A stretch of DNA of 62,658 nt, taken from the NCBI GenBank assembly GCA_035314825.1, contig DATFYX010000069.1, positions 1-62,658 of the forward strand, in the 5' to 3' direction. The notes below the pieces were generated by a model that saw nothing but the letters and a program-made list of their open reading frames with translations, made no database searches and was not told where the DNA came from. Position numbers and translations under genes: made by a program. Source of the DNA: Candidatus Eremiobacteraceae bacterium (lineage in GTDB: Bacteria > Vulcanimicrobiota > Vulcanimicrobiia > Eremiobacterales > Eremiobacteraceae). This document shows positions 1 through 62,658 of the stretch, piece by piece (positions within the stretch are counted from its first letter, which is position 1; every line of letters begins with the position of its first letter).

Positions 1-705
1 TACCTCGCGGATGTATTCCGCCCCGATGGTGGCAAGCGCGCACGATTCCGACGCGAGCGCATAGCCGCTGCCATAGCGCCCGATGCACAGCGGCCGCACG
101 CCCCACGGATCGCGGAAGCCGAACAACTGGGTTTCGGTCGCGAGCACGATCGAGAACGCCCCGATGCAGCGGCGCATCGCCGCCTCGATGCGCTCTTCCA
201 TCGAGCCGACGGCCGCGTGAGAGATCAGGCGCGCCATCACTTCCGAATCTGAATTGGAGGTGGGCACGAGCGTGTCGTGCAGCTGCTCGCGCAGCTCTTC
301 GGTGTTGACGAGATTGCCGTTATGCGCGAGCGCGAACTGCCCGATCTCGGTGTGCGTGAGCAGCGGTTGCGCGTTGTAGACGATCGACGAACCGGTCGTC
401 GAATAGCGTGTGTGGCCGACCGACAGATAGCCGGGCAGCGACTCGAGCATCTCCTCGGTGAAGATCTGGGAGATGAGCCCCATGTCTTTGTGGCAGCGCA
501 GCGTCTGTCCATCGGAGACCGCGATGCCGGCGCTTTCTTGGCCGCGGTGCTGCAGCGAGTACAGCGCGAAAAACGTGGACCGGGCGACGTCCTCGCCCGG
601 TGCGAAAATCCCGCAAACGCCGCACGCGTCATGGATAGCGTCGTCGCCGGCCTTTGCACGCCAACCGTCGTACGTCGAGGGAAGCGGCGGCACGGGGGGC
701 TTCAT
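1..705 (-). CDS. purF: Amidophosphoribosyltransferase, C-terminally cut by window edge
   Basis: Catalyses the first step of de novo purine synthesis: PRPP plus glutamine to phosphoribosylamine. The 235 visible residues are the glutaminase half of PurF. A 27-residue leader ending in HDA precedes Cys28 of the CGVCGIF motif, which matches the propeptide and catalytic N-terminal cysteine of the Bacillus-type enzyme. YSLQHRGQESAGIA, GHTRYSTTG, AHNGNLVN and DPWGVRPL are all present. The ATG at 703-705 is chosen because the frame closes upstream. The phosphoribosyltransferase half lies beyond base 1. It follows purD by 48 bp on the same strand, so the two are probably co-transcribed. Confidence 0.95.
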   Translation of the reverse strand, partial: MKPPVPPLPSTYDGWRAKAGDDAIHDACGVCGIFAPGEDVARSTFFALYSLQHRGQESAGIAVSDGQTLRCHKDMGLISQIFTEEMLESLPGYLSVGHTRYSTTGSSIVYNAQPLLTHTEIGQFALAHNGNLVNTEELREQLHDTLVPTSNSDSEVMARLISHAAVGSMEERIEAAMRRCIGAFSIVLATETQLFGFRDPWGVRPLCIGRYGSGYALASESCALATIGAEYIREV

Positions 706-753
706 GCCTTCATTTTACCATAGGCGGCCAGAATCGTGTACCCCATCGGCGCG

Positions 754-2034
754 CTAGCCGCCCGCCGCACGTCGTGCGATGTCGCTGCGGAAGCGCAGCC
801 TTGTGCCTTCTGGCAGGAGCGCGACGTAGGCCGCGCAGGCTTCATACGCACGCGTTCGAGCGGCGGCGATCGTCGAGCCGAGCGCGGTCACTGTCAGGAC
901 GCGTCCTCCCGACGCGCTCACCCGGCCGCTTGCCAGCTTCGAACCGCCCCAAAAGCACGCGACACCATCTGCCGGCGGCGGCAGCGGCAAGTTATCCACA
1001 GGATCGGAGCGTTCGGGATAGTGCTCCGAGGCCAGCACGACGCCGACGCAAGCGTCCGGCGAAAACCGGGGAGCTGGAACGTCGGCGCCCGCCGCTACGG
1101 CGTGGAGCAGCTCGAAGAGGTCGGATTCCAGGCGCGGTAGCACGACTTGGGTTTCCGGATCGCCGAAGCGCGCGTTGAATTCGAGGACGCAGGGGCCGCG
1201 TTTGGTCATCATCAGACCCGCGTAAAGGCAACCGCGGTACTCCATGCCATCGCGGCTCATGCCCTCGCGCACCGGCTCGATCACGTCCTTACGGATGCGG
1301 GCAAGCGCGGCGTCATCGAGCGCGTCGGCGGCCGGGGAGTACGCGCCCATGCCGCCGGTATTGGCGCCTGCGTCGCCGTCAAGCGCACGCTTGTAGTCGC
1401 ACGCCGGCGCGAGCAGGTGCATGACAGAGCCGTCGGTCACCGCCATGACCGAGACTTCCTTGCCTTCGAGGCGTTCCTCGAGCACCAGCGTCGTGCCGCC
1501 GCCGGGCAGGGCGTGCTTGCCGTACCACTGATCGAGCACAGGCTGCGCGTCGGCTGGCGAATCCACGACCACGACACCTTTGCCGGCGGCCAGGCCATCG
1601 GCTTTGAGGACGACGCCGCCGCTCCATTCGTTGAGCGCGCGCTGCGCTTGCTTGCGATCGTGCGCCACTTTGAACGCCGCGGTCGGGATGCCGTAGCGCA
1701 GCATCCATTGCTTGGCGAACGCTTTGCTCGACTCGAGCCGCGCGGCGGCGCGGCCGGGTCCGAACGTCGGGATGCCGGCGGCGCGCATTGCGTCGGCCAC
1801 GCCGACCGCAAGGGCCGCTTCGGGACCGATGACCGCGAGGCCGATCTGCGCTTCCTTGGCTCGGGCGACGAGCGCGTGCGTATCGGTCGCGGATATGTCG
1901 GACCAGTTCGTGCCGAGCAGCGCCGTGCCGGCGTTGCCAGGCGCGGCATAGAGCGCGCTCACCTTGGGCGATTGCGCGAGCTTCCACGCGAGCGCGTGTT
2001 CGCGCGCGCCCGATCCGACAATGAGGACGTTCAC
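754..2034 (-). CDS. purD: Phosphoribosylamine--glycine ligase (GARS)
   Basis: Joins phosphoribosylamine and glycine with ATP to make GAR, the second purine step. At 426 residues it is full length for PurD. It starts MNVLIVGSGAREHALAWKL, has the ATP-grasp segment VVLKADGLAAGKGVVVV and the metal/nucleotide motif LEFNARFGDPETQ. The start is GTG at 2032-2034 with no clear Shine-Dalgarno sequence. Only 39 bp separate it from the divergent gene at 2074, so any promoter for purD-purF is compressed into that gap or into the neighbouring coding sequence. Upstream operon members (guaA and others) lie on the other side of the inserted plus-strand gene. Confidence 0.97.
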   Translation of the reverse strand: MNVLIVGSGAREHALAWKLAQSPKVSALYAAPGNAGTALLGTNWSDISATDTHALVARAKEAQIGLAVIGPEAALAVGVADAMRAAGIPTFGPGRAAARLESSKAFAKQWMLRYGIPTAAFKVAHDRKQAQRALNEWSGGVVLKADGLAAGKGVVVVDSPADAQPVLDQWYGKHALPGGGTTLVLEERLEGKEVSVMAVTDGSVMHLLAPACDYKRALDGDAGANTGGMGAYSPAADALDDAALARIRKDVIEPVREGMSRDGMEYRGCLYAGLMMTKRGPCVLEFNARFGDPETQVVLPRLESDLFELLHAVAAGADVPAPRFSPDACVGVVLASEHYPERSDPVDNLPLPPPADGVACFWGGSKLASGRVSASGGRVLTVTALGSTIAAARTRAYEACAAYVALLPEGTRLRFRSDIARRAAGG

Positions 2035-2073
2035 GACGAGGCGGTTATTGTCGTAGGGAGAAAGGACCTCTCC

Positions 2074-2646
2074 ATGTCGCTGGAGCTATGGAGCACCGTT
2101 GCCTCGGTCGGTACCTTTGTCGTCATCGCCGCGACCGCGATTGCGGCTGTCGTCCAACTGTATCATTTGCGCACGAGCAACCAGATCGCTATACTCAACG
2201 ATTTTCGGAAAGCGACCGAGGACCAGGAGTTCCGCGGGGCCGTCGAGTTCATTCACATGCTGCCGCGCAAGCTCGACGATCGGACATTCAGGGCTGCGCT
2301 CATGGGCAGTCCGCTCCCGAGCGAGCTCTACCCTCTCACTCTCGTCGGCCGGATGTATGAAACGCTTGGGGCCTACGTGAATCGCCAGATGCTCGATGCC
2401 GACCTGGTCTGCGATTTGTGGGCGCCGGTCGTGCTCGCCGACTGGACTGCCATGGCTGGTACGATCGTCGTCATGCGGCGCACGCGTGGACCAGAGCTGT
2501 TCGAGAACTTCGAATATCTTGCGCTCCTCAGCAAGCGCTACTTGGACAGAAATGTCAGCGTCTACCCGAAGGGTCAACCGCGGATCGCTCCGGCGGACGC
2601 ATGGGCCGCCGAAGACGCGGCCAAACCGCTCACTCCCACTCAATAG
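2074..2646 (+). CDS. DUF4760-like small membrane protein inserted in purine operon
   Basis: A 190-residue protein of unknown function. Residues 8-28 form one hydrophobic N-terminal segment ([21 protein letters not shown]), followed by a mostly helical, charged domain. I chose ATG 2074 because GGGAGAAAGGA lies just upstream; the open frame continues further back only as the antisense of purD. The protein is clearly paralogous to the one encoded at 58888-59463: both share [11 protein letters not shown], the HLR-S-NQI segment, LxLVGxxxExLGAY/FC and ENFEYLA. It runs opposite to the purine operon, sits between guaA and purD, and its 3' end overlaps guaA by 17 bp convergently. The family name is from memory of the DUF4760 pattern and is moderately sure. 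Confidence 0.8.
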
Positions 2647-4216
2647 TCGCAGGCGGCTTGCTCGTGATGTCGTAGACGACGCGGTTGACGCCCGGCACCT
2701 CGTTGACGATGCGCGTCGCGATGCGTGCCAGCGCGTCCGGCGACAGTCGCGCCCAATCAGCGGTCATGCCGTCGTCACTGGTCACTGCACGGATCGCGAC
2801 CATGTTGGCGTAGGTGCGGCCGTCGCCCATCACCCCGACGCTCTGCAGCGGGGTCAGCACGGCGAAGTACTGCCAGGGCACATCGGGCTCTTTTTCGATC
2901 TCTTCGCGCGCGATCGCGTCCGCGCGGCGTAAGACGTCCAGACGCTCGGTGGTCACCGCGCCCAGCACACGGACTGCCAGACCCGGGCCTGGGAACGGCT
3001 GACGATTCACGATGTTCGCCGGTAGCCCGAGCTGCCGCCCTAACTCGCGCACCTCGTCTTTGAAGAGCAGTTTGAGCGGTTCGACGAGCCCGAGCGCCAT
3101 GATTTCGGGCAGTCCGCCGACGTTGTGATGCGTCTTGATCTTGTGGCCGGCCTTGCTGGCAGGCGTCTTGCTCTCGATGACATCGGGATAGAGCGTGCCT
3201 TGGACCAGGAACTCGACGCCGGGGATCTTCTGCGCTTCTTCTTCGAACACGGCGACGAACTCGCGCCCGATGATCCTGCGCTTCTCCTCAGGATCGCTCA
3301 CGCGGGCAAGCGCCGTCAAGAACCGCTTGCCGGCATCCACGTGCACGAGATTCAGATGCAGCACGTCGCGGAACGCCTCGACGACTTGACGCGCCTCGTC
3401 TTGGCGCAGCAAACCGTGATCGACGAAGATGCACGTCAGCCGATCGCCGATAGCGCGCGAGACGAGCGTGGCGGCCACCGCGCTGTCGACGCCGCCGGAC
3501 AGGCCGCACACCGCGCGGGCGTCGCCGATCTGCACGCGGATGCTCTCGACGCTGCGCTCGATGAACGACGACATCTCCCAACGCTCGGAGATGCCGGCGA
3601 CCTTGCGCAAGAAATTGTGCAGCACGCGCTTGCCGTGCTCGGTGTGCTTCACTTCGGGATGGAACTGCACGCCGTACCAATGCCGGCTGGGATCGCCCAC
3701 TGCGGCCTGCGCGCAGGTGCCGGTGTGAGCGAGCGTCTGGAAACCTTCGGGTAATTCGGTGACAGTGTCGCCGTGGCTCATCCACGCCTGCGAGTGCGTC
3801 GGCAGCCCGTCAAACAGCGGCGAATGGACGGCGTCGACGACGAGCTCGGCTTTGCCGAATTCGCGGATCTCGCCAGGCACGACCGTGCCGCCGAGCGCAC
3901 GCACGAGGTCCTGCATGCCGTAGCAGATGCCGAGGACCGGTTTGCCCGCTTCGAGCAGCTGCGGCGGGATGTGCGGCGCGCCCGGCGCGACGACGCTTTC
4001 GGGCCCGCCCGTGAGGATGAACGCGCTGGGATTGCGCCGTTCGACTTCCGACCACGGCGCGTCGTAGGGAAGCACTTCGGAATAGACCTGCTCCTCGCGC
4101 ACGCGCCGCGCGATCAACTGGCTGTACTGCGCGCCGAAATCGAGGATGACAACGGTTTCCTGCGCCGGCGTGTCGGCGATGGGCTTTTCAGTGACTGGCG
4201 AGGATTTCATAACCAA
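2630..4216 (-). CDS. guaA: GMP synthase (glutamine-hydrolysing)
   Basis: Converts XMP to GMP with glutamine and ATP. The 528 residues hold a class-I glutamine amidotransferase domain (LGICYGMQ nucleophile elbow and the FHPE motif), then an ATP pyrophosphatase domain with the P-loop LSGGVDSAV. The C-terminal dimerisation domain follows, with [12 protein letters not shown] and the terminal KPPATIEWE. The annotated start includes a second Met two codons in; either could be used. It is the GMP branch of the cluster. The 70-bp gap to the upstream purP paralog contains one copy of the repeated palindrome. Confidence 0.98.
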
Positions 4217-4253
4217 TCGTTTCCGCCAGCCTGTGGTGTCGCCTGCTCCTTGG

Positions 4254-4275
4254 GCGGTCGAGTAAACTCGACCGC
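4254..4275 (-). repeat. Palindromic repeat, variant copy
   Basis: A 22-bp perfect inverted repeat (10-bp arms, 2-base centre) in the gap between the purP paralog and guaA. Read on the minus strand its core is GGTCGAGTTTACTCGACC. It differs from the main copies only by a paired change in both arms (A to G and T to C), so the stem is conserved. That covariation argues for a selected hairpin. It is intergenic here, unlike the other copies. Confidence 0.8.
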
Positions 4276-4286
4276 TCCATCAACTT

Positions 4287-5420
4287 TCACGTGAGCACCT
4301 CTGCCAAGCGGCCGGCGTCACGGGCCATCAAGATCTCGCCGGCGATGCGGTCGCCGACCGACATCTCGCGACCCCAGCGGTACGCCGAATACGGCGTGAA
4401 TTTCGTGCCCGGCGAGCCCGGGATGCGCAAGCTGACGTCGTAGACGACGAACGACTTGGGCGGTCCCGCCGCGATCACGCATTGCAGCGCGAACGGGCCG
4501 ACGATGCCCGGTGGCCGAGCAGCTCGGGCCGCCGCCACGAAACGCTCGCCCATGTCGAAGGCTTGTTCGAGCATCGACTCGGTGAGCGTGGCTGCGATGT
4601 GCCCCGCTTCCTCCATCGAGGGCATGAACGCGCCGCCCAGCGACGCCTGCTCGATCGCCAGCAGCGCGCGCGCGCCGTCGATGTTCGTCTGGCGCCGAGT
4701 ATCGGTGCCCAATAGCTCGAGCTCGCCGAGCATCGGCGAATAGAAAAAATTCAAGTTGACCGTCGGGCCGAGCACGTATTCCTCGAGCACCGCGCCGGCC
4801 AGGCCCTCCTCGCTGATCACGCCTGCGCGCAGCAATGCTTCCGAGCGGCGTTTGTATTGCTCGGGCGATGCCGCGACGAAGAATGCGCGCTCGAACGTCA
4901 CCTTGGCGTGCGGGGCTTTGATGAGGGTGAGCCCGTCGATCCCATCAGGCGAACGCAGGCGCCGCGGGAAACGAAGACCGGCCGCTTCGAGCAGCCGGTA
5001 TTGGTTGTCGGGCTCGTCGCGCTCCTCAGCGCGCAGCAGATGGCGCGATCCGAAGAACGGCACGCGCATGCCGCGCTCGATCTCCTCGAACGTGTGGCGC
5101 TGGCGCGCGTAGACCTCGAACGAGCGGTTGGGGATGAAGATCGCGTTGCGCCGCAGCAGCTCGATCTGCACGTCTTCCAATACGACGTCCGCGAAGTGGC
5201 CGACCATCAACGTGTCGTCCACGCATCCCGTGCCGTCGGGGCGCGAGGCATAGTAGACCGCATACGTACGCTCGCGTCCCTTGACCGTGATGACGAGATT
5301 GCGCAAGCCTGCGCGCTTGGCGCCCAGGCACACGTCGAGCGCAGAATGACTGCCGATGCAGCAGAGCGTCAAGTTGGCTGGGTCGTAGCCGGCGAGGACG
5401 TCCGCGACGCCCGCCGTCAA
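4287..5420 (-). CDS. PurP-family protein, divergent paralog (FAICAR synthetase-like)
   Basis: A 377-residue second PurP-family protein directly downstream of purP. The N-terminal GSHSALDVCLGAKRAGL and the C-terminal SLRIPGSPGTKFTPYS and GREMSVGDRIAGEI follow the family pattern. The glycine-rich ATP-grasp loop of its neighbour (GAHGGKGY) is replaced by APHAKVTFERAFFV, so ATP binding or catalysis may be changed. I place the start at TTG 5418-5420, overlapping the purP stop (TTGA) with GGGAG upstream. The longer open frame upstream is antisense noise over purP. It could be a partner subunit of purP, a regulatory pseudoenzyme or a separate amide synthetase; the sequence does not decide. Confidence 0.85.
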   Translation of the reverse strand: MTAGVADVLAGYDPANLTLCCIGSHSALDVCLGAKRAGLRNLVITVKGRERTYAVYYASRPDGTGCVDDTLMVGHFADVVLEDVQIELLRRNAIFIPNRSFEVYARQRHTFEEIERGMRVPFFGSRHLLRAEERDEPDNQYRLLEAAGLRFPRRLRSPDGIDGLTLIKAPHAKVTFERAFFVAASPEQYKRRSEALLRAGVISEEGLAGAVLEEYVLGPTVNLNFFYSPMLGELELLGTDTRRQTNIDGARALLAIEQASLGGAFMPSMEEAGHIAATLTESMLEQAFDMGERFVAAARAARPPGIVGPFALQCVIAAGPPKSFVVYDVSLRIPGSPGTKFTPYSAYRWGREMSVGDRIAGEILMARDAGRLAEVLT

Positions 5421-6532
5421 TTCGCTGGAACTCCCGGTCCGGGTATGCGCGCCAAAGGCGGTTTGCCGTTGCCTTCCTCGACCAAGATCTTGCTGGATTG
5501 GTCGAGCACCAATGAGAGGCTGTTGGAGAGCAGCGCGTTCTTGATCTCGCGCGCGATGCGCCGGCCGGTCGACATCGGCTCGGTGTAGTTCAGATACGAG
5601 TACGGCGAGCCGTCGATGAACAGGTTGGTGCCGGCGACGATGCGCGCCGAGATCTCCATGAGGAAGAACTCGGCCTCGGGCGTGACGATCGTCTCCAGGC
5701 AGAACGCGCCGAACAGTCCGCGTTCCGGACACAGCTCGCGGCTGACGCGCACGACCGCCTCACCCATGTGAAAGGCTTCGGCGAGCAGTGACTCGCGCAG
5801 GCTGATCGGCTGGTTGCCGATGACCACGTAGCTGGGTTGGATATCCCAGCCCTCTTGGCTGGCGGACGGGATGCGCCCGAGCGAGTCGACGTTGCTCTCA
5901 TAGCGCCGGTCCATCGACATGATCTCGAGCTTCCCGGTCAGCGGTGAATAGAAGTAGTGGATGTAGACCGGTACGCCGATGACGTACTCTTGCATGATGT
6001 ACTTCTGCTCGACGAGATGGGCCGCGCGTTTGTGGAAGTCTTCGGCGTTCTTGACGAACAGGTAACCCTTGCCGCCGTGCGCCCCATACAACTTGACGAT
6101 CACCGGCCGGTCGATCTCGCTCGCCTTGGTGAACTGGCGCGGCATCTTCAAACCCGCTTGGAGCAGCCACTCGCGCTGACGCATGCGGTCGGCTTCCAGA
6201 TCCAGCACGGCCTTGTTGCCGAAGTACGGCGTGGTCATGGCCTTGTGCTGGTCGAGCGAGAGATACGCGACGAACGAGCCGTGCGGCACCATCACGATCT
6301 TGCGCTTGCCGAGCTCTTTCTCGACTTTCGGAAAATCGCTGTAGCGCGGGATGACCATGACTTCGTCCACGAAGCCGAAACTGGCGTACAGGCTCTCGTT
6401 CTGCGGCGTGGTGACGGCGAGGGTGTGGAACCCTTCGTCCTTGGCTCCCTTGAGGATCTGCAGCGCGGAGTGGCTGCCGAGCGTCGCGATCGTATACAGC
6501 TCGGGGAGTTGCGCGGACGATTTGCGTGCCAT
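5417..6532 (-). CDS. purP: FAICAR synthetase, formate-dependent (archaeal-type PurP)
   Basis: Predicted to make FAICAR from AICAR, formate and ATP, replacing the folate-dependent transformylase of PurH. The 371 residues match PurP length. Visible motifs are GSHSALQILKGAKDEGF, YGAHGGKGYLFVKN (ATP-grasp glycine-rich loop), YIHYFYSPLTGKLEI, and the C-terminal EISARIVAGTNLFIDGSPYSYL and EPMSTGRRIAREIK. PurP is known mainly from archaea, which lack PurH. Here it is embedded in a bacterial purine operon between purS and a paralog. No purH appears in the window, but it could lie elsewhere in the genome. Confidence 0.92.
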   Translation of the reverse strand: MARKSSAQLPELYTIATLGSHSALQILKGAKDEGFHTLAVTTPQNESLYASFGFVDEVMVIPRYSDFPKVEKELGKRKIVMVPHGSFVAYLSLDQHKAMTTPYFGNKAVLDLEADRMRQREWLLQAGLKMPRQFTKASEIDRPVIVKLYGAHGGKGYLFVKNAEDFHKRAAHLVEQKYIMQEYVIGVPVYIHYFYSPLTGKLEIMSMDRRYESNVDSLGRIPSASQEGWDIQPSYVVIGNQPISLRESLLAEAFHMGEAVVRVSRELCPERGLFGAFCLETIVTPEAEFFLMEISARIVAGTNLFIDGSPYSYLNYTEPMSTGRRIAREIKNALLSNSLSLVLDQSSKILVEEGNGKPPLARIPGPGVPAN

Positions 6533-6571
6533 TATTGCCTGTTCTGCTTCGCCTCTGCGCCCATAATTCCC

Positions 6572-7087
6572 TTATCGCGTGGCGGCGACAGTCCGCGCAG
6601 GCGCCGGCCGCACGTGAAACACTTGCGAGAACGGATTGGCCAGCAATTCGCGGCACGCCCATTCGATACGCGCCTTGGGCGCGGGGCCGTTCGCCTCGTG
6701 CAAGCGCCATGCGACCCCGCGCGAGAGCGTCTTGAGGCCGCTCAGGCCGAAGGGTCCCGCCAGCAGCGTCACAAGCCCCGACGTCTCGTCATCGCGATCC
6801 ACCACCAACGCCTCCCATTGCGCGGCGCCATTGCCCTCGGCGGCCGGCGCACTCGAAGGCGCATAGCTGAGGCGATGCTTGTTGGGGTTGAACATGATCT
6901 CCGCGCGCATGACCTTAGCCACGAGGTCCTCCGTCGCCGCATGCGGCGCATCGATTTCCAACTCGACGATCTCCGTCCTCTCGACGCGCTCGAGAGCCGT
7001 GTAGCCGAGCTGGCGCAGCGCGGTGAGAACGGTGAACGCGGTGTTGTCGGGCACGATCAGGTCGATCGCGATCTCCAGGCGCATCAT
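6572..7087 (-). CDS. purS: PurS-like FGAM synthase subunit with internal extension
   Basis: PurS is the small bridging subunit between PurL and PurQ in the three-part FGAM synthase. Residues 1-47 fit its first beta-alpha-beta unit (LRQLGYTALERVERTEIVELEID). Residues about 143-160 fit its C-terminal end (CRELLANPFSQVFHV). Between them lie some 90 extra residues, making 171 instead of about 80-85. I set the start at ATG 7085-7087, overlapping the stop of the upstream gene (ATGA). The open frame further upstream is antisense or out-of-frame sequence. Position in the operon supports the assignment; the extension is unexplained. Confidence 0.8.
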   Translation of the reverse strand: MMRLEIAIDLIVPDNTAFTVLTALRQLGYTALERVERTEIVELEIDAPHAATEDLVAKVMRAEIMFNPNKHRLSYAPSSAPAAEGNGAAQWEALVVDRDDETSGLVTLLAGPFGLSGLKTLSRGVAWRLHEANGPAPKARIEWACRELLANPFSQVFHVRPAPARTVAATR

Positions 7088-7656
7088 TGCAGCGTCGGCC
7101 TCGGCCCCGGTCCGGCGCGGCGGACCAACGTCACGATCAGGATGATCAAGCCGAATCCGAGGCTTGCGAACGCCAACGCCAGCCATTTGAAGAACGATGC
7201 GATGAACCCAGCCGCGACTGGCGGCGCGATCGCAAGCGCGATGCGCGTCCCTTTCCCGCCGGCGTAATCGCAATTGATGACGTACATCCCGGCATCAGGC
7301 GCGACGAATTGCGCGATCGCTTTCCCTGCTCGGCCGCCGAAATCGTATTCGGCGTTCAAACTGGCGGGCACGATCTCGATGGTGCGGCCTGTGCGGCTCA
7401 CGATCGAGCATTTGATGTCCGTGGTCTCGGGCGTTTCGAAGATCTCGCCGTTGATGTCGCTGCGATATTCATAGTAGATGACATACGTCCCCGGCTTGCT
7501 CAGGTGCAGCTCGTCGGAACCTGGCACGACGACCCTCGCGAACGCCGTTTGCAGCGATTTGAAATCGCCCAGCGCTCCGAACACGCTGGCAATCATGCCG
7601 GCGACGATCACCAGCGCGCCGACACCGTACCAGAGCGCGCTCGCGCCGCTTCTCAT
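7084..7656 (-). CDS. Unknown bitopic membrane protein in purine operon
   Basis: A 190-residue protein I do not recognise. It has a hydrophobic segment at about residues 8-30 (WYGVGALVIVAGMIASVFGAL) and another near the C-terminus (FFKWLALAFASLGFGLIILIVTLV). The domain between them, about 120 residues, is rich in predicted beta-strand (YVIYYEYRSDI, MYVINCDYAGG). Two helices suggest both ends are cytoplasmic with an exposed beta domain. The start ATG 7654-7656 overlaps the purQ stop, and its own stop overlaps the purS start. Translation is therefore coupled on both sides with FGAM synthase subunits. No catalytic motif is visible. Confidence 0.8.
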   Translation of the reverse strand: MRSGASALWYGVGALVIVAGMIASVFGALGDFKSLQTAFARVVVPGSDELHLSKPGTYVIYYEYRSDINGEIFETPETTDIKCSIVSRTGRTIEIVPASLNAEYDFGGRAGKAIAQFVAPDAGMYVINCDYAGGKGTRIALAIAPPVAAGFIASFFKWLALAFASLGFGLIILIVTLVRRAGPGPRPTLQ

Positions 7657-8402
7657 CGGCCGCCTGTCCGAGCGCGCAGCGCAGCGGCCATGCACGCGAA
7701 GATGGCATGCGCGCCAGCGGTCGCGTTGGGGTCGCCCCGCCGCAGCGCCGGTACGCCGTACGCGACGTTGAGGGACCACGCCGCGCGCTCGGGATGCGGC
7801 ATAAGCGCGAGCACGTTGCCGGCGTCATTGCAGATGCCGGCGGCGTCGTGCTGCGCGCCGTTGGGCGATCCGCCGGCGTAGCGCAAGATGATGCGGCCGC
7901 GCTCTTCGAGATCGTCGAAGACCTCAGGGGCGCCGGTGAAGCGCCCCTCGCCGTGCGCCAGCGCCATGCGCATCGCCGTTCCCGGCGCCAATCCGTCCGT
8001 GAACGCGCAACGCTGCGGCTCGCGGTCGACGACGACGTCCACCATCAACCCTTGGAAATGATGTGCCGGCAGATTCTTGGCCAAGGCGACCTCGCCGAGC
8101 ATGCCTGCTTCGGCGAGCACTTGGGCCCCGTTGCACAGCCCGAGGACGAGCTTGCCCTTGCCGGCTTCTTCCTTTATAACAGCGACGGTCGGGCTCTTGG
8201 CTGCGATGGCGCCGGCCCGCACACGGTCCTCATGCGCGAAGCCGCCGGCGATCACGTATGCGTCGAAGGCGCGCAGGGTCTCGGGGTCTTCCGACCACCA
8301 GAACAGCCGCGCATCCACACCCGCGTCGCGACAGGCATCCACCGTCTCGACCTCAGAGTTCGTGCCGGGGAAGACGATGACGGCGACTTTCGGGTCAGGC
8401 AT
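7653..8402 (-). CDS. purQ: FGAM synthase, glutaminase subunit PurQ
   Basis: Supplies ammonia from glutamine to PurL for the FGAR to FGAM step. At 249 residues it has the class-I amidotransferase nucleophile elbow LGLCNGAQ and the HPE motif (LMPHPERAAW). VIVFPGTNSEVET begins the Rossmann-like core. The start overlaps the purL stop by 8 bp, and the stop overlaps the next gene. It completes the PurS/Q/L-type enzyme found in Gram-positives and archaea, rather than the long fused PurL of gamma-proteobacteria. Confidence 0.97.
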   Translation of the reverse strand: MPDPKVAVIVFPGTNSEVETVDACRDAGVDARLFWWSEDPETLRAFDAYVIAGGFAHEDRVRAGAIAAKSPTVAVIKEEAGKGKLVLGLCNGAQVLAEAGMLGEVALAKNLPAHHFQGLMVDVVVDREPQRCAFTDGLAPGTAMRMALAHGEGRFTGAPEVFDDLEERGRIILRYAGGSPNGAQHDAAGICNDAGNVLALMPHPERAAWSLNVAYGVPALRRGDPNATAGAHAIFACMAAALRARTGGR

Positions 8403-10770
8403 AGAGCGCCTTTAGGGGCTGCGTCCACACTATGGCCGCCTGCGCGAGCGGCACGTCGCACGACTCGCCGCCGACGTGGATAGATCTTCCGCCCGTCTTG
8501 CCGATCAGGACCGGCTGCGCTCCTTGCGCGCCGCAGATCCATTCGAAGGCGGTGCGACGCATGTCCGCCACCTCGACGACGAAACCCGGCGCTTCTCCGA
8601 ACAGCGCGGCGCACGACGTTACCCCAGGTGCCCACTTCGCGGGTGCGTCAAGTCGGACCCCGATAGCGCCATCCGCGTCGCCGCCCAAGCACATCTCGGC
8701 GACGCAGGCGAGCAGCCCTCCATCGGAGATATCGTGCGCCGCGCTGATGATGCCCTCGCGGATACCGGCGACGACGGCATAGATCGAGGCGTTCGCCTCG
8801 GCATAGTCCAGCGGTGGCAACTCGGCGTCTTCGTCTCCGCGAATAGCTTCCAACACCGAGCCGCCCAGTTGGTCTGCGCGCTTCCCCAAGAGATAAAGGC
8901 GCTTGTCAGGCCCGGTGAGCTGCATCGTGACGACCTTACCCACGTCGTCGACCCGGCCGATGCACGCGACGATAGCAGAGGGCGCGATCGCGGCGCCGGC
9001 CGCCGACTCGTTGTACAAGCTGACGTTGCCGCTGACAAAGGGCAGCGGTTCCCCCGGCCGGTTGAGCTGGAGGGCCGCAGCCGCTTCTGCGAGACCGTCG
9101 ATACCGTCGACCAGCTGGCGATAGGCGATTGGATCCTCCGGGTCGCCGTAATTGAGACAATCGGTGAGTCCGATGGGGCGCGCGCCGACGGCGGCGACGT
9201 TGCGCGCGGCCTCGACGACCGCGTGGGCAGCCGCCTGCTTCGCCGAGATCGCACCATAGCGCGGGTTGCCGTCGACCGAAAGCGCGATTCCCGCGCGCCC
9301 GCCGCGCTTGATGATGAACACGCCCGCATCTGCATAGCCGGACGGGATGACGGTCGCCCCGCGCACGAAGCGGTCGTAATGCTCGATGAGCGGGCGCCGG
9401 CTGCAGACGTCCGTGTGCGCGAGCACTTCAAGCAGCGTCTCGCCGATTGTAGCGGTCGAATTTATTCGACCGTCCGAATTTGCCCGACCGGCATGGATTC
9501 TTCCACTCCCTTCAGGTGCAGCCGTGCGCTGCACCACGATCGGCCCGGCAAGCACGTCGATCGGAACGTCGACCACCGCTTCGCCGCCCGCGCGCACGAT
9601 ATAGTGCCGCTCTTTAGTCACTTTGCCGATCACCGCCGCGCGCGCGTTGGCCGACACCTCGGGCAGGGTGAAGCGCTCGTTGTAGATCTGCAGCAGCGCC
9701 GGTGTGAATGACGACGGGACGGCCCACAGCATGCGCTCTTGCGTCTCCGCGCACGCGATGACGAAGGGCGGCAATCCTGGCACCGCTTGCGGCACCGCGT
9801 CGATATCGATCGCACCGCCGAAGCCGCCGGCATTGCACAGCTCGCAGCTGGCGCCCATGATCCCGCCCGCGCCCAAGTCCTTATAGCCGACCTGCAGCCC
9901 GCGCCGCCGGATCTCATCAAACGCCGCATAGCTCGCGCGCATGATGACGCTCTTGAGGAACGGATCGGGGACCTGCACGGCGCTTTTGTTGGATTGCGCC
10001 AGCGACGCGTCGAGCACGAGCGAGGCGAACGCGGCGCCCCCGAAACCAGAAGCGTCCGTCGCTTTGCCGACGAGGACGAGGTCGTACCCCGCGCCATCGG
10101 ACGGCACGCGGCTGTGGATGATGCGATCGGCAGGCACGATCCCCAGCGACACGACGTTGACCAGGCAATTCTCGTTGAACGAATCGTCGAAGTACACGTC
10201 GCCGGCCAGGTTCGGCACGCCCACTGCGTTGCCGTACGCGCCGATGCCGTCGACCGCCGCCGCGGCGACGTACGCGGCGTGCGATCCGGGCACCGGCGTG
10301 CCGAAACGCAACGGATCGGCGCTGGCGACGACCTCCGCGCCCATGCACAAGACATCGCGCAAGATCCCGCCCACGCCGGTCGCCGCGCCTTCGAACGGCA
10401 CGACCTGCGATGGGTGGTTGTGGCTTTCATGCGCCACCACCACGCCGTACTCGACGCCGTCGACCGTACCTGCGCGCAAGACGCCCGCGTCTTCGCCGAC
10501 GCCGACGAGCACGTCCGCGCTCACGGTCGGCAGTTTCCGCAGCAGCGGGCGGCTGCTCTTATACGAGCAATGCTCGCTCCACTGGATGGCGAACGCGTGC
10601 GCCTCGGCCCGCGTCGGATCGCGGCCGATGCGCTGCGCGATCGAGCGCAATTCGGCGGGTGAGAGCGCGAGCGCCTCGCGACGAGCGAGGCGCTGCAATT
10701 GGTCGTCGGTGGCCCCCGCTACGGGGAGCGGTTCGGCCGAACGTCTGATCTCGGTGGCGGTCGAATTCAT
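8395..10770 (-). CDS. purL: FGAM synthase, synthetase subunit PurL
   Basis: Converts FGAR to FGAM with ATP and ammonia from PurQ. About 791 residues, small-type PurL. QWSEHCSYKSSR, SHNHPSQVVPFEGAATGVGGI and KDLGAGGIMGASCE mark the first half, and HDISDGGLLACVAEM the second. The ATG at 10768-10770 lies inside a palindromic repeat. A GTG at 10783-10785, behind GGGAAAG and overlapping the upstream stop, is an alternative that adds five residues. A second repeat copy is read in frame as DGRINSTAT at about residues 433-440, in the linker between the two halves. No frame break results. Confidence 0.96.
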   Translation of the reverse strand: MNSTATEIRRSAEPLPVAGATDDQLQRLARREALALSPAELRSIAQRIGRDPTRAEAHAFAIQWSEHCSYKSSRPLLRKLPTVSADVLVGVGEDAGVLRAGTVDGVEYGVVVAHESHNHPSQVVPFEGAATGVGGILRDVLCMGAEVVASADPLRFGTPVPGSHAAYVAAAAVDGIGAYGNAVGVPNLAGDVYFDDSFNENCLVNVVSLGIVPADRIIHSRVPSDGAGYDLVLVGKATDASGFGGAAFASLVLDASLAQSNKSAVQVPDPFLKSVIMRASYAAFDEIRRRGLQVGYKDLGAGGIMGASCELCNAGGFGGAIDIDAVPQAVPGLPPFVIACAETQERMLWAVPSSFTPALLQIYNERFTLPEVSANARAAVIGKVTKERHYIVRAGGEAVVDVPIDVLAGPIVVQRTAAPEGSGRIHAGRANSDGRINSTATIGETLLEVLAHTDVCSRRPLIEHYDRFVRGATVIPSGYADAGVFIIKRGGRAGIALSVDGNPRYGAISAKQAAAHAVVEAARNVAAVGARPIGLTDCLNYGDPEDPIAYRQLVDGIDGLAEAAAALQLNRPGEPLPFVSGNVSLYNESAAGAAIAPSAIVACIGRVDDVGKVVTMQLTGPDKRLYLLGKRADQLGGSVLEAIRGDEDAELPPLDYAEANASIYAVVAGIREGIISAAHDISDGGLLACVAEMCLGGDADGAIGVRLDAPAKWAPGVTSCAALFGEAPGFVVEVADMRRTAFEWICGAQGAQPVLIGKTGGRSIHVGGESCDVPLAQAAIVWTQPLKALYA
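9449..9472. repeat. Palindromic repeat, in-frame copy inside purL
   Basis: GTAGC followed by the 20-bp palindrome CGGTCGAATTTATTCGACCG (9-bp arms, TT centre). It is identical over 24 bases to copies at 23414 and 40903. On the purL strand it encodes GRINSTA. A decayed second unit (GTCCGAATTTGCCCGACC, 9471-9488 approximately) follows directly, giving the odd peptide GRANSDGRINSTAT. The location is the PurL interdomain linker, where an insertion is easiest to tolerate. Confidence 0.9.
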
Positions 10771-10777
10771 TCGACCG
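10754..10777. repeat. Palindromic repeat at purL start
   Basis: GTGGC followed by CGGTCGAATTCATTCGACCG. It differs from the main form by G for A in the left flank and by C for T in the palindrome centre. The centre change turns ATA into ATG on the minus strand, which creates the possible purL start codon at 10768-10770. The repeat lies between the purC-purE stop (10778) and the body of purL. Confidence 0.85.
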
Positions 10778-12055
10778 TCATTCACGCGCCGCTTTCCCGT
10801 TCGGGGGTGCCGCCGCCATGCGCGCATCGGAGTCGATCACGCTCTTGCGGCTGCGATACTGCGACACCAGCACGCGGCCGAAGAGCACGGTGTCGTCTAC
10901 GCCGAGGATCTTCGCCGCGGCCAGCGCAGCGTTCTCGGGCTCCAAGACCACGACGCTCGCCACACCGGAGGGCAGCTGCAAGCTCGAGAGGATCTCCATG
11001 CCGGCCCAATTCGAACCGATGACCGGACAGGCGATCACCGGGTTCGGCGTCGCTGCGTCGACGAAGGCTGAGAGCGCGTTGCTGCGGCCGGCGATGGTGA
11101 TGTAGACGACTCGCCCCATCGCGCTGTCGGTCTGTTGGACGCGCGTGAGCGCGTACAGCGGCGTCTTGTGCGCCGACGCGACGTGCTTGGTGCTGGGAAT
11201 GCCGAAGCCGGACAATGCTTTGCCGATCCGTTCGGCGTGCGCGGCGTCCCCGGACGAGCCCATGATGATGGCGACGAACCCGCCGACGCTCTTCTGGAAC
11301 TGCGCGACGCGCTCGGCGACCTCTTCGTACTTCTCCTTGACGGCGCCCAGCTCGCTGTCTTTGGGAGTCCCCATGTTGCGATAGATCTGCTTGTCGAGCA
11401 TACGCTTGGGATCGCCGCCCGGCCAGACGCGCCATGAATCGTTGTCGATCACGTCCGCCAGCAGGATCTGGCTGCCGCCTTCGGCGGTCTTGTACCGTCC
11501 GAACTCGACCTTCAAATCGATCAGCAGGACGTTCTGCTGCTTCCAGGCATGCGCGAGGATCTCGAAGACCAGCAGTGCGACGTCTGTCATCTCCGCCAGC
11601 TCCGCAGGCGTGGCGAGATTTTCGGTGATGATCTGCTCGGCGCTGTACTGCGGATCGTGGCGCGCGTCGTCTTTGAAGAAATATTCCACCAGGCGCGGCG
11701 CGAACACGGTGCCTTCCTTGACCGCCGGGTGGCGCTTGAGGTACGAACCGGCGGCCACGCCGCGCACGACGACCTCGATCGGGATCATCTCGCAGCGGCG
11801 CACGACCATCTCGTTGCCGTCTTCGTCTTCGCCGCCGCTCATATAGTGCGTCGGCAATCCGCAGGCGTTGAGCAGGCGGAAGATACGCGCCGTCGTCAGC
11901 GCCGCCAGCCGGCCTTTGCCGGTGATGACGTTACGCTTGGCGCCGTCGCCGGCGGTGATGCTGTCCTGGGACGATACGATCACCGCATCGGGCTGGTCGG
12001 GATGCTGGTAGAGGATCTTGGTCTTGCCGCGCGCGACTTCCGGTCCTTTGTTCAT
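10778..12055 (-). CDS. Fused SAICAR synthetase / AIR carboxylase (PurC-PurE, PAICS-like)
   Basis: One 425-residue protein covers two purine steps. Residues 1-245 are PurC (ARGKTKILY, VVVRGVAAGSYLKR, LLIDLKVEFG, ADVIDNDSWR). Residues from about 262 are PurE (VAIIMGSSGDAAHAERI, SAHKTPLYAL, AGRSNALSAFVDAATPNPVIACP). The order and the AGRSN segment resemble animal PAICS, whose PurE is the class II type using CO2 directly without PurK. No purK is seen nearby, consistent with that. A strong AAGGAG lies 5 bases before the ATG. It sits between purB and purL in the operon. Confidence 0.93.
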   Translation of the reverse strand: MNKGPEVARGKTKILYQHPDQPDAVIVSSQDSITAGDGAKRNVITGKGRLAALTTARIFRLLNACGLPTHYMSGGEDEDGNEMVVRRCEMIPIEVVVRGVAAGSYLKRHPAVKEGTVFAPRLVEYFFKDDARHDPQYSAEQIITENLATPAELAEMTDVALLVFEILAHAWKQQNVLLIDLKVEFGRYKTAEGGSQILLADVIDNDSWRVWPGGDPKRMLDKQIYRNMGTPKDSELGAVKEKYEEVAERVAQFQKSVGGFVAIIMGSSGDAAHAERIGKALSGFGIPSTKHVASAHKTPLYALTRVQQTDSAMGRVVYITIAGRSNALSAFVDAATPNPVIACPVIGSNWAGMEILSSLQLPSGVASVVVLEPENAALAAAKILGVDDTVLFGRVLVSQYRSRKSVIDSDARMAAAPPNGKAARE

Positions 12056-12064
12056 CGCTCTCCT

Positions 12065-13483
12065 TTATAGTATCGATTCCAGCGTCAGCGGGGCCGGCCT
12101 ATCTAGAGCTCTGACCTTCAAGGCGAACAGCCGCGCCCGCTCCGCCGCCAAACCCGTGTGCTGCGCCGGATCCATGAGGGCCCGCATCTCCGCGGGCTCG
12201 ATGTATTCGCTCAGCGCAGGGTCGGCTGCGATCGTATCGGCAAGCGGGTTGTTCTCCGTCTTTTCGAGCGCCTCCCAGGCGCTCATCGACAGTTCTCGCA
12301 AGCGCTCGTGCAGCGCCTGACGATCCGCACCGCGGCGCGTGGCCGCCATCAGCACCGCCTCCGTGGCGGCGAAGGGACCGAAGCGTTTGAGGTTGGCGGC
12401 GATGCGGTCTTTGTCGACGCGCAAGCCGGCGACGACCTTATGCGCGAGCGCGACCACCTCGTCGGCCGCCAAGAAGGTCTCGGCGATGGCCGAACGGCGG
12501 TTCGCCGAATCGTCGAGCGTGCGTTCGAGCAGATTGTCCGCCGCGTTCTGCCACATCACGCCCGCGTTGGCATTCACGAGCCGCGCCAGCGAGCAGATCC
12601 GCTCGCTCATGATCGGATTGCGTTTGAACGGCATCGCCGACGAACCCACTTGTTTGGCGCCGAAGGGCTCGCCCAGCTCGCCGAACGGACTGCTCGCGAG
12701 GATGCGTATGTCGAAGCCGAACTTGCTCGCGCTGGCGGCCAGCGCCGCGACGCCCGATACGACGATGTAATCTAGCCGGCGCGAATAGGTCTGACCCGTG
12801 ATCATCGAGGCTTGCAGCCCGAAGGTCGAGAGGACGTCGCGTTCGACGTCGTCCGGCGACACGCCGGTCCCGTGCAGCAGCGCTGCGTACGATGCCGACG
12901 TCCCGACCGCTCCGCGCAGCCCCTTGCTGGGCAGCCAGCTCGCCAGGCATTTGAGGTTCTCATAGTCGAGATAGAAATCGTGTGCCCACAGGCTCAGCCG
13001 ATAACCAAGCGTCGTCGGCTCCGCCGCCTGCAGATGCGTGTATGCCATGCAGGTTAGATCGGCGTACCGTTCGATCTGGTCCGCGAAGACGTCGAGCAGC
13101 GAGCGCAGCGCGCCGCACAGCATCGACAGCGCGACCTTCATGCGCGCGGTCTCGACGTTGTCCTCGATGTCCATCGACGTCGCGCCCAGGTGCAGCTTGC
13201 CGCCGCCGATCTTGGCCTGGTCGGCGTACACCCGGAGTTCGGCCATGAGGTCGTGATGGATGAGCGCCTCGATCGCGTCAGCCGCGTCCAGGTCGACGGC
13301 GTCGACGAAACGGCGCAGGTCGGCGATCTCCTCCGGCGTGATCAGCCCCGCGCGGCTTTGCGCTTGCGCAAGCTCGAGCCATAGATGGCGCCACATGCGT
13401 CGCTTGGTCTCTTCCGAGAACAGCGCGCGCATGGCGGGACGGCCGTATCGCCAAGAGAACGGTGAGGAATACGCTGTCTTCAC
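12065..13483 (-). CDS. purB: Adenylosuccinate lyase
   Basis: Cleaves SAICAR to AICAR and adenylosuccinate to AMP. The family signature GSSAMPFKRNPIMSE is present, with TYSRRLDYIVVSG and the substrate-side GATSMDIEDN. I place the start at GTG 13481-13483 (VKTAYSSPFSWRYG), giving 472 residues, the usual length. The longer open frame adds about 35 residues of low-complexity upstream sequence. It is the first gene of the minus-strand purine operon. The 94-bp gap to the divergent gene at 13578 should hold the operon promoter, although I see no consensus boxes there. Confidence 0.96.
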   Translation of the reverse strand: MKTAYSSPFSWRYGRPAMRALFSEETKRRMWRHLWLELAQAQSRAGLITPEEIADLRRFVDAVDLDAADAIEALIHHDLMAELRVYADQAKIGGGKLHLGATSMDIEDNVETARMKVALSMLCGALRSLLDVFADQIERYADLTCMAYTHLQAAEPTTLGYRLSLWAHDFYLDYENLKCLASWLPSKGLRGAVGTSASYAALLHGTGVSPDDVERDVLSTFGLQASMITGQTYSRRLDYIVVSGVAALAASASKFGFDIRILASSPFGELGEPFGAKQVGSSAMPFKRNPIMSERICSLARLVNANAGVMWQNAADNLLERTLDDSANRRSAIAETFLAADEVVALAHKVVAGLRVDKDRIAANLKRFGPFAATEAVLMAATRRGADRQALHERLRELSMSAWEALEKTENNPLADTIAADPALSEYIEPAEMRALMDPAQHTGLAAERARLFALKVRALDRPAPLTLESIL

Positions 13484-13577
13484 GGCACTCTCGTCGTTCG
13501 GCGCGGGACGCGCGCGCCCTCTGTGCACCCGGATAAGCGAACGCGCCGGCCGAATCGGCGCGGCGAGGTGACCGACA

Positions 13578-13901
13578 ATGGGCGTCATTTCTATCGCGGC
13601 ATACCGGCCGCATCCGGGGAAGCAAGCACAACTGCTCGATTGCGTGCGCGACCATATGCCCGTGCTCCGCGCTCAGAAACTCGTCACGCAGCGGCCCGCT
13701 CAAGCGATGCGTGCGAAGGACGGCACCATCGTCGAAGTCTTCGAGTGGGAGTCCGACGACGCGATCGAACGCGCGCACTCGAATCCCGAGGTCCACAAGC
13801 TCTGGGCGCGCTTCAACGAAGCGTGTGAGTATGTTCCGCTCGCAAGCCTCGCGGAGTGCTCTGAGATGTTCGCCAACTTCGAGCCGCTCGATCTGCCGTA
13901 G
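13578..13901 (+). CDS. Antibiotic biosynthesis monooxygenase-like (ABM) domain protein
   Basis: A 107-residue protein with the size and pattern of a dimeric alpha/beta-barrel ABM-type protein. ISIAAYRPHPGKQAQLLDCVRDH opens it. A strand TIVEVFEWESDDAIERAH and the NPEVHKLWARF helix follow. Such proteins act on small aromatic or haem substrates or simply dimerise, so the substrate is unknown. It is divergent from purB and its last 89 bp overlap the convergent hydrolase gene on the other strand. Confidence 0.75.
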   Translation: MGVISIAAYRPHPGKQAQLLDCVRDHMPVLRAQKLVTQRPAQAMRAKDGTIVEVFEWESDDAIERAHSNPEVHKLWARFNEACEYVPLASLAECSEMFANFEPLDLP

Positions 13902-14781
13902 CGGCGACGTCATCCATGAAGCGCCGAAGCAGGATGTTCACTTTGACCGGATGGCGCAGGTGCGGCGCATGGCCGCCTCCCGCAATCGTGACAAGCGTAC
14001 CGCCGGTCGCCTTCGCGACACCGGCGCCGGCGGAATGCGCGATCACCTCGTCGTCGCTGCCGTGGATGACGAGCACCGGACACGCGATGCGCGCATAGTA
14101 CTGCGCGGCCTGTGCTAGGTCGGAGGGCGGTTCGCCCGGAGACTCCGGCGCTTCGTACGTCGCGATCAGCACGTCGGCGTTGGTCTCGTTGCCCCAGCCG
14201 ATCACGTCCTCGATGCCCTTGGTCGAATGCGGCTCGGTGAGCACTTTGCCTGCGAAAAACGCAAGCCAGTCGTCATACGCCCGCTTCCAGTAGTGCTTGT
14301 TGTGTTTCGCCCAGCCTTCTGACGTGGGGAGCGGCTCGCTCCACGAGAACGCCGTGCGCTCCGGACGGCCTTTCGCGCCGAATGGCGCGACCGGGCCGAT
14401 GAACACCGCGCCCGCGACCCTCGATGCGTGGTTCGCGGCAAGCATTGCTAAGTGGAGGCCGCCCATCGAGTAGCCGGCGACCGTCGCGCGCGCGGTTACC
14501 GTCGCGTCCATCACCGCGAGCGCGTCGTCGACGAAGTTCTGTGCCGAATACGCCTCCGCCCCGCTTGGTCTGCTCGATTTGCCGTTGCCGCGCCCGTCAA
14601 ACGCGATGACGCGGTAATGCCGCGCGAAGTACGGCACCTGCAGTTTCCACACGCGCGAGTGGACGAGCGACCAGGTGGGCAAGAACAGCAGCGTCTTCGG
14701 GCCGGACCCGAACACCTCATAATAGATGCGCGCGCCGGCATTCTCGACGTAGCCGGATCCGTCCGGCTCGCGCGCCCTCAC
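13813..14781 (-). CDS. Alpha/beta hydrolase
   Basis: A 322-residue alpha/beta hydrolase. It has the nucleophile elbow GYSMGG (Ser105), acid region HGSDDEV and catalytic His in GGGHAPH. It aligns without gaps to the hydrolase half of the upstream fusion (YYEVFGSGPKTLLFLPTWSLVHSRVWKLQVPYF against the matching YEVFGDGPQTILLLPPW), so the two arose by duplication. Start GTG 14779-14781 overlaps the stop of the upstream gene (GTGA). The last 30 residues or so run antisense through the ABM gene and look like a readthrough tail after loss of an earlier stop. Substrate unknown. Confidence 0.88.
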   Translation of the reverse strand: MRAREPDGSGYVENAGARIYYEVFGSGPKTLLFLPTWSLVHSRVWKLQVPYFARHYRVIAFDGRGNGKSSRPSGAEAYSAQNFVDDALAVMDATVTARATVAGYSMGGLHLAMLAANHASRVAGAVFIGPVAPFGAKGRPERTAFSWSEPLPTSEGWAKHNKHYWKRAYDDWLAFFAGKVLTEPHSTKGIEDVIGWGNETNADVLIATYEAPESPGEPPSDLAQAAQYYARIACPVLVIHGSDDEVIAHSAGAGVAKATGGTLVTIAGGGHAPHLRHPVKVNILLRRFMDDVAATADRAARSWRTSQSTPRGLRAEHTHTLR

Positions 14782-16901
14782 AGCAGTTCCGCGATACGCT
14801 TCGCCGCGCGTGCGGCGCCGTCGGTCTCGACCGGCCTGTACCCGACCGGGCGTTTCAGCTCGCTCGCGATCGCCGCAGCGATGTCGTCGGGCGTGGCAGT
14901 CGCATAATCCATGCAGCGGCCCGCGCCGTAGCGCTCGAGCCGATGGCGGACGTGGAAGTTCTGCTCGAAGTGATGGCGCAATGGGAAATATAAGAACGGC
15001 CGGCGGTTCGCGGTGAGCTCCATAGTCGTCGACAGTCCGCCCTGCACGACGGCGATATCGCACGCGGCGAGGTGGCGGTACAGCTCGTGCACGTATGCAC
15101 GCACCTCGAGCCCATCCGCTGACGGCAGGGAGGCGGGATCGATGCGCGGGCCCGCGACCGCGATCATCCGCAGGTTCGGCACCAGGCGTTTGGCTGCCGG
15201 GAATGATTCGATGACGCGGCGCAGCAAGTGGCCGCCGACGCCCGATCCTCCGACCGTCACGATGCACACCGTTTCATCCGGCTTGTACCCGAGCTCGGCG
15301 CGCAGCGCCGCACGGTCCGCGAACGCGGCTGGATCAAAGCCGGTGACGTAACCGGAAAAGTCGAAGTGCTCGCGCGTCCAATCGGCGATGAGCGGCAGAT
15401 CCGGCCCGAAGCGATCGGCCACGACGTCCTCAGGATTGCCGACGAAGATCGAGCGGTCGCGCAGGCGCGGATAGCGCGCGATGTGCTCGATCATCTCGGC
15501 GTTGTAGTCCGAGGTCAAGAACGCCTCGCGCTCGCCGCCGTCCTCCATCGGGATCCAGCCGACGAAGTCGGTCATCCACACGTAGGCGGCGCGCTTCTCC
15601 TCCGGATTCTCGTGCAGGAAGTAGTCGAGCTCCCAGGCCTCGTCGCCGATCCATAGATCGTACGGCTCGTCGCGCACGATATCGTGGAACACCATGAAAT
15701 TGTTGACCAAGATCTCGTCCATGCGCCGCACGGCCTGGAACGCGTGCAGATCGTGTTCGGCCGACTCGCTTTCGATGTGCTTGCTTTCGCTGGCGAGGAA
15801 GCGGCTGGCCGGATGGATGCGTTCGCCTTCGGCCTCGAGCACGCGCGTGACCGGATCCTGCGCGAGCCAGTCGATCTCCAGGTCCGGCCGCAAGTGCCGC
15901 AGCTCGCGCGCGATCGCGATGTCGCGCTGCGCGTGGCCGAGCCCGATGGGCGAGGAGATGTAGAGCGCGCGCCGCCGGCGAGACCGGGCTGTCGTCCAGC
16001 GCTGCTCTTTGACCGGTGCCATCGACGCGATCCTTTCCGCGAAATCCCGCAACAGCAGGTTGACCTTGACAGGCTGGCGCCCCCACAAGACGTGGCAGCC
16101 GCCTTTGACGACGATCAGCTCGCCGCCGGTCGCTTGTGCGACCGCCTCGCCGCGCGTCGGCGATACGAGCCGGTCGTGCTCGCCGTGGATGACGAGCACC
16201 GGACACTCGATCTTGCGATACAGCTCGGCCACCTGCGGGTCGGCAGCCGTCAGCGTGCCCAAGTATTCGGGCGCATCCACCGTCGCGAGCAGCGTCTTCG
16301 GATCGGTCTCCAATCCCCAGCCGACCGAGTCTTCGATCTGTTTGGTCGAATGCGGCTCATCGATCGCCTGGCTGAAGAAGAATTCGAGGAAGTCCTTGTA
16401 GTTGCTCAGCCAGTAGTGGCGGTTCTCTTTGGCCCAGCCTTCGTACGAATCGCGCGGCTCGTCGAACGAGAAGCCCTCGCGCTCCGGCATCGACTCGCCG
16501 TAGGGCGAGACCGGTGCGAAGAACACGAGTCCGTTGGCGCGCTGCGGATGTTCGCCTGCCAACAGCGTGGCCACCCACGCTTCCGTGCAGATGCCGACGA
16601 TCACCGCTTCCTGCGTGCCCGTCGCGTCCATGACCGCGATCGCATCGGCGACGCGCTTCCAATCCGTGTACTGATTCGGATCCTGCGGCCGATCGGAGCG
16701 TCCGTTGCCGACCGGGTCGTAGGTGACGACGCGGAAGTGGCGCGACAGGTAGGGCACTTGCGCCTTCCACGTGCGCGAGTGGTTGATGGCCCACGGCGGC
16801 AGCAGCAAAATCGTCTGCGGTCCGTCGCCGAAGACCTCGTAGAAGATCTTGAGGCCGTCGCGCTGCGCGTAGCCGTCGCGATCGGGAAGCCGGGCTCTCA
16901 T
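14778..16901 (-). CDS. Alpha/beta hydrolase fused to a GT-B glycosyltransferase
   Basis: A 707-residue two-domain protein. Residues 1-290 form an alpha/beta hydrolase whose nucleophile elbow reads GICTEA, with Cys105 where the downstream paralog has Ser105. HGEHDRL and GGCHVLWG supply the acid and His. Residues from about 310 form a UDP-glycosyltransferase-like GT-B fold: SSPIGLGHAQRDIAIARELR (N-terminal nucleotide-sugar transferase pattern), VTVGGSGVGGHLL, and the donor-site stretch VVQGGLSTTMELTANRRPFLYFP. Its start overlaps the TetR stop (ATGA). The linked regulator and second hydrolase suggest a regulated glycosylation/hydrolysis system for a small molecule or lipid; that role is inference. 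Confidence 0.85.
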   Translation of the reverse strand: MRARLPDRDGYAQRDGLKIFYEVFGDGPQTILLLPPWAINHSRTWKAQVPYLSRHFRVVTYDPVGNGRSDRPQDPNQYTDWKRVADAIAVMDATGTQEAVIVGICTEAWVATLLAGEHPQRANGLVFFAPVSPYGESMPEREGFSFDEPRDSYEGWAKENRHYWLSNYKDFLEFFFSQAIDEPHSTKQIEDSVGWGLETDPKTLLATVDAPEYLGTLTAADPQVAELYRKIECPVLVIHGEHDRLVSPTRGEAVAQATGGELIVVKGGCHVLWGRQPVKVNLLLRDFAERIASMAPVKEQRWTTARSRRRRALYISSPIGLGHAQRDIAIARELRHLRPDLEIDWLAQDPVTRVLEAEGERIHPASRFLASESKHIESESAEHDLHAFQAVRRMDEILVNNFMVFHDIVRDEPYDLWIGDEAWELDYFLHENPEEKRAAYVWMTDFVGWIPMEDGGEREAFLTSDYNAEMIEHIARYPRLRDRSIFVGNPEDVVADRFGPDLPLIADWTREHFDFSGYVTGFDPAAFADRAALRAELGYKPDETVCIVTVGGSGVGGHLLRRVIESFPAAKRLVPNLRMIAVAGPRIDPASLPSADGLEVRAYVHELYRHLAACDIAVVQGGLSTTMELTANRRPFLYFPLRHHFEQNFHVRHRLERYGAGRCMDYATATPDDIAAAIASELKRPVGYRPVETDGAARAAKRIAELL

Positions 16902-17545
16902 CGCGATCCTGCGCCCCGCGAGCGCTTGCGTTTCTCGAGCGACTCGAGCCAGCTGTCGATCGCCTTGAGCAGCGCGCTGTGGCCCGAGTGGATGCCTGAG
17001 AGACGCTCAAGATGGATGCCTTCGTTGAACGTGCCGACGAGCGTGACGACCGCTTCGAGCGGGAACTGGCTGCGATCGAGGCCGTACTCGTCCAGCGCCT
17101 TGTCGAGCGCTTCTGTGATCACCTTATACCACGCGCGGTCGACGTTGACGACGCGCTTGCGTATCTCGGGATCATTCCAGCCCATCGCTTGCAGCTCGTA
17201 CCATATCTTCGCGTAGCCGCTGGCCTCGTCTTCATCGAGGTAGCGCATCGCGGTGCGCCACTTCTCGATGAACGGTCCCGGCGCCGCGTACATCTCGCGC
17301 TGCCGGACGATGAGCCGGTCCGTATAGCGCTCGAGCACCTGCAGCAGCAGCTCTTGCATCGAGCCGAAGTAGTAGTGTACCAGTCCGTGGTTGAGCCCTG
17401 CCTCTTCGGCGAGCTTTCGCGTCGTGATGGCGGCGTAGCCGACGCGGACGAGCAGACGCTCGGCCGCGTCGAGGAATGCCTGCTCTGCATCTTCGCGCGC
17501 CGGCGTGATGCCGACGCGTTGGCGTTGTGTCGCTTTGATCGTCAT
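16898..17545 (-). CDS. TetR-family transcriptional regulator
   Basis: A 215-residue repressor-type protein. The N-terminal helix-turn-helix spans about residues 20-65 (AFLDAAERLLVRVGYAAITTRKLAEEAGLNHGLVHYYFGS), the classic TetR pattern. The rest is a helical ligand/dimer domain. The start ATG 17543-17545 follows GGAGGAC closely. Translation is coupled to the hydrolase-glycosyltransferase fusion, so that operon is its likely target, perhaps together with the DUF2182/DUF1326 pair upstream. An inverted repeat at 19102-19138 is a possible operator for the latter. Confidence 0.92.
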   Translation of the reverse strand: MTIKATQRQRVGITPAREDAEQAFLDAAERLLVRVGYAAITTRKLAEEAGLNHGLVHYYFGSMQELLLQVLERYTDRLIVRQREMYAAPGPFIEKWRTAMRYLDEDEASGYAKIWYELQAMGWNDPEIRKRVVNVDRAWYKVITEALDKALDEYGLDRSQFPLEAVVTLVGTFNEGIHLERLSGIHSGHSALLKAIDSWLESLEKRKRSRGAGSR

Positions 17546-17580
17546 GTCCTCCGCATGGGTTGCGTTGGCTAGTCCGTGCG

Positions 17581-18369
17581 CTACAGTCCTGGTATCGAGT
17601 GCGGTGCCAGGAGCGCGACGAGCGCGAGCGCCGCGAGCGCGATGCCCACCGGCACGACGGCGCGATCGCCGCCGGGCGCGCCCTTTTCCACCAGCATCAC
17701 CACGCCGAGGACGCCCATCCAAGCCAGATGCGCCACGCCCGCGGCGAACATCACGAGCATGAGCGCCCAGCAGCATCCCAGGCAGAACAGCGCATGCCCG
17801 ATCCCGATGCGCAAGCCGTTGGACGCGCCGCGTCGGTAGTGGCGTGCCAGGTACATGCCCGGATGCCGGCACGCGCGCAGGCACGCGTCCTTGAGCGGCG
17901 TCAGTTGATAGACCGCTGCCAGGCCCAGCGTGCCCGCGAGGATGACTTGCGAATGCGCGCCGAGCCACGCCCACGCATCGACAAGGCGATGCAGCTGCAT
18001 GTCGCCGGCGAACGCCGCTAACGCGAACGCCGTCCACACGCCGAAATACGATGCGAGGAAGAGCGCGAGCGCATGCGGGTATTCCGGCGCGTTGCGCGCC
18101 GCTGCGGCGTACATGCGGATGAAGCCGAGCGACGACGGCAGCATCATCGCCGCCGTCATCACTTGCCAGGCGCCGAGCACGATCAGTGCGCTCATCCAGA
18201 ACGGCCGTCCGCTTTCGTAGAGCGCGTGGTGATGGAGCGCCGCGGCAGTACCGCTCATCTCCGCCCAGCCGCACAGCCCCCACGCCCCGACGATCGCCGC
18301 GCCCAAGATCCCGAGGGTCCAGACGTAGCCTCTGTCCGTTGCGGTTGCGGGTGCGGTGATCGTCGCCAT
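17581..18369 (-). CDS. DUF2182 integral membrane protein
   Basis: A 262-residue polytopic membrane protein with about six or seven hydrophobic segments. It matches the DUF2182 pattern: WxxMTAAMMLPSSLGFIRMY, YLARHYRRGASNGLRIGIGHALFCLGCCWALMLVMFAAG, and a MGVLGVVMLVEK turn. Conserved Cys and Met residues led to the description predicted metal-binding membrane protein. It is usually paired with a DUF1326 protein, as here (7-bp gap). Function is unknown; a metal or sulfur-related role is only a guess. Confidence 0.85.
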   Translation of the reverse strand: MATITAPATATDRGYVWTLGILGAAIVGAWGLCGWAEMSGTAAALHHHALYESGRPFWMSALIVLGAWQVMTAAMMLPSSLGFIRMYAAAARNAPEYPHALALFLASYFGVWTAFALAAFAGDMQLHRLVDAWAWLGAHSQVILAGTLGLAAVYQLTPLKDACLRACRHPGMYLARHYRRGASNGLRIGIGHALFCLGCCWALMLVMFAAGVAHLAWMGVLGVVMLVEKGAPGGDRAVVPVGIALAALALVALLAPHSIPGL

Positions 18370-18376
18370 GATGACC

Positions 18377-19021
18377 CTAGGCCTCCATCCGGAAGTCGCC
18401 TTGGATCGCGTTGCGGTCTTTGAACGTCCACACCATGTCGTATTCGGGGATGTTCACGACGTGCTCGGACGCCTTGGAGACATATGCGGGTGCGCCGGCG
18501 ATCGTGCTGAAGACGCTGTCGCGCAGCGTCGTCGCGATTCCGGACGCGCTCGTGTAGGGCGCCATCGTCGCCCGGACCTTGTCGCCGATCACGATCGTGC
18601 CTTTGCCGCCGAACAGCTTGTGCTCGATCGGCATGTCATGGATCGCGAGGTCCTCTTTGATGAGCCCGTTGAGATCGGCTAGCGGACCGCCGAGCCGGCC
18701 GTGCCAGGCGTCGAGAATCGCCTGCCTCTGCTGCGGCGTCGCTTTGGAATCGACGTATGTGACCCGCGTCCAGCTCTTGGGCACGAGCACGTTGCCCGGG
18801 ATCTTCACGACCTGGACGTAGGTGAGGCCGGAGACGTCGATTCCGTTGATCTCGCCTTTGTCGATGTGATAGGCGTTGAACGCGTCGCACGCGCCGTTGT
18901 CGGGATCCTCTCCGATCCAGCAGCGGCACAGCGTGCGGCACGAGCACGCCTCGAGCAGCGTTCCTGTGAGCACATAGGTCCTTGCCGCCTTCTGGCTTTG
19001 GGTCTGGGTCTGCGTCGCCAT
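18377..19021 (-). CDS. DUF1326 domain protein
   Basis: A 214-residue soluble protein. The N-terminal cysteine cluster CSCRTLCRCWIGEDPDNGAC is typical of DUF1326. A region with CDAFNAYHIDKGEINGIDVSGL and a C-terminal FKDRNAIQGDF stretch complete the pattern. It is encoded directly upstream of the DUF2182 membrane protein, the usual partner. The clustered cysteines suggest metal binding, but no biochemical function is established that I can name. A probable promoter lies at 19108-19137. Confidence 0.82.
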   Translation of the reverse strand: MATQTQTQSQKAARTYVLTGTLLEACSCRTLCRCWIGEDPDNGACDAFNAYHIDKGEINGIDVSGLTYVQVVKIPGNVLVPKSWTRVTYVDSKATPQQRQAILDAWHGRLGGPLADLNGLIKEDLAIHDMPIEHKLFGGKGTIVIGDKVRATMAPYTSASGIATTLRDSVFSTIAGAPAYVSKASEHVVNIPEYDMVWTFKDRNAIQGDFRMEA

Positions 19022-19101
19022 GACTTGCCCTCCTTCGGGTCAGGGAACAGGAACCAGAGGCCGGTGGGACCCGATGCGGGTTTAGTCACACGCCTTGGTC
19101 A

Positions 19102-19138
19102 CTTGACTAAATACCACATTTACCAGCTGGTTGTCAAG
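19102..19138 (-). promoter_or_regulatory. Promoter with overlapping inverted repeat upstream of DUF1326 gene
   Basis: On the minus strand TTGACA (19132-19137) is followed after 18 bases by TATTTA (19108-19113). The spacer contains the perfect 10-bp palindrome ACCAGCTGGT (19122-19131). A wider inverted repeat, CTTGAC (19102-19107) and GTCAAG (19133-19138), brackets it. The overlap of promoter and dyads suggests repressor control, possibly by the nearby TetR protein. The -35 is consensus, but the -10 is weak. Confidence 0.5.
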
Positions 19139-19292
19139 ACCTTGAGGGGAGGTGCGTTTCTTAATGTGACCTCGAGGGCCGGGCGGCGGCCACAGGGTTC
19201 GGGCCCTCGTCTTGGAACTGTGGGGCGAATCGTGATGATGCGGTAATCGTCGCCGGCGCTTCTCGTGGCGCGCGGGCATCTAAGGTGATTCG

Positions 19293-21017
19293 ATGCAGCC
19301 CACCTTCCCGCCGCCCGAAGCGCTGCGGCGCCCGCCGATACGGCTTGCCGACATCGCCGTCGTGCTGGGCGCGCTCACCGTCCTCGCGATCTTGGCGAAG
19401 GTCGGATCCGGGATGTTCGTCGGCTTCACGCCGCCGAAGCTGGTCCCTCACATCAGCCTCGATCCGCACAACCTTCCCGGATATGCGGCGCGCTCGACGC
19501 TGCGCATGTTCATCGCGCTCTTCTGGTCGCTGCTCTTCACCTTGGTCTACGGCTACGCCGCGGCGCGCAGCCGCCGCGCGGAACGCGTGCTGGTACCGCT
19601 GCTCGACGTGTTGCAGTCGGTGCCGGTCCTCGGGTTTCTGTCCATCACCGTCACCGGCTTCATCGCGCTGTTCCCAGGGAGCTTGATCGGCCTCGAGTTC
19701 GCCTCGATCTTCGCCATCTTCACGGCGCAGGCATGGAACATGACGTTCTCGTTCTACCAGTCGCTGCGTTCGGTCCCCAAAGAGCTGGATGAGGCCGCGT
19801 CGCTCTACCGTTTCTCTGCTTGGCAGCGTTTCGGCAAGCTCGAGCTGCCGTGGGCGATGATCCCGCTTGTCTGGAACGCGATGATGAGCTTCGGCGGCGG
19901 ATGGTTCTTCCTCGCCGCCAGCGAGTCGATCAGCGTGCTCAATCAGAGCTACACGCTACCGGGCATCGGCTCGTACGTCGCCGCCGCCGTCGCAGCGAGA
20001 AACCTGCACGCGCTCGGCTACGCGGTGATCGCCATCGCGATCGTGATCACGATCGTCGATCAGCTCTTCTGGCGCCCGCTGGTCGCGTGGGCCGACAGGT
20101 TCCGGTTCGAGCAGAGCGCCTCAGCCGAACCGCCGCGCTCGTGGGTCTACGACCTCATCCGCGCCGCAGATCTGCCCAACGCGATCGACCGGGCGTTCGG
20201 GCCGGCGCGCGACTGGCTTACGCTGCGCCTGGTCGCGCTGACCAAGCCGCGCGAGAAAGCATCGTTCGAGCCCGGCAGCATGCCGGACAAGGTCTACAAT
20301 GGTGCGCTTATCCTCGTGACCGCGGCGCTGATCGCGGTCGCCGCCGATTTCGTGCTGCGCACCGTCGGCGTCGGCGAGGTCGGCAAGGTCCTTCTGCTCG
20401 GGCTGGCCACCATGGGGCGCGTGTTCATCTTGCTGGTGTTCGCCACGTTGGTGTGGACGCCCGTCGGCGTCGCCATCGGTTTCAATCCGCGCCTCGCGCG
20501 CCTCGCCCAACCGATCGCGCAGTTCCTCGCCTCGTTCCCCGCGAACTTCGTGTTCCCGTTCGCGACCCTCGCCTTCATCGTCTACCATATCCCGATCAAC
20601 TGGGGGTGCATCTTGCTCATGGCGCTCGGCGCTCAATGGTACATCCTCTTCAACGCGATCGCCGGTGCGCAGACCGTGCCGACGGAGCTGCGCGAGATGA
20701 CCGATGACCTCGAAGTGCGCGGCTGGCTGCGCTGGCGCCGGCTCATCATCCCCGGCATCTTCCCGTCGTGGGTGACGGGCGCGATCACCGCCAGCGGCGG
20801 CGCGTGGAACGCCAGCATCGTCTCCGAGATCGTGTCGTGGGGCTCGACGACGCTCACCGCGTTCGGACTGGGGACGTACATCGCGGACGCGACGAGCAAA
20901 GGCGACTGGCCGCGCATCACGTTGGGCGTCAGCGTGATGAGCTTGTTCGTCGTCGTGATCAACCGCGTGGTGTGGCGGCGCTTGTACCGCCTTGGAGAGA
21001 CGAGGTTCGCCCGATGA
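19293..21017 (+). CDS. ABC importer permease, double (fused) NitT/TauT type
   Basis: A 574-residue membrane protein with two binding-protein-dependent permease domains in one chain. The first (about 60-270) carries the EAA-like loop ELDEAASLYRFSAWQRFGKLELPWAMI; the second (about 370-570) has TELREMTDDLEVRGWLRWRRLIIPGIFPSW. Each is an NrtB/SsuC-like half, so one polypeptide can form the whole pore. The stop overlaps the start of the ATPase gene (ATGA). No binding protein is encoded alongside, so the substrate is unassigned. Confidence 0.9.
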   Translation: MQPTFPPPEALRRPPIRLADIAVVLGALTVLAILAKVGSGMFVGFTPPKLVPHISLDPHNLPGYAARSTLRMFIALFWSLLFTLVYGYAAARSRRAERVLVPLLDVLQSVPVLGFLSITVTGFIALFPGSLIGLEFASIFAIFTAQAWNMTFSFYQSLRSVPKELDEAASLYRFSAWQRFGKLELPWAMIPLVWNAMMSFGGGWFFLAASESISVLNQSYTLPGIGSYVAAAVAARNLHALGYAVIAIAIVITIVDQLFWRPLVAWADRFRFEQSASAEPPRSWVYDLIRAADLPNAIDRAFGPARDWLTLRLVALTKPREKASFEPGSMPDKVYNGALILVTAALIAVAADFVLRTVGVGEVGKVLLLGLATMGRVFILLVFATLVWTPVGVAIGFNPRLARLAQPIAQFLASFPANFVFPFATLAFIVYHIPINWGCILLMALGAQWYILFNAIAGAQTVPTELREMTDDLEVRGWLRWRRLIIPGIFPSWVTGAITASGGAWNASIVSEIVSWGSTTLTAFGLGTYIADATSKGDWPRITLGVSVMSLFVVVINRVVWRRLYRLGETRFAR

Positions 21018-22360
21018 GCGCTGCGCTGATCGCCTGTCAGAACGTCTCGAAGCGCTTTCCCTTGCCCGAGGGAAAGGGCGAATTCACCGCGATCAGCGAC
21101 ATCTCGCTCGAGGTGCGCGCCGGCGAGGTGCTCGCGCTGCTCGGCCGCAGCGGCAGCGGCAAGAGCACGCTGCTGCGCATCATGGCCGGTCTCATCCCGG
21201 CCAGCGACGGCGACGTCATCAGCGGCGGCGTGCCGTTGCGCGGCGCAAATTCCGATGTGGCGATGGTGTTCCAGAGCTTCGCGCTGCTGCCGTGGCTGAC
21301 CGTGGTCGAAAACGTCGAGATCGGGTTAGAAGCGCGCGGCGTGGGGCGAGTGGAGCGTTTTCGGCGCGTGCTCAAGTCGATCGATCTCGTCGGACTCGAC
21401 GGCTTCGAAGACGCGTACCCGAAAGAGCTTTCGGGCGGCATGAAGCAACGCGTCGGCTGCGCGCGCGCGCTGGTCATGGAGCCCAAGGTCTTGTTCATGG
21501 ACGAGCCGTTCTCAGCGCTCGACGTCCTCACCGCTGAGAACCTGCGCGGCGAGATCGACGACCTGTGGAATGCGGGGTCATTCCCGTCTCAAGCCATCCT
21601 CCTGGTCACCCACAACATCGAGGAGGCGGTCATCCTTGCGGACCGGGTGATCGTCTTGGGTTCGAACCCCGGCCATATCCGCGGCGAGGTGCTCATCGAT
21701 CTCAAGCGGCCGCACACGCGCGCGGACGATCGCTTCAAGGACCTCGTCGATCACCTGTATACGGTGATGACCAAACAGGACGTCGCGGTCGAGTCCTTGG
21801 CCGCGCCCGAAACGCCGGAAACGGCTGCCAAACGCCTGGCGCGATCGCCGTTCGCGCAGCCGTTGCCGCACGTGCGCATCGGCGGCATCAGCGGCCTGCT
21901 CGAGCTGCTCGCCGAGCAGCCCGGGGGCAAGGAGGACGTCGCCGATCTCGCCGAGCGGCTTGCCGTCACGGTGGACGATCTGCTCGCGCTGCTCGACGCA
22001 TGCGTGCTGTTGGATTTCGTGCGCATCAGCGACGGCGAAGTGACGCTGACCGACTTGGGGCGCGATTTCGCCACCACCACCATCCTGCGCAGCAAAGATC
22101 TCTTCCGCCAGCAGCTGCTGTCGCGCGTGCCGCTGTTCGAGTCCATCGTGCGCACGCTGCGCAACAAACAGAGCAAGTCGATGCGGGCGGATTTCTTCCT
22201 CGATCTGTGGGATGAGTATTTCCCGCGTGAGGACGCGCAGCGTCAGTTCGCGACCGCGGTGGACTGGGCGCGCTATGCCGAACTCTTCGAGTATGACGCG
22301 GCGGAGGGCATGGTCTTCTTGCCGGAGGAGGCGGACCAGCGCGTGCCCTTCCCGACGTGA
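21014..22360 (+). CDS. ABC importer ATPase with C-terminal AAA-associated domain
   Basis: A 448-residue ATPase. Residues 1-250 are a NitT/TauT-type ABC domain with Walker A GRSGSGKST, signature LSGGMKQRVGCARAL, Walker B VLFMDEPFSALD and switch His in LLVTHNIEE. The last 180 residues or so are a separate helical domain (LLELLAEQPGGKEDVADLAERLAVTVDDLLALL) of the AAA-associated type that follows some ABC ATPases and resembles a winged-helix unit. It is translationally coupled to the double permease. The longer open frame upstream is out of frame with the permease gene and not real. Confidence 0.9.
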   Translation: MSAALIACQNVSKRFPLPEGKGEFTAISDISLEVRAGEVLALLGRSGSGKSTLLRIMAGLIPASDGDVISGGVPLRGANSDVAMVFQSFALLPWLTVVENVEIGLEARGVGRVERFRRVLKSIDLVGLDGFEDAYPKELSGGMKQRVGCARALVMEPKVLFMDEPFSALDVLTAENLRGEIDDLWNAGSFPSQAILLVTHNIEEAVILADRVIVLGSNPGHIRGEVLIDLKRPHTRADDRFKDLVDHLYTVMTKQDVAVESLAAPETPETAAKRLARSPFAQPLPHVRIGGISGLLELLAEQPGGKEDVADLAERLAVTVDDLLALLDACVLLDFVRISDGEVTLTDLGRDFATTTILRSKDLFRQQLLSRVPLFESIVRTLRNKQSKSMRADFFLDLWDEYFPREDAQRQFATAVDWARYAELFEYDAAEGMVFLPEEADQRVPFPT

Positions 22361-22372
22361 CGCGCCGCCCTG

Positions 22373-23398
22373 CTAGGGGCGCCGCCCCGCGAGCCGCACG
22401 ATCACTTCTTCAAGCGCCTGGTCGGCTTGCCGGCGGCCGGTGAGCGAGCGCTCGAGCGCCGCCATCGTCACGTCCACCCGCTCTTTGAGCTCTCTCTTGC
22501 TCAGATCGCGCCCGACGCCCAACAACTTATTGACGCGCCACGCATTCTGACCGGTCGCAGCCGCGTATTCGGTGCCGCGCGCGCCGTTGCGCAGCTCCCA
22601 GATGATCTGTTGCTCCGCCGCCAGCCAGATGAGCGGCCCGATCGCGTCGCCGGGTTCGCTCACCAGTTCTTTGGCCAACGTCAGCGCAAGCTCGGCTTTG
22701 CCCTCATTGATCGCGCCCGCCAAATCCCAGAACTTGACGTCAGAACTGGGTAGCGCATACTCGCGCACGTCCGCCTCTTTGATGTCCTTCTTCAGGAGTG
22801 AGAGCAGCTCGAGCGCGTTCTTGATCTCGCTGACGTTCTCGATCGATGCGAGCGCGAGGGCGGCTCCCTTGTCGATTTTGACGCCCAATCGCGCCGCATG
22901 CGACTCGATGTAGCGCTCGCAGCCGGCGGCGTTGAGCGTCACGTCGACGATGAGCGACTCCGCTGCCGCCTTTGCAAACGCTGCCGCCTCGTCCGCCGGC
23001 TTGCGGCCTTGAGGCCGAGCCGGCTTACCCGAATGATCGACGATCAGCAGCGCGTGCTCCGGCACGTGTTCCGCGGCCTCGGCGATCTCGTCGCGCTGCT
23101 CTTTCTTGAGGTCGATCGTGCCGCGCACGACCACGACGCGCCGCCCGGCGAGGAACGGTAGCGCCGCGGTCTTCTCTTCGATGGTGCTGAAATCGTCGGT
23201 CGCGCGCGCGTCGATCACGTCCACGTTGAGCGGGCGCAGCGATTCGTCGGGCAGCGCCGCGGCGAGCAGGCGCGCCAGCACCTCGTCGGCGAGCACCGGC
23301 TCCTTGCCCGCGATGACGACGAGCCGCGGCGGTTCCTTGACCGGGCTCTCCATGAACGCCAGGTATCCGACCTTGCCGGCCGCCTTCTTCGCCGGCAT
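22373..23398 (-). CDS. holA: DNA polymerase III delta subunit
   Basis: Clamp-loader wrench subunit that opens the sliding clamp. The 341 residues are the normal length. The N-terminal domain starts LVVIAGKEPVLADEVLARLL and carries the strand-helix pattern FLAGRRVVVVRG; the C-terminal helical domain has KFWDLAGAINEGKAELAL, LIWLAAEQQIIWELRN and RELKERVDVTMAALERSLTGRR. These fit HolA, although similarity is modest, as usual for this subunit. It lies two bases after mtnA on the same strand and converges with the ABC ATPase gene. Confidence 0.88.
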   Translation of the reverse strand: MPAKKAAGKVGYLAFMESPVKEPPRLVVIAGKEPVLADEVLARLLAAALPDESLRPLNVDVIDARATDDFSTIEEKTAALPFLAGRRVVVVRGTIDLKKEQRDEIAEAAEHVPEHALLIVDHSGKPARPQGRKPADEAAAFAKAAAESLIVDVTLNAAGCERYIESHAARLGVKIDKGAALALASIENVSEIKNALELLSLLKKDIKEADVREYALPSSDVKFWDLAGAINEGKAELALTLAKELVSEPGDAIGPLIWLAAEQQIIWELRNGARGTEYAAATGQNAWRVNKLLGVGRDLSKRELKERVDVTMAALERSLTGRRQADQALEEVIVRLAGRRP

Positions 23399-23400
23399 TG

Positions 23401-24492
23401 CTATGACGGCGCTGTAGCGGTCGAATTTATTCGACCGAGCGCGGTGATCGCGGAGCCATACGGGGGCATCAATACCCCCTCTTCCGTGATGAACGCGGTA
23501 ATGAGGCGCGCCGGCGTGACGTCGAATGCGGGGTTGGCGACCGGGGTATCGGGCGGCGCGACCGGTTGTCCGCGCACGGTGCGCACTTCGGCCGGATCGC
23601 GCTCCTCGATGACGATGTCGGAGCCCGATTGGGTGTCCGGATCAAACGTCGAGCGCGGCGCCGCCACGTAGAACGGGATGCCGTGCTCGCGCGCGAGCAC
23701 GGCCAAAGGGTAGGTGCCGATCTTGTTTGCGGTGTCGCCGTTGGCGGCGATGCGATCGGCGCCGACGACCACGGCCCCGATGTCGCCGCGCTGCATGAAA
23801 TGCCCCGCCATGCCGTCGACGATCAGCGTGAACGGGATAGCGTCCTGCAAGAGCTCGAACGCGGTCAAGCGTGCGCCCTGCAGCTGGGGCCTCGTCTCAT
23901 CTACGAACACGCCGCGCAGTTTGCCGTCGCGCCACGCGGAGCGGATCACGCCGAGCGCGGTGCCGTACCCGCCGGTCGCGAAGTCGCCGGTGTTGCAGTG
24001 CGTGAGGACGGTGACGCCGTTCGAGAGAAGGGCCGCCCCGTTATCGCCGATGCGATGGCACGCCTCGACGTCCTGCGCGTGCAGCCGCCGCGCTTCGTCC
24101 TGCAGCAGCACCGCGACCGCCTCGGGCGGCGTGCCGCCGTTCGTGCGCCGCTTCGCGTCGTTGAGCAATTCGTGCACGGCCCACGACAAGTTCACGGCCG
24201 TCGGACGGGCCGATTCGAGCGTCTGTGCGGCGTCGGACAGCATCGCGAGAAAATGGTCCGGGCTGTCGGCCTTCGCGGCAGCGGCGAGCGCTGCGATCGC
24301 CATGCCGTACGCACCGGCGATGCCGATCGCAGGCGCGCCGCGCACACGCATCTCGCGGATGGCCTCGGCCACAGCAGCCGGCGTCGTCAGCGACACGACC
24401 TCGGTGAATTCAGGCAGCTTCGTCTGATCGATGATGCGGAGCACGCCGGGCTCGTACTCGATATGCGCCGGCCGCGGCGCTCCCGGCGTCAT
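23401..24492 (-). CDS. mtnA: Methylthioribose-1-phosphate isomerase
   Basis: Isomerises MTR-1-P to MTRu-1-P in methionine salvage. The 363 residues contain MRVRGAPAIGIAGAYG, the catalytic Cys region LTHCNTGDFATGGYGTALG and the Asp motif GADRIAANGDTANKIGTYPLA. The start at ATG 24490-24492 overlaps the aminotransferase stop. The protein ends GRINSTATAPS: this tail is encoded by a copy of the repeated palindrome just before the TAG at 23401-23403, so the normal C-terminus appears to have been replaced or extended by it. The related eIF2B-alpha fold makes family confusion possible, but the motifs are MtnA-like. Confidence 0.94.
   Translation of the reverse strand: MTPGAPRPAHIEYEPGVLRIIDQTKLPEFTEVVSLTTPAAVAEAIREMRVRGAPAIGIAGAYGMAIAALAAAAKADSPDHFLAMLSDAAQTLESARPTAVNLSWAVHELLNDAKRRTNGGTPPEAVAVLLQDEARRLHAQDVEACHRIGDNGAALLSNGVTVLTHCNTGDFATGGYGTALGVIRSAWRDGKLRGVFVDETRPQLQGARLTAFELLQDAIPFTLIVDGMAGHFMQRGDIGAVVVGADRIAANGDTANKIGTYPLAVLAREHGIPFYVAAPRSTFDPDTQSGSDIVIEERDPAEVRTVRGQPVAPPDTPVANPAFDVTPARLITAFITEEGVLMPPYGSAITALGRINSTATAPS
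23414..23437. repeat. Palindromic repeat in mtnA 3' end
   Basis: GTAGC plus CGGTCGAATTTATTCGACCG, identical over 24 bases to the copies at 9449 and 40903. It is translated on the minus strand as GRINSTAT in the last residues of MtnA. holA starts only 2 bases after the mtnA stop, so the repeat is effectively an intercistronic element that has become coding. Confidence 0.9.
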
Positions 24493-25799
24493 GCGCGCGC
24501 GAACTCGCGTCCGGCGATCGTGAACGCTTCGTCGAGCACGCGCACGGCCTCGTCCGCCTGCTCGCGCGTGATGATCAATGGCGGCTGGATCCGAAGGGTG
24601 CTGGCATATAGCCCGCCGCGCCCTATCAACAGCCCCTCGTCCTTGCACACGTCGAGAACGCGCTCGGCGGCTTGGCCCGCCGGCTCCTTGGTCCTGCGGT
24701 TGCGCACGAGTTCGACGCCGATCATCAGGCCGCGTCCGCGGACGTCGCCGATGATCGGATGTTTTTCGGCCAGCGCTCGAAGCCGCGCCATCAGGTGCTC
24801 GCCGACCACGGCGGCGTTTTGGGTCAGACCTTCGCTCTCGATGACGTCGAGCGTCGCCGCTGCTGCACGCGATGAGAGCGGATTGCCGCCGAAGGTGTTG
24901 ATGTGCGGCCCCTTATAGGCGTCGGCGATCTCGCGCCGCGCCACGACGACCGAGATCGGCAAGCCGTTGCCCAGTCCCTTGGCGGACGTCACGATATCGG
25001 GCGTGACGCCCCAATCGCTGATCCCGAACAGGTTATGGCCGAGCCGTCCCCAGGCCGTCTGCACCTCGTCGGCCACGAACAGGATGCCGTGCCGGTCGAG
25101 AATCTCTTTGACGACGCCGTAGTACTCGGGTGGCGGCGTGATGATGCCGCCGACGCCCTGGATGGTCTCGGCATAGAAGGCGGCGACGTGGCCGGAGGTC
25201 TCGGTCTGGATGACGTCCTCCACCGCTTTGGCGCAGGCGATCTCGCACGATGGATACGTCAGATTCAGCGGACACCGATAGCAGTACGCATTCGGTGCGA
25301 ACGCGACTTTGGACGGCTCGGCGCCGAAGTTGCGCCACGCCGACAAGCCGGTGATGCCCACCGTCCACGCCGAACGCCCGTGATACGCATGCGCCAGCGC
25401 GATGAACTCGGAGCTCTTGGTGAAATGCCTGGCCAGCACGGCGGCAAGCTCGTTCGCCTCGGTCCCGGAGTTGCCGATGAACACCTTGTCCAGCCCTGTC
25501 GGCGACGCGTTCGAGAGCTTCTCGGCCAGATCCAGCATCGGCTCGTTGAGGTAGAGCGTCGAGGTGTGCACGATCTTGTCCACTTGATCGTGCACCGCGG
25601 CCGCGACCGCCGGGTGGTTGTGCCCGGCCACGAGCACCGCGATGCCCGCGAAAAAGTCCAGATAGCGCCGGCCGTCCTCATCCGTGACATACGCGCCGTC
25701 GCCCGACACGAGCGTGAGCGGCTCGGGATAGTACGTCTTCGCGCAATCCATGAGGTACGCGGCCTTGCGCGCCGCGCTCGAGCTTGCCACTTTAGCCAT
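24489..25799 (-). CDS. Class-III PLP-dependent aminotransferase
   Basis: A 436-residue class-III aminotransferase. It has the cofactor region GNSGTEANELA, HAYHGRS, the Asp motif LFVADEVQTAWGR and the Schiff-base Lys in TSAKGLGNGLPISVVV. The pattern is nearest to AGXT2/GABA-type aminotransferases; a short Cys-containing loop, YCYRCPLNLTYPSCEIACA, is typical of the broad 4-aminobutyrate or alanine-glyoxylate group. The amino donor cannot be fixed from sequence. It is upstream of and coupled to mtnA, and divergent from the kdp operon with a 159-bp gap. Confidence 0.88.
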   Translation of the reverse strand: MAKVASSSAARKAAYLMDCAKTYYPEPLTLVSGDGAYVTDEDGRRYLDFFAGIAVLVAGHNHPAVAAAVHDQVDKIVHTSTLYLNEPMLDLAEKLSNASPTGLDKVFIGNSGTEANELAAVLARHFTKSSEFIALAHAYHGRSAWTVGITGLSAWRNFGAEPSKVAFAPNAYCYRCPLNLTYPSCEIACAKAVEDVIQTETSGHVAAFYAETIQGVGGIITPPPEYYGVVKEILDRHGILFVADEVQTAWGRLGHNLFGISDWGVTPDIVTSAKGLGNGLPISVVVARREIADAYKGPHINTFGGNPLSSRAAAATLDVIESEGLTQNAAVVGEHLMARLRALAEKHPIIGDVRGRGLMIGVELVRNRRTKEPAGQAAERVLDVCKDEGLLIGRGGLYASTLRIQPPLIITREQADEAVRVLDEAFTIAGREFARA

Positions 25800-25874
25800 G
25801 ATGCGGCCGAGTTCTGCGAGCGGGCAGTTTTGTCCCGGCGTCCCAGCCGCTTGACGCCGAGGGGTCGCAAATAT

Positions 25875-25895
25875 CCGAACGGATGGACCGTTCGG
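25875..25895. promoter_or_regulatory. Inverted repeat upstream of kdp operon
   Basis: CCGAACGG and CCGTTCGG form perfect 8-bp arms around a 5-base centre, 63 bp before the first kdp-region ORF. A shorter dyad, CTGGAC and GTCCAG with 4 bases between (25933-25948), lies 10 bp before that ORF. They are candidate operator sites in the divergent promoter region shared with the aminotransferase gene. No clear -35/-10 pair is visible, and neither dyad is followed by a T run, so they do not look like terminators. Confidence 0.4.
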
Positions 25896-25958
25896 AGGAT
25901 GGCCCGCGTCTTGACCTTATGCTAGGATGCCCCTGGACAACCGTCCAGAGGCTTGAAA

Positions 25959-26042
25959 ATGCTCGATCTCATCCTGCTGTTCTGCACGCTCGTGATCTTC
26001 TTCGCGTTCGACCGCTACACGGTCGCCCTGGAGCATCTCTAG
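25959..26042 (+). CDS. 27-residue membrane microprotein preceding kdpF
   Basis: ATG 25959 opens a 27-codon frame that ends in TAG overlapping the kdpF GTG. The peptide is one hydrophobic helix (LDLILLFCTLVIFFAF) followed by DRYTVALEHL. Short ORFs of the same shape (hydrophobic, FFA, then a charged tail ending near RL/HL) often precede kdpF in other genomes. The overlap with kdpF argues that it is translated. A role as an extra small Kdp subunit is inference. Confidence 0.6.
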   Translation: MLDLILLFCTLVIFFAFDRYTVALEHL

Positions 26043-26128
26043 TGGCTGACCAGATCGTCGGGCTCGCGCTCACGCTCCTCGGCCTGTGGTATCTCACCTA
26101 CGCCATGCTGCGGCCGGAGAAATTCTAG
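26042..26128 (+). CDS. kdpF: Potassium-transporting ATPase small subunit KdpF
   Basis: A 28-residue single-helix peptide starting at GTG 26042 (ADQIVGLALTLLGLWYLTYAMLRPEKF). The LxYAMLRPEKF ending is the KdpF hallmark. KdpF stabilises the KdpABC complex in the membrane. It starts inside the stop codon of the preceding microprotein and is 7 bp from kdpA, so the small genes and kdpA are translated as a unit. Confidence 0.93.
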   Translation: MADQIVGLALTLLGLWYLTYAMLRPEKF

Positions 26129-26135
26129 GAACCAT

Positions 26136-27836
26136 ATGAACCTGTACGGCTGGCTGCAAGCGCTCGTCTTCTTCGCGCTCGTCCTGCTCGTGACGCGGCC
26201 GCTGGGATCGTATATGGCGCGCGTCTTCGAGGGCGAGCGCACCATGCTGTCCCCCGTGCTTGCGCCGATCGAGCGGCTGATCTACCGTATCTGCCGCGTC
26301 GACACGGCCAAGGAGATGTCGGCCGGGTCGTACCTGCTCGCCACCCTGGCCTTCAGCCTCGTCGGCCTGGCCTATCTGTACGTATTGCTGCGCACCCAGA
26401 AGTGGCTTCCGCTCAACCCCCAGCATTTCGACAACCTGACCGGCGACAACGCGTGGAACGTCGCGATCAGCTTCATGACCAACACGAACTGGCAGTTCTA
26501 TTCCGGCGAGAGCACGATGAGCTATCTGTCGCAGATGGCCGGTCTCTCCTGGCACAATTTCGTCTCGGCCGCCGTCGGCATCACCATCGCGATCGCGGTC
26601 ATCCGCGGCGTGTGCCGCACGGACAAGCCGACGGTCGGCAACTTCTGGGTGGACGTCACCCGCGCTTCCCTCTACGTGCTGCTGCCGATCAGCGTCGTGG
26701 GCTGCCTGCTGCTCGTGTGGCAAGGCGTGCCGCAGAATTTCCATTCGTACCAGGATATCGTCTCGATCGAAGGCTTCAAACAGACGATCACCGGCGGCCC
26801 CATGGCCTCGCAAGAAGTGATCAAGGAGCTGGGCACCAACGGCGGCGGCTTCGTCAACGCGAATTCTGCCGCGCCGAACGAGAACCCGACGCCCTTCAGC
26901 AATCTACTCGAGATGTTCCTCATCTTCGCGATCGGCGCCGCGCTGACGTACACCTACGGCCGTTACGCCAAGGACCAGCGTCAAGGCTGGGCGATTTTCG
27001 CCGCGATGGCCATCCTGTTCGCCGGCGGCTTCACGGTCGCGTACGCCGCAGAGTCCGCGGGCAATCCGATCGTGCACAGCCTCGGCGTCACGGGCGGGAA
27101 CATGGAGGGCAAGGAGTGCCGCTTCGGCGTCGCCGCGTCGTCGCTGTTCGCCACCGTCACCACCGACACGTCGTGCGGCGCCGTCGATGCGATGCACGAC
27201 TCGTTCACGCCGTTGGGCGGCTTGGTGCCGCTCGGGGACATGCAGCTCGGCGAGATCGTCTTCGGCGGCGTCGGCACGGGCCTTTACGGCATGATCCTCT
27301 TCGTGGTGCTCACCGTGTTCATCGCCGGGCTGATGGTCGGGCGCACGCCTGAGTTCCTCGGCAAGAAGATCGAACGCAAGCAGGTGCAGCTCGCGATCCT
27401 CGCCGCGCTTGTGCTGCCGGTGTTCGCGCTGGTCCCGACCGCGATCTCCGTGATCGTCCCGGCCGGAACCGCGACCTTGGGCAACGCCGGCCCGCATGGT
27501 TTCTCCGAGCTCCTGTACGGCTTCACCTCGACCACCGAGAACAATGGCAGCGCATTCGCCGGGCTGGGCGGCAACATGTACTTCAACATCCTGATGGGCA
27601 TCGTGATGCTGTGCGGCCGGTTCTTGTTCCTCATCCCGGCGGTGCTGCTCGCAGGTTCGCTTGCCGGCAAGCCGCGCACGCCCGCCACCACCGGGACGTT
27701 CCAGACCCACTCGCCGATCTTCATCGGTCTGCTTCTCGGTGTCATCATCATCGTCGGTGCGCTGACGTTCTTCCCCGCCGATGCGCTCGGCCCGATCGTC
27801 GAGCATCTGCTCATGCTGCAAGGAAAGACTTTCTAG
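26136..27836 (+). CDS. kdpA: Potassium-transporting ATPase subunit A
   Basis: The channel-like K+-binding subunit of the KdpFABC pump. The 566 residues include four selectivity-filter-like segments of the SKT superfamily: TNTNWQFYSGE, GTNGGGFVNANS, TTDTSCGAVDAMHDSF and TSTTENNGSAFAGL. These are the expected KdpA filter sequences. At least ten hydrophobic spans are evident. The stop abuts the kdpB start with no gap. Confidence 0.98.
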   Translation: MNLYGWLQALVFFALVLLVTRPLGSYMARVFEGERTMLSPVLAPIERLIYRICRVDTAKEMSAGSYLLATLAFSLVGLAYLYVLLRTQKWLPLNPQHFDNLTGDNAWNVAISFMTNTNWQFYSGESTMSYLSQMAGLSWHNFVSAAVGITIAIAVIRGVCRTDKPTVGNFWVDVTRASLYVLLPISVVGCLLLVWQGVPQNFHSYQDIVSIEGFKQTITGGPMASQEVIKELGTNGGGFVNANSAAPNENPTPFSNLLEMFLIFAIGAALTYTYGRYAKDQRQGWAIFAAMAILFAGGFTVAYAAESAGNPIVHSLGVTGGNMEGKECRFGVAASSLFATVTTDTSCGAVDAMHDSFTPLGGLVPLGDMQLGEIVFGGVGTGLYGMILFVVLTVFIAGLMVGRTPEFLGKKIERKQVQLAILAALVLPVFALVPTAISVIVPAGTATLGNAGPHGFSELLYGFTSTTENNGSAFAGLGGNMYFNILMGIVMLCGRFLFLIPAVLLAGSLAGKPRTPATTGTFQTHSPIFIGLLLGVIIIVGALTFFPADALGPIVEHLLMLQGKTF

Positions 27837-29885
27837 ATGATCTCAGAGCGACGGCTGGAGCGCCGGCCCAAGGCGCGCTCACTCTTCGACCGCGCGATCA
27901 TGTCGCGCGCGGTGGTCGACGCGTTCGTCAAGCTCGACCCGCGCTGGCAGTTCCGCAACCCCGTCATGTTCGTGTGCGAGATCGGCGCGATCGTCACGCT
28001 CGGCTTCTTCTTCCGCGATCTGCGCACGCATGGCCCGGCGGGGTTCGATCTGGCCATCTCGATCTGGTTGTGGTTCACCGTCCTGTTCGCGAATTTCGCC
28101 GAGGCGGTCGCCGAGGGGCGCGGAAAAGCGCAAGCCGATTTCCTGCGGCGCACCAAGACCGACACCAAGGCGCGGCGCGTCGTCGATGGGCGTGAGGAGC
28201 TCGTCAGCTCGACCGAACTGCACAAGGGCGACGTCTTCCGCGTCAACGCCGGCGAGCTCATCGCCGCCGACGGCGACGTGGTCGAAGGCGCGGCGACGGT
28301 CGACGAGTCCGCCATCACCGGCGAGTCAGCGCCGGTCATCCGCGAAGCGGGCGGCGATCGCAGTTCCGTGACCGGCGGCACGCGCGTGCTGTCGGACTCT
28401 ATCCTCGTGCAGGTCACCGCAAATCCGGGCGAGGCCTTCCTCGATCGCATGATCGCGCTGGTCGAAGGCGCCACGCGCCAGAAGACGCCCAATGAGATCG
28501 CGCTCTCGATCTTGATCTCGGGCCTCACCATCATCTTCCTCATCGCGGTCGCGACGCTCTCGCCGTACTCGCTGTACGCGGGCACCCCGCAGTCAGTGAC
28601 CGTGCTCATCGCGTTGCTCGTCTGCCTGATCCCGACCACCATCGGCGGGCTGCTCTCGGCCATCGGCATCGCCGGTATGGATCGCGTGCTGCAGCGCAAC
28701 GTGCTGGCGATGAGCGGCCGGGCGGTCGAGGCCGCGGGCGACGTCGACACGCTGCTGCTCGACAAGACCGGCACGATCACGCTCGGCAACCGTCAAGCGA
28801 CCGAGTTCGTGACGGCCCCCGGCGTGGACATCAAAGACGCGGCTCGCGCCGCGTATCTCTCTTCGCTGTCCGACGAGACGCCGGAAGGCCGCTCGATCAT
28901 CGTGCTGGCCGAGCAATACGGCGCCGCGCTGGGCGGCAAGCCGGACAATGCGACGTTCGTGCCCTTCTCCGCCTACACGCGCATGAGCGGCGTGGATATC
29001 GCCGGTGGACCATCTATCCGCAAGGGCGCACCCGACGCCATCCGCGCCTGGGCGCGCGAGCGCGGCGGCGACCCCGGTGACGTGCTGGGCGCCGACGTCG
29101 ACCGCATCGCGCGCTCCGGCGGCACGCCGCTGCTGCTGGCGCAGGACGGCAAAGTGCTCGCCGCCATCCACCTTAAGGATATTCTCAAGCCCGCCATGCA
29201 GCAGCGCTTCGACCGCCTGCGCGCGATGGGCATCCGTACCATCATGATCACCGGCGACAACCCGCTCACCGCCGCCACGATCGCCCGCGAGTCCGGCGTC
29301 GACGATTTCTTGGCCGAAGCCACGCCGGAGACCAAGATGGCGCTCATCAAGCGCGAGCAGGAGAGCGGCCGCCTCGTCGCCATGACCGGCGACGGCACCA
29401 ACGACGCACCCGCGCTGGCCCAAGCCGACGTCGGCGTCGCCATGAACTCGGGCACGCAGGCCGCCAAAGAGGCCGCGAATATGGTCGACCTCGATTCGGA
29501 TCCGACCAAGCTCATCGAGATCGTCGAGATCGGCAAGCAGCTGCTCATGACGCGCGGCGCGCTGACGACCTTCTCGATCGCCAACGACGTCGCCAAGTAT
29601 TTCGCGATCCTGCCGGTGATGTTCGCGACCGCCTACCCGGTCATCAGCGCGCTCAACGTGATGCAGCTGAACCCGCACAGCGCGATCCTCTCGGCCGTGA
29701 TCTTCAATGCGTTGATCATCGTCGCGCTGATCCCGCTGGCGCTGCGCGGCGTCGCCTACCGGCCGATCGGAGCGAACATCGTGCTTCGCAACAACGTGCT
29801 GATCTACGGCGTCGGCGGCGTGATCATCCCGTTCCTGGGCATCAAGGCGATCGACTTGCTGCTCGGCGTACTGCACCTCTCGTAA
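27837..29885 (+). CDS. kdpB: Potassium-transporting ATPase subunit B (P-type ATPase)
   Basis: The P-type ATPase subunit that powers high-affinity K+ uptake. The 682 residues contain the actuator TGES-type motif ([12 protein letters not shown]), the phosphorylation motif [12 protein letters not shown] with Asp309, the nucleotide-binding domain, and the hinge [22 protein letters not shown]. All catalytic residues are present. It directly follows kdpA and precedes kdpC by 13 bp. Confidence 0.98.
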
Positions 29886-29898
29886 GGACTATTCGACC

Positions 29899-30498
29899 AT
29901 GAATGCGCAAGACGTCAAAGACAACACCAGCAACCATCTGGTCACCTCGCTGCTCTACACCGTGCTCAGCGTGGTGATGCTCGGCCTGGTCTATCCCGCT
30001 GTCATGACCATCGTCGCGCAGCTGCTCTTCCACAATCAGGCGAACGGTTCGATGGTCTATGTCGCAGGCAAACCCGTCGCATCGGCGATCATCGGACAGC
30101 AGTGGACAAAGCCGCAGTATTTCCATGGCCGTCCGTCGGCCGCCGGCAAAGGCTACGATCCGACCTCGACGGGCGGCACCAACCTCGGTCCGACCTCGAA
30201 GAAGCTTATCGATGCGACCCGAGATGCGATCGCCGCCGTGCGCAAGGAGAACCCGCAGGCGAGCGGCCCGATCCCCATGGATCTGGTGACCTCAAGCGGC
30301 AGCGGCATCGATCCCGACATCAGCCCCGAGGCGGCGTATTACCAGTCGCCGCGCGTGGCGGCCGCGCGAGGCATGACGGTTGCGCAACTGCACGCCATCA
30401 TCGACCAGCACGTGCAGGCGCGGACCCTCGGCGTGTTGGGAGAGCCTCGCGTCAACGTTTTAGAACTCAACCTGGCGCTCGACGCCGGAAAGCGATAG
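29899..30498 (+). CDS. kdpC: Potassium-transporting ATPase subunit C
   Basis: Single-span accessory subunit that bridges KdpA and KdpB. The 199 residues carry an N-terminal hydrophobic span (LLYTVLSVVMLGLVYPAVMTIVAQLL), then YFHGRPSAAGKGYDPTSTGGTNLGPTSKKL, DLVTSSGSGIDPDISPEAAYYQSPRVA and the C-terminal LGVLGEPRVNVLELNLAL. All are standard KdpC motifs. It is followed after 10 bp by the porin gene. Confidence 0.97.
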   Translation: MNAQDVKDNTSNHLVTSLLYTVLSVVMLGLVYPAVMTIVAQLLFHNQANGSMVYVAGKPVASAIIGQQWTKPQYFHGRPSAAGKGYDPTSTGGTNLGPTSKKLIDATRDAIAAVRKENPQASGPIPMDLVTSSGSGIDPDISPEAAYYQSPRVAAARGMTVAQLHAIIDQHVQARTLGVLGEPRVNVLELNLALDAGKR

Positions 30499-30508
30499 CC
30501 CAAGAACC

Positions 30509-31669
30509 ATGCGTTTCCTAGTCTTCGTGGCGGCGGCCCTCGCAGGCGCCGCCCTCCCGGCGCTCGCGCTCGCCGATCAGCCCTCCCCGTCTCCGTCGCC
30601 TGTGCCGTCGGCCTCAGCGTCGCCTTCGCCGTCGCCGGCCGTGCAGCTGCACGGCGTTTTCAGCGCGACCGAGATCTTCACCAGCGGCGTCAACGCGACC
30701 GGCAGCTTCGATACGCCGACCGGCGCCGACTTGGCATCGCGCTTCAACGTCAGCAACGCCTTCGCGATCTTGACCAAGAACCAAGGGACCTTACAGTACG
30801 CGTTGCAAGCCGGCGCGTACAGCATCCCTGTCGTCGGCTTCGCCGGCAACAAGACGATCGCGGGCAACGCGAACACCGGCCTGTACGGACCAGTGCCGCT
30901 CGCGTATCTCGAGTACGTGCCGAGCTCGAACTTCAACGTGAGCGCGGGCGTGCTCGCGACGCTCACCGGCGCCGAGTCGACCTTCACGTATGAAGATTGG
31001 AACATCCAGCGCGGGGCGGTGTGGAACGTCGAGAACGCCGTCAGCCGCGGCGTGCGCATGAGTTTCACGACGGGCAAACTGAGCGTCACCGGCGGCGCGA
31101 ACGACGGCTTCTACTCGGGCAGCTGGGTCGCGGCCGAGGGTTCTCTGAACTACGTTCCGGACTCGAATGAATCGCTGCTGTTCGTGGCTCTCATCCCGAA
31201 CGCCCAGACGCCTCCGAATCCGACCGCCTCGGTCGCCAACAAGGAGCTGCTGAACCTCGTCTACACCCGCACGCTCGGCAAGCTGCAGATCGCGCCGTAC
31301 GTGCTGTGGGCGCACTCCCCGTCCGCGCCGGGCCTGGGATATACCAGTTCGGAGAGCGCGTTCGGCGCAGCCGTGCTGGCGGACATGAACTTTTCAAGCA
31401 AGTGGTCGACGGCGCTGCGCTATGAGACGCTGCACAACTCGAGCATGCCCGGCGCCACGAGTCTGAACGCGGACCTCGTCGGCTACGGACCCGGCAGCGG
31501 CGTCAACACGCTGACGCTGACGCCGGAGTGGAAGGACGGGCCCGTGTTCGCGCGCGTGGACTTCTCCGAAGCCTGGCCCGGCTACTACACGCCCGGACTC
31601 GCGTTCGGCACGGGCGGCACCGGGAACAGCCAGTTCCGCACCGCGCTCGAGTTGGGGATCCAGCTCTAA
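30509..31669 (+). CDS. Outer-membrane beta-barrel porin-like protein linked to kdp
   Basis: A 386-residue exported protein. A signal peptide (RFLVFVAAALAGAALPALALA) is followed by a Ser/Pro spacer with alternating SPSP. The remainder alternates short amphipathic strands (FNVSAGVLATLTG, LQIAPYVLWAHS) and ends GIQL, as expected of a beta-barrel. It resembles the Bbp2/OmpL-like putative porins. Lying 10 bp after kdpC on the same strand, it probably lets K+ cross the outer membrane for the Kdp pump; that link is inference. The last 4 bases overlap the convergent sensor gene. Confidence 0.78.
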   Translation: MRFLVFVAAALAGAALPALALADQPSPSPSPVPSASASPSPSPAVQLHGVFSATEIFTSGVNATGSFDTPTGADLASRFNVSNAFAILTKNQGTLQYALQAGAYSIPVVGFAGNKTIAGNANTGLYGPVPLAYLEYVPSSNFNVSAGVLATLTGAESTFTYEDWNIQRGAVWNVENAVSRGVRMSFTTGKLSVTGGANDGFYSGSWVAAEGSLNYVPDSNESLLFVALIPNAQTPPNPTASVANKELLNLVYTRTLGKLQIAPYVLWAHSPSAPGLGYTSSESAFGAAVLADMNFSSKWSTALRYETLHNSSMPGATSLNADLVGYGPGSGVNTLTLTPEWKDGPVFARVDFSEAWPGYYTPGLAFGTGGTGNSQFRTALELGIQL

Positions 31670-33861
31670 GACGGATCAAGGGGCGGCGGCGCGAGCACGA
31701 GCAGTTCGCGCGCGCCCGCCTCGAGCACGCGTCGCGCAAACGTCGGACCGAGCGGCCAACGCGGCGTCGCGCGCGCGCCTTCCACCGCGAGGAACGCGTT
31801 GTGCTCACGCGCGAGCGGCACGATCGCTTTGGCGGCGTCAGCGGCGCTGGCATAGATCCAGCGGGCGTGCACCGCTTCGGCGGCGGCCTTGAGCTCCGCC
31901 AAAACGGCGGGCGGCGTCACGCGGCCCTTCTGTTGGATGTGCACGACGATGTAATCGGCATCGAGCCGCGCGCGCAGCTTGGCTCCGCGATAGATGAGCT
32001 TCACATCCCGCGCGCGCGCACCCACGCCCAACATCAGCGCGGCGACCGGCGGCGGCATGGGCTCGAGCGTCCGCGTGCGCACCGTCTCGCGCAACGCCAG
32101 TTCGCGCAGTCCCGCAAGGTTCTCGGTGCGAAAGAAGTTCGAGAGCGACGCCTCGATGCGGTTGGCGGGGTAGATAAAGCCCGCACGCAGCCGTTCGCGC
32201 AGGATCTCCGGCGAGACGTCGACCAAGACGAGATCGTCCGCCATGCCGAGGATCCAGTCGGGCAGCGTCTCGCGCACGGTCACCCCGGTCAGCCGGGTCA
32301 CCGAGTCTCCCAGGCCCTCGAGATGCTGGATGTTGAGCGTGGTGAGCACTGATATTCCGGCCGCCTGGATCGCGAATACATCAATGTAGCGCTTGGCCGA
32401 CGCGCTGCCCGGCGCGTTGGTGTGCGCGAGCTCGTCGACCAAGACGACCTGTGGGTGGCGCGCGATGATGGCATCGCGATCCATCTCCTCGTAGGTGATG
32501 CCGTTGTAGGTGCCGACCCTGCGCGGCACCACTTCAAGCCCTTCGAGCTTGCGCGCCGTCTCCGCGCGGCCGTGCGTCTCGATGTAGCCGACCACCACGT
32601 CGACGCCCGCGTCTTTGAGCTGATGGGCGCGGTCGAGCATCGCATAGGTCTTGCCGCTTCCGGCCGCCGAGCCGAGGTAGATCGTCAGCCGGCCATACGC
32701 GTTGCGCAGCGGGTTGTCGCCGCGGTCCCGGTGAGCGTCGGCCGCGTTGGACGCGCCGGCGGCCGGCACCGCCCCTGCCACAGCGCCGATCGGCTTGTCG
32801 CTGGCCACCAGCAGGTCCCGGTCGGCGCCGCGGCTCAGCAGCGTGCGCGCGATATCGCCCTTTGGCATCGCGATCAGCGCGCCGGCGAGCGACTCGACTT
32901 GCGGCGTCGAGCCACCGCCCGGCCAGGGGACGTTTTTGCCGCCGCTCTTTGCGGTCGCCGCCGCGCACGTGTCGCGATCCATGCCGGGCTCGCACGCGAC
33001 TTCGAGCACCAGGTCGAACAGCGACGCGATCGATGCGACGCGCTTGAGATAGGCGTTCGCGTCGATGCCATCGGTCAGCAATGCGACGACGGTCGACACG
33101 CGGGTCGGCGCGACTTTCGGTATGGTGAAGTCATCGACCAAGCGCAACATGAGCTCGCGCATCTGCGCGAGCGCGGCTAGGCGGAACGGCCCGGCCAGCG
33201 CGCGATTGATGTCCTCCGAGCGCACGATCTTGCCCTCGCGCAGCCGCGCTTGCAATTGCTCCGGCGATACGTCGACCGCGACCAGCTGGTCGACGCCGTT
33301 GATGAACGACATCGGCACGATTTCGCGCACGGGAAAACCGATGATGCGCTCTGCGGCGGGCGCCACCGACTCGATGTGCTGCACGTTGATCGCCCCCAGC
33401 ACGCCGATGCCGTGTTTGACCAGTGCCGCGGCGTCTTGCCAGCGCTTCGAGTGCACCCCTCCCGGGAGGTTCGCGTGCGCGAGCTCGTCCAGCACGATGA
33501 CCTCGGGCTTCGCCGCCAAGGCGGCGTCGTAATCGAAGTCTTCAAACGTGGAGCCGGCCATCGTCACCACGCGCGGCGCGATCCGCGGCAGCGACGCGGC
33601 CAACTCCTCGAGATCAGGCCGGCCTTTGGTCTCGAGCGCGCCGATGTAGACGCGCCGCCCCGTCTTCTTCAGCGCGAGCGCGTCCTCGACCATGCGTCGC
33701 GTCTTGCCGGCGCCCGGCGCGATACCCAGATAGACGCGCAGACGCGGCCCCATGCCGAGATCGGAAAGCAGCCCCGCAGCGGCCTTCGCGCGAGAGTCGA
33801 TCGCGTCCACGCGTTCCCGTTCGCCCCGCAAAGACGGCGTCCATGCGCATGGGAGGAACAT
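31666..33861 (-). CDS. Tandem KdpD sensor-domain protein lacking histidine kinase
   Basis: A 731-residue soluble protein holding two copies of the KdpD N-terminal input module. Copy 1 has Walker A GIAPGAGKT (Lys53) and VIVLDELAHANLPGG (Asp125). Copy 2 has GSAAGSGKT (Lys404), VGYIETHGRAET and VLVDELAHTNAPGS near residue 475. Each copy is followed by a USP-like segment. No transmembrane four-helix bundle, GAF or kinase domain follows. Canonical KdpD has one module fused to these. I start at ATG 33859-33861; GTG 33808-33810 (VDAIDSRAKAAAGLL) is an alternative. It is divergent from the histidine kinase gene and probably feeds it; that coupling is inference. Confidence 0.85.
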   Translation of the reverse strand: MFLPCAWTPSLRGERERVDAIDSRAKAAAGLLSDLGMGPRLRVYLGIAPGAGKTRRMVEDALALKKTGRRVYIGALETKGRPDLEELAASLPRIAPRVVTMAGSTFEDFDYDAALAAKPEVIVLDELAHANLPGGVHSKRWQDAAALVKHGIGVLGAINVQHIESVAPAAERIIGFPVREIVPMSFINGVDQLVAVDVSPEQLQARLREGKIVRSEDINRALAGPFRLAALAQMRELMLRLVDDFTIPKVAPTRVSTVVALLTDGIDANAYLKRVASIASLFDLVLEVACEPGMDRDTCAAATAKSGGKNVPWPGGGSTPQVESLAGALIAMPKGDIARTLLSRGADRDLLVASDKPIGAVAGAVPAAGASNAADAHRDRGDNPLRNAYGRLTIYLGSAAGSGKTYAMLDRAHQLKDAGVDVVVGYIETHGRAETARKLEGLEVVPRRVGTYNGITYEEMDRDAIIARHPQVVLVDELAHTNAPGSASAKRYIDVFAIQAAGISVLTTLNIQHLEGLGDSVTRLTGVTVRETLPDWILGMADDLVLVDVSPEILRERLRAGFIYPANRIEASLSNFFRTENLAGLRELALRETVRTRTLEPMPPPVAALMLGVGARARDVKLIYRGAKLRARLDADYIVVHIQQKGRVTPPAVLAELKAAAEAVHARWIYASAADAAKAIVPLAREHNAFLAVEGARATPRWPLGPTFARRVLEAGARELLVLAPPPLDPS

Positions 33862-33882
33862 CGCCGCACCGAAGTCGCCCCC

Positions 33883-35472
33883 GTGCAGCGCTCCTGGATC
33901 CCGTATGCTTGCATCGCGTTGGTCGTGGCCGCGTGGGTCATCGACATGTTCACGCCGCAGCTGTTCGTAGCGGCGATCCTTTTCGATGCCCCGGTCGCGC
34001 TGACCGCACTGGCGCTCAACCGCCGCTTCACCTGGACCATGGTCGGCGTGTGCCTGGTGCTCAATGCGGTCGCGGGCTGGTATAACGGCGTCCACGAAGG
34101 CCACTACGATTCCATCGCGACGCTCGACCGCGTGCTCGCCGGCCTGTCCACTGTGCTCGTCGGCGGCCTCGCCGTGGCGACGCAGTCCGCGGCCCGGCTC
34201 GCCGGCGAGTCGGCCACTCGCGACCACGTCGCCAAGCGCGCCGACGCGCTGCGCCGCGCGGGCGAGCGCATGCGCGAATCGCTGAGCCTCGAGCTGGTGT
34301 GGCGCGAAGTCGTGCGTCAGGCGAACGCTCTGCTAGAGAGCGATGCGGCCGCCTTGTTCCCGTGCGAGGACGGACGCCTGACCGGAGCCTCGTTCGCCGC
34401 GACGCGCGGATCCGGCGACGTCGAGACGCGCACCGAACGCCCGGGGCCGGGCGTGTGGACGGCGCTGCAAAAAGCGGTAGAGGACCGCAACATCGTCTTC
34501 TTGAGCCAGGCGGATGCGCTGGCTCGCTTCACGCTCGGCAACATCGGAGCGCGCACGGCGCTGATCGCTCCGCTGGGTTCTGGGACCGAGGCCGTCGGCG
34601 TGCTGCTGGTGGAATGGCGCGAGCGGGAACGCGAGCTCGATTCCGAGCTTGAGAACTTGGTCCAAGCCTTCGCCGATCAGGGTGCGCGCGCGATCGAACA
34701 GGCAAAACTGGTCGAGGCGCTGGCGTCCACCAATGACCAGCTCCAATCCGCCAATCACGAGCTCGTCGAGCGCAACCAGGTGATCCGCGACATCGTCTAT
34801 GCGCTCTCGCACGATTTGCGCACGCCGTTGATGGCGGCCGGCATGACCATGCATCAGGCGCTCGCGGGCGCGTATGGCCGGCTTCCGGCGGAGTACGTCG
34901 AGGTGCTGCGCCGTTCGCTGAGCTCCAACGAAGAGCTCGAGCGGCTGGCGCAGACGCTGCTGCTGGTCGCGCGCTACGAATCGCGCGAGCAGTCGCACGC
35001 GCGCCGGCCCGCCGATCTCGCCAAGCTGGCGCGCTCCGTTATCGATGAGCTCGAATCGCTGTGGCGCTCCAAGCGCATCGACTGTCACGTCGAAGGCGTG
35101 GACGTGCTCGCGCACGTGGACGAGAGCGAAGTGCGCCGCGCGCTGATCAACCTGATCGCGAACGCCGTCACGTGGACGCCGGAGGGCGGAAGCATCGTGG
35201 TCCAAGTGCAGGAGCGCGATGGCGAGGCCGTGGTCGCAGTGAGCGACGACGGCTTCGGCGTGCCGGAGGAAAACCGGGCCACGCTCTTCCAGCGCTTTCA
35301 CGGCGACGGCACTGCGCGCCGCGGCGGCGGCACCGGCCTTGGCCTGTACATCGTGCGCCGCATCGCCGAAAGCCACGGCGGCTCGATCTCCTATACGCCG
35401 CGCGAGCCGCGCGGCAGCACCTTCACGCTGACCTTGCCGCTCGCCTCGCCGGCGCAGGTGCCGCATGGCTAA
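33883..35472 (+). CDS. Membrane sensor histidine kinase with GAF-like domain
   Basis: A 529-residue kinase starting at GTG 33883. Three hydrophobic spans lie in the first 70 residues (WIPYACIALVVAAWVID, FVAAILFDAPVALTALAL, WTMVGVCLVLNAVAGWY). A GAF-like domain occupies about 120-270, followed by a coiled-coil. The kinase core has H-box ALSHDLRTPL with His310, N-box LINLIANAVTWTPEGG, and G-boxes SDDGFGVPEE and GGGTGLGLYIVRRI. It overlaps the response-regulator gene by 8 bp, so the pair is co-translated. Position next to kdp and the split KdpD input protein suggests K+ or osmotic control. ATG 33946 is a shorter start option that loses the first span. Confidence 0.87.
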   Translation: MQRSWIPYACIALVVAAWVIDMFTPQLFVAAILFDAPVALTALALNRRFTWTMVGVCLVLNAVAGWYNGVHEGHYDSIATLDRVLAGLSTVLVGGLAVATQSAARLAGESATRDHVAKRADALRRAGERMRESLSLELVWREVVRQANALLESDAAALFPCEDGRLTGASFAATRGSGDVETRTERPGPGVWTALQKAVEDRNIVFLSQADALARFTLGNIGARTALIAPLGSGTEAVGVLLVEWRERERELDSELENLVQAFADQGARAIEQAKLVEALASTNDQLQSANHELVERNQVIRDIVYALSHDLRTPLMAAGMTMHQALAGAYGRLPAEYVEVLRRSLSSNEELERLAQTLLLVARYESREQSHARRPADLAKLARSVIDELESLWRSKRIDCHVEGVDVLAHVDESEVRRALINLIANAVTWTPEGGSIVVQVQERDGEAVVAVSDDGFGVPEENRATLFQRFHGDGTARRGGGTGLGLYIVRRIAESHGGSISYTPREPRGSTFTLTLPLASPAQVPHG

Positions 35473-36109
35473 GACCAAGGTGCTCATCGTCGAAGACCAT
35501 GCGCTCACGCGCACCGGTCTGCGCACCGCGTTGGATTGCAATGCTTCACTTGAAGTCGTGGGCGAAGCCAGCGACGGAGAGGCGGGATGGGAAGAGACCT
35601 TGCGTCTCAAGCCGGATGTGGCCGTCGTCGATATCGGACTGCCGGGCATCGACGGCATCGAGCTCACGCGCCGCATCCGCCAGAGCCTGCCGAAGACCAA
35701 AGTGCTGATCCTCACGATGCACGACATGGACGAGGAGGTCGTCGCGGCGCTCGCCGCCGGCGCGGATGCCTATTGTCTCAAGTCGGCCGATCCCGAGCGC
35801 ATCGTCGATGCCGTCAAAGCGGCCGCGTCAGGCGGCGCGTACTTCGATCCCGGCATCGCGCACGTCGTGCTGCGCGCGTTCAATCGCCCCGACCGTGCGG
35901 CTGCAAGCGCGGAGGGGTCGCCGCTGTCGCCGCGCGAGACGGAGATCCTCGGGCTGATCGCTGCGGGCACGAGCAATGCGGAGATCGCCCAGCGGCTCGC
36001 GATCGGACTCGGCACGGTCAAAGGCCACATCCGCGACATCATGGAGAAGCTTTCGGCATCCGATCGGACGCACGCCGCCGTCATCGCGCTGCGCCGTGGA
36101 CTAATCTAG
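35465..36109 (+). CDS. NarL/FixJ-type response regulator
   Basis: A 214-residue regulator. The receiver domain has acidic residues VEDH, phospho-acceptor Asp56 in VVDIGLPG, Thr in LTMHD and Lys in YCLKSAD. The C-terminal LuxR-type helix-turn-helix reads LSPRETEILGLIAAGTSNAEIAQRLAIGLGTVKGHIRDIMEKL. Classical KdpE is OmpR-type, so this is a different output module next to kdp. It probably receives phosphate from the overlapping kinase gene. The inverted repeats before kdp are candidate targets. Confidence 0.95.
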   Translation: MAKTKVLIVEDHALTRTGLRTALDCNASLEVVGEASDGEAGWEETLRLKPDVAVVDIGLPGIDGIELTRRIRQSLPKTKVLILTMHDMDEEVVAALAAGADAYCLKSADPERIVDAVKAAASGGAYFDPGIAHVVLRAFNRPDRAAASAEGSPLSPRETEILGLIAAGTSNAEIAQRLAIGLGTVKGHIRDIMEKLSASDRTHAAVIALRRGLI

Positions 36110-39100
36110 CTACGAGCGGTAGCCCAGCAGCCGGCGCAACACGCCGGTGAACGTCAGCAGCGCCAGCGGTATCAGGAACCATCCGATGATGCGCTCCGCG
36201 TTGGCGAGATGCCACGCGGTCACAGGCGTGCCGGCGACCGGGCATGCCGACACGCGCCACTGCGTCACCAACGCGGGATCGAACGACGCATAGATGGCGA
36301 TGCTCAGCGCAGCGGCGTCTGGGGCAGGCGCCCGTGCGTCGCACGGATAGGGCTCCGTCGACTGGGCAGCGGTGGCGTTCGGCGCGGTCGCGTCTTGCGA
36401 CGCAGGCGGCATCGCCATGCCTGCCACTGCCGCGAACAGGAGCGCCGCGAGCAGGGGCGGCGCGAGCAGCCATGCCAGCATGCGCCACGGACGCACGCCG
36501 TAACCGGCGACCGCACGCATGGTGCGATCGGCGATGAACCGCAGCAGGTCCGCCCAAAACGTGGCCGTCCAGATCGGCGACCGCAATGGTTTGATGCCGT
36601 CGCCGGCGAGTTCGCGGCGCATGTAGAACGCGTCCGCAGCCATGGTTCGCTGTGCGCGCGCCGGGCGTCCGGCCGTGCGCGCGGTCCGCTCGACCCGCCC
36701 CGCCGCGGGAAATGCCGTGTCGTCGGCCGCCTGCGCAGCCGATTGCAGCACGATGAAATGTCCGCCGCGCAGGTCAAGCGTGATGCCGCGATCGAGCGAC
36801 CGTGGCGCCGCCGGCGCCTGCGCCAGCTCGCCATTCGTCGGACCAGAACGCTTCGGTGCCGGCGGGGCGACTTCGGCGGCGCGTTCGCCGAGCTCGAGGC
36901 TGCGGAAGTGCATCCAGCGCAGGTCGAGCGGCGCTCCGAACGTGGCGTCGCTGAAGCGCGCTTGCGCGCCGACCCGCGCGCCGATAAATCTCGCCTCGGC
37001 GCCGAAAGCTGCGCGCTCGAACGACAGGTCGGTCTTCACATCGGAGCCGTCGAACACCGCACGTTGCGCGAACGTGCAGCGCGAGAGATCGGCGTGTCCG
37101 CCGATGCGGATCGCATCGAAGCGCGCATCGGCTTCGAACGCGGCATCCGCGAACTCCATGTTCGCTCCGACGGTGATCCCTTCCAGGTCCGCCCGTCCGC
37201 CGAAACGAGCATTGCCCGCGAGCAGCGCAGCGCCGAAGATCGAACCTGAGAACTCGGCCGACTGCGCAAAGCGCGCGCCTGCGAAGGTCGCTTGTTTGGC
37301 GACGCTCATGCGATGGAACACGCTGGGGCCTGCAAACGTGGCCCCGTGCGCGTCGAGCGCGCCTGAGATCGTCACATCATTGCAGCGCAGCTCGCCGTGG
37401 AACGACGCCTCGGCCAGGTCCAGCGACCCGGCGGTCTCTAAGCCGTCGAGCAGCACGCTTGCGGCGAAGGCCGCCTTGGCGAACGACGTGCTCGCGCCGA
37501 TGCGCGCCGAACGCGCGTCGGCGATCCCGTCGAAGCTCGCGCCTGCACAGTCAAGCTGTCCGCCAGCCGACAGCGCGCCCAACTGCGCTTCGCCGACGAA
37601 ATGCGCGCCTGCCAGATCAACCGCGCCGCCCACGCGTCCGACACCCAGATTGACGCCGCGGGCGAAGGTCGCGCCGGCCGCGTGCAGGGCGCCGCCCAGC
37701 GCGATGGCGCGTAGAGAGCACGCGCCGCGCAGCGTGGCGCGCTCGAGGTGCAAGTCGGCACCGATCTTCGCGCCTGCGAACGTCGCGTCGCCCTCGAAGC
37801 GCGCCTCGGTCGCGATCACGTTTGCCTTAGCCGATAGATTCGCGCACTGCGCGTCGCGCTCGAAAACCGCACCGCTCAGATCGAGATCGCCCGCACAGTC
37901 CGCTTCGCTCAGGTCGGCGCGCTCGGCGAACGTGGCGTGCGCCGCGACGATCGAGCCCGCGCGCAGCGCTTGCAGACGTACGCCGCCTCGAAACGCCGTC
38001 CAGCGGAAGCAGGCGGCGCCTTCAGCGCGCGCGTTGCTGAAATCCACATCGCGTTCGAACGTAGCGCGCGTGCAGTCAAGGCTGCCCAGGCGCGCGCTCG
38101 AAAACGCCGCCGGCGCGCGAAAGGTCGCATGCGTGAAGTCCCCGGCGTGCGCCACGCGCGCGTCGGACAGATCAGCGCCCTGCTCGAAGGTGGCCGATTC
38201 GCAGCTCAGCGCCCCGCCGATATCGGCTTGATGCATCAGCATCGCGCCTTTGAAAACCGCATCCTCCAAGTTGACGTCGCCGCCGACGCCGACGCCGGCG
38301 AACGTCGCATCGCGCTCAAAGGTCGATTGCAGGCACAGCAGGCGCCGCGCGATGCGGGCCTCCTTGAGCGAGACGGGTCCTTGGAACGAGATGTTCGAGA
38401 GCGTCAGCTCGCCGAGCTGCGCCGCCTCGAAGCCCACCTCGCCGGCAAAGGATGCTGCCGCTGCCAGCACCGCATCGGCGACGCGCGCCGCGCGAAACGC
38501 CGCTCGCCCACTGACGGACGCTTCGCTCAGCTCGAGCTGTCCGCCGATCTGCGCGCGTTCGAAGGTGAGATCGCCCTCAAACGCCGTTCGCTTCGCGCTG
38601 GTGTGACGGATGACCGAGAGCTCGCTGAAGACCGCGTCGCGCTCTATGCGCGCCTCGTCGAGGATGAGATCCGCGCCGATCTGCGGTTCGACAAGCCGCA
38701 CGCCGCCGCGCACCGTCGCGCCGGCCGCGCTGAGCGAGACGCCGACCCGCGTGCTCTTGCCCGCAAGTGCGCCCTCGACGTGGACGCCGTCAAACGTCAG
38801 CGTGCCGCCGACGACGGCGTTGTCCAAGATGACATCGCCGGCGAACCGTGCGCCGGCGAACGAGACATCGCTCTCGGCGCGCAGGCCGGCGAAGTGCGTA
38901 GCCCCTTCGAAAACGGTGCCGTCGAAGCGCGCGGCCTGCAGAAAGCGCGCCTCGCCGAGATTGACGCTGGAAACGCGCGCGTTGGTGAGAGAGAAGGCGG
39001 CCGGGATATACCGCCCTTCGAGTTCGAGCGCGCCGGCGACGATCGCGTTGTCGATGTCGACCGCCAACCCCAAGCGCACCGCTTCGACGATCCACTCGGC

Positions 39101-39196
39101 GCGCACGATGCGCGCGGTCTCCGGGCCTTCGCCCGGCAGATGCAGCGCCGTGCCGGCTAGAATCGCGTGCAGCTTTTCGTCGTCGACGACGTCCAT
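36110..39196 (-). CDS. Giant pentapeptide-type beta-helix protein with C-terminal membrane domain
   Basis: A 1028-residue protein. About residues 60-800 consist of a degenerate repeat of roughly 20 residues in the style AxFxGxAxFxGAxIGGxLDLxGAxF. Hydrophobic residues recur every five positions, the pattern of a right-handed quadrilateral beta-helix. Near the end, residues 905-930 (MLAWLLAPPLLAALLFAAVAGMAM) and about 998-1022 are hydrophobic, separated by a loop with ALSIAIYASFDPALVTQW. This is the layout of pentapeptide proteins fused to a two-helix ion-channel unit, but the TxGYG selectivity filter is missing. The start overlaps the ribH stop by one base. Function is unknown. Confidence 0.8.
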   Translation of the reverse strand: MDVVDDEKLHAILAGTALHLPGEGPETARIVRAEWIVEAVRLGLAVDIDNAIVAGALELEGRYIPAAFSLTNARVSSVNLGEARFLQAARFDGTVFEGATHFAGLRAESDVSFAGARFAGDVILDNAVVGGTLTFDGVHVEGALAGKSTRVGVSLSAAGATVRGGVRLVEPQIGADLILDEARIERDAVFSELSVIRHTSAKRTAFEGDLTFERAQIGGQLELSEASVSGRAAFRAARVADAVLAAAASFAGEVGFEAAQLGELTLSNISFQGPVSLKEARIARRLLCLQSTFERDATFAGVGVGGDVNLEDAVFKGAMLMHQADIGGALSCESATFEQGADLSDARVAHAGDFTHATFRAPAAFSSARLGSLDCTRATFERDVDFSNARAEGAACFRWTAFRGGVRLQALRAGSIVAAHATFAERADLSEADCAGDLDLSGAVFERDAQCANLSAKANVIATEARFEGDATFAGAKIGADLHLERATLRGACSLRAIALGGALHAAGATFARGVNLGVGRVGGAVDLAGAHFVGEAQLGALSAGGQLDCAGASFDGIADARSARIGASTSFAKAAFAASVLLDGLETAGSLDLAEASFHGELRCNDVTISGALDAHGATFAGPSVFHRMSVAKQATFAGARFAQSAEFSGSIFGAALLAGNARFGGRADLEGITVGANMEFADAAFEADARFDAIRIGGHADLSRCTFAQRAVFDGSDVKTDLSFERAAFGAEARFIGARVGAQARFSDATFGAPLDLRWMHFRSLELGERAAEVAPPAPKRSGPTNGELAQAPAAPRSLDRGITLDLRGGHFIVLQSAAQAADDTAFPAAGRVERTARTAGRPARAQRTMAADAFYMRRELAGDGIKPLRSPIWTATFWADLLRFIADRTMRAVAGYGVRPWRMLAWLLAPPLLAALLFAAVAGMAMPPASQDATAPNATAAQSTEPYPCDARAPAPDAAALSIAIYASFDPALVTQWRVSACPVAGTPVTAWHLANAERIIGWFLIPLALLTFTGVLRRLLGYRS

Positions 39197-39663
39197 CAGA
39201 TGTCGAACTTCCTTCGCAGCTGGGCCATCTCGACGGCGGTGCGTGCGGCCTCATAGCCCTTGTTCGAACGCGCGCCATCTCCGCTGTGACCCACGCTACT
39301 GCCCGCGGCCGCATCGGCGCGCGCCTGCGCTTGTTCTAACGTATCGGCCGTGAGCACGCCGAAAATCACCGGCATGCCCGTGCGCAGCGCCACATCCGCG
39401 ATGCCGCGCGCCGATTCGGCCGCGACGTACTCGAAATGCGGCGTCTCCCCGCGGATGACGCATCCCAGACACACGACCGCGTTGTACTTCTTGGTCTGGG
39501 CGAGCCACAGGGCCGCGAGCGGCAGCTCGAACGCCCCCGGAACCTCGAACACATCGATCAGGTCCGGCTCGATCGCGGCGTCGGCGAATCCGCGCCTGGC
39601 TCCCTCGAGCAGCGGCTGTGTGATCTGCGTGTTGAAGCGGCTGCGGACGATGGCGAAGCGCAT
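39196..39663 (-). CDS. ribH: 6,7-dimethyl-8-ribityllumazine synthase
   Basis: Condenses the pyrimidine amine with dihydroxybutanone phosphate to lumazine, the penultimate riboflavin step. The 155 residues contain SRFNTQITQPLLEGA, VPGAFELPLAALWLAQ, CLGCVIRGETPHFEYVA, the catalytic His region within it, and FGVLTADTLEQAQARA. It is the normal size for the subunit of the icosahedral or pentameric enzyme. It follows ribBA by 12 bp and is coupled to the pentapeptide-type gene. Confidence 0.97.
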   Translation of the reverse strand: MRFAIVRSRFNTQITQPLLEGARRGFADAAIEPDLIDVFEVPGAFELPLAALWLAQTKKYNAVVCLGCVIRGETPHFEYVAAESARGIADVALRTGMPVIFGVLTADTLEQAQARADAAAGSSVGHSGDGARSNKGYEAARTAVEMAQLRRKFDI

Positions 39664-39675
39664 CGGCGCGGGCCT

Positions 39676-40884
39676 CTAGCGGCCCGTCTGCTCGAACAGG
39701 TGGCCGAGCTTCTCTTTCTTGGTGCGCAGGTAGTCCGCGTTGTACTCGTCGCCGTCGACGATCAGCGGGATGCGGCCGGTCATCTTCAGACCGTAGCCCT
39801 CGAGGCCGACGATCTTGCGCGGATTGTTGGTGATGATCTTCATCTCGCGCACGCCGAGGTCGTGCAGGATCTGCGAGCCCGTGCCGTACTCGCGGCTGTC
39901 GACCGGCAGGCCGAGCTTCACGTTGGCCTCGACCGTGTCGGCGCCGCTGTCCTGCAGCTCGTACGCGCGCAGCTTGTTGGCAAGCCCGATGCCGCGGCCT
40001 TCCTGGTGGAGGTACAAGAACACGCCGCGACCGGCTTTGGCGATGATCTGCAGCGCGGCGTCGCGTTGCGCGCCGCAGTCGCAGCGTTTGCTGCCGAGCG
40101 CATCGCCGGTGAGACACTCGGAGTGGACGCGCACGGGCACGTCGCGGCCGTCGCCGATGTCGCCCATGACCATCGCGACGTGGCACGCGTGGTCGACCGA
40201 CGACTCGTACGCATAGCCCGTGAATTCTCCGAACCGCGTCGGAAGCTTGAAGGTCGCGATGCGCTGCACGAGCTTCTCGTGGCGCATGCGGTAGGCGATG
40301 AGATCGGTGACCGTGATCATCTTGAGCCCGTGCTCGGCGGAGAACGTCTCCAGGCGCGGGCGGCGCATCATGGTGCCGTCATCGTCGAGGATCTCGCACA
40401 CGACGCCGGCCGGATACAGGCCGGCCAGCTGCGCGAGGTCGACCGCGGCTTCGGTCTGGCCGGCGCGCACGAGCACGCCGCCCTCGCGCGCGCGCAGCGG
40501 AAACGTGTGGCCTGGACAGACGAAATCGCTCGGCTTCGAACGCGGATCGAGCAGCGCGGCGACGGTGGCCGCGCGATCGTGCGCCGAGATGCCGGTGGTC
40601 GTGCGGCCCTTGGCCTCGACCGATACCGTGAACGCGGTCTCGAGCGGCGACGTGTTCTCTTGCACCATCATCGGGATGTGCAGCTCTTCGAGCCGGCGGC
40701 CGATGATCGGCACGCAGATCAGCCCGCGCCCATGCTTCGACATGAAATTGATCGCGTCGGCGGTCACCATCTGGGCCGCCATGGTGAGGTCGCCTTCGTT
40801 CTCGCGATCCTCGTCGTCCATGACGACGATCATCTTGCCGGCGCGGATGTCGGCGATCGCGTCTTCGATGCGTGCGAGCGGCAT
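39676..40884 (-). CDS. ribBA: Bifunctional DHBP synthase / GTP cyclohydrolase II
   Basis: A 402-residue fusion that makes both riboflavin precursors. Residues 1-200 are RibB (MIVVMDDEDRENEGDLTMAAQMVT, TTTGISAHDRAATVAALLD, RAGQTEAAVDLAQLAGLYPAGVVCEI). The rest is RibA with the zinc-binding stretch SECLTGDALGSKRCDCGAQ, YLHQEGRGIGLANKLRAYELQD and YGTGSQILHDLG. It lies between ribE and ribH. No FMN riboswitch is recognisable near this operon. Confidence 0.98.
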   Translation of the reverse strand: MPLARIEDAIADIRAGKMIVVMDDEDRENEGDLTMAAQMVTADAINFMSKHGRGLICVPIIGRRLEELHIPMMVQENTSPLETAFTVSVEAKGRTTTGISAHDRAATVAALLDPRSKPSDFVCPGHTFPLRAREGGVLVRAGQTEAAVDLAQLAGLYPAGVVCEILDDDGTMMRRPRLETFSAEHGLKMITVTDLIAYRMRHEKLVQRIATFKLPTRFGEFTGYAYESSVDHACHVAMVMGDIGDGRDVPVRVHSECLTGDALGSKRCDCGAQRDAALQIIAKAGRGVFLYLHQEGRGIGLANKLRAYELQDSGADTVEANVKLGLPVDSREYGTGSQILHDLGVREMKIITNNPRKIVGLEGYGLKMTGRIPLIVDGDEYNADYLRTKKEKLGHLFEQTGR

Positions 40885-40902
40885 ATATCTTGCTTCCTGT
40901 GC

Positions 40903-40926
40903 GTAGCGGTCGAATTTATTCGACCG
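40903..40926. repeat. Palindromic repeat forming the ribE stop
   Basis: GTAGC plus CGGTCGAATTTATTCGACCG, 24 bases identical to the copies at 9449 and 23414. Read on the minus strand in the ribE frame it encodes Val-Glu and then TAA (40916-40918), so it supplies the last two residues and the stop codon. It spans the short gap between ribE and ribBA. Confidence 0.9.
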
Positions 40927-41512
40927 TCAAGAGCGCTTGGACGTAGCGCGCGACCGGATCGACTTCGAGGTTGATCGCGTCGCCCACGTCGGCGCTGCCG
41001 AATGTCGTCCGCGCGAGCGTCTCCGGGATGAGCGCGACGGCGAACGACCCCTGGGACGTATCTACTTCGGCAACCGTGAGGCTCACTCCGTCGAGCGCCA
41101 CGTAGCCTTTTGCTACAATCATCGGCCCCACGGACGCCGGGACCGAGCACCACAGGCGGAACCCAGGCCCTTCGGGGACCTTGCGCTCGATCGTCGTCGT
41201 GGTGTCGACATGTCCGTAGACGAGATGGCCGCCCATCGGGTCGCCGAGCCGCAGACTGGGTTCGAGATTGACGACGTCCCCGGTCTCGAGCGCGCCGAGA
41301 TTGGTGCGCGACAGCGTCTCCGGCACGACGTCGAATGCGAGCCGTCCGCGATGCGCTTCGACGACCGTCAGACACACGCCGTTGACGTTTATGCTTGCGC
41401 CCGGCGTTTCGGCTTCGCTGAGCGGCGCGCTTTCGATGACGAGCCGGCGCGCGCCCGACCGCGCGCTGACGCTGACGACCGTGCCACGATGCGCGATGAG
41501 TCCGGTGAAGAT
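40916..41512 (-). CDS. ribE: Riboflavin synthase alpha chain with apparent ATC start
   Basis: Dismutates two lumazines to riboflavin. The full-length frame begins IFTGLIAHRGTVVSV, where every homolog has MFTGLI, and runs 198 residues, the normal length. It contains both barrel repeats (NVNGVCLTVVEAHRG and VALDGVSLTVAEVDTSQ). The codon at the Met position is ATC (41510-41512), preceded at ideal distance by GGAGGTG. No ATG, GTG or TTG in frame lies nearby upstream. The first ordinary start, GTG 41375-41377, would give 153 residues and remove half the first barrel. So either ATC initiates, or one base is wrong or mutated. The stop comes from a repeat copy. Confidence 0.88.
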   Translation of the reverse strand: MFTGLIAHRGTVVSVSARSGARRLVIESAPLSEAETPGASINVNGVCLTVVEAHRGRLAFDVVPETLSRTNLGALETGDVVNLEPSLRLGDPMGGHLVYGHVDTTTTIERKVPEGPGFRLWCSVPASVGPMIVAKGYVALDGVSLTVAEVDTSQGSFAVALIPETLARTTFGSADVGDAINLEVDPVARYVQALLTVE

Positions 41513-42609
41513 GAGTGCACCTCCGGTGCGGCTTCGATGAGCGTGTCGCGTCCGATGCGGCGGACGCGTTCGACGTGCGCGCGCGGCATCAGCGGTGCCT
41601 GAACCGGACGCGTGCGCGGGCCGTTGCGCGCAAGTGTGACGCCGAATCGGATCGGCGCGATCAACCAGTGGATGCGATCGACGAGGCGCGCGGACACGAG
41701 CGCCCGCGCGAGCGTCGGCCCGGCTTCGCAGAGCACGCTCAAGTGTCCTTGCCTGCCAAGACGCGCGAGCAGATCGCGCAGGTCCACGCGCCCCGCGCTC
41801 GTGCGTTTGCAGTTCATCACGTGCACGCCGCGCGCCACGAGCGCGGCGCGAACGGCTGCCGGCATCGCGTGTGTGGTCGCGACGATGGTGCGCGCGCTGC
41901 GCTGGTCGGTGATGAGTTTCGCGTGCAGCGGTATGCGCCCGCGCGAATCCACCACGACACGCACGTACGGCACGGCGCGCCGATGCGGCGGGCGAACGGT
42001 AAGCATCGGATCGTCGACGATCGCCGTCTCGACGCCGACCATCACCACGTCGTGCTCGATGCGCTGGCGCCGGGTGAACCTGGCGGCCGCCGGGCCTGTG
42101 ATCTGCGTGCGTTCACCCTTGCGACGCGCGACGTAACCGTCGAGCGTCTGCGCGATCTTCAACGTGACGAATGGACGGCCGGTCGTGCGCTGCGCGATGT
42201 ACGCGCGGTTCTGCTCGCGCGCAGATGAAGCGCCGTCGCCGATCTCGACCTCGATACCGGCACGGCGCATGGCCGCGATGCCTCGGCCGTTCACTTTGCT
42301 GTCCGGATCTTCGATCGCGATCGTCACGCGTTTGATGCCGGCCGCGATGATCGCGCTCGTGCATGGCGGTGTCCGGCCGCGGTGCGCACATGGTTCAAGC
42401 GTCGAATACAAAGTCGCGCCGCGCGAACGTGCGCCGGCCTTACGCAGCGCTACCCGTTCGGCATGCGCAGCGCCGGCTCGACGGTGAAATCCTTCTCCGA
42501 CGACATGCCCGTCGCGCACGACGACCGCGCCGACCAGCGGGTTCGGGCTGGTGTCGCCGCTCGCGCGCGCCGCGAGCGCGAGCGCGCGCTTCATGTACGC
42601 ACTTGACAT
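41389..42609 (-). CDS. ribD: Bifunctional pyrimidine deaminase/reductase
   Basis: Deaminates and reduces the GTP cyclohydrolase product. The N-terminal deaminase has HAERVALRKAG and the zinc ligands PCAHRGRTPPC; the C-terminal reductase has RPFVTLKIAQTLDGYVA and VCEAGPTLARALV-like motifs. The reductase domain reaches its expected end at about residue 365. About 40 further residues, basic and low in complexity, overlap the start of ribE in another frame. The natural stop therefore seems to have been lost. It is the first gene of the rib operon, 34 bp after comF. Confidence 0.93.
   Translation of the reverse strand: MSSAYMKRALALAARASGDTSPNPLVGAVVVRDGHVVGEGFHRRAGAAHAERVALRKAGARSRGATLYSTLEPCAHRGRTPPCTSAIIAAGIKRVTIAIEDPDSKVNGRGIAAMRRAGIEVEIGDGASSAREQNRAYIAQRTTGRPFVTLKIAQTLDGYVARRKGERTQITGPAAARFTRRQRIEHDVVMVGVETAIVDDPMLTVRPPHRRAVPYVRVVVDSRGRIPLHAKLITDQRSARTIVATTHAMPAAVRAALVARGVHVMNCKRTSAGRVDLRDLLARLGRQGHLSVLCEAGPTLARALVSARLVDRIHWLIAPIRFGVTLARNGPRTRPVQAPLMPRAHVERVRRIGRDTLIEAAPEVHSSSPDSSRIVARSSASARGRARAGSSSKARRSAKPKRRAQA
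41518..41524 (-). promoter_or_regulatory. Strong ribosome binding site for ribE
   Basis: GGAGGTG on the minus strand, with the GGAGG core 7 bases before ATC 41510-41512. It sits inside the 3' tail of ribD. Its strength and spacing fix the intended ribE start at the ATC codon, although that codon is not a standard initiator. Confidence 0.75.
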
Positions 42610-42643
42610 CGCGGCTTAGTTCACGAACCGGCAGCGCGTCCCC

Positions 42644-43285
42644 TCACGGTCTGGTCGCGGCGCATATCGCCACGATGTCCGCAGCGCCGCATGTGCGCAG
42701 GACTCCGGCGCATGCGCGAATCGTCGCGCCGCTGGTGACGACGTCGTCGACCAAGAGGACCCGCCGGCCGTTCACGATGCACGCTTGCGAGCCGGGGGCA
42801 AACGAGCCGCGGACGTTTTCTTCCCGCGCAGCCAGGCGCAGCGCGCTCTGCGGCGGCGTCGCGGTGCAGCGGTATAAAGCGGCCGGTGCGACCAAGAGCG
42901 GGGCGCGCCCGCGTGTTTTCCAGGCGCGCGTCAGCGCGCCGGCCAGCGCCTCGGCTTGGTTGTACCCTCGCCAGCGCAGCCGGCCTGGATGCAGCGGCAC
43001 CGGTATCAAAAGCCGTTCGTCCGGGCAGAACTTGCCGGCGAGCGCTTGCGCGATCTCGTCTGCGACATCCAATCGGTTTGCGTACTTGAGCGCGTGAATC
43101 GCGCGCCGCAGGGCGCCTTCGAACGCTCCGAGCGCGACCACGCTGTCGATTCCGGCGATATCGTGCCGGACCAGCAGGCGCGAAGCTGCGAGTTCGCGAC
43201 GACAGATGGAGCACAACGGCGCGGCGAACGCACCGCACGCGGCGCAGCGGGCCGGAGCAAGGACGTCCAGCATGGCGGTGAGCAC
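42644..43285 (-). CDS. comF: ComF family phosphoribosyltransferase-like protein
   Basis: A 213-residue protein with the ComF layout. An N-terminal zinc-ribbon-like cysteine set (CAACGAFAAPLCSICRRE) precedes a PRTase-type fold with IPVPLHPGRLRWRGYNQAEALA and the PRPP-binding loop VLLVDDVVTSGATI. ComF is linked to natural transformation in several bacteria, but many carriers are not known to be competent. It is upstream of ribD in the same direction and divergent from the livK-type gene. Confidence 0.9.
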   Translation of the reverse strand: MLTAMLDVLAPARCAACGAFAAPLCSICRRELAASRLLVRHDIAGIDSVVALGAFEGALRRAIHALKYANRLDVADEIAQALAGKFCPDERLLIPVPLHPGRLRWRGYNQAEALAGALTRAWKTRGRAPLLVAPAALYRCTATPPQSALRLAAREENVRGSFAPGSQACIVNGRRVLLVDDVVTSGATIRACAGVLRTCGAADIVAICAATRP

Positions 43286-43397
43286 GCGTGGCTCATCACG
43301 CGTCGCATCCTAGGCGGCAAGCCCCGGGCCGCAGGTCGGCGCAGGAGCGCGACGAACGCCCACTACCTTCGCGGTTTCGAACGAGGGGATCTGACAT

Positions 43398-44582
43398 ATG
43401 AGTCTGACGCGACGCGATTTCATCAAGGCCGGCATCGCCGCCGGCGGCTTGGGACTGCTGCCGCAAACTTTGCCCTCGAAAGCCGCGGCCAAAGACGCGC
43501 TCAAGATCGGCGTCATCCTGCCGTCGAGCGGGGTCTATGCCGAGCTCGGCGATCAGATCGGCAAGGGCATGCGCATGTATTTCGACGAGGTGCGCAACAC
43601 GGCCGGCGGACGCGAGATCGTGATCGTCAACGAGAACGAATCGAGCGACCCCAGCGTGGCGGTTTCCAAGGCCACCAAGCTCATCCAATCCGACAAGGTC
43701 GATCTGCTCGCGGGAATCGTCGCGACGCCGTCCGCCTACGCGATCCGCGATCTCGTCACCGACGCGCAAGTGCCCTTGATCGTCGCCAACGCGGGCGGCG
43801 ATGCGCTGACGCGCGCGCGCAAGAGCCCATACATCTTCCGCACCAGCTTCTCGGCTTGGCAGTTCGCCAACCCGTTGGGCACGTGGGTGGCGGACAAATT
43901 CAGCAAACAGGTCTTCATGATCGCCGCCGACTACGCGTACGGGCGCGAAAGCGCCGCCGATTTCAAAGCCGCATACACCGCGGCCGGCGGCAAGGTGATC
44001 GACGAGGTCTATCCTCCGCTGGGCAGTCCTGACTTCTCCTCCTACATCGCCAAGATCGCGGCCGCCAAGCCCGATGTGCTGTTCGGTTTTCTCGCCGGCA
44101 GCGACGGCGTGATCTTCCTCAAGCAATTCCAGCAGTTCGGCTTGTCCAAGTCGATCAAGCTGGCCGTGATCGGCGATATGGTCGAGGAGAACACGCTGGC
44201 GGCGGTCGGCAACGCGGCCGAAGGCGCCCATAGCTCGCTGCACTGGGCGCTGCTGCTGCGGAATCCGGAGAACGAGCGTTTCGTGCAGGACTATCAGATC
44301 CGTTTCGGCTCCGATGCCAGCGTCTATTCGATGCGCGGTTTCGACACCGCACACGTCATCGTCGACGCGATCAACAAGCTCGACGGCGACACCTCGAACA
44401 AGAAGAAGATGATCGAGGCGTTCGAAGCGGTGAAGTTCGCCAGCCCGCGCGGGCAATTCGAATTCGACCCGGTCACGCACAACGTGGTCCAGGACGTCTA
44501 TCTGCGTGAAGTCGTCCTGACCGGCACGGGCGACCACAACAAGGTCGTGTCCGACCTAGGCCGCATCCGCGACCCGGGCTGA
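43398..44582 (+). CDS. Branched-chain amino-acid type ABC substrate-binding protein
   Basis: A 394-residue type-1 periplasmic binding protein of the LivJ/K family. The N-terminus MSLTRRDFIKAGIAAGGLGLLP is a twin-arginine signal, so export is probably folded through Tat. The mature part starts LKIGVILPSSGVYAELGDQIGKGMRMYFDEV, the usual ligand-pocket strand. GAGGGGA precedes the ATG. The transporter genes follow in order, 39 bp downstream. The ligand may be an amino acid, amide or urea; sequence does not decide. Confidence 0.93.
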   Translation: MSLTRRDFIKAGIAAGGLGLLPQTLPSKAAAKDALKIGVILPSSGVYAELGDQIGKGMRMYFDEVRNTAGGREIVIVNENESSDPSVAVSKATKLIQSDKVDLLAGIVATPSAYAIRDLVTDAQVPLIVANAGGDALTRARKSPYIFRTSFSAWQFANPLGTWVADKFSKQVFMIAADYAYGRESAADFKAAYTAAGGKVIDEVYPPLGSPDFSSYIAKIAAAKPDVLFGFLAGSDGVIFLKQFQQFGLSKSIKLAVIGDMVEENTLAAVGNAAEGAHSSLHWALLLRNPENERFVQDYQIRFGSDASVYSMRGFDTAHVIVDAINKLDGDTSNKKKMIEAFEAVKFASPRGQFEFDPVTHNVVQDVYLREVVLTGTGDHNKVVSDLGRIRDPG

Positions 44583-44621
44583 CAGGCGGCGCAGCGGCCC
44601 GCGGCGCACTCATAGGGCGAC

Positions 44622-45482
44622 GTGCCGCCGCAACTCCTCGAAGTCCAGGGTCTCAACAGCCTGGCGTTCGCCATGCTGTTGTTCCTTTTGGCGGCCGGCT
44701 TCTCGCTGATCTATGGCGTCGGGCGCATCGCGAATCTTGCGCACGGCACGTTCTACATGGTCGGCGCGTACATGGGCTACACGGTCGCGACCAAGACCGG
44801 CAATTTCTGGGCGGCGCTCGCCATCGCCGCATTGCTGGGCGGGGTGCTGGGCTGGCTCGTCGAGCGCCTGCTGCTGCGCCGGCTGCGCGGCCGAGAGCTC
44901 GATCAAGTGCTTTTGACCGTGGGCTTGGCCTTCATCCTCGCCGACGTCATCCGCGCGATCTGGGGCGCGGACATCCGCTCGTCGTCGCCGCCGGCGGTCT
45001 TGAGCGGACTCGTGCCGGTGTTCGGCGTCCAGTACCCCGCGTATCAGCTTTTCGTGATCGTCGTCGGCGTGGTCGCGTTCGCGGCTTTGCAGCTGCTTCT
45101 CCGAAGTCCGCTCGGCGCGCGCGTCCGCGCGGTGACCGCAGATCCGCAGATCGCCGACTCGCTCGGCGTGCCGGCACAAGCCGTCGCGTCGGGCACGTTC
45201 ACAGCGGCGGTCGCACTCGCCGCGTTCGGCGGCGCGGTCGGCGGCCCGATCATCGCGCTCGCGCCCGGCCTGGACCTGCAGATGATGCTGCTCGCCCTCG
45301 TGGTGGTCGTCGTCGGCGGATTGGGCAGCGTCGCCGGCGCATTCGTAGGCGCGATCATCGTCGCAGCGGTGAACGGCTTCGGCTCGCTCTTCTACCCTGA
45401 GTTCGCGCCGTTCTTGATCTTCGCGCTCATGGTCGTCGTGCTCGGCTTCCGGCCGCAGGGACTGCTCGGCAGACGTGGCTGA
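44622..45482 (+). CDS. Branched-chain amino-acid type permease LivH
   Basis: A 286-residue inner-membrane permease with about eight hydrophobic spans. It has LRSPLGARVRAVTADPQIADSLGVPAQAVASGTF, the family loop contacting the ATPase, and GLGSVAGAFVGAIIVAAVNGFG at the end. It starts at GTG 44622 and overlaps livM by 8 bp. Confidence 0.93.
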   Translation: MPPQLLEVQGLNSLAFAMLLFLLAAGFSLIYGVGRIANLAHGTFYMVGAYMGYTVATKTGNFWAALAIAALLGGVLGWLVERLLLRRLRGRELDQVLLTVGLAFILADVIRAIWGADIRSSSPPAVLSGLVPVFGVQYPAYQLFVIVVGVVAFAALQLLLRSPLGARVRAVTADPQIADSLGVPAQAVASGTFTAAVALAAFGGAVGGPIIALAPGLDLQMMLLALVVVVVGGLGSVAGAFVGAIIVAAVNGFGSLFYPEFAPFLIFALMVVVLGFRPQGLLGRRG

Positions 45483-46377
45483 CGCGCGCGCGCGACGCAT
45501 CGCGCTCGGTGCGCTCGTCGTCGCTGCGGCGCTGGCGCCGGCGCTGCTGCACGGGTATGCGCTCTATCTCGCGATCGAGGTCGTGCTTTACGCGATCGCG
45601 GCGGTCGCGCTCGATCTGCTCGTCGGCTACGCGGGTCTGGTGTCGCTCGGGCAGGCCGCGTTTTTCGGGCTGGGCGCCTACGCGGCAGCGATCGTCAGCG
45701 CTCACGCCGGCCCGAATCTCGCGCTGACGCTGGCGGCGGGCTTTGCGGTCGCCGCGTTGTTCGCGGCCATCACCGCGCCATTGTCGCTGCGCAGCGCCGG
45801 TATCTTCTTCCTTATGATAACGCTGGCGTTCGCGCAGCTCGTGTGGGCGACCGCCGACAAGTGGCATTCGGTCTCGGGAGGCAGCGACGGCTTGGTCGTC
45901 CCTCGCTTGCCGTTGAGCGACACGCTCTTCTATCTCATATCTGTGACGCTGCTGCTGTTGATCATCGCCGGTCTTTCGTACTTGCTGCGCACGCCGTTCG
46001 GACGAGTGCTCGAAGCCGCGCGGCAGAGCGAGACGCGCACGCGCGCGTTGGGTCTGTCCGCGTTCTGGTACAAGTACTGGGCGTTCGTGCTCGCCGGCGG
46101 CGTGACCGGCCTCGCGGGAGTGCTGCACGCGCATCATCGCAACTTCGTGAGCCTCGCCGACGTCGACTGGACGAACTCGGTGGTGCTGCTGGTCATGGTC
46201 CTGCTCGGCGGCGCGCGCAGCTTGTGGGGCGGCGTCATCGGCGCAGGCGTGTTCGTCCTGCTGCAGGCCTGGATCAGCTCGCGGACCGACAAATGGGAGA
46301 TGTTCGTCATCGGCGCGGTGCTCATCGTGGTCGTGCTGTTCACACGCCGCGGCCTGTGGAGCCTGGTCAATGCCTGA
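45475..46377 (+). CDS. Branched-chain amino-acid type permease LivM
   Basis: A 300-residue partner permease. The family stretch DLLVGYAGLVSLGQAAFFGLGAYAAA is clear, as is the ATPase-contact loop RTPFGRVLEAARQSETRTRALGLSAFWYKYWAFV. It starts at GTG within the livH stop region and overlaps the ATPase gene by 8 bp, so the whole transporter is translationally coupled. Confidence 0.93.
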   Translation: MADARARRIALGALVVAAALAPALLHGYALYLAIEVVLYAIAAVALDLLVGYAGLVSLGQAAFFGLGAYAAAIVSAHAGPNLALTLAAGFAVAALFAAITAPLSLRSAGIFFLMITLAFAQLVWATADKWHSVSGGSDGLVVPRLPLSDTLFYLISVTLLLLIIAGLSYLLRTPFGRVLEAARQSETRTRALGLSAFWYKYWAFVLAGGVTGLAGVLHAHHRNFVSLADVDWTNSVVLLVMVLLGGARSLWGGVIGAGVFVLLQAWISSRTDKWEMFVIGAVLIVVVLFTRRGLWSLVNA

Positions 46378-47845
46378 GCTGACCGTCGAGTCGCTCGGCA
46401 AGCGTTTCGGCGGCGTGGCCGCGCTCGACGGCGTCAACCTGCGCGTCGAGCGGTCGGAACGTCGCGCGATCATCGGGCCGAACGGCGCCGGCAAGAGCAC
46501 GCTCTTCGCCATCATCAGCGGTGAAGAGACGCCGACGCACGGCAACGTCCACATCGGCCGGCAGCGCACGACGGGCATGCCGCCCGAGCGCGTCGCGCGC
46601 CTGGGGGTCGCGCGTACCTTCCAGACCAGCAGCGTCTTCACCGATTTCAGCGTTCTCGACAACGTCAGAGTGAGCGCGCTGCAGGCGACCGGACACGCGT
46701 GGACCGTCACCGCGCCGCTCGACGCGCTCGCCGATTGCGACGCGGCGGCGTTCAGCGCGCTCGAGGCGGTGGGGCTCGGCGCGAAGGCTCAAGAGCCCGC
46801 GACGGCGCTTTCGCACGGCGAGCTGCGCCAACTGGAGATCGCCGCCGCATTGGTGCAGCGTCCGTCGCTGCTGCTGCTCGACGAGCCGCTCGCAGGATTG
46901 GCCGCATCCGAACGCCGGCGCATCGGCGCGCTGCTCACCGGCCTGCCGCGCGACATCACCGTGCTGCTCATCGAGCACGATCTCGACTTCGCGCAATCTT
47001 TCGCCGAGCGCATGACCGTTCTCGACAACGGCCGCGTGCTCGCCGACGGCGCGACGCGCGACGTGCGCGAGAATCCGGCCGTCCAGGCCGTCTATCTGGG
47101 GACTGGCGCCACCACGCGCGTCGCCGCGCGTACGAGCTTTGCCGAGACGCCATTGCCGCTGCTCGAGGCGATCGGGGTAGAATCCGGATATGGATCGGCA
47201 CGCGTGCTCGACCGGGTATCGCTTGAGATCGCGCGCGGCGAGGTCGTTGCGGTCCTCGGGCGCAACGGCATGGGCAAGAGCACGCTGCTCAACACGCTTA
47301 TCGGCTTCTTACCGCTGCGCGCAGGCAGCGTCACTTTCGACGGTGTCGACGTGTCGCGCGCATCGCCGCTGGCGCGTGCACGCGGCGGCATGGCCTTGGT
47401 GCCGCAGGGGCGGCGGATGCTCTCAGGCCTCACCGTCGGTGAGGAGCTGCGGTTGGGAGCGCGGCCGGGGCCCTGGGACCTGCCACGCATCGCGGCGCTG
47501 TTCCCACGGCTCGCAGAGCGCGAGCGTCAGCCCAGCGAGACGCTGTCCGGCGGCGAGCAGCAGATGGTGGCGATCGCGCGAGCGCTGCTGCGCAACCCGC
47601 TGTTGCTGCTGATGGACGAGCCGAGCGAGGGACTCAGTCCGGCGCTCGTGCGCAGCCTTGAAGGTACGATCGCGGCGCTGCGCGGTGAAGGCGAGACCGT
47701 GCTGCTCGCCGAGCAGAACGTCGACCTGGCGCTGGCCGTCGCCGACCGCGTCTACGTGCTCGAGCACGGCCGAATCGTCGAGCACGAGACAGCGGCAGCG
47801 CTGCGCGCGCATCGCTCTCGCCTCGAGCGCTTCCTCGGCCTTTAA
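46370..47845 (+). CDS. Fused LivG-LivF ATPase
   Basis: A 491-residue protein with two ABC ATPase domains. The first is LivG-type (Walker A GPNGAGKST, signature LSHGELRQLEIA, Walker B LLLLDEPLAGL). The second, from about residue 262, is LivF-type (GRNGMGKST, LSGGEQQMVAIARAL, LLLMDEPSEGLSP). They are normally separate genes; here one chain can supply both nucleotide-binding sites. The LivG signature Gly-Gly is SHG, which is common in that subfamily. It ends at 47845, converging with the beta-barrel gene by 4 bp. Confidence 0.93.
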   Translation: MPELTVESLGKRFGGVAALDGVNLRVERSERRAIIGPNGAGKSTLFAIISGEETPTHGNVHIGRQRTTGMPPERVARLGVARTFQTSSVFTDFSVLDNVRVSALQATGHAWTVTAPLDALADCDAAAFSALEAVGLGAKAQEPATALSHGELRQLEIAAALVQRPSLLLLDEPLAGLAASERRRIGALLTGLPRDITVLLIEHDLDFAQSFAERMTVLDNGRVLADGATRDVRENPAVQAVYLGTGATTRVAARTSFAETPLPLLEAIGVESGYGSARVLDRVSLEIARGEVVAVLGRNGMGKSTLLNTLIGFLPLRAGSVTFDGVDVSRASPLARARGGMALVPQGRRMLSGLTVGEELRLGARPGPWDLPRIAALFPRLAERERQPSETLSGGEQQMVAIARALLRNPLLLLMDEPSEGLSPALVRSLEGTIAALRGEGETVLLAEQNVDLALAVADRVYVLEHGRIVEHETAAALRAHRSRLERFLGL

Positions 47846-48567
47846 CGCGCGACCCGAAAGCGCGCTTCGAGAAGCGCTCCGAAAAACGTGTTACGGTCCG
47901 CCAGCGTGGCCGGCGTGACGAAGTGTGCGGTGTAATTGATCGAGCGCACACCGGCACCGAGCGCGACGCCGCGCAGCTGCCACAGATATTCCGCCGTCAG
48001 ATCGGTGGCCTCGGCGATCTCGCTATCGGCGCCCGGCGGCACGGGATAGCTCCCGAATTGATAGCTCACCGACCCGTGCATCGCCGGCATGAACGCGGCC
48101 CGCAGCTCCACCGTGCCGATCCTCCCGCTCGGCAGATAGGCCAGAGCTTCGTAGCGCCCGCCGGTCACGCGCGATGCAGCCGCCAGCGGCGGCGAGAGCA
48201 GCGACGTCTCTTGGTTGATGACCGTGATGCCGCCGCCGACCCAGTAACGGCCGGTCGGCCCGAGGCTGTAATGCGCGAGCGCGTTGAAGAGGCTGAAGTT
48301 GGTCAGCGGGTGCGGGTAACCGGTGGGGGTGACCAGATATCCGCGCCCGCCGGTCGAGGGAATGCCTTCAAGCGTGACGTCGACCGAATGAAAGCGTTGG
48401 CGCAGCTCCAAGAGCGGCGCGATCCCGTTGAGGGGCACGCTGCCCGCCTGCTCGGCATGGGTGCCATTGACGGTCAACACCTCGAGGCCGATCGTCGTCT
48501 CGGCTCGCGCCGGCGCAGCCGCCAGCGCGACGAGGGCCACCATCAGCAACGCTCGTCTCACGCGCAC
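47842..48567 (-). CDS. Exported outer-membrane beta-barrel-like protein
   Basis: A 241-residue protein with a signal peptide (RRALLMVALVALAAAPARA). The mature part alternates hydrophobic and polar residues in strands (ALAHYSLGPTGRYWVGGGITVI, GSVSYQFGSYPVPPG) and ends LLEARFRVAR, compatible with an eight-stranded barrel. I do not recognise a named family. It follows two sugar and peptidoglycan-precursor genes on the same strand, 12 bp after the nucleotidyltransferase. Confidence 0.7.
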   Translation of the reverse strand: MRVRRALLMVALVALAAAPARAETTIGLEVLTVNGTHAEQAGSVPLNGIAPLLELRQRFHSVDVTLEGIPSTGGRGYLVTPTGYPHPLTNFSLFNALAHYSLGPTGRYWVGGGITVINQETSLLSPPLAAASRVTGGRYEALAYLPSGRIGTVELRAAFMPAMHGSVSYQFGSYPVPPGADSEIAEATDLTAEYLWQLRGVALGAGVRSINYTAHFVTPATLADRNTFFGALLEARFRVAR

Positions 48568-48579
48568 CGCCTACCAGCG

Positions 48580-49566
48580 TCAGCGCGTGAGCGTCGCGGC
48601 GGCGTGCTCGCCGCCTTCGATCACCGCGCCAGGGTCGATGGTGACGCCATTGCCGATCACCGCGTCGCGCACGCGCGCGCCGGCTCCGACCTTGGCGCCG
48701 CTCCAGATGATCGAGCGCTCGACGGTGGCGCCCGCCTCAATGGCCGCGCCGTGACCGATGCACGATGGGGCGACGATCGTGGCGCTTGGATCAACGCGCG
48801 CATCGCGGCCGAGCAGCACGCCGTCGCGAACGACCGCGCCCTCGCCCGGCGTGAGCCGCACGCGGCCTTCGAGCGCGTCGCGGTGGACGCGCCGGTATTC
48901 CGTGGGCGTGCCGACGTCGCACCAATACGCGTCTTGCACCATCCCGAAGAAGCGCTCTTGCGAGCGCAGCAGATGCGGGAACACCTGCTTGCCGAAATCG
49001 TAGAACGTGTTCGCCGGGATGTGTTCGAGCACGCCGGGTTCGAAGATGTAGACTCCGGTGTTGACGAGCTTGCTCAACTCGGTGCCGGGAGCCGGCTTTT
49101 CTTGAAAGCTGCGGATCCGGCCATCCGCGTCGGTCACGACCACGCCGTAGTGGCTGACGTCGGCCGCGCGCGCCAGCACGATCGTGGCCATCGCGTCATG
49201 CGCGCGATGGAAGTCGATAGCAGCGCGCAGGTCGAGCGTGGTCACATCGTCGCAGCCGATGACCGCAAACGTCTCCGTGAAGCGCGCGGCGAGCTGCTTG
49301 ACCGCCCCTGCGCTGCCCATGAGCTCGGTCTCGTGGAGATACGTGACGTTCGCTTTCCAGGCCGATCCGTCGCCGACGAACTGGCGCACCGCGTCGGAGA
49401 AATAATGCACGTTGATCGAGATATCGTCGACGTCGAAACGGCGCAGGTAATCGAGCACGTGCGCGACCACCGGCCGATCGAGCACCGGCACGAGCGGCTT
49501 GGGCAATTTCAGCGTGAGAGGATACAGCCGCGTTGAAAGGCCGCCCGCCAGTATCATACCGCGCAT
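48580..49566 (-). CDS. Sugar-1-phosphate nucleotidyltransferase with C-terminal beta-helix
   Basis: A 328-residue nucleotidyltransferase. The N-terminal signature MILAGGLSTRLYPLTLKLPKPLVPVLDRPV binds the NTP, and VGTPTEYRRVHRD is the usual substrate-side motif. The C-terminus has hexapeptide-type repeats (LLGRDARVDPSATIVAPSCIGHG). It is like GDP-mannose or ADP-glucose pyrophosphorylases. It is a paralog of the protein encoded at 56419-57465. The sugar cannot be told from sequence; its neighbour is a WecG-type transferase, which suggests envelope polysaccharide work. Confidence 0.9.
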   Translation of the reverse strand: MRGMILAGGLSTRLYPLTLKLPKPLVPVLDRPVVAHVLDYLRRFDVDDISINVHYFSDAVRQFVGDGSAWKANVTYLHETELMGSAGAVKQLAARFTETFAVIGCDDVTTLDLRAAIDFHRAHDAMATIVLARAADVSHYGVVVTDADGRIRSFQEKPAPGTELSKLVNTGVYIFEPGVLEHIPANTFYDFGKQVFPHLLRSQERFFGMVQDAYWCDVGTPTEYRRVHRDALEGRVRLTPGEGAVVRDGVLLGRDARVDPSATIVAPSCIGHGAAIEAGATVERSIIWSGAKVGAGARVRDAVIGNGVTIDPGAVIEGGEHAAATLTR

Positions 49567-49576
49567 ATGCGGCCCG

Positions 49577-50356
49577 CTATTTGACCCGGGCGCTCGAAGC
49601 GCCTACCCGCGCGCGCAAAGACTGGCGCAGCGCACGCACCGCGAAGAGCGGCAGCGCGAGCTGGCGGCGGAACCGGCGCGGCTCCCGCGCCAGACGATAG
49701 AGCCATTCGAGACCCGCGGCGCGGATCAGGCGCGGCGCTCTGGGCAGGCGTCCGGCGATCACGTCGAACGAGCCGCCGACGCCGACGCACACCGCCGGCC
49801 CGACGTGCTCCAGATTCTCATGGATGAAGCGCTCTTGGCGCGGAAAGCCAAGACCGACGAGCACTAAGCGCGCGCCCGATGAGTGGATGCGCTGCGCGAT
49901 TGCGGACGCATCGCTATCGGCGAAATAGCCGTGCTCGACGCCCGCGATGCGAAGACCGGGGTAGCGCTGGCGCAGGGCACGGCCCGCATCCGCTGCGACG
50001 CCGTCGGCGCCGCCGAGCAGATACACCGGACGGCCTTTCACTGCGGCGTCGGCGCACAGGCGCTCGAGCAGGTCGATGCCGGCCACGCGTTCGGGCAACG
50101 GTGCTCCGAGCAATCGGGAAGCGGCCACGATGCCCACGGTGTCGGGGACGACGAGATCGGCGGCGTTGATCACGTCGCGGTAACTCGCGTCGTCGTATGC
50201 GAGATTTGCCATTTCGGCGCCCAGCGTCACGACGTGCGCGGCTTTGCGTTGTTCGATAAGATCCGCGATGCGCGCTGCGGCTCCCGCGGCATCGACGCGG
50301 TCCACGCGGCATCCGAGGATCTGCAGCCCCGCGCGTTCGAGCGCGGGTGCGGTCAT
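49577..50356 (-). CDS. WecG/TagA/CpsF-family glycosyltransferase
   Basis: A 259-residue family-26 glycosyltransferase. Motifs include HVVTLGAEMANLAYDD, NAADLVVPDTVGIVAASR, RPVYLLGGADGVA and the strong LVLVGLGFPRQERFIHENLEHVGPAVCVGVGGSFDVIAGRLPRAPR. Such enzymes transfer N-acetylmannosamine or related sugars to lipid-linked carriers for wall or capsule polymers. The start ATG 50354-50356 overlaps the dapA stop. The longer open frame upstream would overlap dapA out of frame. Confidence 0.92.
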   Translation of the reverse strand: MTAPALERAGLQILGCRVDRVDAAGAAARIADLIEQRKAAHVVTLGAEMANLAYDDASYRDVINAADLVVPDTVGIVAASRLLGAPLPERVAGIDLLERLCADAAVKGRPVYLLGGADGVAADAGRALRQRYPGLRIAGVEHGYFADSDASAIAQRIHSSGARLVLVGLGFPRQERFIHENLEHVGPAVCVGVGGSFDVIAGRLPRAPRLIRAAGLEWLYRLAREPRRFRRQLALPLFAVRALRQSLRARVGASSARVK

Positions 50357-51249
50357 ACGGTCGAGTGGACCCGGTCGCGCCACGGCGCAAGCGCGCGATC
50401 GAGCGCGCGCTCCTGCTCGGGGGTCAACGCGCACAGCGGCGGGCGGCACGCGCCGGTAGCGAACCCGAAGCGCTGCATCGCCGCCTTCACCGGGATGGGG
50501 CTGGTCACTGCGAACAGCGCCTTGATGAGCGGCAGCACCGCCTGATGAAGCTGTGCCGCCTGCAAGACATCACCGTCCGCATAGGCGTCGCACATGGCGC
50601 GGATCTCATCTCCCGCGACATGGCTGGCGACGCTGACCACGCCACAGCCGCCGATCGCCATGATCGGCAGGGTCAGGTGGTCGTCACCCGAGTAGACGTC
50701 GAAGTCTTTGGCGACTTTGGTGATGAGCTCGCCGATCTGCATGAGATCGCCGCTCGACTCTTTGACGCCCGCGATGCGCGGATGATCGCTCAGCGTGGCG
50801 ATCGTCTCCGGCAGGATGTTGACCGCCGTGCGGCCGGGGATGTTGTAGATCACGATCGGGATCTCGACCGCGTCGGCGATCGCGCTGAAATGTCCGATAA
50901 GGCCGGCCTGAGGCGGCTTATTATAGTAGGGCCCCACCACGAGGAGCGCGTCGACGCCACAGGCCTGTGCCTGCTTGCTCAGCTCGATCGAGTGGTGCGT
51001 GTCGTTGCCGCCGGTGTTGGCGATGACCTTGGCGCGTCCGCCGATCTCGGCGACGATCTCGCGGAACAGCTTGACCTTCTCATCGTCGCGCAGCGTCGGC
51101 GACTCGCCTGTCGTGCCCGCGAGCACGAGTCCGGTGCTGCCGCGTTCGCATAACCAGCTTGCGAGACGGCGCGCTTCAGGGTAGTCGACGGAGCCATCGT
51201 CGCGCATGGGTGTGATCATCGCGGTGACGACCGGTCCGAAACGTGCCAT
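50353..51249 (-). CDS. dapA: 4-hydroxy-tetrahydrodipicolinate synthase
   Basis: Condenses pyruvate and aspartate semialdehyde in lysine/DAP synthesis. The 298 residues form a TIM barrel with GSTGLVLAGTTGESPTL, the Tyr motif IVIYNIPGRTA and the Schiff-base Lys in IAGVKESSGD. It is 9 bp after lysC. With asd and dapB it forms a nearly complete aspartate-to-DAP front end on the minus strand. Confidence 0.97.
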   Translation of the reverse strand: MARFGPVVTAMITPMRDDGSVDYPEARRLASWLCERGSTGLVLAGTTGESPTLRDDEKVKLFREIVAEIGGRAKVIANTGGNDTHHSIELSKQAQACGVDALLVVGPYYNKPPQAGLIGHFSAIADAVEIPIVIYNIPGRTAVNILPETIATLSDHPRIAGVKESSGDLMQIGELITKVAKDFDVYSGDDHLTLPIMAIGGCGVVSVASHVAGDEIRAMCDAYADGDVLQAAQLHQAVLPLIKALFAVTSPIPVKAAMQRFGFATGACRPPLCALTPEQERALDRALAPWRDRVHSTV

Positions 51250-51258
51250 GAGATCCGC

Positions 51259-52461
51259 CTATCCTAGTTCGAAGTGCCGGTGCAGTGCGGTTTCGGCGGC
51301 GGCTGCCTGCGCCCCCGGCACCAGGATCGAGATGGTGATGTTGGAGTCGGTCGAGTGGATGATGGGCACGCCGGCGTCCATCAGCGCCCGCACGACCTGA
51401 TACATCACGCCGGGCGTACCGCGCATGCCGGCGCCGACGATCGAGATCTTCGCGCAGTCGCGCGTGAAGCGCAAGCTGAGCGGCAGCTTCTCTAGACAGA
51501 CGCGGGCGTTGTGCAAATCGTCGCCCGGCACGCAGAAGAAGAAACCGGCGCGATTGACGTTGACGCAGTCGATGCTGATGCGCTCGTCCTTGAGCACGCG
51601 CAGGGCATCCAGTTCCCAGCCGCCGGGCATGGCGGCAGCCTCGGGCACCGCGTGCAAGAACGCGTAGCCGGTGATGGTCGCGATGCCGCTGACCGGCTTA
51701 CCGGGCTCGATCGTCCGGTCGGCCTCGATGTCGGTGCCGGCGCCCGAGCGCAGTCCGCGCACCGAGTAGGAGGTCTTCTCTTCACGCGCCATCTGAGCCG
51801 CGCGATCGTGCATGACCGATGCGCCGTTCGCGGCGAGCTCGTCAGCCTCTTCGAACGTCAGCTCGCCGACCGTGTGCGCTTTCGCCACGCGCTTCGGGTC
51901 GGCCGTCATCACGCCGTCGACGTCGGTGAAGATCTCGCAGCGCACGTTGCCGAGCGCGGTGGCCAAGGCGACGGCGGTGAGGTCGCTGCCGCCTCGGCCC
52001 AGTGTGGTGATCGCCCCATCAGGTGAGATGCCTTGGAAGCCGGCGATGACCGGCACGTGACCCGCGCCGAGCCGCGCGCGAACGGGAAGCGGATCGGTGC
52101 GCACGATGCGCGCATCGCCGTGGCGTTTGTCCGTGTGGATACCGGCCTGCCCGCCGGTCATCGCGCGCGCGGGCACGCCTTGTTCCTCGAGCAGGCTGGC
52201 GAAGATGGCCGCGCTGATGGCTTCGCCGCTCGACGCGAGCAGATCGCGGTTGGCGCCGACCCGGCCCGGAGCCAACCCGAGCAGCGTGTCAGTCGAATAT
52301 GGATCGGGCCGGCGGCCGATCGCCGACACGATGATGACCGGATGTTTGCCGGCGGCGATCTCCTCTTTGACGCGTTGCACTGCGGTGCGGCGCAGCTCGT
52401 CCGTCGCGAGCGACGATCCGCCGAACTTCATGACGACGATCTCGGCTGCGGTGTTCTTCAT
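51259..52461 (-). CDS. lysC: Aspartate kinase
   Basis: Phosphorylates aspartate, the entry to lysine, threonine and methionine synthesis. A 400-residue protein with VVMKFGGSSLA, LGRGGSDLTAVALA and FTDVDGVMTADPK. C-terminal ACT-type regulatory segments are at about 285-400 (ALRVLKDERISIDCVNVN; CAKISIVGAGMRGTPGVM), so feedback control by an end product is likely. ATG 52459-52461 overlaps the asd stop. The longer frame upstream is not needed. Confidence 0.97.
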   Translation of the reverse strand: MKNTAAEIVVMKFGGSSLATDELRRTAVQRVKEEIAAGKHPVIIVSAIGRRPDPYSTDTLLGLAPGRVGANRDLLASSGEAISAAIFASLLEEQGVPARAMTGGQAGIHTDKRHGDARIVRTDPLPVRARLGAGHVPVIAGFQGISPDGAITTLGRGGSDLTAVALATALGNVRCEIFTDVDGVMTADPKRVAKAHTVGELTFEEADELAANGASVMHDRAAQMAREEKTSYSVRGLRSGAGTDIEADRTIEPGKPVSGIATITGYAFLHAVPEAAAMPGGWELDALRVLKDERISIDCVNVNRAGFFFCVPGDDLHNARVCLEKLPLSLRFTRDCAKISIVGAGMRGTPGVMYQVVRALMDAGVPIIHSTDSNITISILVPGAQAAAAETALHRHFELG

Positions 52462-53474
52462 GCGGGCACCTGGGCGGCGCGCAGCGCATGTTCGACGATC
52501 TGCACCGCGTTCGTGGCCGCGCCTTTGCGGAGGTTGTCGCACGCGAGCCAGAGCATGAACGCGCCGGCGTGCGCAGTATCGGCGCGCAGGCGGCCGACGT
52601 GCACCTCGTCGCCCGCGCCTGCGACGTCGAGCGGCGTCGCGTATGCGGTGCCGTCGTAAAAGCGGACGCTCGGGGCGGTGCGCAGCAGCGCAGCGAGCTG
52701 ATCGCGCGTCGCCGGTCGGGCGGTCATGAACGAGACCGCTTCGCTGTGGCCGACCGCGACCGGCACGCGAACGGAGGTCGCCGAGACCGGCAGATCCGGC
52801 CGCCCGAGAACCTTCTTCAGCTCGGCCGCGATCTTACGTTCTTCCTCGCCGTATCCGGATTCGTCCCATGGGCCGTTCTCCGGAATCACGTTGCCGGCGA
52901 TGCGGCGCGGCAAGAACTTCACCGCCTCGTCGCCGCGCGTTTGGGCTTCGAATTCAGCCAGTGCGTCTTTGCCCGCGCCGGAGACGCTCTGATAGGTCGA
53001 GACGCTGACCCACGCCAGGCCGAATTCGCGCTGGATCGGCGCCAGCGCCACCGCCAGCGGAATAGTCGAACAGTTCGGATTGGCGATGAGGCGATGGGCG
53101 CCGATGGCCCCGGCGTTCGCTTCGGGCACGACGAGCGGCGTCAGCGGATCCAAGCGATACACGCCCGACTTATCGACGACCAGCGCACCCGCGTCCACCG
53201 CTTCGCGCGCGAAGCGCCGGCTGACGGTGTCGCCCGCTGAGAAAAACGCGACGTCGATGCCCGCGAACGGCTCGCGCGCGTCGTCAAGCGATTCGACCTG
53301 CGCCTCGCAGCCAGCGACGCTTAGACGGGTCCCGGCGCTGCGAGTCGTGCCGAATGCGCGCAGCGATCCGATCGGGAATTCACGCTCTTCAAGAATGCGC
53401 GCCACGGTCTCGCCCACCAGGCCGGCGGCGCCGACGATCGCGACGTTGAGCCGGCGGCGGCTGGGGCTGATCAT
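52458..53474 (-). CDS. asd: Aspartate-semialdehyde dehydrogenase
   Basis: Reduces aspartyl phosphate to the semialdehyde. The 338 residues contain the NADP-binding VAIVGAAGLVGETV and the catalytic Cys in IANPNCSTIPLAVAL. VSTYQSVSGAGKDAL and TSVRVPVAVGHSEAVSF complete the family pattern. It is coupled by ATGA overlaps to dapB upstream and lysC downstream. Confidence 0.97.
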   Translation of the reverse strand: MISPSRRRLNVAIVGAAGLVGETVARILEEREFPIGSLRAFGTTRSAGTRLSVAGCEAQVESLDDAREPFAGIDVAFFSAGDTVSRRFAREAVDAGALVVDKSGVYRLDPLTPLVVPEANAGAIGAHRLIANPNCSTIPLAVALAPIQREFGLAWVSVSTYQSVSGAGKDALAEFEAQTRGDEAVKFLPRRIAGNVIPENGPWDESGYGEEERKIAAELKKVLGRPDLPVSATSVRVPVAVGHSEAVSFMTARPATRDQLAALLRTAPSVRFYDGTAYATPLDVAGAGDEVHVGRLRADTAHAGAFMLWLACDNLRKGAATNAVQIVEHALRAAQVPA

Positions 53475-54220
53475 ACGAGGCTTTCCAATCCGTCGACGAA
53501 ACGGTCGAGCTTCTCAGCCGCGCGCACCGCGAGCAGCACGCCCGGCATGAACGACTGGCGCGACAGCGAGTGGTGGCGGATGCTCAATATCTCGCCGTGA
53601 CCGCCTAGGAGCACTTCTTGCTGCGCGACCATGCCCGGCAGGCGCAGGCTGTGCACGCCGATGCCGCCGACATCGGCGCCGCGCGCGCCGGCGGCTTTGA
53701 CGACTTTGGTCTCGGCGCGTGCGAACGCGCCGGTGCTCGCGAGGCGACGCGCCGTCGCCATCGCGGTGCCGGATGGCGCGTCCTTCTTTCCGCTTTCGTG
53801 CGTCTCGACGATCTCGACCGCGTCGAAATGCGGCGCCGCGAGCGTCGCGAATTTCATCATCAGCACTGCGCCGAGCGCGCAGTTGGGGGCGAAGATCGCG
53901 CCGATACCGGTGCGTTCGACCGCCGAGCGCACCTCGGCCAAGTCGTCTTCGCCGTAGCCCGACGTTCCGATCACGACCCGCACACCGCGTTCGAGCGCGT
54001 CGAGCACGATGCGTTTGGAATCCGGGAAGAGCGAGAAATCCACCAGCACATCGGGGTGAGCGCGCTCGACGAACGCGTCGATATCGTCGAACTGGCCGGG
54101 AAAGGCGGTCCCTTTTCGCACCAGGCCGCCGACGTATTCGATCCCCTCAGCGGTGCCGAGTGCGGTCGACGTCAGCGTGCCCATCTTGCCGTTCGCGCCG
54201 GCCACACCAGCCCGTATCAT
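53471..54220 (-). CDS. dapB: 4-hydroxy-tetrahydrodipicolinate reductase
   Basis: Reduces the DapA product with NAD(P)H. A 249-residue protein with the Rossmann start VAGANGKMGTLTSTAL, the stretch VVIGTSGYGEDDL and the signature HESGKKDAPSGTA. The typical length is about 250. It follows the helicase gene by 45 bp and is coupled to asd. Confidence 0.96.
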   Translation of the reverse strand: MIRAGVAGANGKMGTLTSTALGTAEGIEYVGGLVRKGTAFPGQFDDIDAFVERAHPDVLVDFSLFPDSKRIVLDALERGVRVVIGTSGYGEDDLAEVRSAVERTGIGAIFAPNCALGAVLMMKFATLAAPHFDAVEIVETHESGKKDAPSGTAMATARRLASTGAFARAETKVVKAAGARGADVGGIGVHSLRLPGMVAQQEVLLGGHGEILSIRHHSLSRQSFMPGVLLAVRAAEKLDRFVDGLESLV

Positions 54221-54265
54221 CTCACTCGACGTTTCAAGAGCGGGACAAGCCGGCCCTTGTGCCGG

Positions 54266-56419
54266 TCAGTTCGCGACTTTCTCGAGCTTCGCGTAGTTGA
54301 GCATGATGCTCTTGCGTCCGACAGCGCCGAAGTCGACGGTGACGAACGCATCGCCACCCGCGCCGCGCACCTCCAACACCGTGCCCGAGCCGAATTTCGG
54401 ATGCGTCACCGCATCGCCGACGACCAGCTCGACCTCGCGCGCGATCGGCGCCGGCGTCGCCAGCTCTTCCCACGTGCCGCCCGAACCGACCGGCGACAGC
54501 GGCGGTGCGTTCAAGAACTCGAGCCCGGTCATCTCGTTGAGGAAGCGCGAAGGCGGATGCAGATAGGCGCTGCCGAAGGTCGTGCGCCGCTTCGCGTGGC
54601 TCAAGTACAGCTCGTCGATAGCACGCGTCACGCCCACGTAGCATAGCCGTCGCTCTTCTTCTATCTCATGAGGATCGATCAGCGCGCGGTTATGCGGGAA
54701 CACGCCCTCTTCGAGGCCCGCCAGGAACACGACGGGGAATTCGAGACCCTTGGCCATGTGCAGCGTCATGAGGGTGACGGCAGATCCGCCCTTGTCCATC
54801 GCGTCGAGGTCGGAGACCAGCGAGATATTGGCGAGGAAGCCGGCGACGTCGGGGCCTTCGCGCTCTTCATACTCGCGCGCGACGCCGATCAGCTCTTCGA
54901 GATTCTCGACGCGCGAGCGCGACTCGACCGTATCTTCGTCGCGCAGCTCTTTGACGTAGCCGGTGTCTTCGAGCACCGAGACCAGCGCGGCCGACGGACC
55001 TTGATCGGCGGCGATGACCGCAAACGCGTCGATGTCTCGGAAGAAAGCCGCCAGATCCCTCGCCTTCTTGGGCGCGACGCCGGCGATCACATCGGGGTCG
55101 AGCATCGCCCGCGCGAACGAGAGCCCGCGGCGCGCGCCCTCGTCGCCGATCGCGTTGAGCGTCGCTTGGCCGATGCCGCGGCGCGGCGCGTTGATGATGC
55201 GGCGCAGGCTGATCCCGTCGTCGCGATTGGTGACGTAGCGCAAATAGGCAAGCGCGTCCTTGATCTCGGCGCGCGCGTAGAACCCGACGCCGCCGACCAC
55301 GCGATACGGCATGCCGGCCACGAGCAACGCTTCCTCGAAGGCGCGCGACTGCGCGTTCGTGCGATAGAGCACGACGTGATCGCTCAGGCTGCGGCCCTCG
55401 TCGTTGACGCCTTGATGGATCGTGTCGACGACGAAGCGCGCCTCGTCGCGCTCGGTCGTCGCCGCGTAGACGCGAACGGGCTTGCCGCCCTCGCGATTGG
55501 TCCACAGGTTCTTGCGATGGCGCTGCGTGTTGTGCGAGACCAGCGCGTTTGCGGCGGACAACACGGGCGATGTGGAGCGGTAGTTGCGCTCGAGGCGATA
55601 GGTGGCGGCGTTATGGAAGTCGCGCTCGAAGCGCAAGATGATGCGATGGTCGGCGCCGCGGAACGCGTAGATCGATTGATCGTCGTCGCCGACGACGCAG
55701 ATGTTGCCGCTGCCTTGGGAAAGCCCGCGCACCATGCGGTACTGCGCCTCGTTGACGTCTTGATATTCGTCGACGAGCACGTATTCGAAACGCTCGCGCC
55801 ACGCCTTGCCTTCCACTGGGCGTTCGAGCAGCGCGATCGTGCGCATGATGAGGTCGTCGAAGTCGAGCGCGTTCGCCTGGCTGAGGCGGCGCTGGTATTC
55901 GCTGTAGAGCGATGCGACGACCGGCGAGAGCTGGCCATCCGCGCTGTCGGCGTACGCAAGCGGATCCTGCAGGCGTTCCTTGGCTCGGCTGATGTGGCGC
56001 AGCACGGCGCCGGGGTGATAGTTACGCTCGTCGATGTTCAGATCGCGCAATATCTCTTTGAGCAGCGTGCGCTGGTCGGCTTCGTCGTAGATGACGAAGT
56101 TCGGCGCGACGCCGACGATGTCGCCGCTGCGCCGCAGCATGCGCACGCCGATCGAATGGAACGTGCCGACCCACAGGCCGTGCGCCGCCTCGCCGACCAG
56201 CTGCTGCAAACGCGTGCGCAGCTCGCCGGCCGCTTTGTTCGTGAACGTCACCGCGAGGATGCGATGCGCCGGGACCTTGCCGCCGGCGAGCAGATACGCG
56301 ATGCGATGCGTGAGCACGCGCGTCTTGCCGCTGCCCGCGCCTGCGAAGATGAGGACCGCTCCGTCGGTGTGCGACGCGGCAGCGCGCTGCTCGTCGTTGA
56401 GCTGCTCGAGCGGATCCAT
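54266..56419 (-). CDS. pcrA: UvrD/PcrA-type ATP-dependent DNA helicase
   Basis: A 717-residue superfamily-1 helicase. The start MDPLEQLNDEQRAAASHTDGAVLIFAGAGSGKTRVLTHR gives the Q motif and Walker A. VDEYQDVNEAQYRMV, GDDDQSIYAFRGAD and VTLMTLHMAKGLEFPVVF are motifs II, III and V. The C-terminal VVGDAVTHPKFGSGTVLEV is the PcrA Tudor-like RNA-polymerase contact. It serves nucleotide excision repair and replication. The start codon overlaps the stop of the upstream nucleotidyltransferase gene by one base. Confidence 0.96.
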   Translation of the reverse strand: MDPLEQLNDEQRAAASHTDGAVLIFAGAGSGKTRVLTHRIAYLLAGGKVPAHRILAVTFTNKAAGELRTRLQQLVGEAAHGLWVGTFHSIGVRMLRRSGDIVGVAPNFVIYDEADQRTLLKEILRDLNIDERNYHPGAVLRHISRAKERLQDPLAYADSADGQLSPVVASLYSEYQRRLSQANALDFDDLIMRTIALLERPVEGKAWRERFEYVLVDEYQDVNEAQYRMVRGLSQGSGNICVVGDDDQSIYAFRGADHRIILRFERDFHNAATYRLERNYRSTSPVLSAANALVSHNTQRHRKNLWTNREGGKPVRVYAATTERDEARFVVDTIHQGVNDEGRSLSDHVVLYRTNAQSRAFEEALLVAGMPYRVVGGVGFYARAEIKDALAYLRYVTNRDDGISLRRIINAPRRGIGQATLNAIGDEGARRGLSFARAMLDPDVIAGVAPKKARDLAAFFRDIDAFAVIAADQGPSAALVSVLEDTGYVKELRDEDTVESRSRVENLEELIGVAREYEEREGPDVAGFLANISLVSDLDAMDKGGSAVTLMTLHMAKGLEFPVVFLAGLEEGVFPHNRALIDPHEIEEERRLCYVGVTRAIDELYLSHAKRRTTFGSAYLHPPSRFLNEMTGLEFLNAPPLSPVGSGGTWEELATPAPIAREVELVVGDAVTHPKFGSGTVLEVRGAGGDAFVTVDFGAVGRKSIMLNYAKLEKVAN

Positions 56420-57465
56420 CAGCGCGCGGCGGTGACGCGCTCGCCGCGCCCAAGCACTGAGCCTGCGGGCACGGCGGCTTTTGGTTCGACCGCCACGTCA
56501 AGTCCGAGGATCGCGCCGCGAACGACGCCGTGCTCGCCGACGCTGCAGCCCGGCCACAGGATCGCATCGCCGATGGTCGCGCGCGGTCCGATGAAGCACG
56601 CGTCGTAGATGACGGCGTATGGCTCGAGCGTAGCACCCGCGCCGATGCGCGCGCCCGCGCCGATGTAGACCGGCCCGTGCACTTTCACGTCGCGAGGCAG
56701 TGCTGCACCGTCGGCCGACCAGACGCCCGGTGACAGCTCGACGCCCAACGGCCGCGAGTACTTGCCCGAAAGAATGTCGCGATGTGCCTGCCGATAGGTG
56801 TCCGGCCGGCCGACGTCGATCCAATAGTCTTGCGTCGCGACGGCGAACACGCGGTGCGTCGAGTCGATCAGCAGTGGAAACGTCTCGCGCTCGATCGAGA
56901 CCGGACGCCCCGACGGTATCGCCTCCACCGCCTCGGGCTCGAGCACGTAGGTTCCGGCATTGATGTCGTGCGCCGACGTCTCTCCGGGTGCCGGCTTCTC
57001 GACGAAACGCTGCGCGCGGCCGTCAGCATCCGTCTCGACGACGCCGAATTGGCTCGGATCGTCCACCGGCCGCGTGTGGATGGTGGCGACAGCATCGTTC
57101 TTGCGGTGTGCGGCCAGCAGCGTGCGCAGGTCGACGCCCGCGAGGATGTCGCCGTTGCAGACGAAGATCGTGCCGTCGATGTGTGCGATCGCGTTTCTGA
57201 TCGCGCCGGCGGTGCCCAGCGGCTCTTCTTCGTGGACGTAATGCAGCGTGACGCCGTGCGAGCGGCCATCGCCGAAATGCGCTTCGATCGCTTCGGGGAG
57301 ATAGCAGCACGACAAGACGACGTGCTCCACGCCCGCCTGGCGCAGGCGCTCGATGATCCAACCGATGAACGGGCGCCCGAGCAATGGGGCCATCGGTTTG
57401 GGCAGGGCGTAGGTGAGCGGCCGCAGCCGCGTACCTTCGCCGCCGACGAGAATGACTGCTTGCAA
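56419..57465 (-). CDS. Sugar-1-phosphate nucleotidyltransferase, second paralog
   Basis: A 348-residue protein, again with AVILVGGEGTRLRPLTYALPKPMAPLLGRPF, DVGRPDTYRQAHRDIL and C-terminal hexapeptide repeats (GARIGAGATLEPYAVIYDACFIGPRATIGDAI). The GMP/mannose-1-phosphate or glucose-1-phosphate type is likely. It starts at TTG 57463-57465 behind GGGGGG. Related to the protein encoded at 48580-49566 but not identical. The two probably serve different sugars or carry redundant functions. Confidence 0.9.
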   Translation of the reverse strand: MQAVILVGGEGTRLRPLTYALPKPMAPLLGRPFIGWIIERLRQAGVEHVVLSCCYLPEAIEAHFGDGRSHGVTLHYVHEEEPLGTAGAIRNAIAHIDGTIFVCNGDILAGVDLRTLLAAHRKNDAVATIHTRPVDDPSQFGVVETDADGRAQRFVEKPAPGETSAHDINAGTYVLEPEAVEAIPSGRPVSIERETFPLLIDSTHRVFAVATQDYWIDVGRPDTYRQAHRDILSGKYSRPLGVELSPGVWSADGAALPRDVKVHGPVYIGAGARIGAGATLEPYAVIYDACFIGPRATIGDAILWPGCSVGEHGVVRGAILGLDVAVEPKAAVPAGSVLGRGERVTAAR

Positions 57466-57519
57466 TATCCCCCCGAAACGGACGTGTCAGTAGGCTTGTT
57501 TTGCCTTTGCGGCGCGGGT

Positions 57520-57696
57520 CTACTGCTTCACGTGCGCCCCGTTGTGCAACGCGGCGATCGCCGGCGCATGCATGGCGGTCACGTGGGTCCGGTGAGGTTG
57601 CGCTGGTCGGAGCTGGCCGGCCAAGGGCGCGAACAGCACGGCGATCAGCAGAACGGCGGCGGCGGCATCGATGGCTTTATTGATTGAGAGACGCAT
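57520..57696 (-). CDS. Small exported peptide, 58 residues
   Basis: ATG 57694-57696 follows AGGGGG by a good distance on the minus strand. The peptide has a signal-like stretch (IDAAAAVLLIAVLFAPLAGQ, residues 9-28), then a His/Pro-rich mature part of about 30 residues. No family is recognised. It precedes the nucleotidyltransferase on the same strand by about 55 bp. The strong ribosome site and the signal sequence support a real gene, but length alone gives little certainty. Confidence 0.45.
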   Translation of the reverse strand: MRLSINKAIDAAAAVLLIAVLFAPLAGQLRPAQPHRTHVTAMHAPAIAALHNGAHVKQ

Positions 57697-57861
57697 TTGT
57701 GGTACCCCCTACGAGCGAGCAGCAAGAGTGTCTGCCCAAAGCATAGTGGTTGCCACGGGTGCCGGGCTTCAGGGGGAGTACGGAAGTTGGGCCGCCGGCC
57801 GTACCTAAGAAACGCCCCAGGGGTTCACAGCCTTGAAGGGAACGCCCGCGGTGAGGTGCCC

Positions 57862-58245
57862 ATGAAAAAGGCCAAACCTGCCGACGGTAAGGACGTGGAC
57901 AAGTACATTGCGGGCGTTCCGGAGCCTGGGCGCAGCACGTTACGCAAGGTGCGTGCGGCCATCCGATCAGCCGCGCCGGCTGATGCGACGGAGACCCTCA
58001 GCTATAAGATCCCGACGTTCAGATACAAGGGCGGCCTCGTGGCGTTCGCCGCGTTCTCGAACCACTGCAGCTTCTTCCCGATGAGCATGGTGGTGATCCG
58101 AAAGTTCAAGAGCGAGCTCAAGAATCACGACTCGTCGAAAGGGACCATCCGCTTCCCGCTGGACAAACCGTTATCTGCGACGCTCATCAAGAAATTGGTG
58201 AAGGCGCGAGTGGCAGAGAACGAGCGCGGAAAGAAACGCGGTTAG
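57862..58245 (+). CDS. DUF1801 (YdhG-like) domain protein
   Basis: A 127-residue protein with the DUF1801 pattern: VDKYIAGVPEPGRSTLRKVRAAIRSAAPADATETLSYKIPTFRYKGGLVAFAAFSNHCSFFPMS. Similar proteins have been called iron chaperone-like, but function is unproven. The start ATG 57862 is preceded by GGTGAGGTG; the open frame before it is not coding-like. It is monocistronic and converges with the glycosylase-like gene. Confidence 0.85.
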   Translation: MKKAKPADGKDVDKYIAGVPEPGRSTLRKVRAAIRSAAPADATETLSYKIPTFRYKGGLVAFAAFSNHCSFFPMSMVVIRKFKSELKNHDSSKGTIRFPLDKPLSATLIKKLVKARVAENERGKKRG

Positions 58246-58249
58246 AGCG

Positions 58250-58735
58250 TTACCGGGAAACCATCTCTCGAATGCGTGGATGATCGCCCTCGACGGTCTT
58301 GATCCAACGCGCGAAGACCGGCACTTTGTGATTCACGCGATACAGGAAATAATAAGCGCTGATATCGCCGACGTACGAAAATCGGCGCCTTAGGTCGGCC
58401 GTCAATCCTTCGTACGTCTTGTGGGAACCCAGGTAGTTGCGAAATCCGCGATGCTCTTTGTCCAGATCGAGCATGGTCGCGGCGTTCGCAATCGTCGCCT
58501 GGATCTTCCGCTCGCTATGAAGGATGCCGGGCGTGGCCATGATGCGAGCGATATCCTTTGCGCGATACCTCGATACCTTACGCGGATCGAAATTATCGAA
58601 CGCCTTGCGCAACGGTTCCCACTGTCTGTCGATCGCCGCCCAGCTGAGCCCCGCCTGGAACACCGCGCGGCTCATCACCGCGAGGTAATCTGCGAGCGCA
58701 GGCTTGGCGATTCGCTCGTGTCCTATTTTCGGCAC
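58250..58735 (-). CDS. Tag-like DNA-3-methyladenine glycosylase, N-terminally short
   Basis: A 161-residue protein resembling the core of DNA-3-methyladenine glycosylase I: VFQAGLSWAAI, LRKAFDNFDPRKVSRY, GILHSERKIQATIANA and a C-terminal RRFSYVGDISAYYFLYRV. The family's N-terminal RCxW and YHDxEWG zinc/active-site region is absent. The Glu expected just before FQAGLSW is Ala (RAV). Activity is therefore doubtful. The start GTG 58733-58735 lies 10 bp after the end of a tRNA-Glu 3' fragment, so the original upstream sequence was replaced or was always the tRNA. The longer frame upstream translates through the tRNA fragment and is not real. Confidence 0.72.
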   Translation of the reverse strand: MPKIGHERIAKPALADYLAVMSRAVFQAGLSWAAIDRQWEPLRKAFDNFDPRKVSRYRAKDIARIMATPGILHSERKIQATIANAATMLDLDKEHRGFRNYLGSHKTYEGLTADLRRRFSYVGDISAYYFLYRVNHKVPVFARWIKTVEGDHPRIREMVSR

Positions 58736-58745
58736 CGTTGATCGA

Positions 58746-58792
58746 TGGTAGCCCCAAGGGAATTCGAATCCCTGTCTGCGCCTTGAGAGGGC
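58746..58792 (-). repeat. Duplicated 3' part of tRNA-Glu (attachment-site-like)
   Basis: 47 bases match 59493-59539 with one mismatch. The match runs from the anticodon stem through the T arm to the encoded CCA. Upstream of it no 5' tRNA half can be found, so this is not a second tRNA gene. It is the direct repeat that bounds the cassette. Confidence 0.88.
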
Positions 58793-58887
58793 TCGGCGGC
58801 TTTTTGGATAGGGCGTTTCCGGAGAATCCACCCCGCCTCGCGTTGTGAGTGTTTTCTCTCGGCCGGGCGTAGCCGATCGCTGCTCGC

Positions 58888-59463
58888 CTATTCCTGCCCT
58901 TTCCGCTCGACGGGCTCGACCGCCCTTGGCTCCTCGACGCGCATGCGTCGCGCCCCTCGCAGATAAGCACCATCTGGGTGACGCGTCTCGAAATCCTCGC
59001 ATAGCATCGCGAGATACTCAAAGTTCTCCAATAGAGCCGGCGCGTTTAGGCTCCGACGCCTGATCGCGATGACGGGCATCATCACGTTCCAACTCGAGAG
59101 AATCGGGCCCGAAAAGAGGTCGCACACGATTTCCTTGTCGATTATGCCGTACTTGCAAAATGCTCCCAAATTCTCAAATATGTTACCCACAAGATTGAGA
59201 CTCGCAAGGTCATCATCCAAGACCCTTTGCTCGATCCGGGGGAGAAACTGCGGTTCCTTCATGAGACGAGGAAACTCATTTTGAATGAAGCGCCTCGCGG
59301 CGCGGAATTCGGCCGACTCGATGACTTCCTGGACCCCGGTGATCGCGCTGATCTGATTGCTGCTCCGCAAGTGACGCAGCTGCGCGATGGCGGCAAACGC
59401 GGTAGCCGCAATCACGACAAAGGTGCCGACAGCGGCAATCGCACTTATCTGTTCTGGGCTCAT
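58888..59463 (-). CDS. DUF4760-like small membrane protein, cassette copy
   Basis: A 191-residue paralog of the protein encoded at 2074-2646. It has the same N-terminal hydrophobic segment ([23 protein letters not shown]) and the conserved HLRSSNQI, LNLVGNIFENLGAFCKYGI, VCDLFSGPILSSWN and LENFEYLA blocks. ATG 59461-59463 is only 29 bp after the tRNA-Glu CCA, so it may be transcribed from the tRNA promoter. There is no good Shine-Dalgarno sequence. It is the only gene between the two tRNA-Glu repeat copies. Function unknown. Confidence 0.82.
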   Translation of the reverse strand: MSPEQISAIAAVGTFVVIAATAFAAIAQLRHLRSSNQISAITGVQEVIESAEFRAARRFIQNEFPRLMKEPQFLPRIEQRVLDDDLASLNLVGNIFENLGAFCKYGIIDKEIVCDLFSGPILSSWNVMMPVIAIRRRSLNAPALLENFEYLAMLCEDFETRHPDGAYLRGARRMRVEEPRAVEPVERKGQE

Positions 59464-59492
59464 CGCATACGGTGTAAGACGGATTCTATAAG

Positions 59493-59568
59493 TGGTAGCC
59501 CCAAGGGAATTCGAATCCCTGTCTCCGCCTTGAGAGGGCGGCGTCCTAGGCCTCTAGACGATGGGGCC
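59493..59568 (-). tRNA. tRNA-Glu (CTC)
   Basis: A 76-nt cloverleaf on the minus strand. The acceptor is GGCCCCA paired with TGGGGCT, the anticodon loop CTCTCAA gives CTC, the T arm is AGGGATTCGAATTCCCT, and CCA is encoded. It follows tRNA-Gln by 37 bp in one transcript. Its 3' 47 bases are repeated at 58746-58792. Confidence 0.95.
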
Positions 59569-59605
59569 GAGAACCGGTCGAATGCAGATCAACCGGTGGA
59601 AGGAG

Positions 59606-59681
59606 TGGCTCCCGGGCAAGGTTTCGAACCTCGAGTCTCCTGATTCAGAGTCAGGCGTGTTACCAGTTACACCACCCGGGA
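59606..59681 (-). tRNA. tRNA-Gln (CTG)
   Basis: A 76-nt cloverleaf on the minus strand. The acceptor is TCCCGGG with CCCGGGA, the discriminator is G and CCA is encoded. The anticodon stem-loop CCTGA-CTCTGAA-TCAGG gives CTG for Gln. The T arm is CGAGGTTCGAAACCTTG. First gene of the two-tRNA operon, directly behind a consensus promoter. Confidence 0.95.
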
Positions 59682-59692
59682 ACGGACTACAA

Positions 59693-59722
59693 ATTATACT
59701 ATGGGCTCCGCGAGGGTGTCAA
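59693..59722 (-). promoter_or_regulatory. Consensus sigma-70 type promoter for tRNA-Gln/tRNA-Glu
   Basis: TTGACA at 59717-59722 and TATAAT at 59693-59698 on the minus strand, separated by 18 bases. Both hexamers are perfect. Transcription should start near 59686, about 5 bases before tRNA-Gln. Confidence 0.88.
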
Positions 59723-59771
59723 CGAGCGCGGGACGAGGCCCCGAAGCGCCGCTCCTCTAACGTCTCACCTC

Positions 59772-60604
<833 letters not shown>

Positions 60605-60608
<4 letters not shown>

Positions 60609-61006
60609 CCGGAATCGCGTTCTCGGTCTGCATCGATGCGCTGTGCCTCATCGGCCTGTATGGCGCTGTCTACATGCAAGGAAAGGCCAATCGCTATGCG
60701 CGCGGCGAGGTCGCGGAGCCGAGCGTCGTGCAGCAACCTCGCGCCCGCGTGTTCGGCGGCGTGGCCAACTCGTCGTTCGGTATCGCGTACTACGCGCTCT
60801 TGCTTATCGCCGCTTGGTTCTTGAACACGCCGCTCGTGTACGACGCGGCCCTAGTGGCGGCGCTCCTGGCGGCGGCACTATCCGCTTATCTGGCGTACAG
60901 CCTGCTTTTCATCACGCGCATGCCGTGTCCGTTCTGTTGGACCGGACACGCCGTGAATTGGATGCTGCTCGTGCTATTACTCGCTTATCGTCAAACGCCG
61001 CAGTGA
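60605..61006 (+). CDS. VKOR-like membrane protein with one CxxC
   Basis: A 133-residue membrane protein with about four hydrophobic spans. The block SSFGIAYYALLLIAAWFLN followed by AYSLLFITRMPCPFCWTGHAVNWMLLV is the pattern of vitamin K epoxide reductase family proteins, with the CPFC redox centre. The loop cysteine pair seen in many bacterial VKORs is missing. It could help disulfide formation by reoxidising a partner. It starts at TTG 60605 inside the dapD stop and is co-translated. Confidence 0.72.
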
Positions 61007-61013
61007 GGTAAAC

Positions 61014-61439
61014 GTGAAGACGACCACGATCGAGCAAACAGTGCGAATAAACGCGCCCGCGCGCGATGTGTACGACGCCTATGTCAATGCCAAGCGCCAC
61101 GCATCATTCACCGGCGCCAAAGCGTCCTCGATCCCGAAGCCCGGCGGCAAGATGACTGCTTGGAACGGCTATGTCAGCGGACGCTTCTTGCTGCTAGACC
61201 CCGGCAAGCGGATCGTGCAGACTTGGAAATCGCGATCGTGGCCGCGCGGCGCCGACGAATCGATCCTCGACCTTCGTCTGAAATCCAAGGGCAAGAAGAC
61301 GGAACTGACGATGGTGCACTCCGGCGTCCCGGCAAAACCCGCGTCGCTTGCCAAGGGATTCACGAGCGGCTGGCATACGAGCTACTGGAAACCGCTTGCC
61401 AGCTATTTCAAAAGAGAGCAAGCACGGAGCAACCGATGA
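61014..61439 (+). CDS. SRPBCC (AHSA1-like) domain protein
   Basis: A 141-residue START-fold type protein. TIEQTVRINAPARDVYDAYVNAKRHASFTGAKA is the usual start, WNGYVSGRFLLLDPGKRIVQTWKSRSWP the middle strand pair, and a C-terminal helix HTSYWKPLASYFKRE follows. Such proteins bind hydrophobic ligands or act as co-chaperone-like factors. It starts at GTG 61014 and overlaps the next gene (ATGA). It is part of a short run after dapD. Confidence 0.82.
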   Translation: MKTTTIEQTVRINAPARDVYDAYVNAKRHASFTGAKASSIPKPGGKMTAWNGYVSGRFLLLDPGKRIVQTWKSRSWPRGADESILDLRLKSKGKKTELTMVHSGVPAKPASLAKGFTSGWHTSYWKPLASYFKREQARSNR

Positions 61440-61837
61440 TGGATGGGGCGGACGATGCTTTTCTCCGCGCGCTCGAAACGGGGGCGGTCCCCAATCACGC
61501 CTTTCACCACCGAGACCACCTTCGCGCAGCTTTTCTCTATGTACGGCGTCGCGGCGCCCAAGATGCCGAACCGGCGATGATCGAAACGATCCGCCGGTTT
61601 GCAGCGCACCACGGGCACGCGCCAAAGTTCCATTTCACATTGACGGCGCTGTGGGTCAGACTGGTCGCGGCGCACGTCGCGGACCATCCCGACGCCGCTT
61701 TCGACGAGCTCATCGATCTGGACAACCGCCTGCTCGACAAGGACCTTCCGCTGCGATTCTATTCGCGGGCTCAACTCTTCTCCGAGCACGCGCGAGCGAG
61801 CTGGGTCGAACCGGACGTGCGGCCGCTTCCAGCTTAG
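61436..61837 (+). CDS. Conserved hypothetical His-rich protein
   Basis: A 133-residue soluble, mostly helical protein I cannot name. It is His-rich at NHAFHHRDHLRAAFLYV and HHGHAPKFHFTLTALWVRLVAAH, which could bind a metal. It starts at ATG 61436, overlapping the stop of the SRPBCC gene, and converges with the protease gene by 4 bp. No membrane or signal segment is evident. Confidence 0.75.
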   Translation: MMDGADDAFLRALETGAVPNHAFHHRDHLRAAFLYVRRRGAQDAEPAMIETIRRFAAHHGHAPKFHFTLTALWVRLVAAHVADHPDAAFDELIDLDNRLLDKDLPLRFYSRAQLFSEHARASWVEPDVRPLPA

Positions 61838-62658
61838 GCGCCAGCTCGCGAGACGACCCGCCGCTCCGTTTCACCGAATTTGCTCCTGAAGAGACGCTCG
61901 ATGAGTGCAAACATCCTGGGGTCACGCAAGTACAGGTCCTGACGTGTCAGAGGCAGCCACGCGCAGCGCTCGTCGTTGACTTCCACGTAGGCACGCATGC
62001 TTTCCGCGAAATACTCATCAAGGCTGCTCGCGGCGTATTCGTTGACGTATCCGGTGGCGGTCGCGAAATAGTATCGCAGTTCTTCGCTCTCGTATGAGAA
62101 GTACGACCGCTTCTTGCGCGCCAGCAGCGCATCGATCGCATGCGCGAATTCATGCGCGCCCGTCATGCGCAACGAGCGCTCCCGCAGTAGGATGCGCTTC
62201 TCCTCAACCACGAACAAGCCGGAAGGCGGCGACGGCCATTGATCGATCGACGGCGCGCAGCGGGCGACCGACGACGAGAAGCTCGCAAACGCTTGACCCT
62301 CGGGAACCGTCGCGATGCTGACGCCGGCCGCCGCCGCCGCCGAAAGGGCGGCCTCGCCATAACACGCAAGCGCGTCGAATAACGCCGCCGGCGGCTTTTC
62401 GCCCATCATCGCTGCGACCAGCGCTCGGGCGCGCCCGCGCGGCGCCGGTTCCACCGCGCGCGTCACGCCGTTGAACGGCTCCGATAAGATAGTGATCCCC
62501 TCGCAGCGATACGCGGCGAGTTGCGGATTCTGCAGCCGCCTGAGTTGGGCGACGAGCGCGGCATGACGGGGATCCCCAGGCCGCTGCAACCATCGGCGGC
62601 GCTGGCGCAACAGACGCGCGCGGACCTGCTCGATCGCAAGAGCCGTCTGTGCCTCGTC
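61834..62658 (-). CDS. Gluzincin-type metalloprotease-like protein, 5' end cut by window
   Basis: The frame stays open to the window end, so the N-terminus lies outside. At least 274 residues are visible. The zinc motif is HEFAH in MTGAHEFAHAIDALLARKKR, followed downstream by SLDEYFAESMRAYV, which supplies the third ligand Glu in the anthrax-lethal-factor-like/gluzincin pattern. No signal is visible in the part shown. Substrate unknown. It converges with the small gene at 61436. Confidence 0.78.
   Translation of the reverse strand, partial: DEAQTALAIEQVRARLLRQRRRWLQRPGDPRHAALVAQLRRLQNPQLAAYRCEGITILSEPFNGVTRAVEPAPRGRARALVAAMMGEKPPAALFDALACYGEAALSAAAAAGVSIATVPEGQAFASFSSSVARCAPSIDQWPSPPSGLFVVEEKRILLRERSLRMTGAHEFAHAIDALLARKKRSYFSYESEELRYYFATATGYVNEYAASSLDEYFAESMRAYVEVNDERCAWLPLTRQDLYLRDPRMFALIERLFRSKFGETERRVVSRAGA

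What the first reader, a model, noticed from the sequence alone, without database searches (positions are those of the whole stretch)
31666..36109. Split and duplicated KdpD: two input modules in one protein, kinase and regulator elsewhere
Canonical KdpD is one input module plus USP, membrane helices, GAF and kinase, paired with OmpR-type KdpE. Here one 731-residue protein has two input modules (Lys53 and Lys404 P-loops) and no kinase. A divergent gene encodes a three-span GAF-type kinase, overlapped by a NarL-type regulator. This is a different wiring of potassium sensing beside a complete kdpFABC operon.
Basis: partly seen in the sequence, partly recalled or inferred. Interest (0 to 1): 0.76.

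Follow-up and report, generated by a model that had tools for sequence, protein, structure and literature searches.

The report
Two-headed KdpD without histidine kinase
An uncultured bacterial lineage (Eremiobacterota) regulates its emergency potassium pump with a double-headed version of the pump-braking domain of KdpD that has no histidine kinase of its own, while a separate two-protein switch of a kind known from Deinococcus probably turns the pump genes on; the split is known, but the conserved doubling is not described in the papers we could search.

Summary
Window 31666-33861(-) encodes 731 aa with two KdpD-N (PF02702) modules and no kinase; a divergent GAF/HisKA/HATPase kinase and an overlapping NarL-type regulator follow. 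The genome has no canonical KdpD. The tandem is the only KdpD form in 48 of 61 sampled class members (Ca. Eremiobacterota), 45 of them with kdpA; the layout kdpABC> <tandem | HK> RR> is conserved. The wiring is only partly new. KdpD-N is a known serine kinase that brakes KdpB (PMC11018627). Split KdpD-N plus a separate kinase/regulator is known in Deinococcus radiodurans, whose regulator (52% identical) and kinase (33%) are homologous, and that regulator binds and activates kdp there (PMC5716572). New here: a class-wide KdpD-N duplication, module 2 canonical, module 1 keeping Walker A/B but losing the adenine-contact residue (W39 to R/H); a conserved operator (two TCCGNNCGGA, 13 bp apart) at kdp; no c-di-AMP synthase found in this genus; and, in a sister class, similar tandems beside a Kup K+ transporter. 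Best reading: module 2 phosphorylates KdpB, module 1 is a diverged regulatory or second-target head, the HK-RR pair controls transcription. New variant of a known kind; function untested.

The parts
25874..25896 (+). Predicted operator of the kdp operon: TCCGAACGGA-TGG-ACCGTTCGGA, two palindromic 10-mers 13 bp apart (start to start)
   Evidence: EM motif found upstream of (porin-)kdp in 33 of 36 class loci with that region; log-likelihood 299 against 52-54 for shuffled sequences; only exact two-copy match in the 2.55-Mb genome, though the reversed control pattern also gives 1; absent from 18 sister-class loci
25959..26042 (+). 27-aa hydrophobic small ORF in front of kdpF
   Evidence: read in the window; similar small ORFs visible at the same place in relatives (sequences printed)
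26042..26128 (+). kdpF (28 aa, GTG start)
   Evidence: assigned by position and likeness to known KdpF (inference)
26136..27836 (+). kdpA
   Evidence: PF03814 E 4.7e-236
27837..29885 (+). kdpB, presumed target; TGES serine at residue 164 (codon at 28326-28328)
   Evidence: TGES present in every KdpB of the class loci that covers the site
29899..30498 (+). kdpC
   Evidence: PF02669 E 5.6e-71
30509..31669 (+). OmpL-like porin, probably part of the kdp operon
   Evidence: PF07642 E 2.7e-51; porin lies directly upstream of kdpA in 14 relatives and the operator then lies upstream of the porin
31666..33861 (-). Tandem KdpD-N protein, 731 aa, no kinase domain, no clear membrane span (ATG 33861; an alternative ATG at 33759)
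33118..33750 (-). Module 1: KdpD-N fold; K53, T54, D125, E126 and R206 kept; W39 equivalent is R55, H63 equivalent is K79
   Evidence: nearest solved fold is KdpD-N 2r8r, E 1.5e-16
32068..32700 (-). Module 2: canonical serine-kinase residues K404, T405, Y406, H430, D476, E477, R557
   Evidence: phmmer match to 2r8r E 1.3e-62
33883..35472 (+). Membrane GAF-HisKA-HATPase histidine kinase (start codon uncertain)
   Evidence: 33% identical to the kdp sensor kinase of D. radiodurans over 520 alignment columns
35465..36109 (+). NarL/LuxR-type response regulator
   Evidence: 52% identical to the kdp response regulator of D. radiodurans

Best explanation
The locus separates two jobs that E. coli KdpD combines. 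(1) Transcription: the membrane HK and NarL-type RR form a Deinococcus-type two-component system that switches on the (porin-)kdpFABC operon through the operator at 25874-25896 when K+ is low. (2) Protein-level brake: the soluble tandem KdpD-N protein phosphorylates the TGES serine of KdpB (Ser164 here) when K+ is sufficient and stops the pump; module 2 does the catalysis. Module 1 is an old duplicate that keeps Walker A, Walker B and the arginine but has replaced the residue that contacts the adenine and the ETH motif; most likely it acts in cis as a regulatory head (nucleotide or partner sensing, intramolecular pairing) that sets the activity of module 2, and stands in for the c-di-AMP control used by short KdpD/Usp proteins elsewhere. 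Shown by sequence: domain make-up, conservation, gene order, operator, residue patterns, homology of HK/RR to the D. radiodurans pair. Inferred: phosphorylation of KdpB by module 2, role of module 1, RR binding to this operator, the direction of the K+ signal.
For: Module 2 keeps the residues that are essential in the E. coli serine kinase (PMC11018627): Walker A GKT, Walker B DE 48/48, R190 equivalent 48/48, aromatic at 39 in 43/48. KdpB TGES is invariant where the site is covered. Tandem and kdpA: both in 45, neither in 12, tandem alone in 3, kdpA alone in 1 (72% complete genome) of 61. The real HK homologue (44 genomes) occurs only with the tandem and is divergent and adjacent in all but one of about 42 loci that hold both. 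HK and RR match the D. radiodurans SK/RR, whose RR is required for kdp induction and binds the kdp promoter (PMC5716572); among 72,556 plasmid records the HK hits only 25, 23 of them Deinococcus. The operator lies at kdp/porin-kdp, not between tandem and HK. The diadenylate cyclase family is absent from the window genome and its two congeners although 55/61 genomes have it. Module 1 forms one clade and keeps its signature, so its divergence is old and maintained.
Against: No biochemistry exists for any tandem protein. Three genomes keep the tandem without kdpA, and one has a second tandem away from kdp, so KdpB may not be the only target. Most sister-class tandems sit beside kup, not kdp. The full-length AlphaFold2 model is too poor (pLDDT 52.5) to show how the modules pack. 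The Deinococcota kdp promoters do not carry this operator, so RR binding to it cannot be transferred from that experiment. Absence of a cyclase rests on draft genomes.
Confidence: 0.55

Rival explanations
1. Both modules are working serine kinases with different targets: module 2 acts on KdpB, module 1 on another K+ uptake protein (Trk system, or Kup in the sister class).
For: Module 1 keeps Walker A in all sequences that cover it, Walker B DE in 48/49 and the arginine in 49/49. Tandem proteins survive without kdp in three genomes and as a second copy in one; a TrkA pair lies near the tandem in about 18 loci, including two of the orphans. All four non-kdp tandems of the sister class are directly upstream of a kup gene.
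Against: The residue that contacts adenine is lost in module 1 (R/H in 47 of 48), which may abolish ATP binding; in E. coli the W39A/R190A double change nearly abolishes activity (PMC11018627). No target is identified. The window genome has no kup. TrkA nearness may be plain chromosomal neighbourhood.
Confidence: 0.2
2. One reading: the tandem protein is the detached input unit of the divergent histidine kinase and works by docking to it, so that HK plus tandem equals a reassembled KdpD.
For: Divergent adjacency and near-perfect co-occurrence; in E. coli the KdpD N-terminal domain matters for signalling (title and abstract of PMC2714519).
Against: The HK lacks the DUF4118 membrane domain of KdpD and belongs with the Deinococcus-type kdp kinases, which work with a single KdpD-N chain encoded in the pump operon. 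KdpD-N alone is an enzyme acting on KdpB (PMC11018627). Orphan tandems persist without the HK.
Confidence: 0.12
3. The tandem is a c-di-AMP-controlled serine kinase like the short KdpD/Usp of Deinococcus geothermalis, with two Usp domains as paired receptors.
For: 55 of 61 class genomes have a diadenylate cyclase; DgKdpD is stimulated by c-di-AMP (PMC11018627).
Against: No cyclase in the window's genus nor in three other genomes, all of which carry the tandem and two of which also carry kdp; neither Usp-like segment of the window protein shows the Firmicutes SXS binding motif (that motif may not apply outside Firmicutes); no c-di-AMP riboswitch found.
Confidence: 0.08
4. The duplication is a neutral leftover with no function for module 1.
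For: Module 1 evolves faster than module 2 (mean identity 61% against 70%).
Against: Retained in every genome of the class that has any KdpD, with Walker motifs and a conserved signature of its own, GKT-(R/H)-R and ETKGRPDL.
Confidence: 0.05

Closest known systems
Deinococcus radiodurans kdp locus: kdpBAC with KdpD-N (DR_B0088), divergent sensor kinase and response regulator (PMC5716572; record NC_000958)
   Same: KdpD-N without kinase, separate membrane HisKA kinase overlapped by 8 bp by a NarL-type regulator; RR 52% and HK 33% identical to those here
   Different: KdpD-N there is single (365 aa, with a detectable Usp domain) and follows kdpC in the pump operon; here it is doubled, lies on the other strand and faces the HK; the promoter palindrome differs
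Short KdpD/Usp atypical serine kinase (D. geothermalis) and the E. coli KdpD N-terminal serine kinase (PMC11018627)
   Same: Module 2 has all the tested catalytic residues; the target TGES serine is present in KdpB
   Different: A second, diverged module; no c-di-AMP synthase of the known family found in this genus
NCBIfam NF038185, KdpD-like non-kinase potassium sensor
   Same: Matches twice, best over 388-702
   Different: 500.2 bits, below the curated cut-off of 550; the model describes one module
Canonical KdpD/KdpE (E. coli)
   Same: KdpD-N domain; presence beside kdpFABC
   Different: No DUF4118, GAF or kinase on the KdpD chain; the regulator is NarL-type, not OmpR-type

Membership tests
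Canonical KdpD histidine kinase | KdpD-N, Usp, four membrane helices, GAF and kinase core on one chain | tested here: not met
   Only PF02702 x2 on the chain; no DUF4118 in the genome
KdpE (OmpR-type regulator) | OmpR/PhoB winged-helix output domain | tested here: not met
   GerE (LuxR/NarL) output; no genome protein reaches the KdpE cut-off, best 178 of 325 bits
KdpD-N atypical serine kinase | Walker A, Walker B DE, W/Y39 and R190 equivalents in module 2 | tested here: met
KdpD-N atypical serine kinase | The same residues in module 1 | tested here: not met
   Walker A, Walker B and R190 met; residue 39 is R or H in 47 of 48
KdpD-N atypical serine kinase | Phosphorylates the TGES serine of KdpB | not testable with these tools
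   Target serine present
c-di-AMP-regulated short KdpD/Usp | Diadenylate cyclase in the genome | tested here: not met
   PF02457 absent in window genome and both congeners, present in 55/61 genomes
c-di-AMP-regulated short KdpD/Usp | SXS-type c-di-AMP motif in Usp | tested here: inconclusive
   Not seen in either Usp-like segment by eye; motif defined for Firmicutes only
Deinococcus-type kdp two-component system | Full-length homology of HK and RR and linkage to kdp | tested here: met
   33% and 52% identity; kdp-linked in both phyla
Deinococcus-type kdp two-component system | RR binds the kdp promoter and is needed for induction | not testable with these tools
   Shown only in D. radiodurans (PMC5716572); conserved operator here

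The most novel reading that the evidence does not exclude
KdpD-N serine-kinase modules form a wider family of stand-alone, two-headed controllers of K+ uptake: one version brakes the Kdp pump in this class, another is paired with Kup transporters in a sister class, and the diverged first head is a pseudokinase-like sensor or a kinase for a second transporter. Post-translational control by KdpD-N would then extend beyond KdpB.
Probability: 0.3. Interest if true: 0.75.

Novelty: new variant of a known kind. Interest (0 to 1): 0.55.

Why it matters
It shows that the serine-kinase part of KdpD can be uncoupled from histidine-kinase signalling, doubled and kept across a whole bacterial class. It supplies natural material to ask what controls this kinase where c-di-AMP is not available, and whether it acts on K+ transporters other than Kdp (the Kup-linked tandems). 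It also gives a concrete operator and regulator pair for kdp transcription outside KdpDE.

Tried and rejected
Full-length structure prediction from three sequences: pLDDT 52.5, not interpreted. Module 1 alone: usable core only; nearest fold KdpD-N. The first motif search returned the kdpF coding end; discarded and rerun on the region upstream of the small ORFs. Single or repeated origin of the duplication across classes: not decided; module 1 of both groups as one clade has 85% support in one tree, and class modules 1+2 as one clade is not rejected (p-AU 0.59). Rfam search: no riboswitch. A scan of named genomes with the tandem returned only two Eremiobacterota records and a Desulfonema MAG whose KdpD has one module. 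Plasmid search: of 436 matching records the 15 best-ranked are not tandems, each match spanning 1.1 kb or less. Other phyla could not be sampled with the genome search.
Full report
Observation. The 731-aa protein at 31666-33861(-) has two KdpD-N (PF02702) modules and no kinase domain; the divergent gene encodes a GAF-HisKA-HATPase membrane kinase, overlapped by 8 bp by a NarL-type regulator; kdpFABC is complete. The start codons are not proven: 33861 or 33759 for the tandem, 33883 for the kinase.

Genome context. The genome (2.55 Mb, 97% complete) has no other KdpD-N, no DUF4118, no KdpE over its cut-off and no Kup.

Class-wide conservation. Of 61 genomes, 48 have a clear KdpD-N and every one is the tandem form (G050 is split by contig ends). 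Tandem and kdpA occur together in 45, neither in 12. The kinase occurs in 46 at E <= 1e-40; two of these are partial hits in genomes without tandem, so 44 are taken as real, all with the tandem. The order kdpABC> <tandem | HK> RR> holds in nearly all loci that reach far enough; in three the kdp operon is turned round. Exceptions: G029 has HK-RR between kdpC and tandem, and a second tandem elsewhere; G010 has a tandem with remnants of HK and RR and no kdp; G043 has a tandem and no kdp; in G035, which also lacks kdpA, the contig ends beyond the tandem.

What the modules are. KdpD-N of E. coli is an atypical serine kinase that phosphorylates KdpB Ser162; it needs Walker A, Walker B D109/E110 and the W39/R190 pair (PMC11018627). 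Module 2 keeps these; module 1 keeps all but residue 39 (R or H in 47 of 48) and has K for H63 in most. KdpB carries TGES wherever the site is covered, Ser164 in the window. Module 2 is more conserved than module 1 (70% against 61% mean identity), and both far more than the Usp-like segments (43% and 37%). Module 1 aligns best by fold with the KdpD-N crystal structure 2r8r, module 2 by sequence.

Who controls transcription. The HK and RR are homologous over their length to the kdp sensor kinase and regulator of D. radiodurans (33% and 52%), where the RR is required for induction and binds the kdp promoter (PMC5716572). In 72,556 plasmid records the HK finds only Deinococcus, Allomeiothermus and Oscillatoria, and two further Deinococcota loci checked are kdp-linked. 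Upstream of kdp, or of a porin gene that precedes kdpA, 33 of 36 class loci share an operator of TCCGNNCGGA repeats 13 bp apart. Two loci not used for training (L034, L057) also score 20 bits or more. It is absent in 18 sister-class loci and in the Deinococcota promoters, which show another palindrome. In the window genome the two-copy pattern occurs once, at kdp; the reversed control pattern also occurs once, so the count alone is not evidence. No operator was seen between tandem and HK, which fits a brake that is not co-regulated with the pump.

Signal. The short KdpD/Usp of D. geothermalis is activated by c-di-AMP (PMC11018627), but the window's genus lacks the cyclase family and no SXS motif is visible in the Usp-like segments. 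Control by module 1 is the proposal here; it is inference.

Beyond kdp. In a sister class, one tandem follows kdpC (L097) with a separate DUF4118 kinase, and all four other tandems are directly upstream of kup. Three of these four are from one genus, so this is two lineages, not four independent cases. Whether the two groups of tandems share one duplication is undecided.

Verdict. Real, conserved and partly known: the split is a Deinococcus-type arrangement, the doubling and its divergence are the new part. Novelty was judged against the papers and collections available here; phyla outside Eremiobacterota, apart from plasmids and one scan of named genomes, were not surveyed for tandems.

Noticed in passing
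L098:4404-8513, L099:4898-9215, L101:5129-9451, L102:8257-12580: Sister-class tandem KdpD-N genes lie directly upstream of a Kup-family K+ transporter in all four cases.
   Followed up: partly
L094:12861-15206, L095:4251-6560, L096:4104-7733: A second KdpD-like protein with a shortened KdpD-N module follows kdpC; in L094 and L095 a canonical KdpD with an adjacent regulator sits on the other side of kdpABC.
   Followed up: no
window 30509-31669: An OmpL-like porin is part of, or next to, the kdp operon in many class members, suggesting that outer-membrane K+ entry is co-regulated with the pump.
   Followed up: partly
window 25959-26042: A 27-aa hydrophobic ORF precedes kdpF, and similar ones are visible in relatives; a possible additional small pump subunit.
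   Followed up: no
L049:7155-8846: A second, lone kdpA follows kdpC; several other genomes also hold two kdpA genes.
   Followed up: no
L049:13727-15080 and about 17 other loci: A pair of TrkA-type proteins lies close to the tandem/HK/RR genes, forming a K+ island.
   Followed up: partly
L118, L119, L120 kdp promoter regions: Deinococcota kdp promoters contain a different palindrome (TTGGCCANNTGGCCAA-like), possibly the operator of the homologous regulator.
   Followed up: no
window 36110-39196: A 1028-aa pentapeptide-repeat protein follows the regulator; it is kept in the congener G001.
   Followed up: no

Follow-up and report, generated by a model that had tools for sequence, protein, structure and literature searches.

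How does a single small gene come to lie between the 3′ half of a tRNA-Glu gene and a second copy of that half, with no integrase near it? The question is raised by a locus in a contig of 62,658 nt, here referred to as the window, from a Candidatus Eremiobacteraceae bacterium. The host is a soil bacterium of the Eremiobacterota, a little-studied phylum for which few descriptions of mobile elements exist. The source assembly (genome G000) comprises 89 contigs and is 97% complete. The locus had been described in an initial annotation as a 747-bp single-gene cassette bounded by a 47-bp near-perfect repeat of the tRNA-Glu 3′ end, and these coordinates and the single open reading frame were found to be right.

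Anatomy and genomic setting of the unit at tRNA-Glu(CUC)

The features of the unit and of its flank are listed in Table 1. The tRNA-Glu(CUC) gene is adjoined by a tRNA-Gln gene (59606-59681). The two repeats share 98% identity over 47 nt with a start-to-start distance of 747, and tRNA positions 30-76 are covered by the distal copy (BLAST E about 4e-16 within the 62.7-kb window). Due to the fact that no second tRNA was recognized by Rfam at the distal repeat, this copy is regarded as a 3′ half only, and it is taken to be the original 3′ half of tRNA-Glu, which was displaced. Between the repeats a single ORF is present, and no integrase was found near the unit. The unit is compact, with about 30 bp ahead of the gene and about 95 bp behind it. 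The encoded protein belongs to DUF4760 (PF15956, E 2e-14), and a long N-terminal helix followed by a helical domain is predicted for it. A few bases past the distal copy a Tag-like gene starts, the start position being approximate and inferred from homologues that align from query residues 6-9 on.

Table 1. Features of the unit at tRNA-Glu(CUC) and of its flank, with positions in the window.
Feature	Position	Strand	Basis or remark
tRNA-Glu(CUC)	59493..59568	-	ARAGORN and Rfam; positions 30-76 form the proximal attachment repeat
Proximal repeat (tRNA 3′ half, anticodon stem-loop to CCA)	59493..59539	-	direct repeat
ACTTATA at tRNA end	59487..59493	-	same offset in the sibling unit at tRNA-Glu(UUC)
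Single gene inside the unit, DUF4760, 191 aa	58888..59463	-	ORF list and PF15956 match
Inner arm adjoining the distal repeat	58793..58816	-	18/24 nt in common with the sibling unit only
Distal repeat (47-nt copy of tRNA-Glu 3′ half, 46/47)	58746..58792	-	direct repeat and BLAST
Tag-like (methyladenine glycosylase) gene	58250..58741	-	PF03352, E 8e-22; flank, outside the unit

The window region was matched in genomes of the same family, and the close matches of the unit protein are Candidatus Eremiobacterota records. The gene order in relatives is dapD, tRNA-Gln, tRNA-Glu, a variable stretch, a nucleotidyltransferase gene and uvrD. In G007 and G009 the nucleotidyltransferase gene follows within about 250 bp past tRNA-Glu(CUC), and in other relatives 1.9 to 4.4 kb of differing genes are found between the two. 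Because this intervening stretch differs among relatives, the 3′ side of tRNA-Glu(CUC) is considered a hotspot. The initial annotation had named an identical arrangement in all relatives as a refutation of its reading; the relatives differ at the site. It had also looked towards a relative in which tRNA-Glu is directly followed by the Tag-like gene, and no such relative was found. The Tag homologues of the relatives are positioned away from tRNA-Glu, and the Tag gene was rejected as a native neighbour of this tRNA on the same grounds. What stood of the expectation is that in two genera the next syntenic gene is close to tRNA-Glu(CUC). Beside the same tRNA of the congener G001 lies a broken DUF4760 remnant in opposite orientation.

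Additional irregularities were observed at these tRNA genes. In G008 the tRNA-Glu/tRNA-Gln pair apparently has the reverse orientation with respect to dapD and the gene of the nucleotidyltransferase (L046 and L047 on contigs C23 and C87); next to dapD, the end of a contig carries a 44-nt copy of the 3′ half. In G001 the 3′ part of a tRNA-Gln is split from the rest (L026, contig C88, 9929-9973), with a full match on contig C28, which suggests a unit inserted in the tRNA-Gln of this congener.

A sibling unit and its empty site at tRNA-Glu(UUC)

A second unit (L021) is present in the same genome at tRNA-Glu(UUC), where the 3′ half recurs without mismatch over 44 nt at a distance of 710 bp downstream and encloses one gene of 146 aa, which belongs to a family other than DUF4760. 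The corresponding empty site is found in the congeners G001 and G002, where CCA and then a terminator hairpin come directly after tRNA-Glu(UUC); this hairpin is preceded by the distal copy in G000. The G000 flanks joined across the insert gave a 289-nt match of 87% identity to G002 and G001, which extends through the tRNA, CCA and terminator. At the occupied site the tRNA adjacent to the insert has no CCA, and CCA is kept in the distal copy; for this reason the insert-adjacent 3′ half must have come with L021. Site-specific integration into a tRNA is expected to leave this pattern, by which the polarity of L021 is fixed. We infer the same polarity for the window unit.

The two units have common ends despite unrelated cargo genes. 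Directly inside the distal copy 18 of 24 nt are identical, and among about 790,000 windows in the fetched stretches of G000 this arm score was reached by one only, namely the unit itself. Moreover, the motif ACTTATA occurs just past the tRNA at equal offset in both; the end signature of these two units reads CCTATCCA..GCCGCCGAG together with ACTTATA. Outside these two units the full arm was found in none of 101 genomes, and a wider family with these ends would have no support from the genomes searched. A viral helper was rejected as well, since in IMG/VR no instance of the arm or of the pattern of the tRNA-Glu 3′ half was present, and attC-like single-strand folding of the distal end revealed nothing notable.

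Units at other tRNA genes, recombinases and cargo

For the survey of further units 276 distinct tRNA genes were used, comprising those of G000, parts of G004, G006, G007, G014 and G019, and the tRNA-Glu loci of other genomes. Downstream copies of the 3′ end on the same strand, which are not other tRNAs, were detected for 12 of them (Glu, Ala, Pro, Gly, Val and Asp, in several genera), a rate that gives no fair estimate as the sample leans to tRNA-Glu and to loci fetched for partial copies. The upstream and opposite-strand controls in the 276 neighbourhoods yielded matches only where paralogous tRNA genes are neighbours in the locus, so that the downstream copies exceed what chance would give. 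The G+C content was lower than that of the context in 10 of 11 units.

Five copies, spread over different genera, are located 643-753 bp away from their tRNA: the window unit, L021, and units at tRNA-Ala (L024), tRNA-Glu (L050) and tRNA-Pro (L221). Each of these short units carries one gene or one toxin-antitoxin pair and no integrase. Vestiges of an integrase are absent from four of the five, including the window unit, and the weak match in L221 is probably due to chance. The cargo of L024 (G004) is again a DUF4760 gene, in reversed orientation; the expected recurrence of the cassette at other tRNAs was thus borne out for the gene family and not for its orientation. L050 carries a pair of ribbon-helix-helix and PemK/MazF-like genes, and L221 a frameshifted lipoprotein-like gene, the family of which is also found at tRNA-Glu in G013 and G009 (about six loci in 14 genomes, three of them at tRNAs). 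Longer units range from 1.3 to 5.7 kb, with degenerate distal copies in some; a 2.4-kb unit at tRNA-Gly of G006 contains, beside the tRNA, a C-terminal integrase stump (54 aa, 72% identical). Two contigs of G017 have an overlap of exactly 127 nt that stops a single base past tRNA-Glu, and one contig of the pair runs on into the L050 unit. Assemblers leave such overlaps where reads go on in two ways, as occupied and empty sites within one population would cause; the overlap is a hint of polymorphism, not proof.

Several further loci were recorded. At a tRNA-Asp of G000 (L070, contig C88, 9454-11776) a 48-nt copy of the 3′ half lies 1.6 kb off with a HEAT-repeat protein gene in between, a similar terminator hairpin stands behind both copies, and a truncated integrase is located just past the unit. 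Two successive copies (42-43 nt) of the 3′ end of tRNA-Val(GAC) form a tandem array in G004 (L258, contig C3, 667-5966), in which no integrase was recognized. The 5′ half of a tRNA-Lys(CUU) in G000 (L065, contig C75, 12840-12878), identical over 39 nt to the full gene on contig C4, is followed by unrelated sequence and represents either a tRNA that was disrupted or the opposite side of an integration event.

The recombinases of G000 are one Xer-like enzyme and two truncated tyrosine recombinases; neither an intact accessory recombinase nor a serine recombinase was found in this genome, so that the enzyme is not at hand in G000 now. Truncated integrases lie near tRNAs on contigs C44 and C88. 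The repeats of the Glu and Asp units start in the anticodon stem-loop, which is a usual crossover position of tyrosine recombinases in tRNA genes. On contig C44 (L068, 9036-9852) and in several relatives, tyrosine integrases were observed about 200 bp 5′ of a tRNA on the same strand, and the coordinates suggest this arrangement in at least four genomes.

DUF4760 is expanded in this bacterial family. Counts in G000 and 13 related genomes gave as many as 24 copies per genome, with 20 copies in G000, and the domain is absent from 14 control genomes. Most copies are situated away from tRNAs. The strong claim of DUF4760 as a tRNA-specific cargo was rejected, with 3 of 50 copies at most 1 kb downstream of a tRNA compared to 0.57 expected (P 0.02), and an assignment as known defence protein was rejected as well (PADLOC, E 0.037 only). 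Comparison of the fold with PDB gave EDS1-PAD4 proteins as best match, which is not significant (E 0.1). No relatives were found in IMG/VR and no match on plasmids or phages.

Origin of the unit and comparison with known systems

The window unit is very probably a site-specific insertion at a tRNA, whether it was mobilized in trans or left by the decay of an island. Integration at a tRNA without integrase, as proposed initially, is well supported by the empty site of L021, by the foreign composition and by common ends with different cargo. Partial tRNA copies can come from duplication, and a gene might be trapped by accident through tandem or partial tRNA duplication or through recombination between tRNA copies. 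This is very improbable here: the copies are 3′ ends on the same strand and downstream, the controls are clean, L021 is a precise insertion relative to the congeners, and the composition of the units is foreign. The distal copy is accordingly not the ordinary tRNA duplication that the initial annotation had regarded as a refutation. There is likewise only a very small chance of an artefact of metagenome assembly; the genome is fragmented and contigs of relatives break at tRNAs, but the window unit is embedded in a contig of 62.7 kb, and like units occur in several independent genomes.

We give even chances to the window unit being a non-autonomous integrated element that arrived small and was moved by a recombinase from another element. 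A small circle with a single gene, a pair of short arms for the recombinase and a 3′ half copied from tRNA-Glu would have entered tRNA-Glu(CUC) through the action of a site-specific recombinase of another element, most likely a tyrosine recombinase. The crossover would be located inside the block between anticodon loop and T arm; the working tRNA would be rebuilt by the incoming 3′ half, and the displaced original 3′ half would become the distal repeat. Against this account speak the lack of an intact accessory recombinase in G000, the shared ends being found in no further genome of those searched, and the lineage-specific expansion of DUF4760, with most copies away from tRNAs. The close rival, with a probability somewhat below even, is a bigger integrase-bearing island at tRNA-Glu that lost all but its att repeats and one gene. 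Decay does occur, as indicated by the integrase stump in the G006 unit, which speaks against a small-unit origin. Additionally, the truncated integrases near tRNAs in G000, one of them just past the tRNA-Asp unit, the existence of the longer units, some with degenerate distal copies, and the description of CIMEs as decayed ICEs or IMEs (PMC5704250) are in line with decay. However, by decay the two units of G000 must each have shrunk to one intact gene and yet have kept the same two ends, and the window unit and three of the four other short units show no trace of an integrase; the compactness of the window unit also argues against decay. On account of the matching ends around different genes, of the compact build and of the size class, arrival as a small unit moved in trans is placed slightly ahead of decay. 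The mobilization in trans considered in the initial annotation is plausible.

That genes can enter the chromosome singly at tRNA genes without a recombinase of their own is documented by the empty site and the matched ends, and integrase-based island searches would miss such units. If the unit was moved in trans, it would represent a minimal gene-transfer unit of which ends and cargo are separately testable. A whole cassette economy at tRNA genes of Eremiobacterota, in which single-gene units of ~0.7 kb keep their ends constant, exchange their cargo and rely on recombinases that other elements supply in trans, appears unlikely; if true, it would be a tRNA-based counterpart of integron cassettes, overlooked by finders that require an integrase. 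Integron gene cassettes bring single genes in small mobile units, the ends of which are conserved. In contrast, the ends of the window unit are tRNA halves without notable single-strand folding, no integron was seen, and the recombinases at hand are only Xer-like or truncated, the integron type having been covered without a model of its own. The unit is also neither an ICE nor an IME, as its single gene leaves no room for an integrase together with relaxase or conjugation genes.

Tycheposons share the tRNA insertion site and the delivery of cargo into genomic islands, but are described as elements of 4-200 kb with a tyrosine recombinase (PMC10872708), whereas the window unit has 0.7 kb and no recombinase. 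Among the ssrA islands of Dehalococcoides 15 of 31 are without integration module and retain the ssrA repeats, next to which a conserved motif is found (PMC3146451); these resemble the window unit but differ in the tmRNA target, the likely serine recombinase of the family and the rdhA cargo. CIMEs, or cis-mobilizable elements, keep their att sites, have no integration or transfer genes and come from ICE or IME decay (PMC5704250). The window unit agrees with them in its attL/attR-like flanks (the 47-bp repeats, and the 44-bp repeats of L021 with its empty site) and in having one DUF4760 ORF only, whereas no ICE or IME ancestry is shown; no vestige is found within, and a longer unit of a relative has an integrase stump. 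In the additive flexible genomic island fGI-2 of 'Ca. Methylopumilus', units from 330 bp with one CDS upwards are bounded by direct repeats of the last 20 nt of tRNA-Lys and hold mostly unknown genes (PMC10872708), so that the window unit, contrary to what had been supposed, is not among the smallest known. In the Eremiobacterota, tRNA 3′-end repeats likewise surround strain-variable genes. In Methylophilaceae fGI-2 is confined to a single tRNA and a single island position, whereas the present units are spread over several tRNAs, have repeats of 40-48 nt and are mostly single; the tandem copies at tRNA-Val of G004 may represent repeated insertion at one site. In its working the window unit resembles a CIME or a unit of an additive island, and with published units down to 330 bp the kind is already known. 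The sibling insertion and similar ones in relatives show a recurrent, though not wholly new, route of gene gain by single genes; added here are the phylum, target tRNAs of several kinds, ends common to two units and an empty site.
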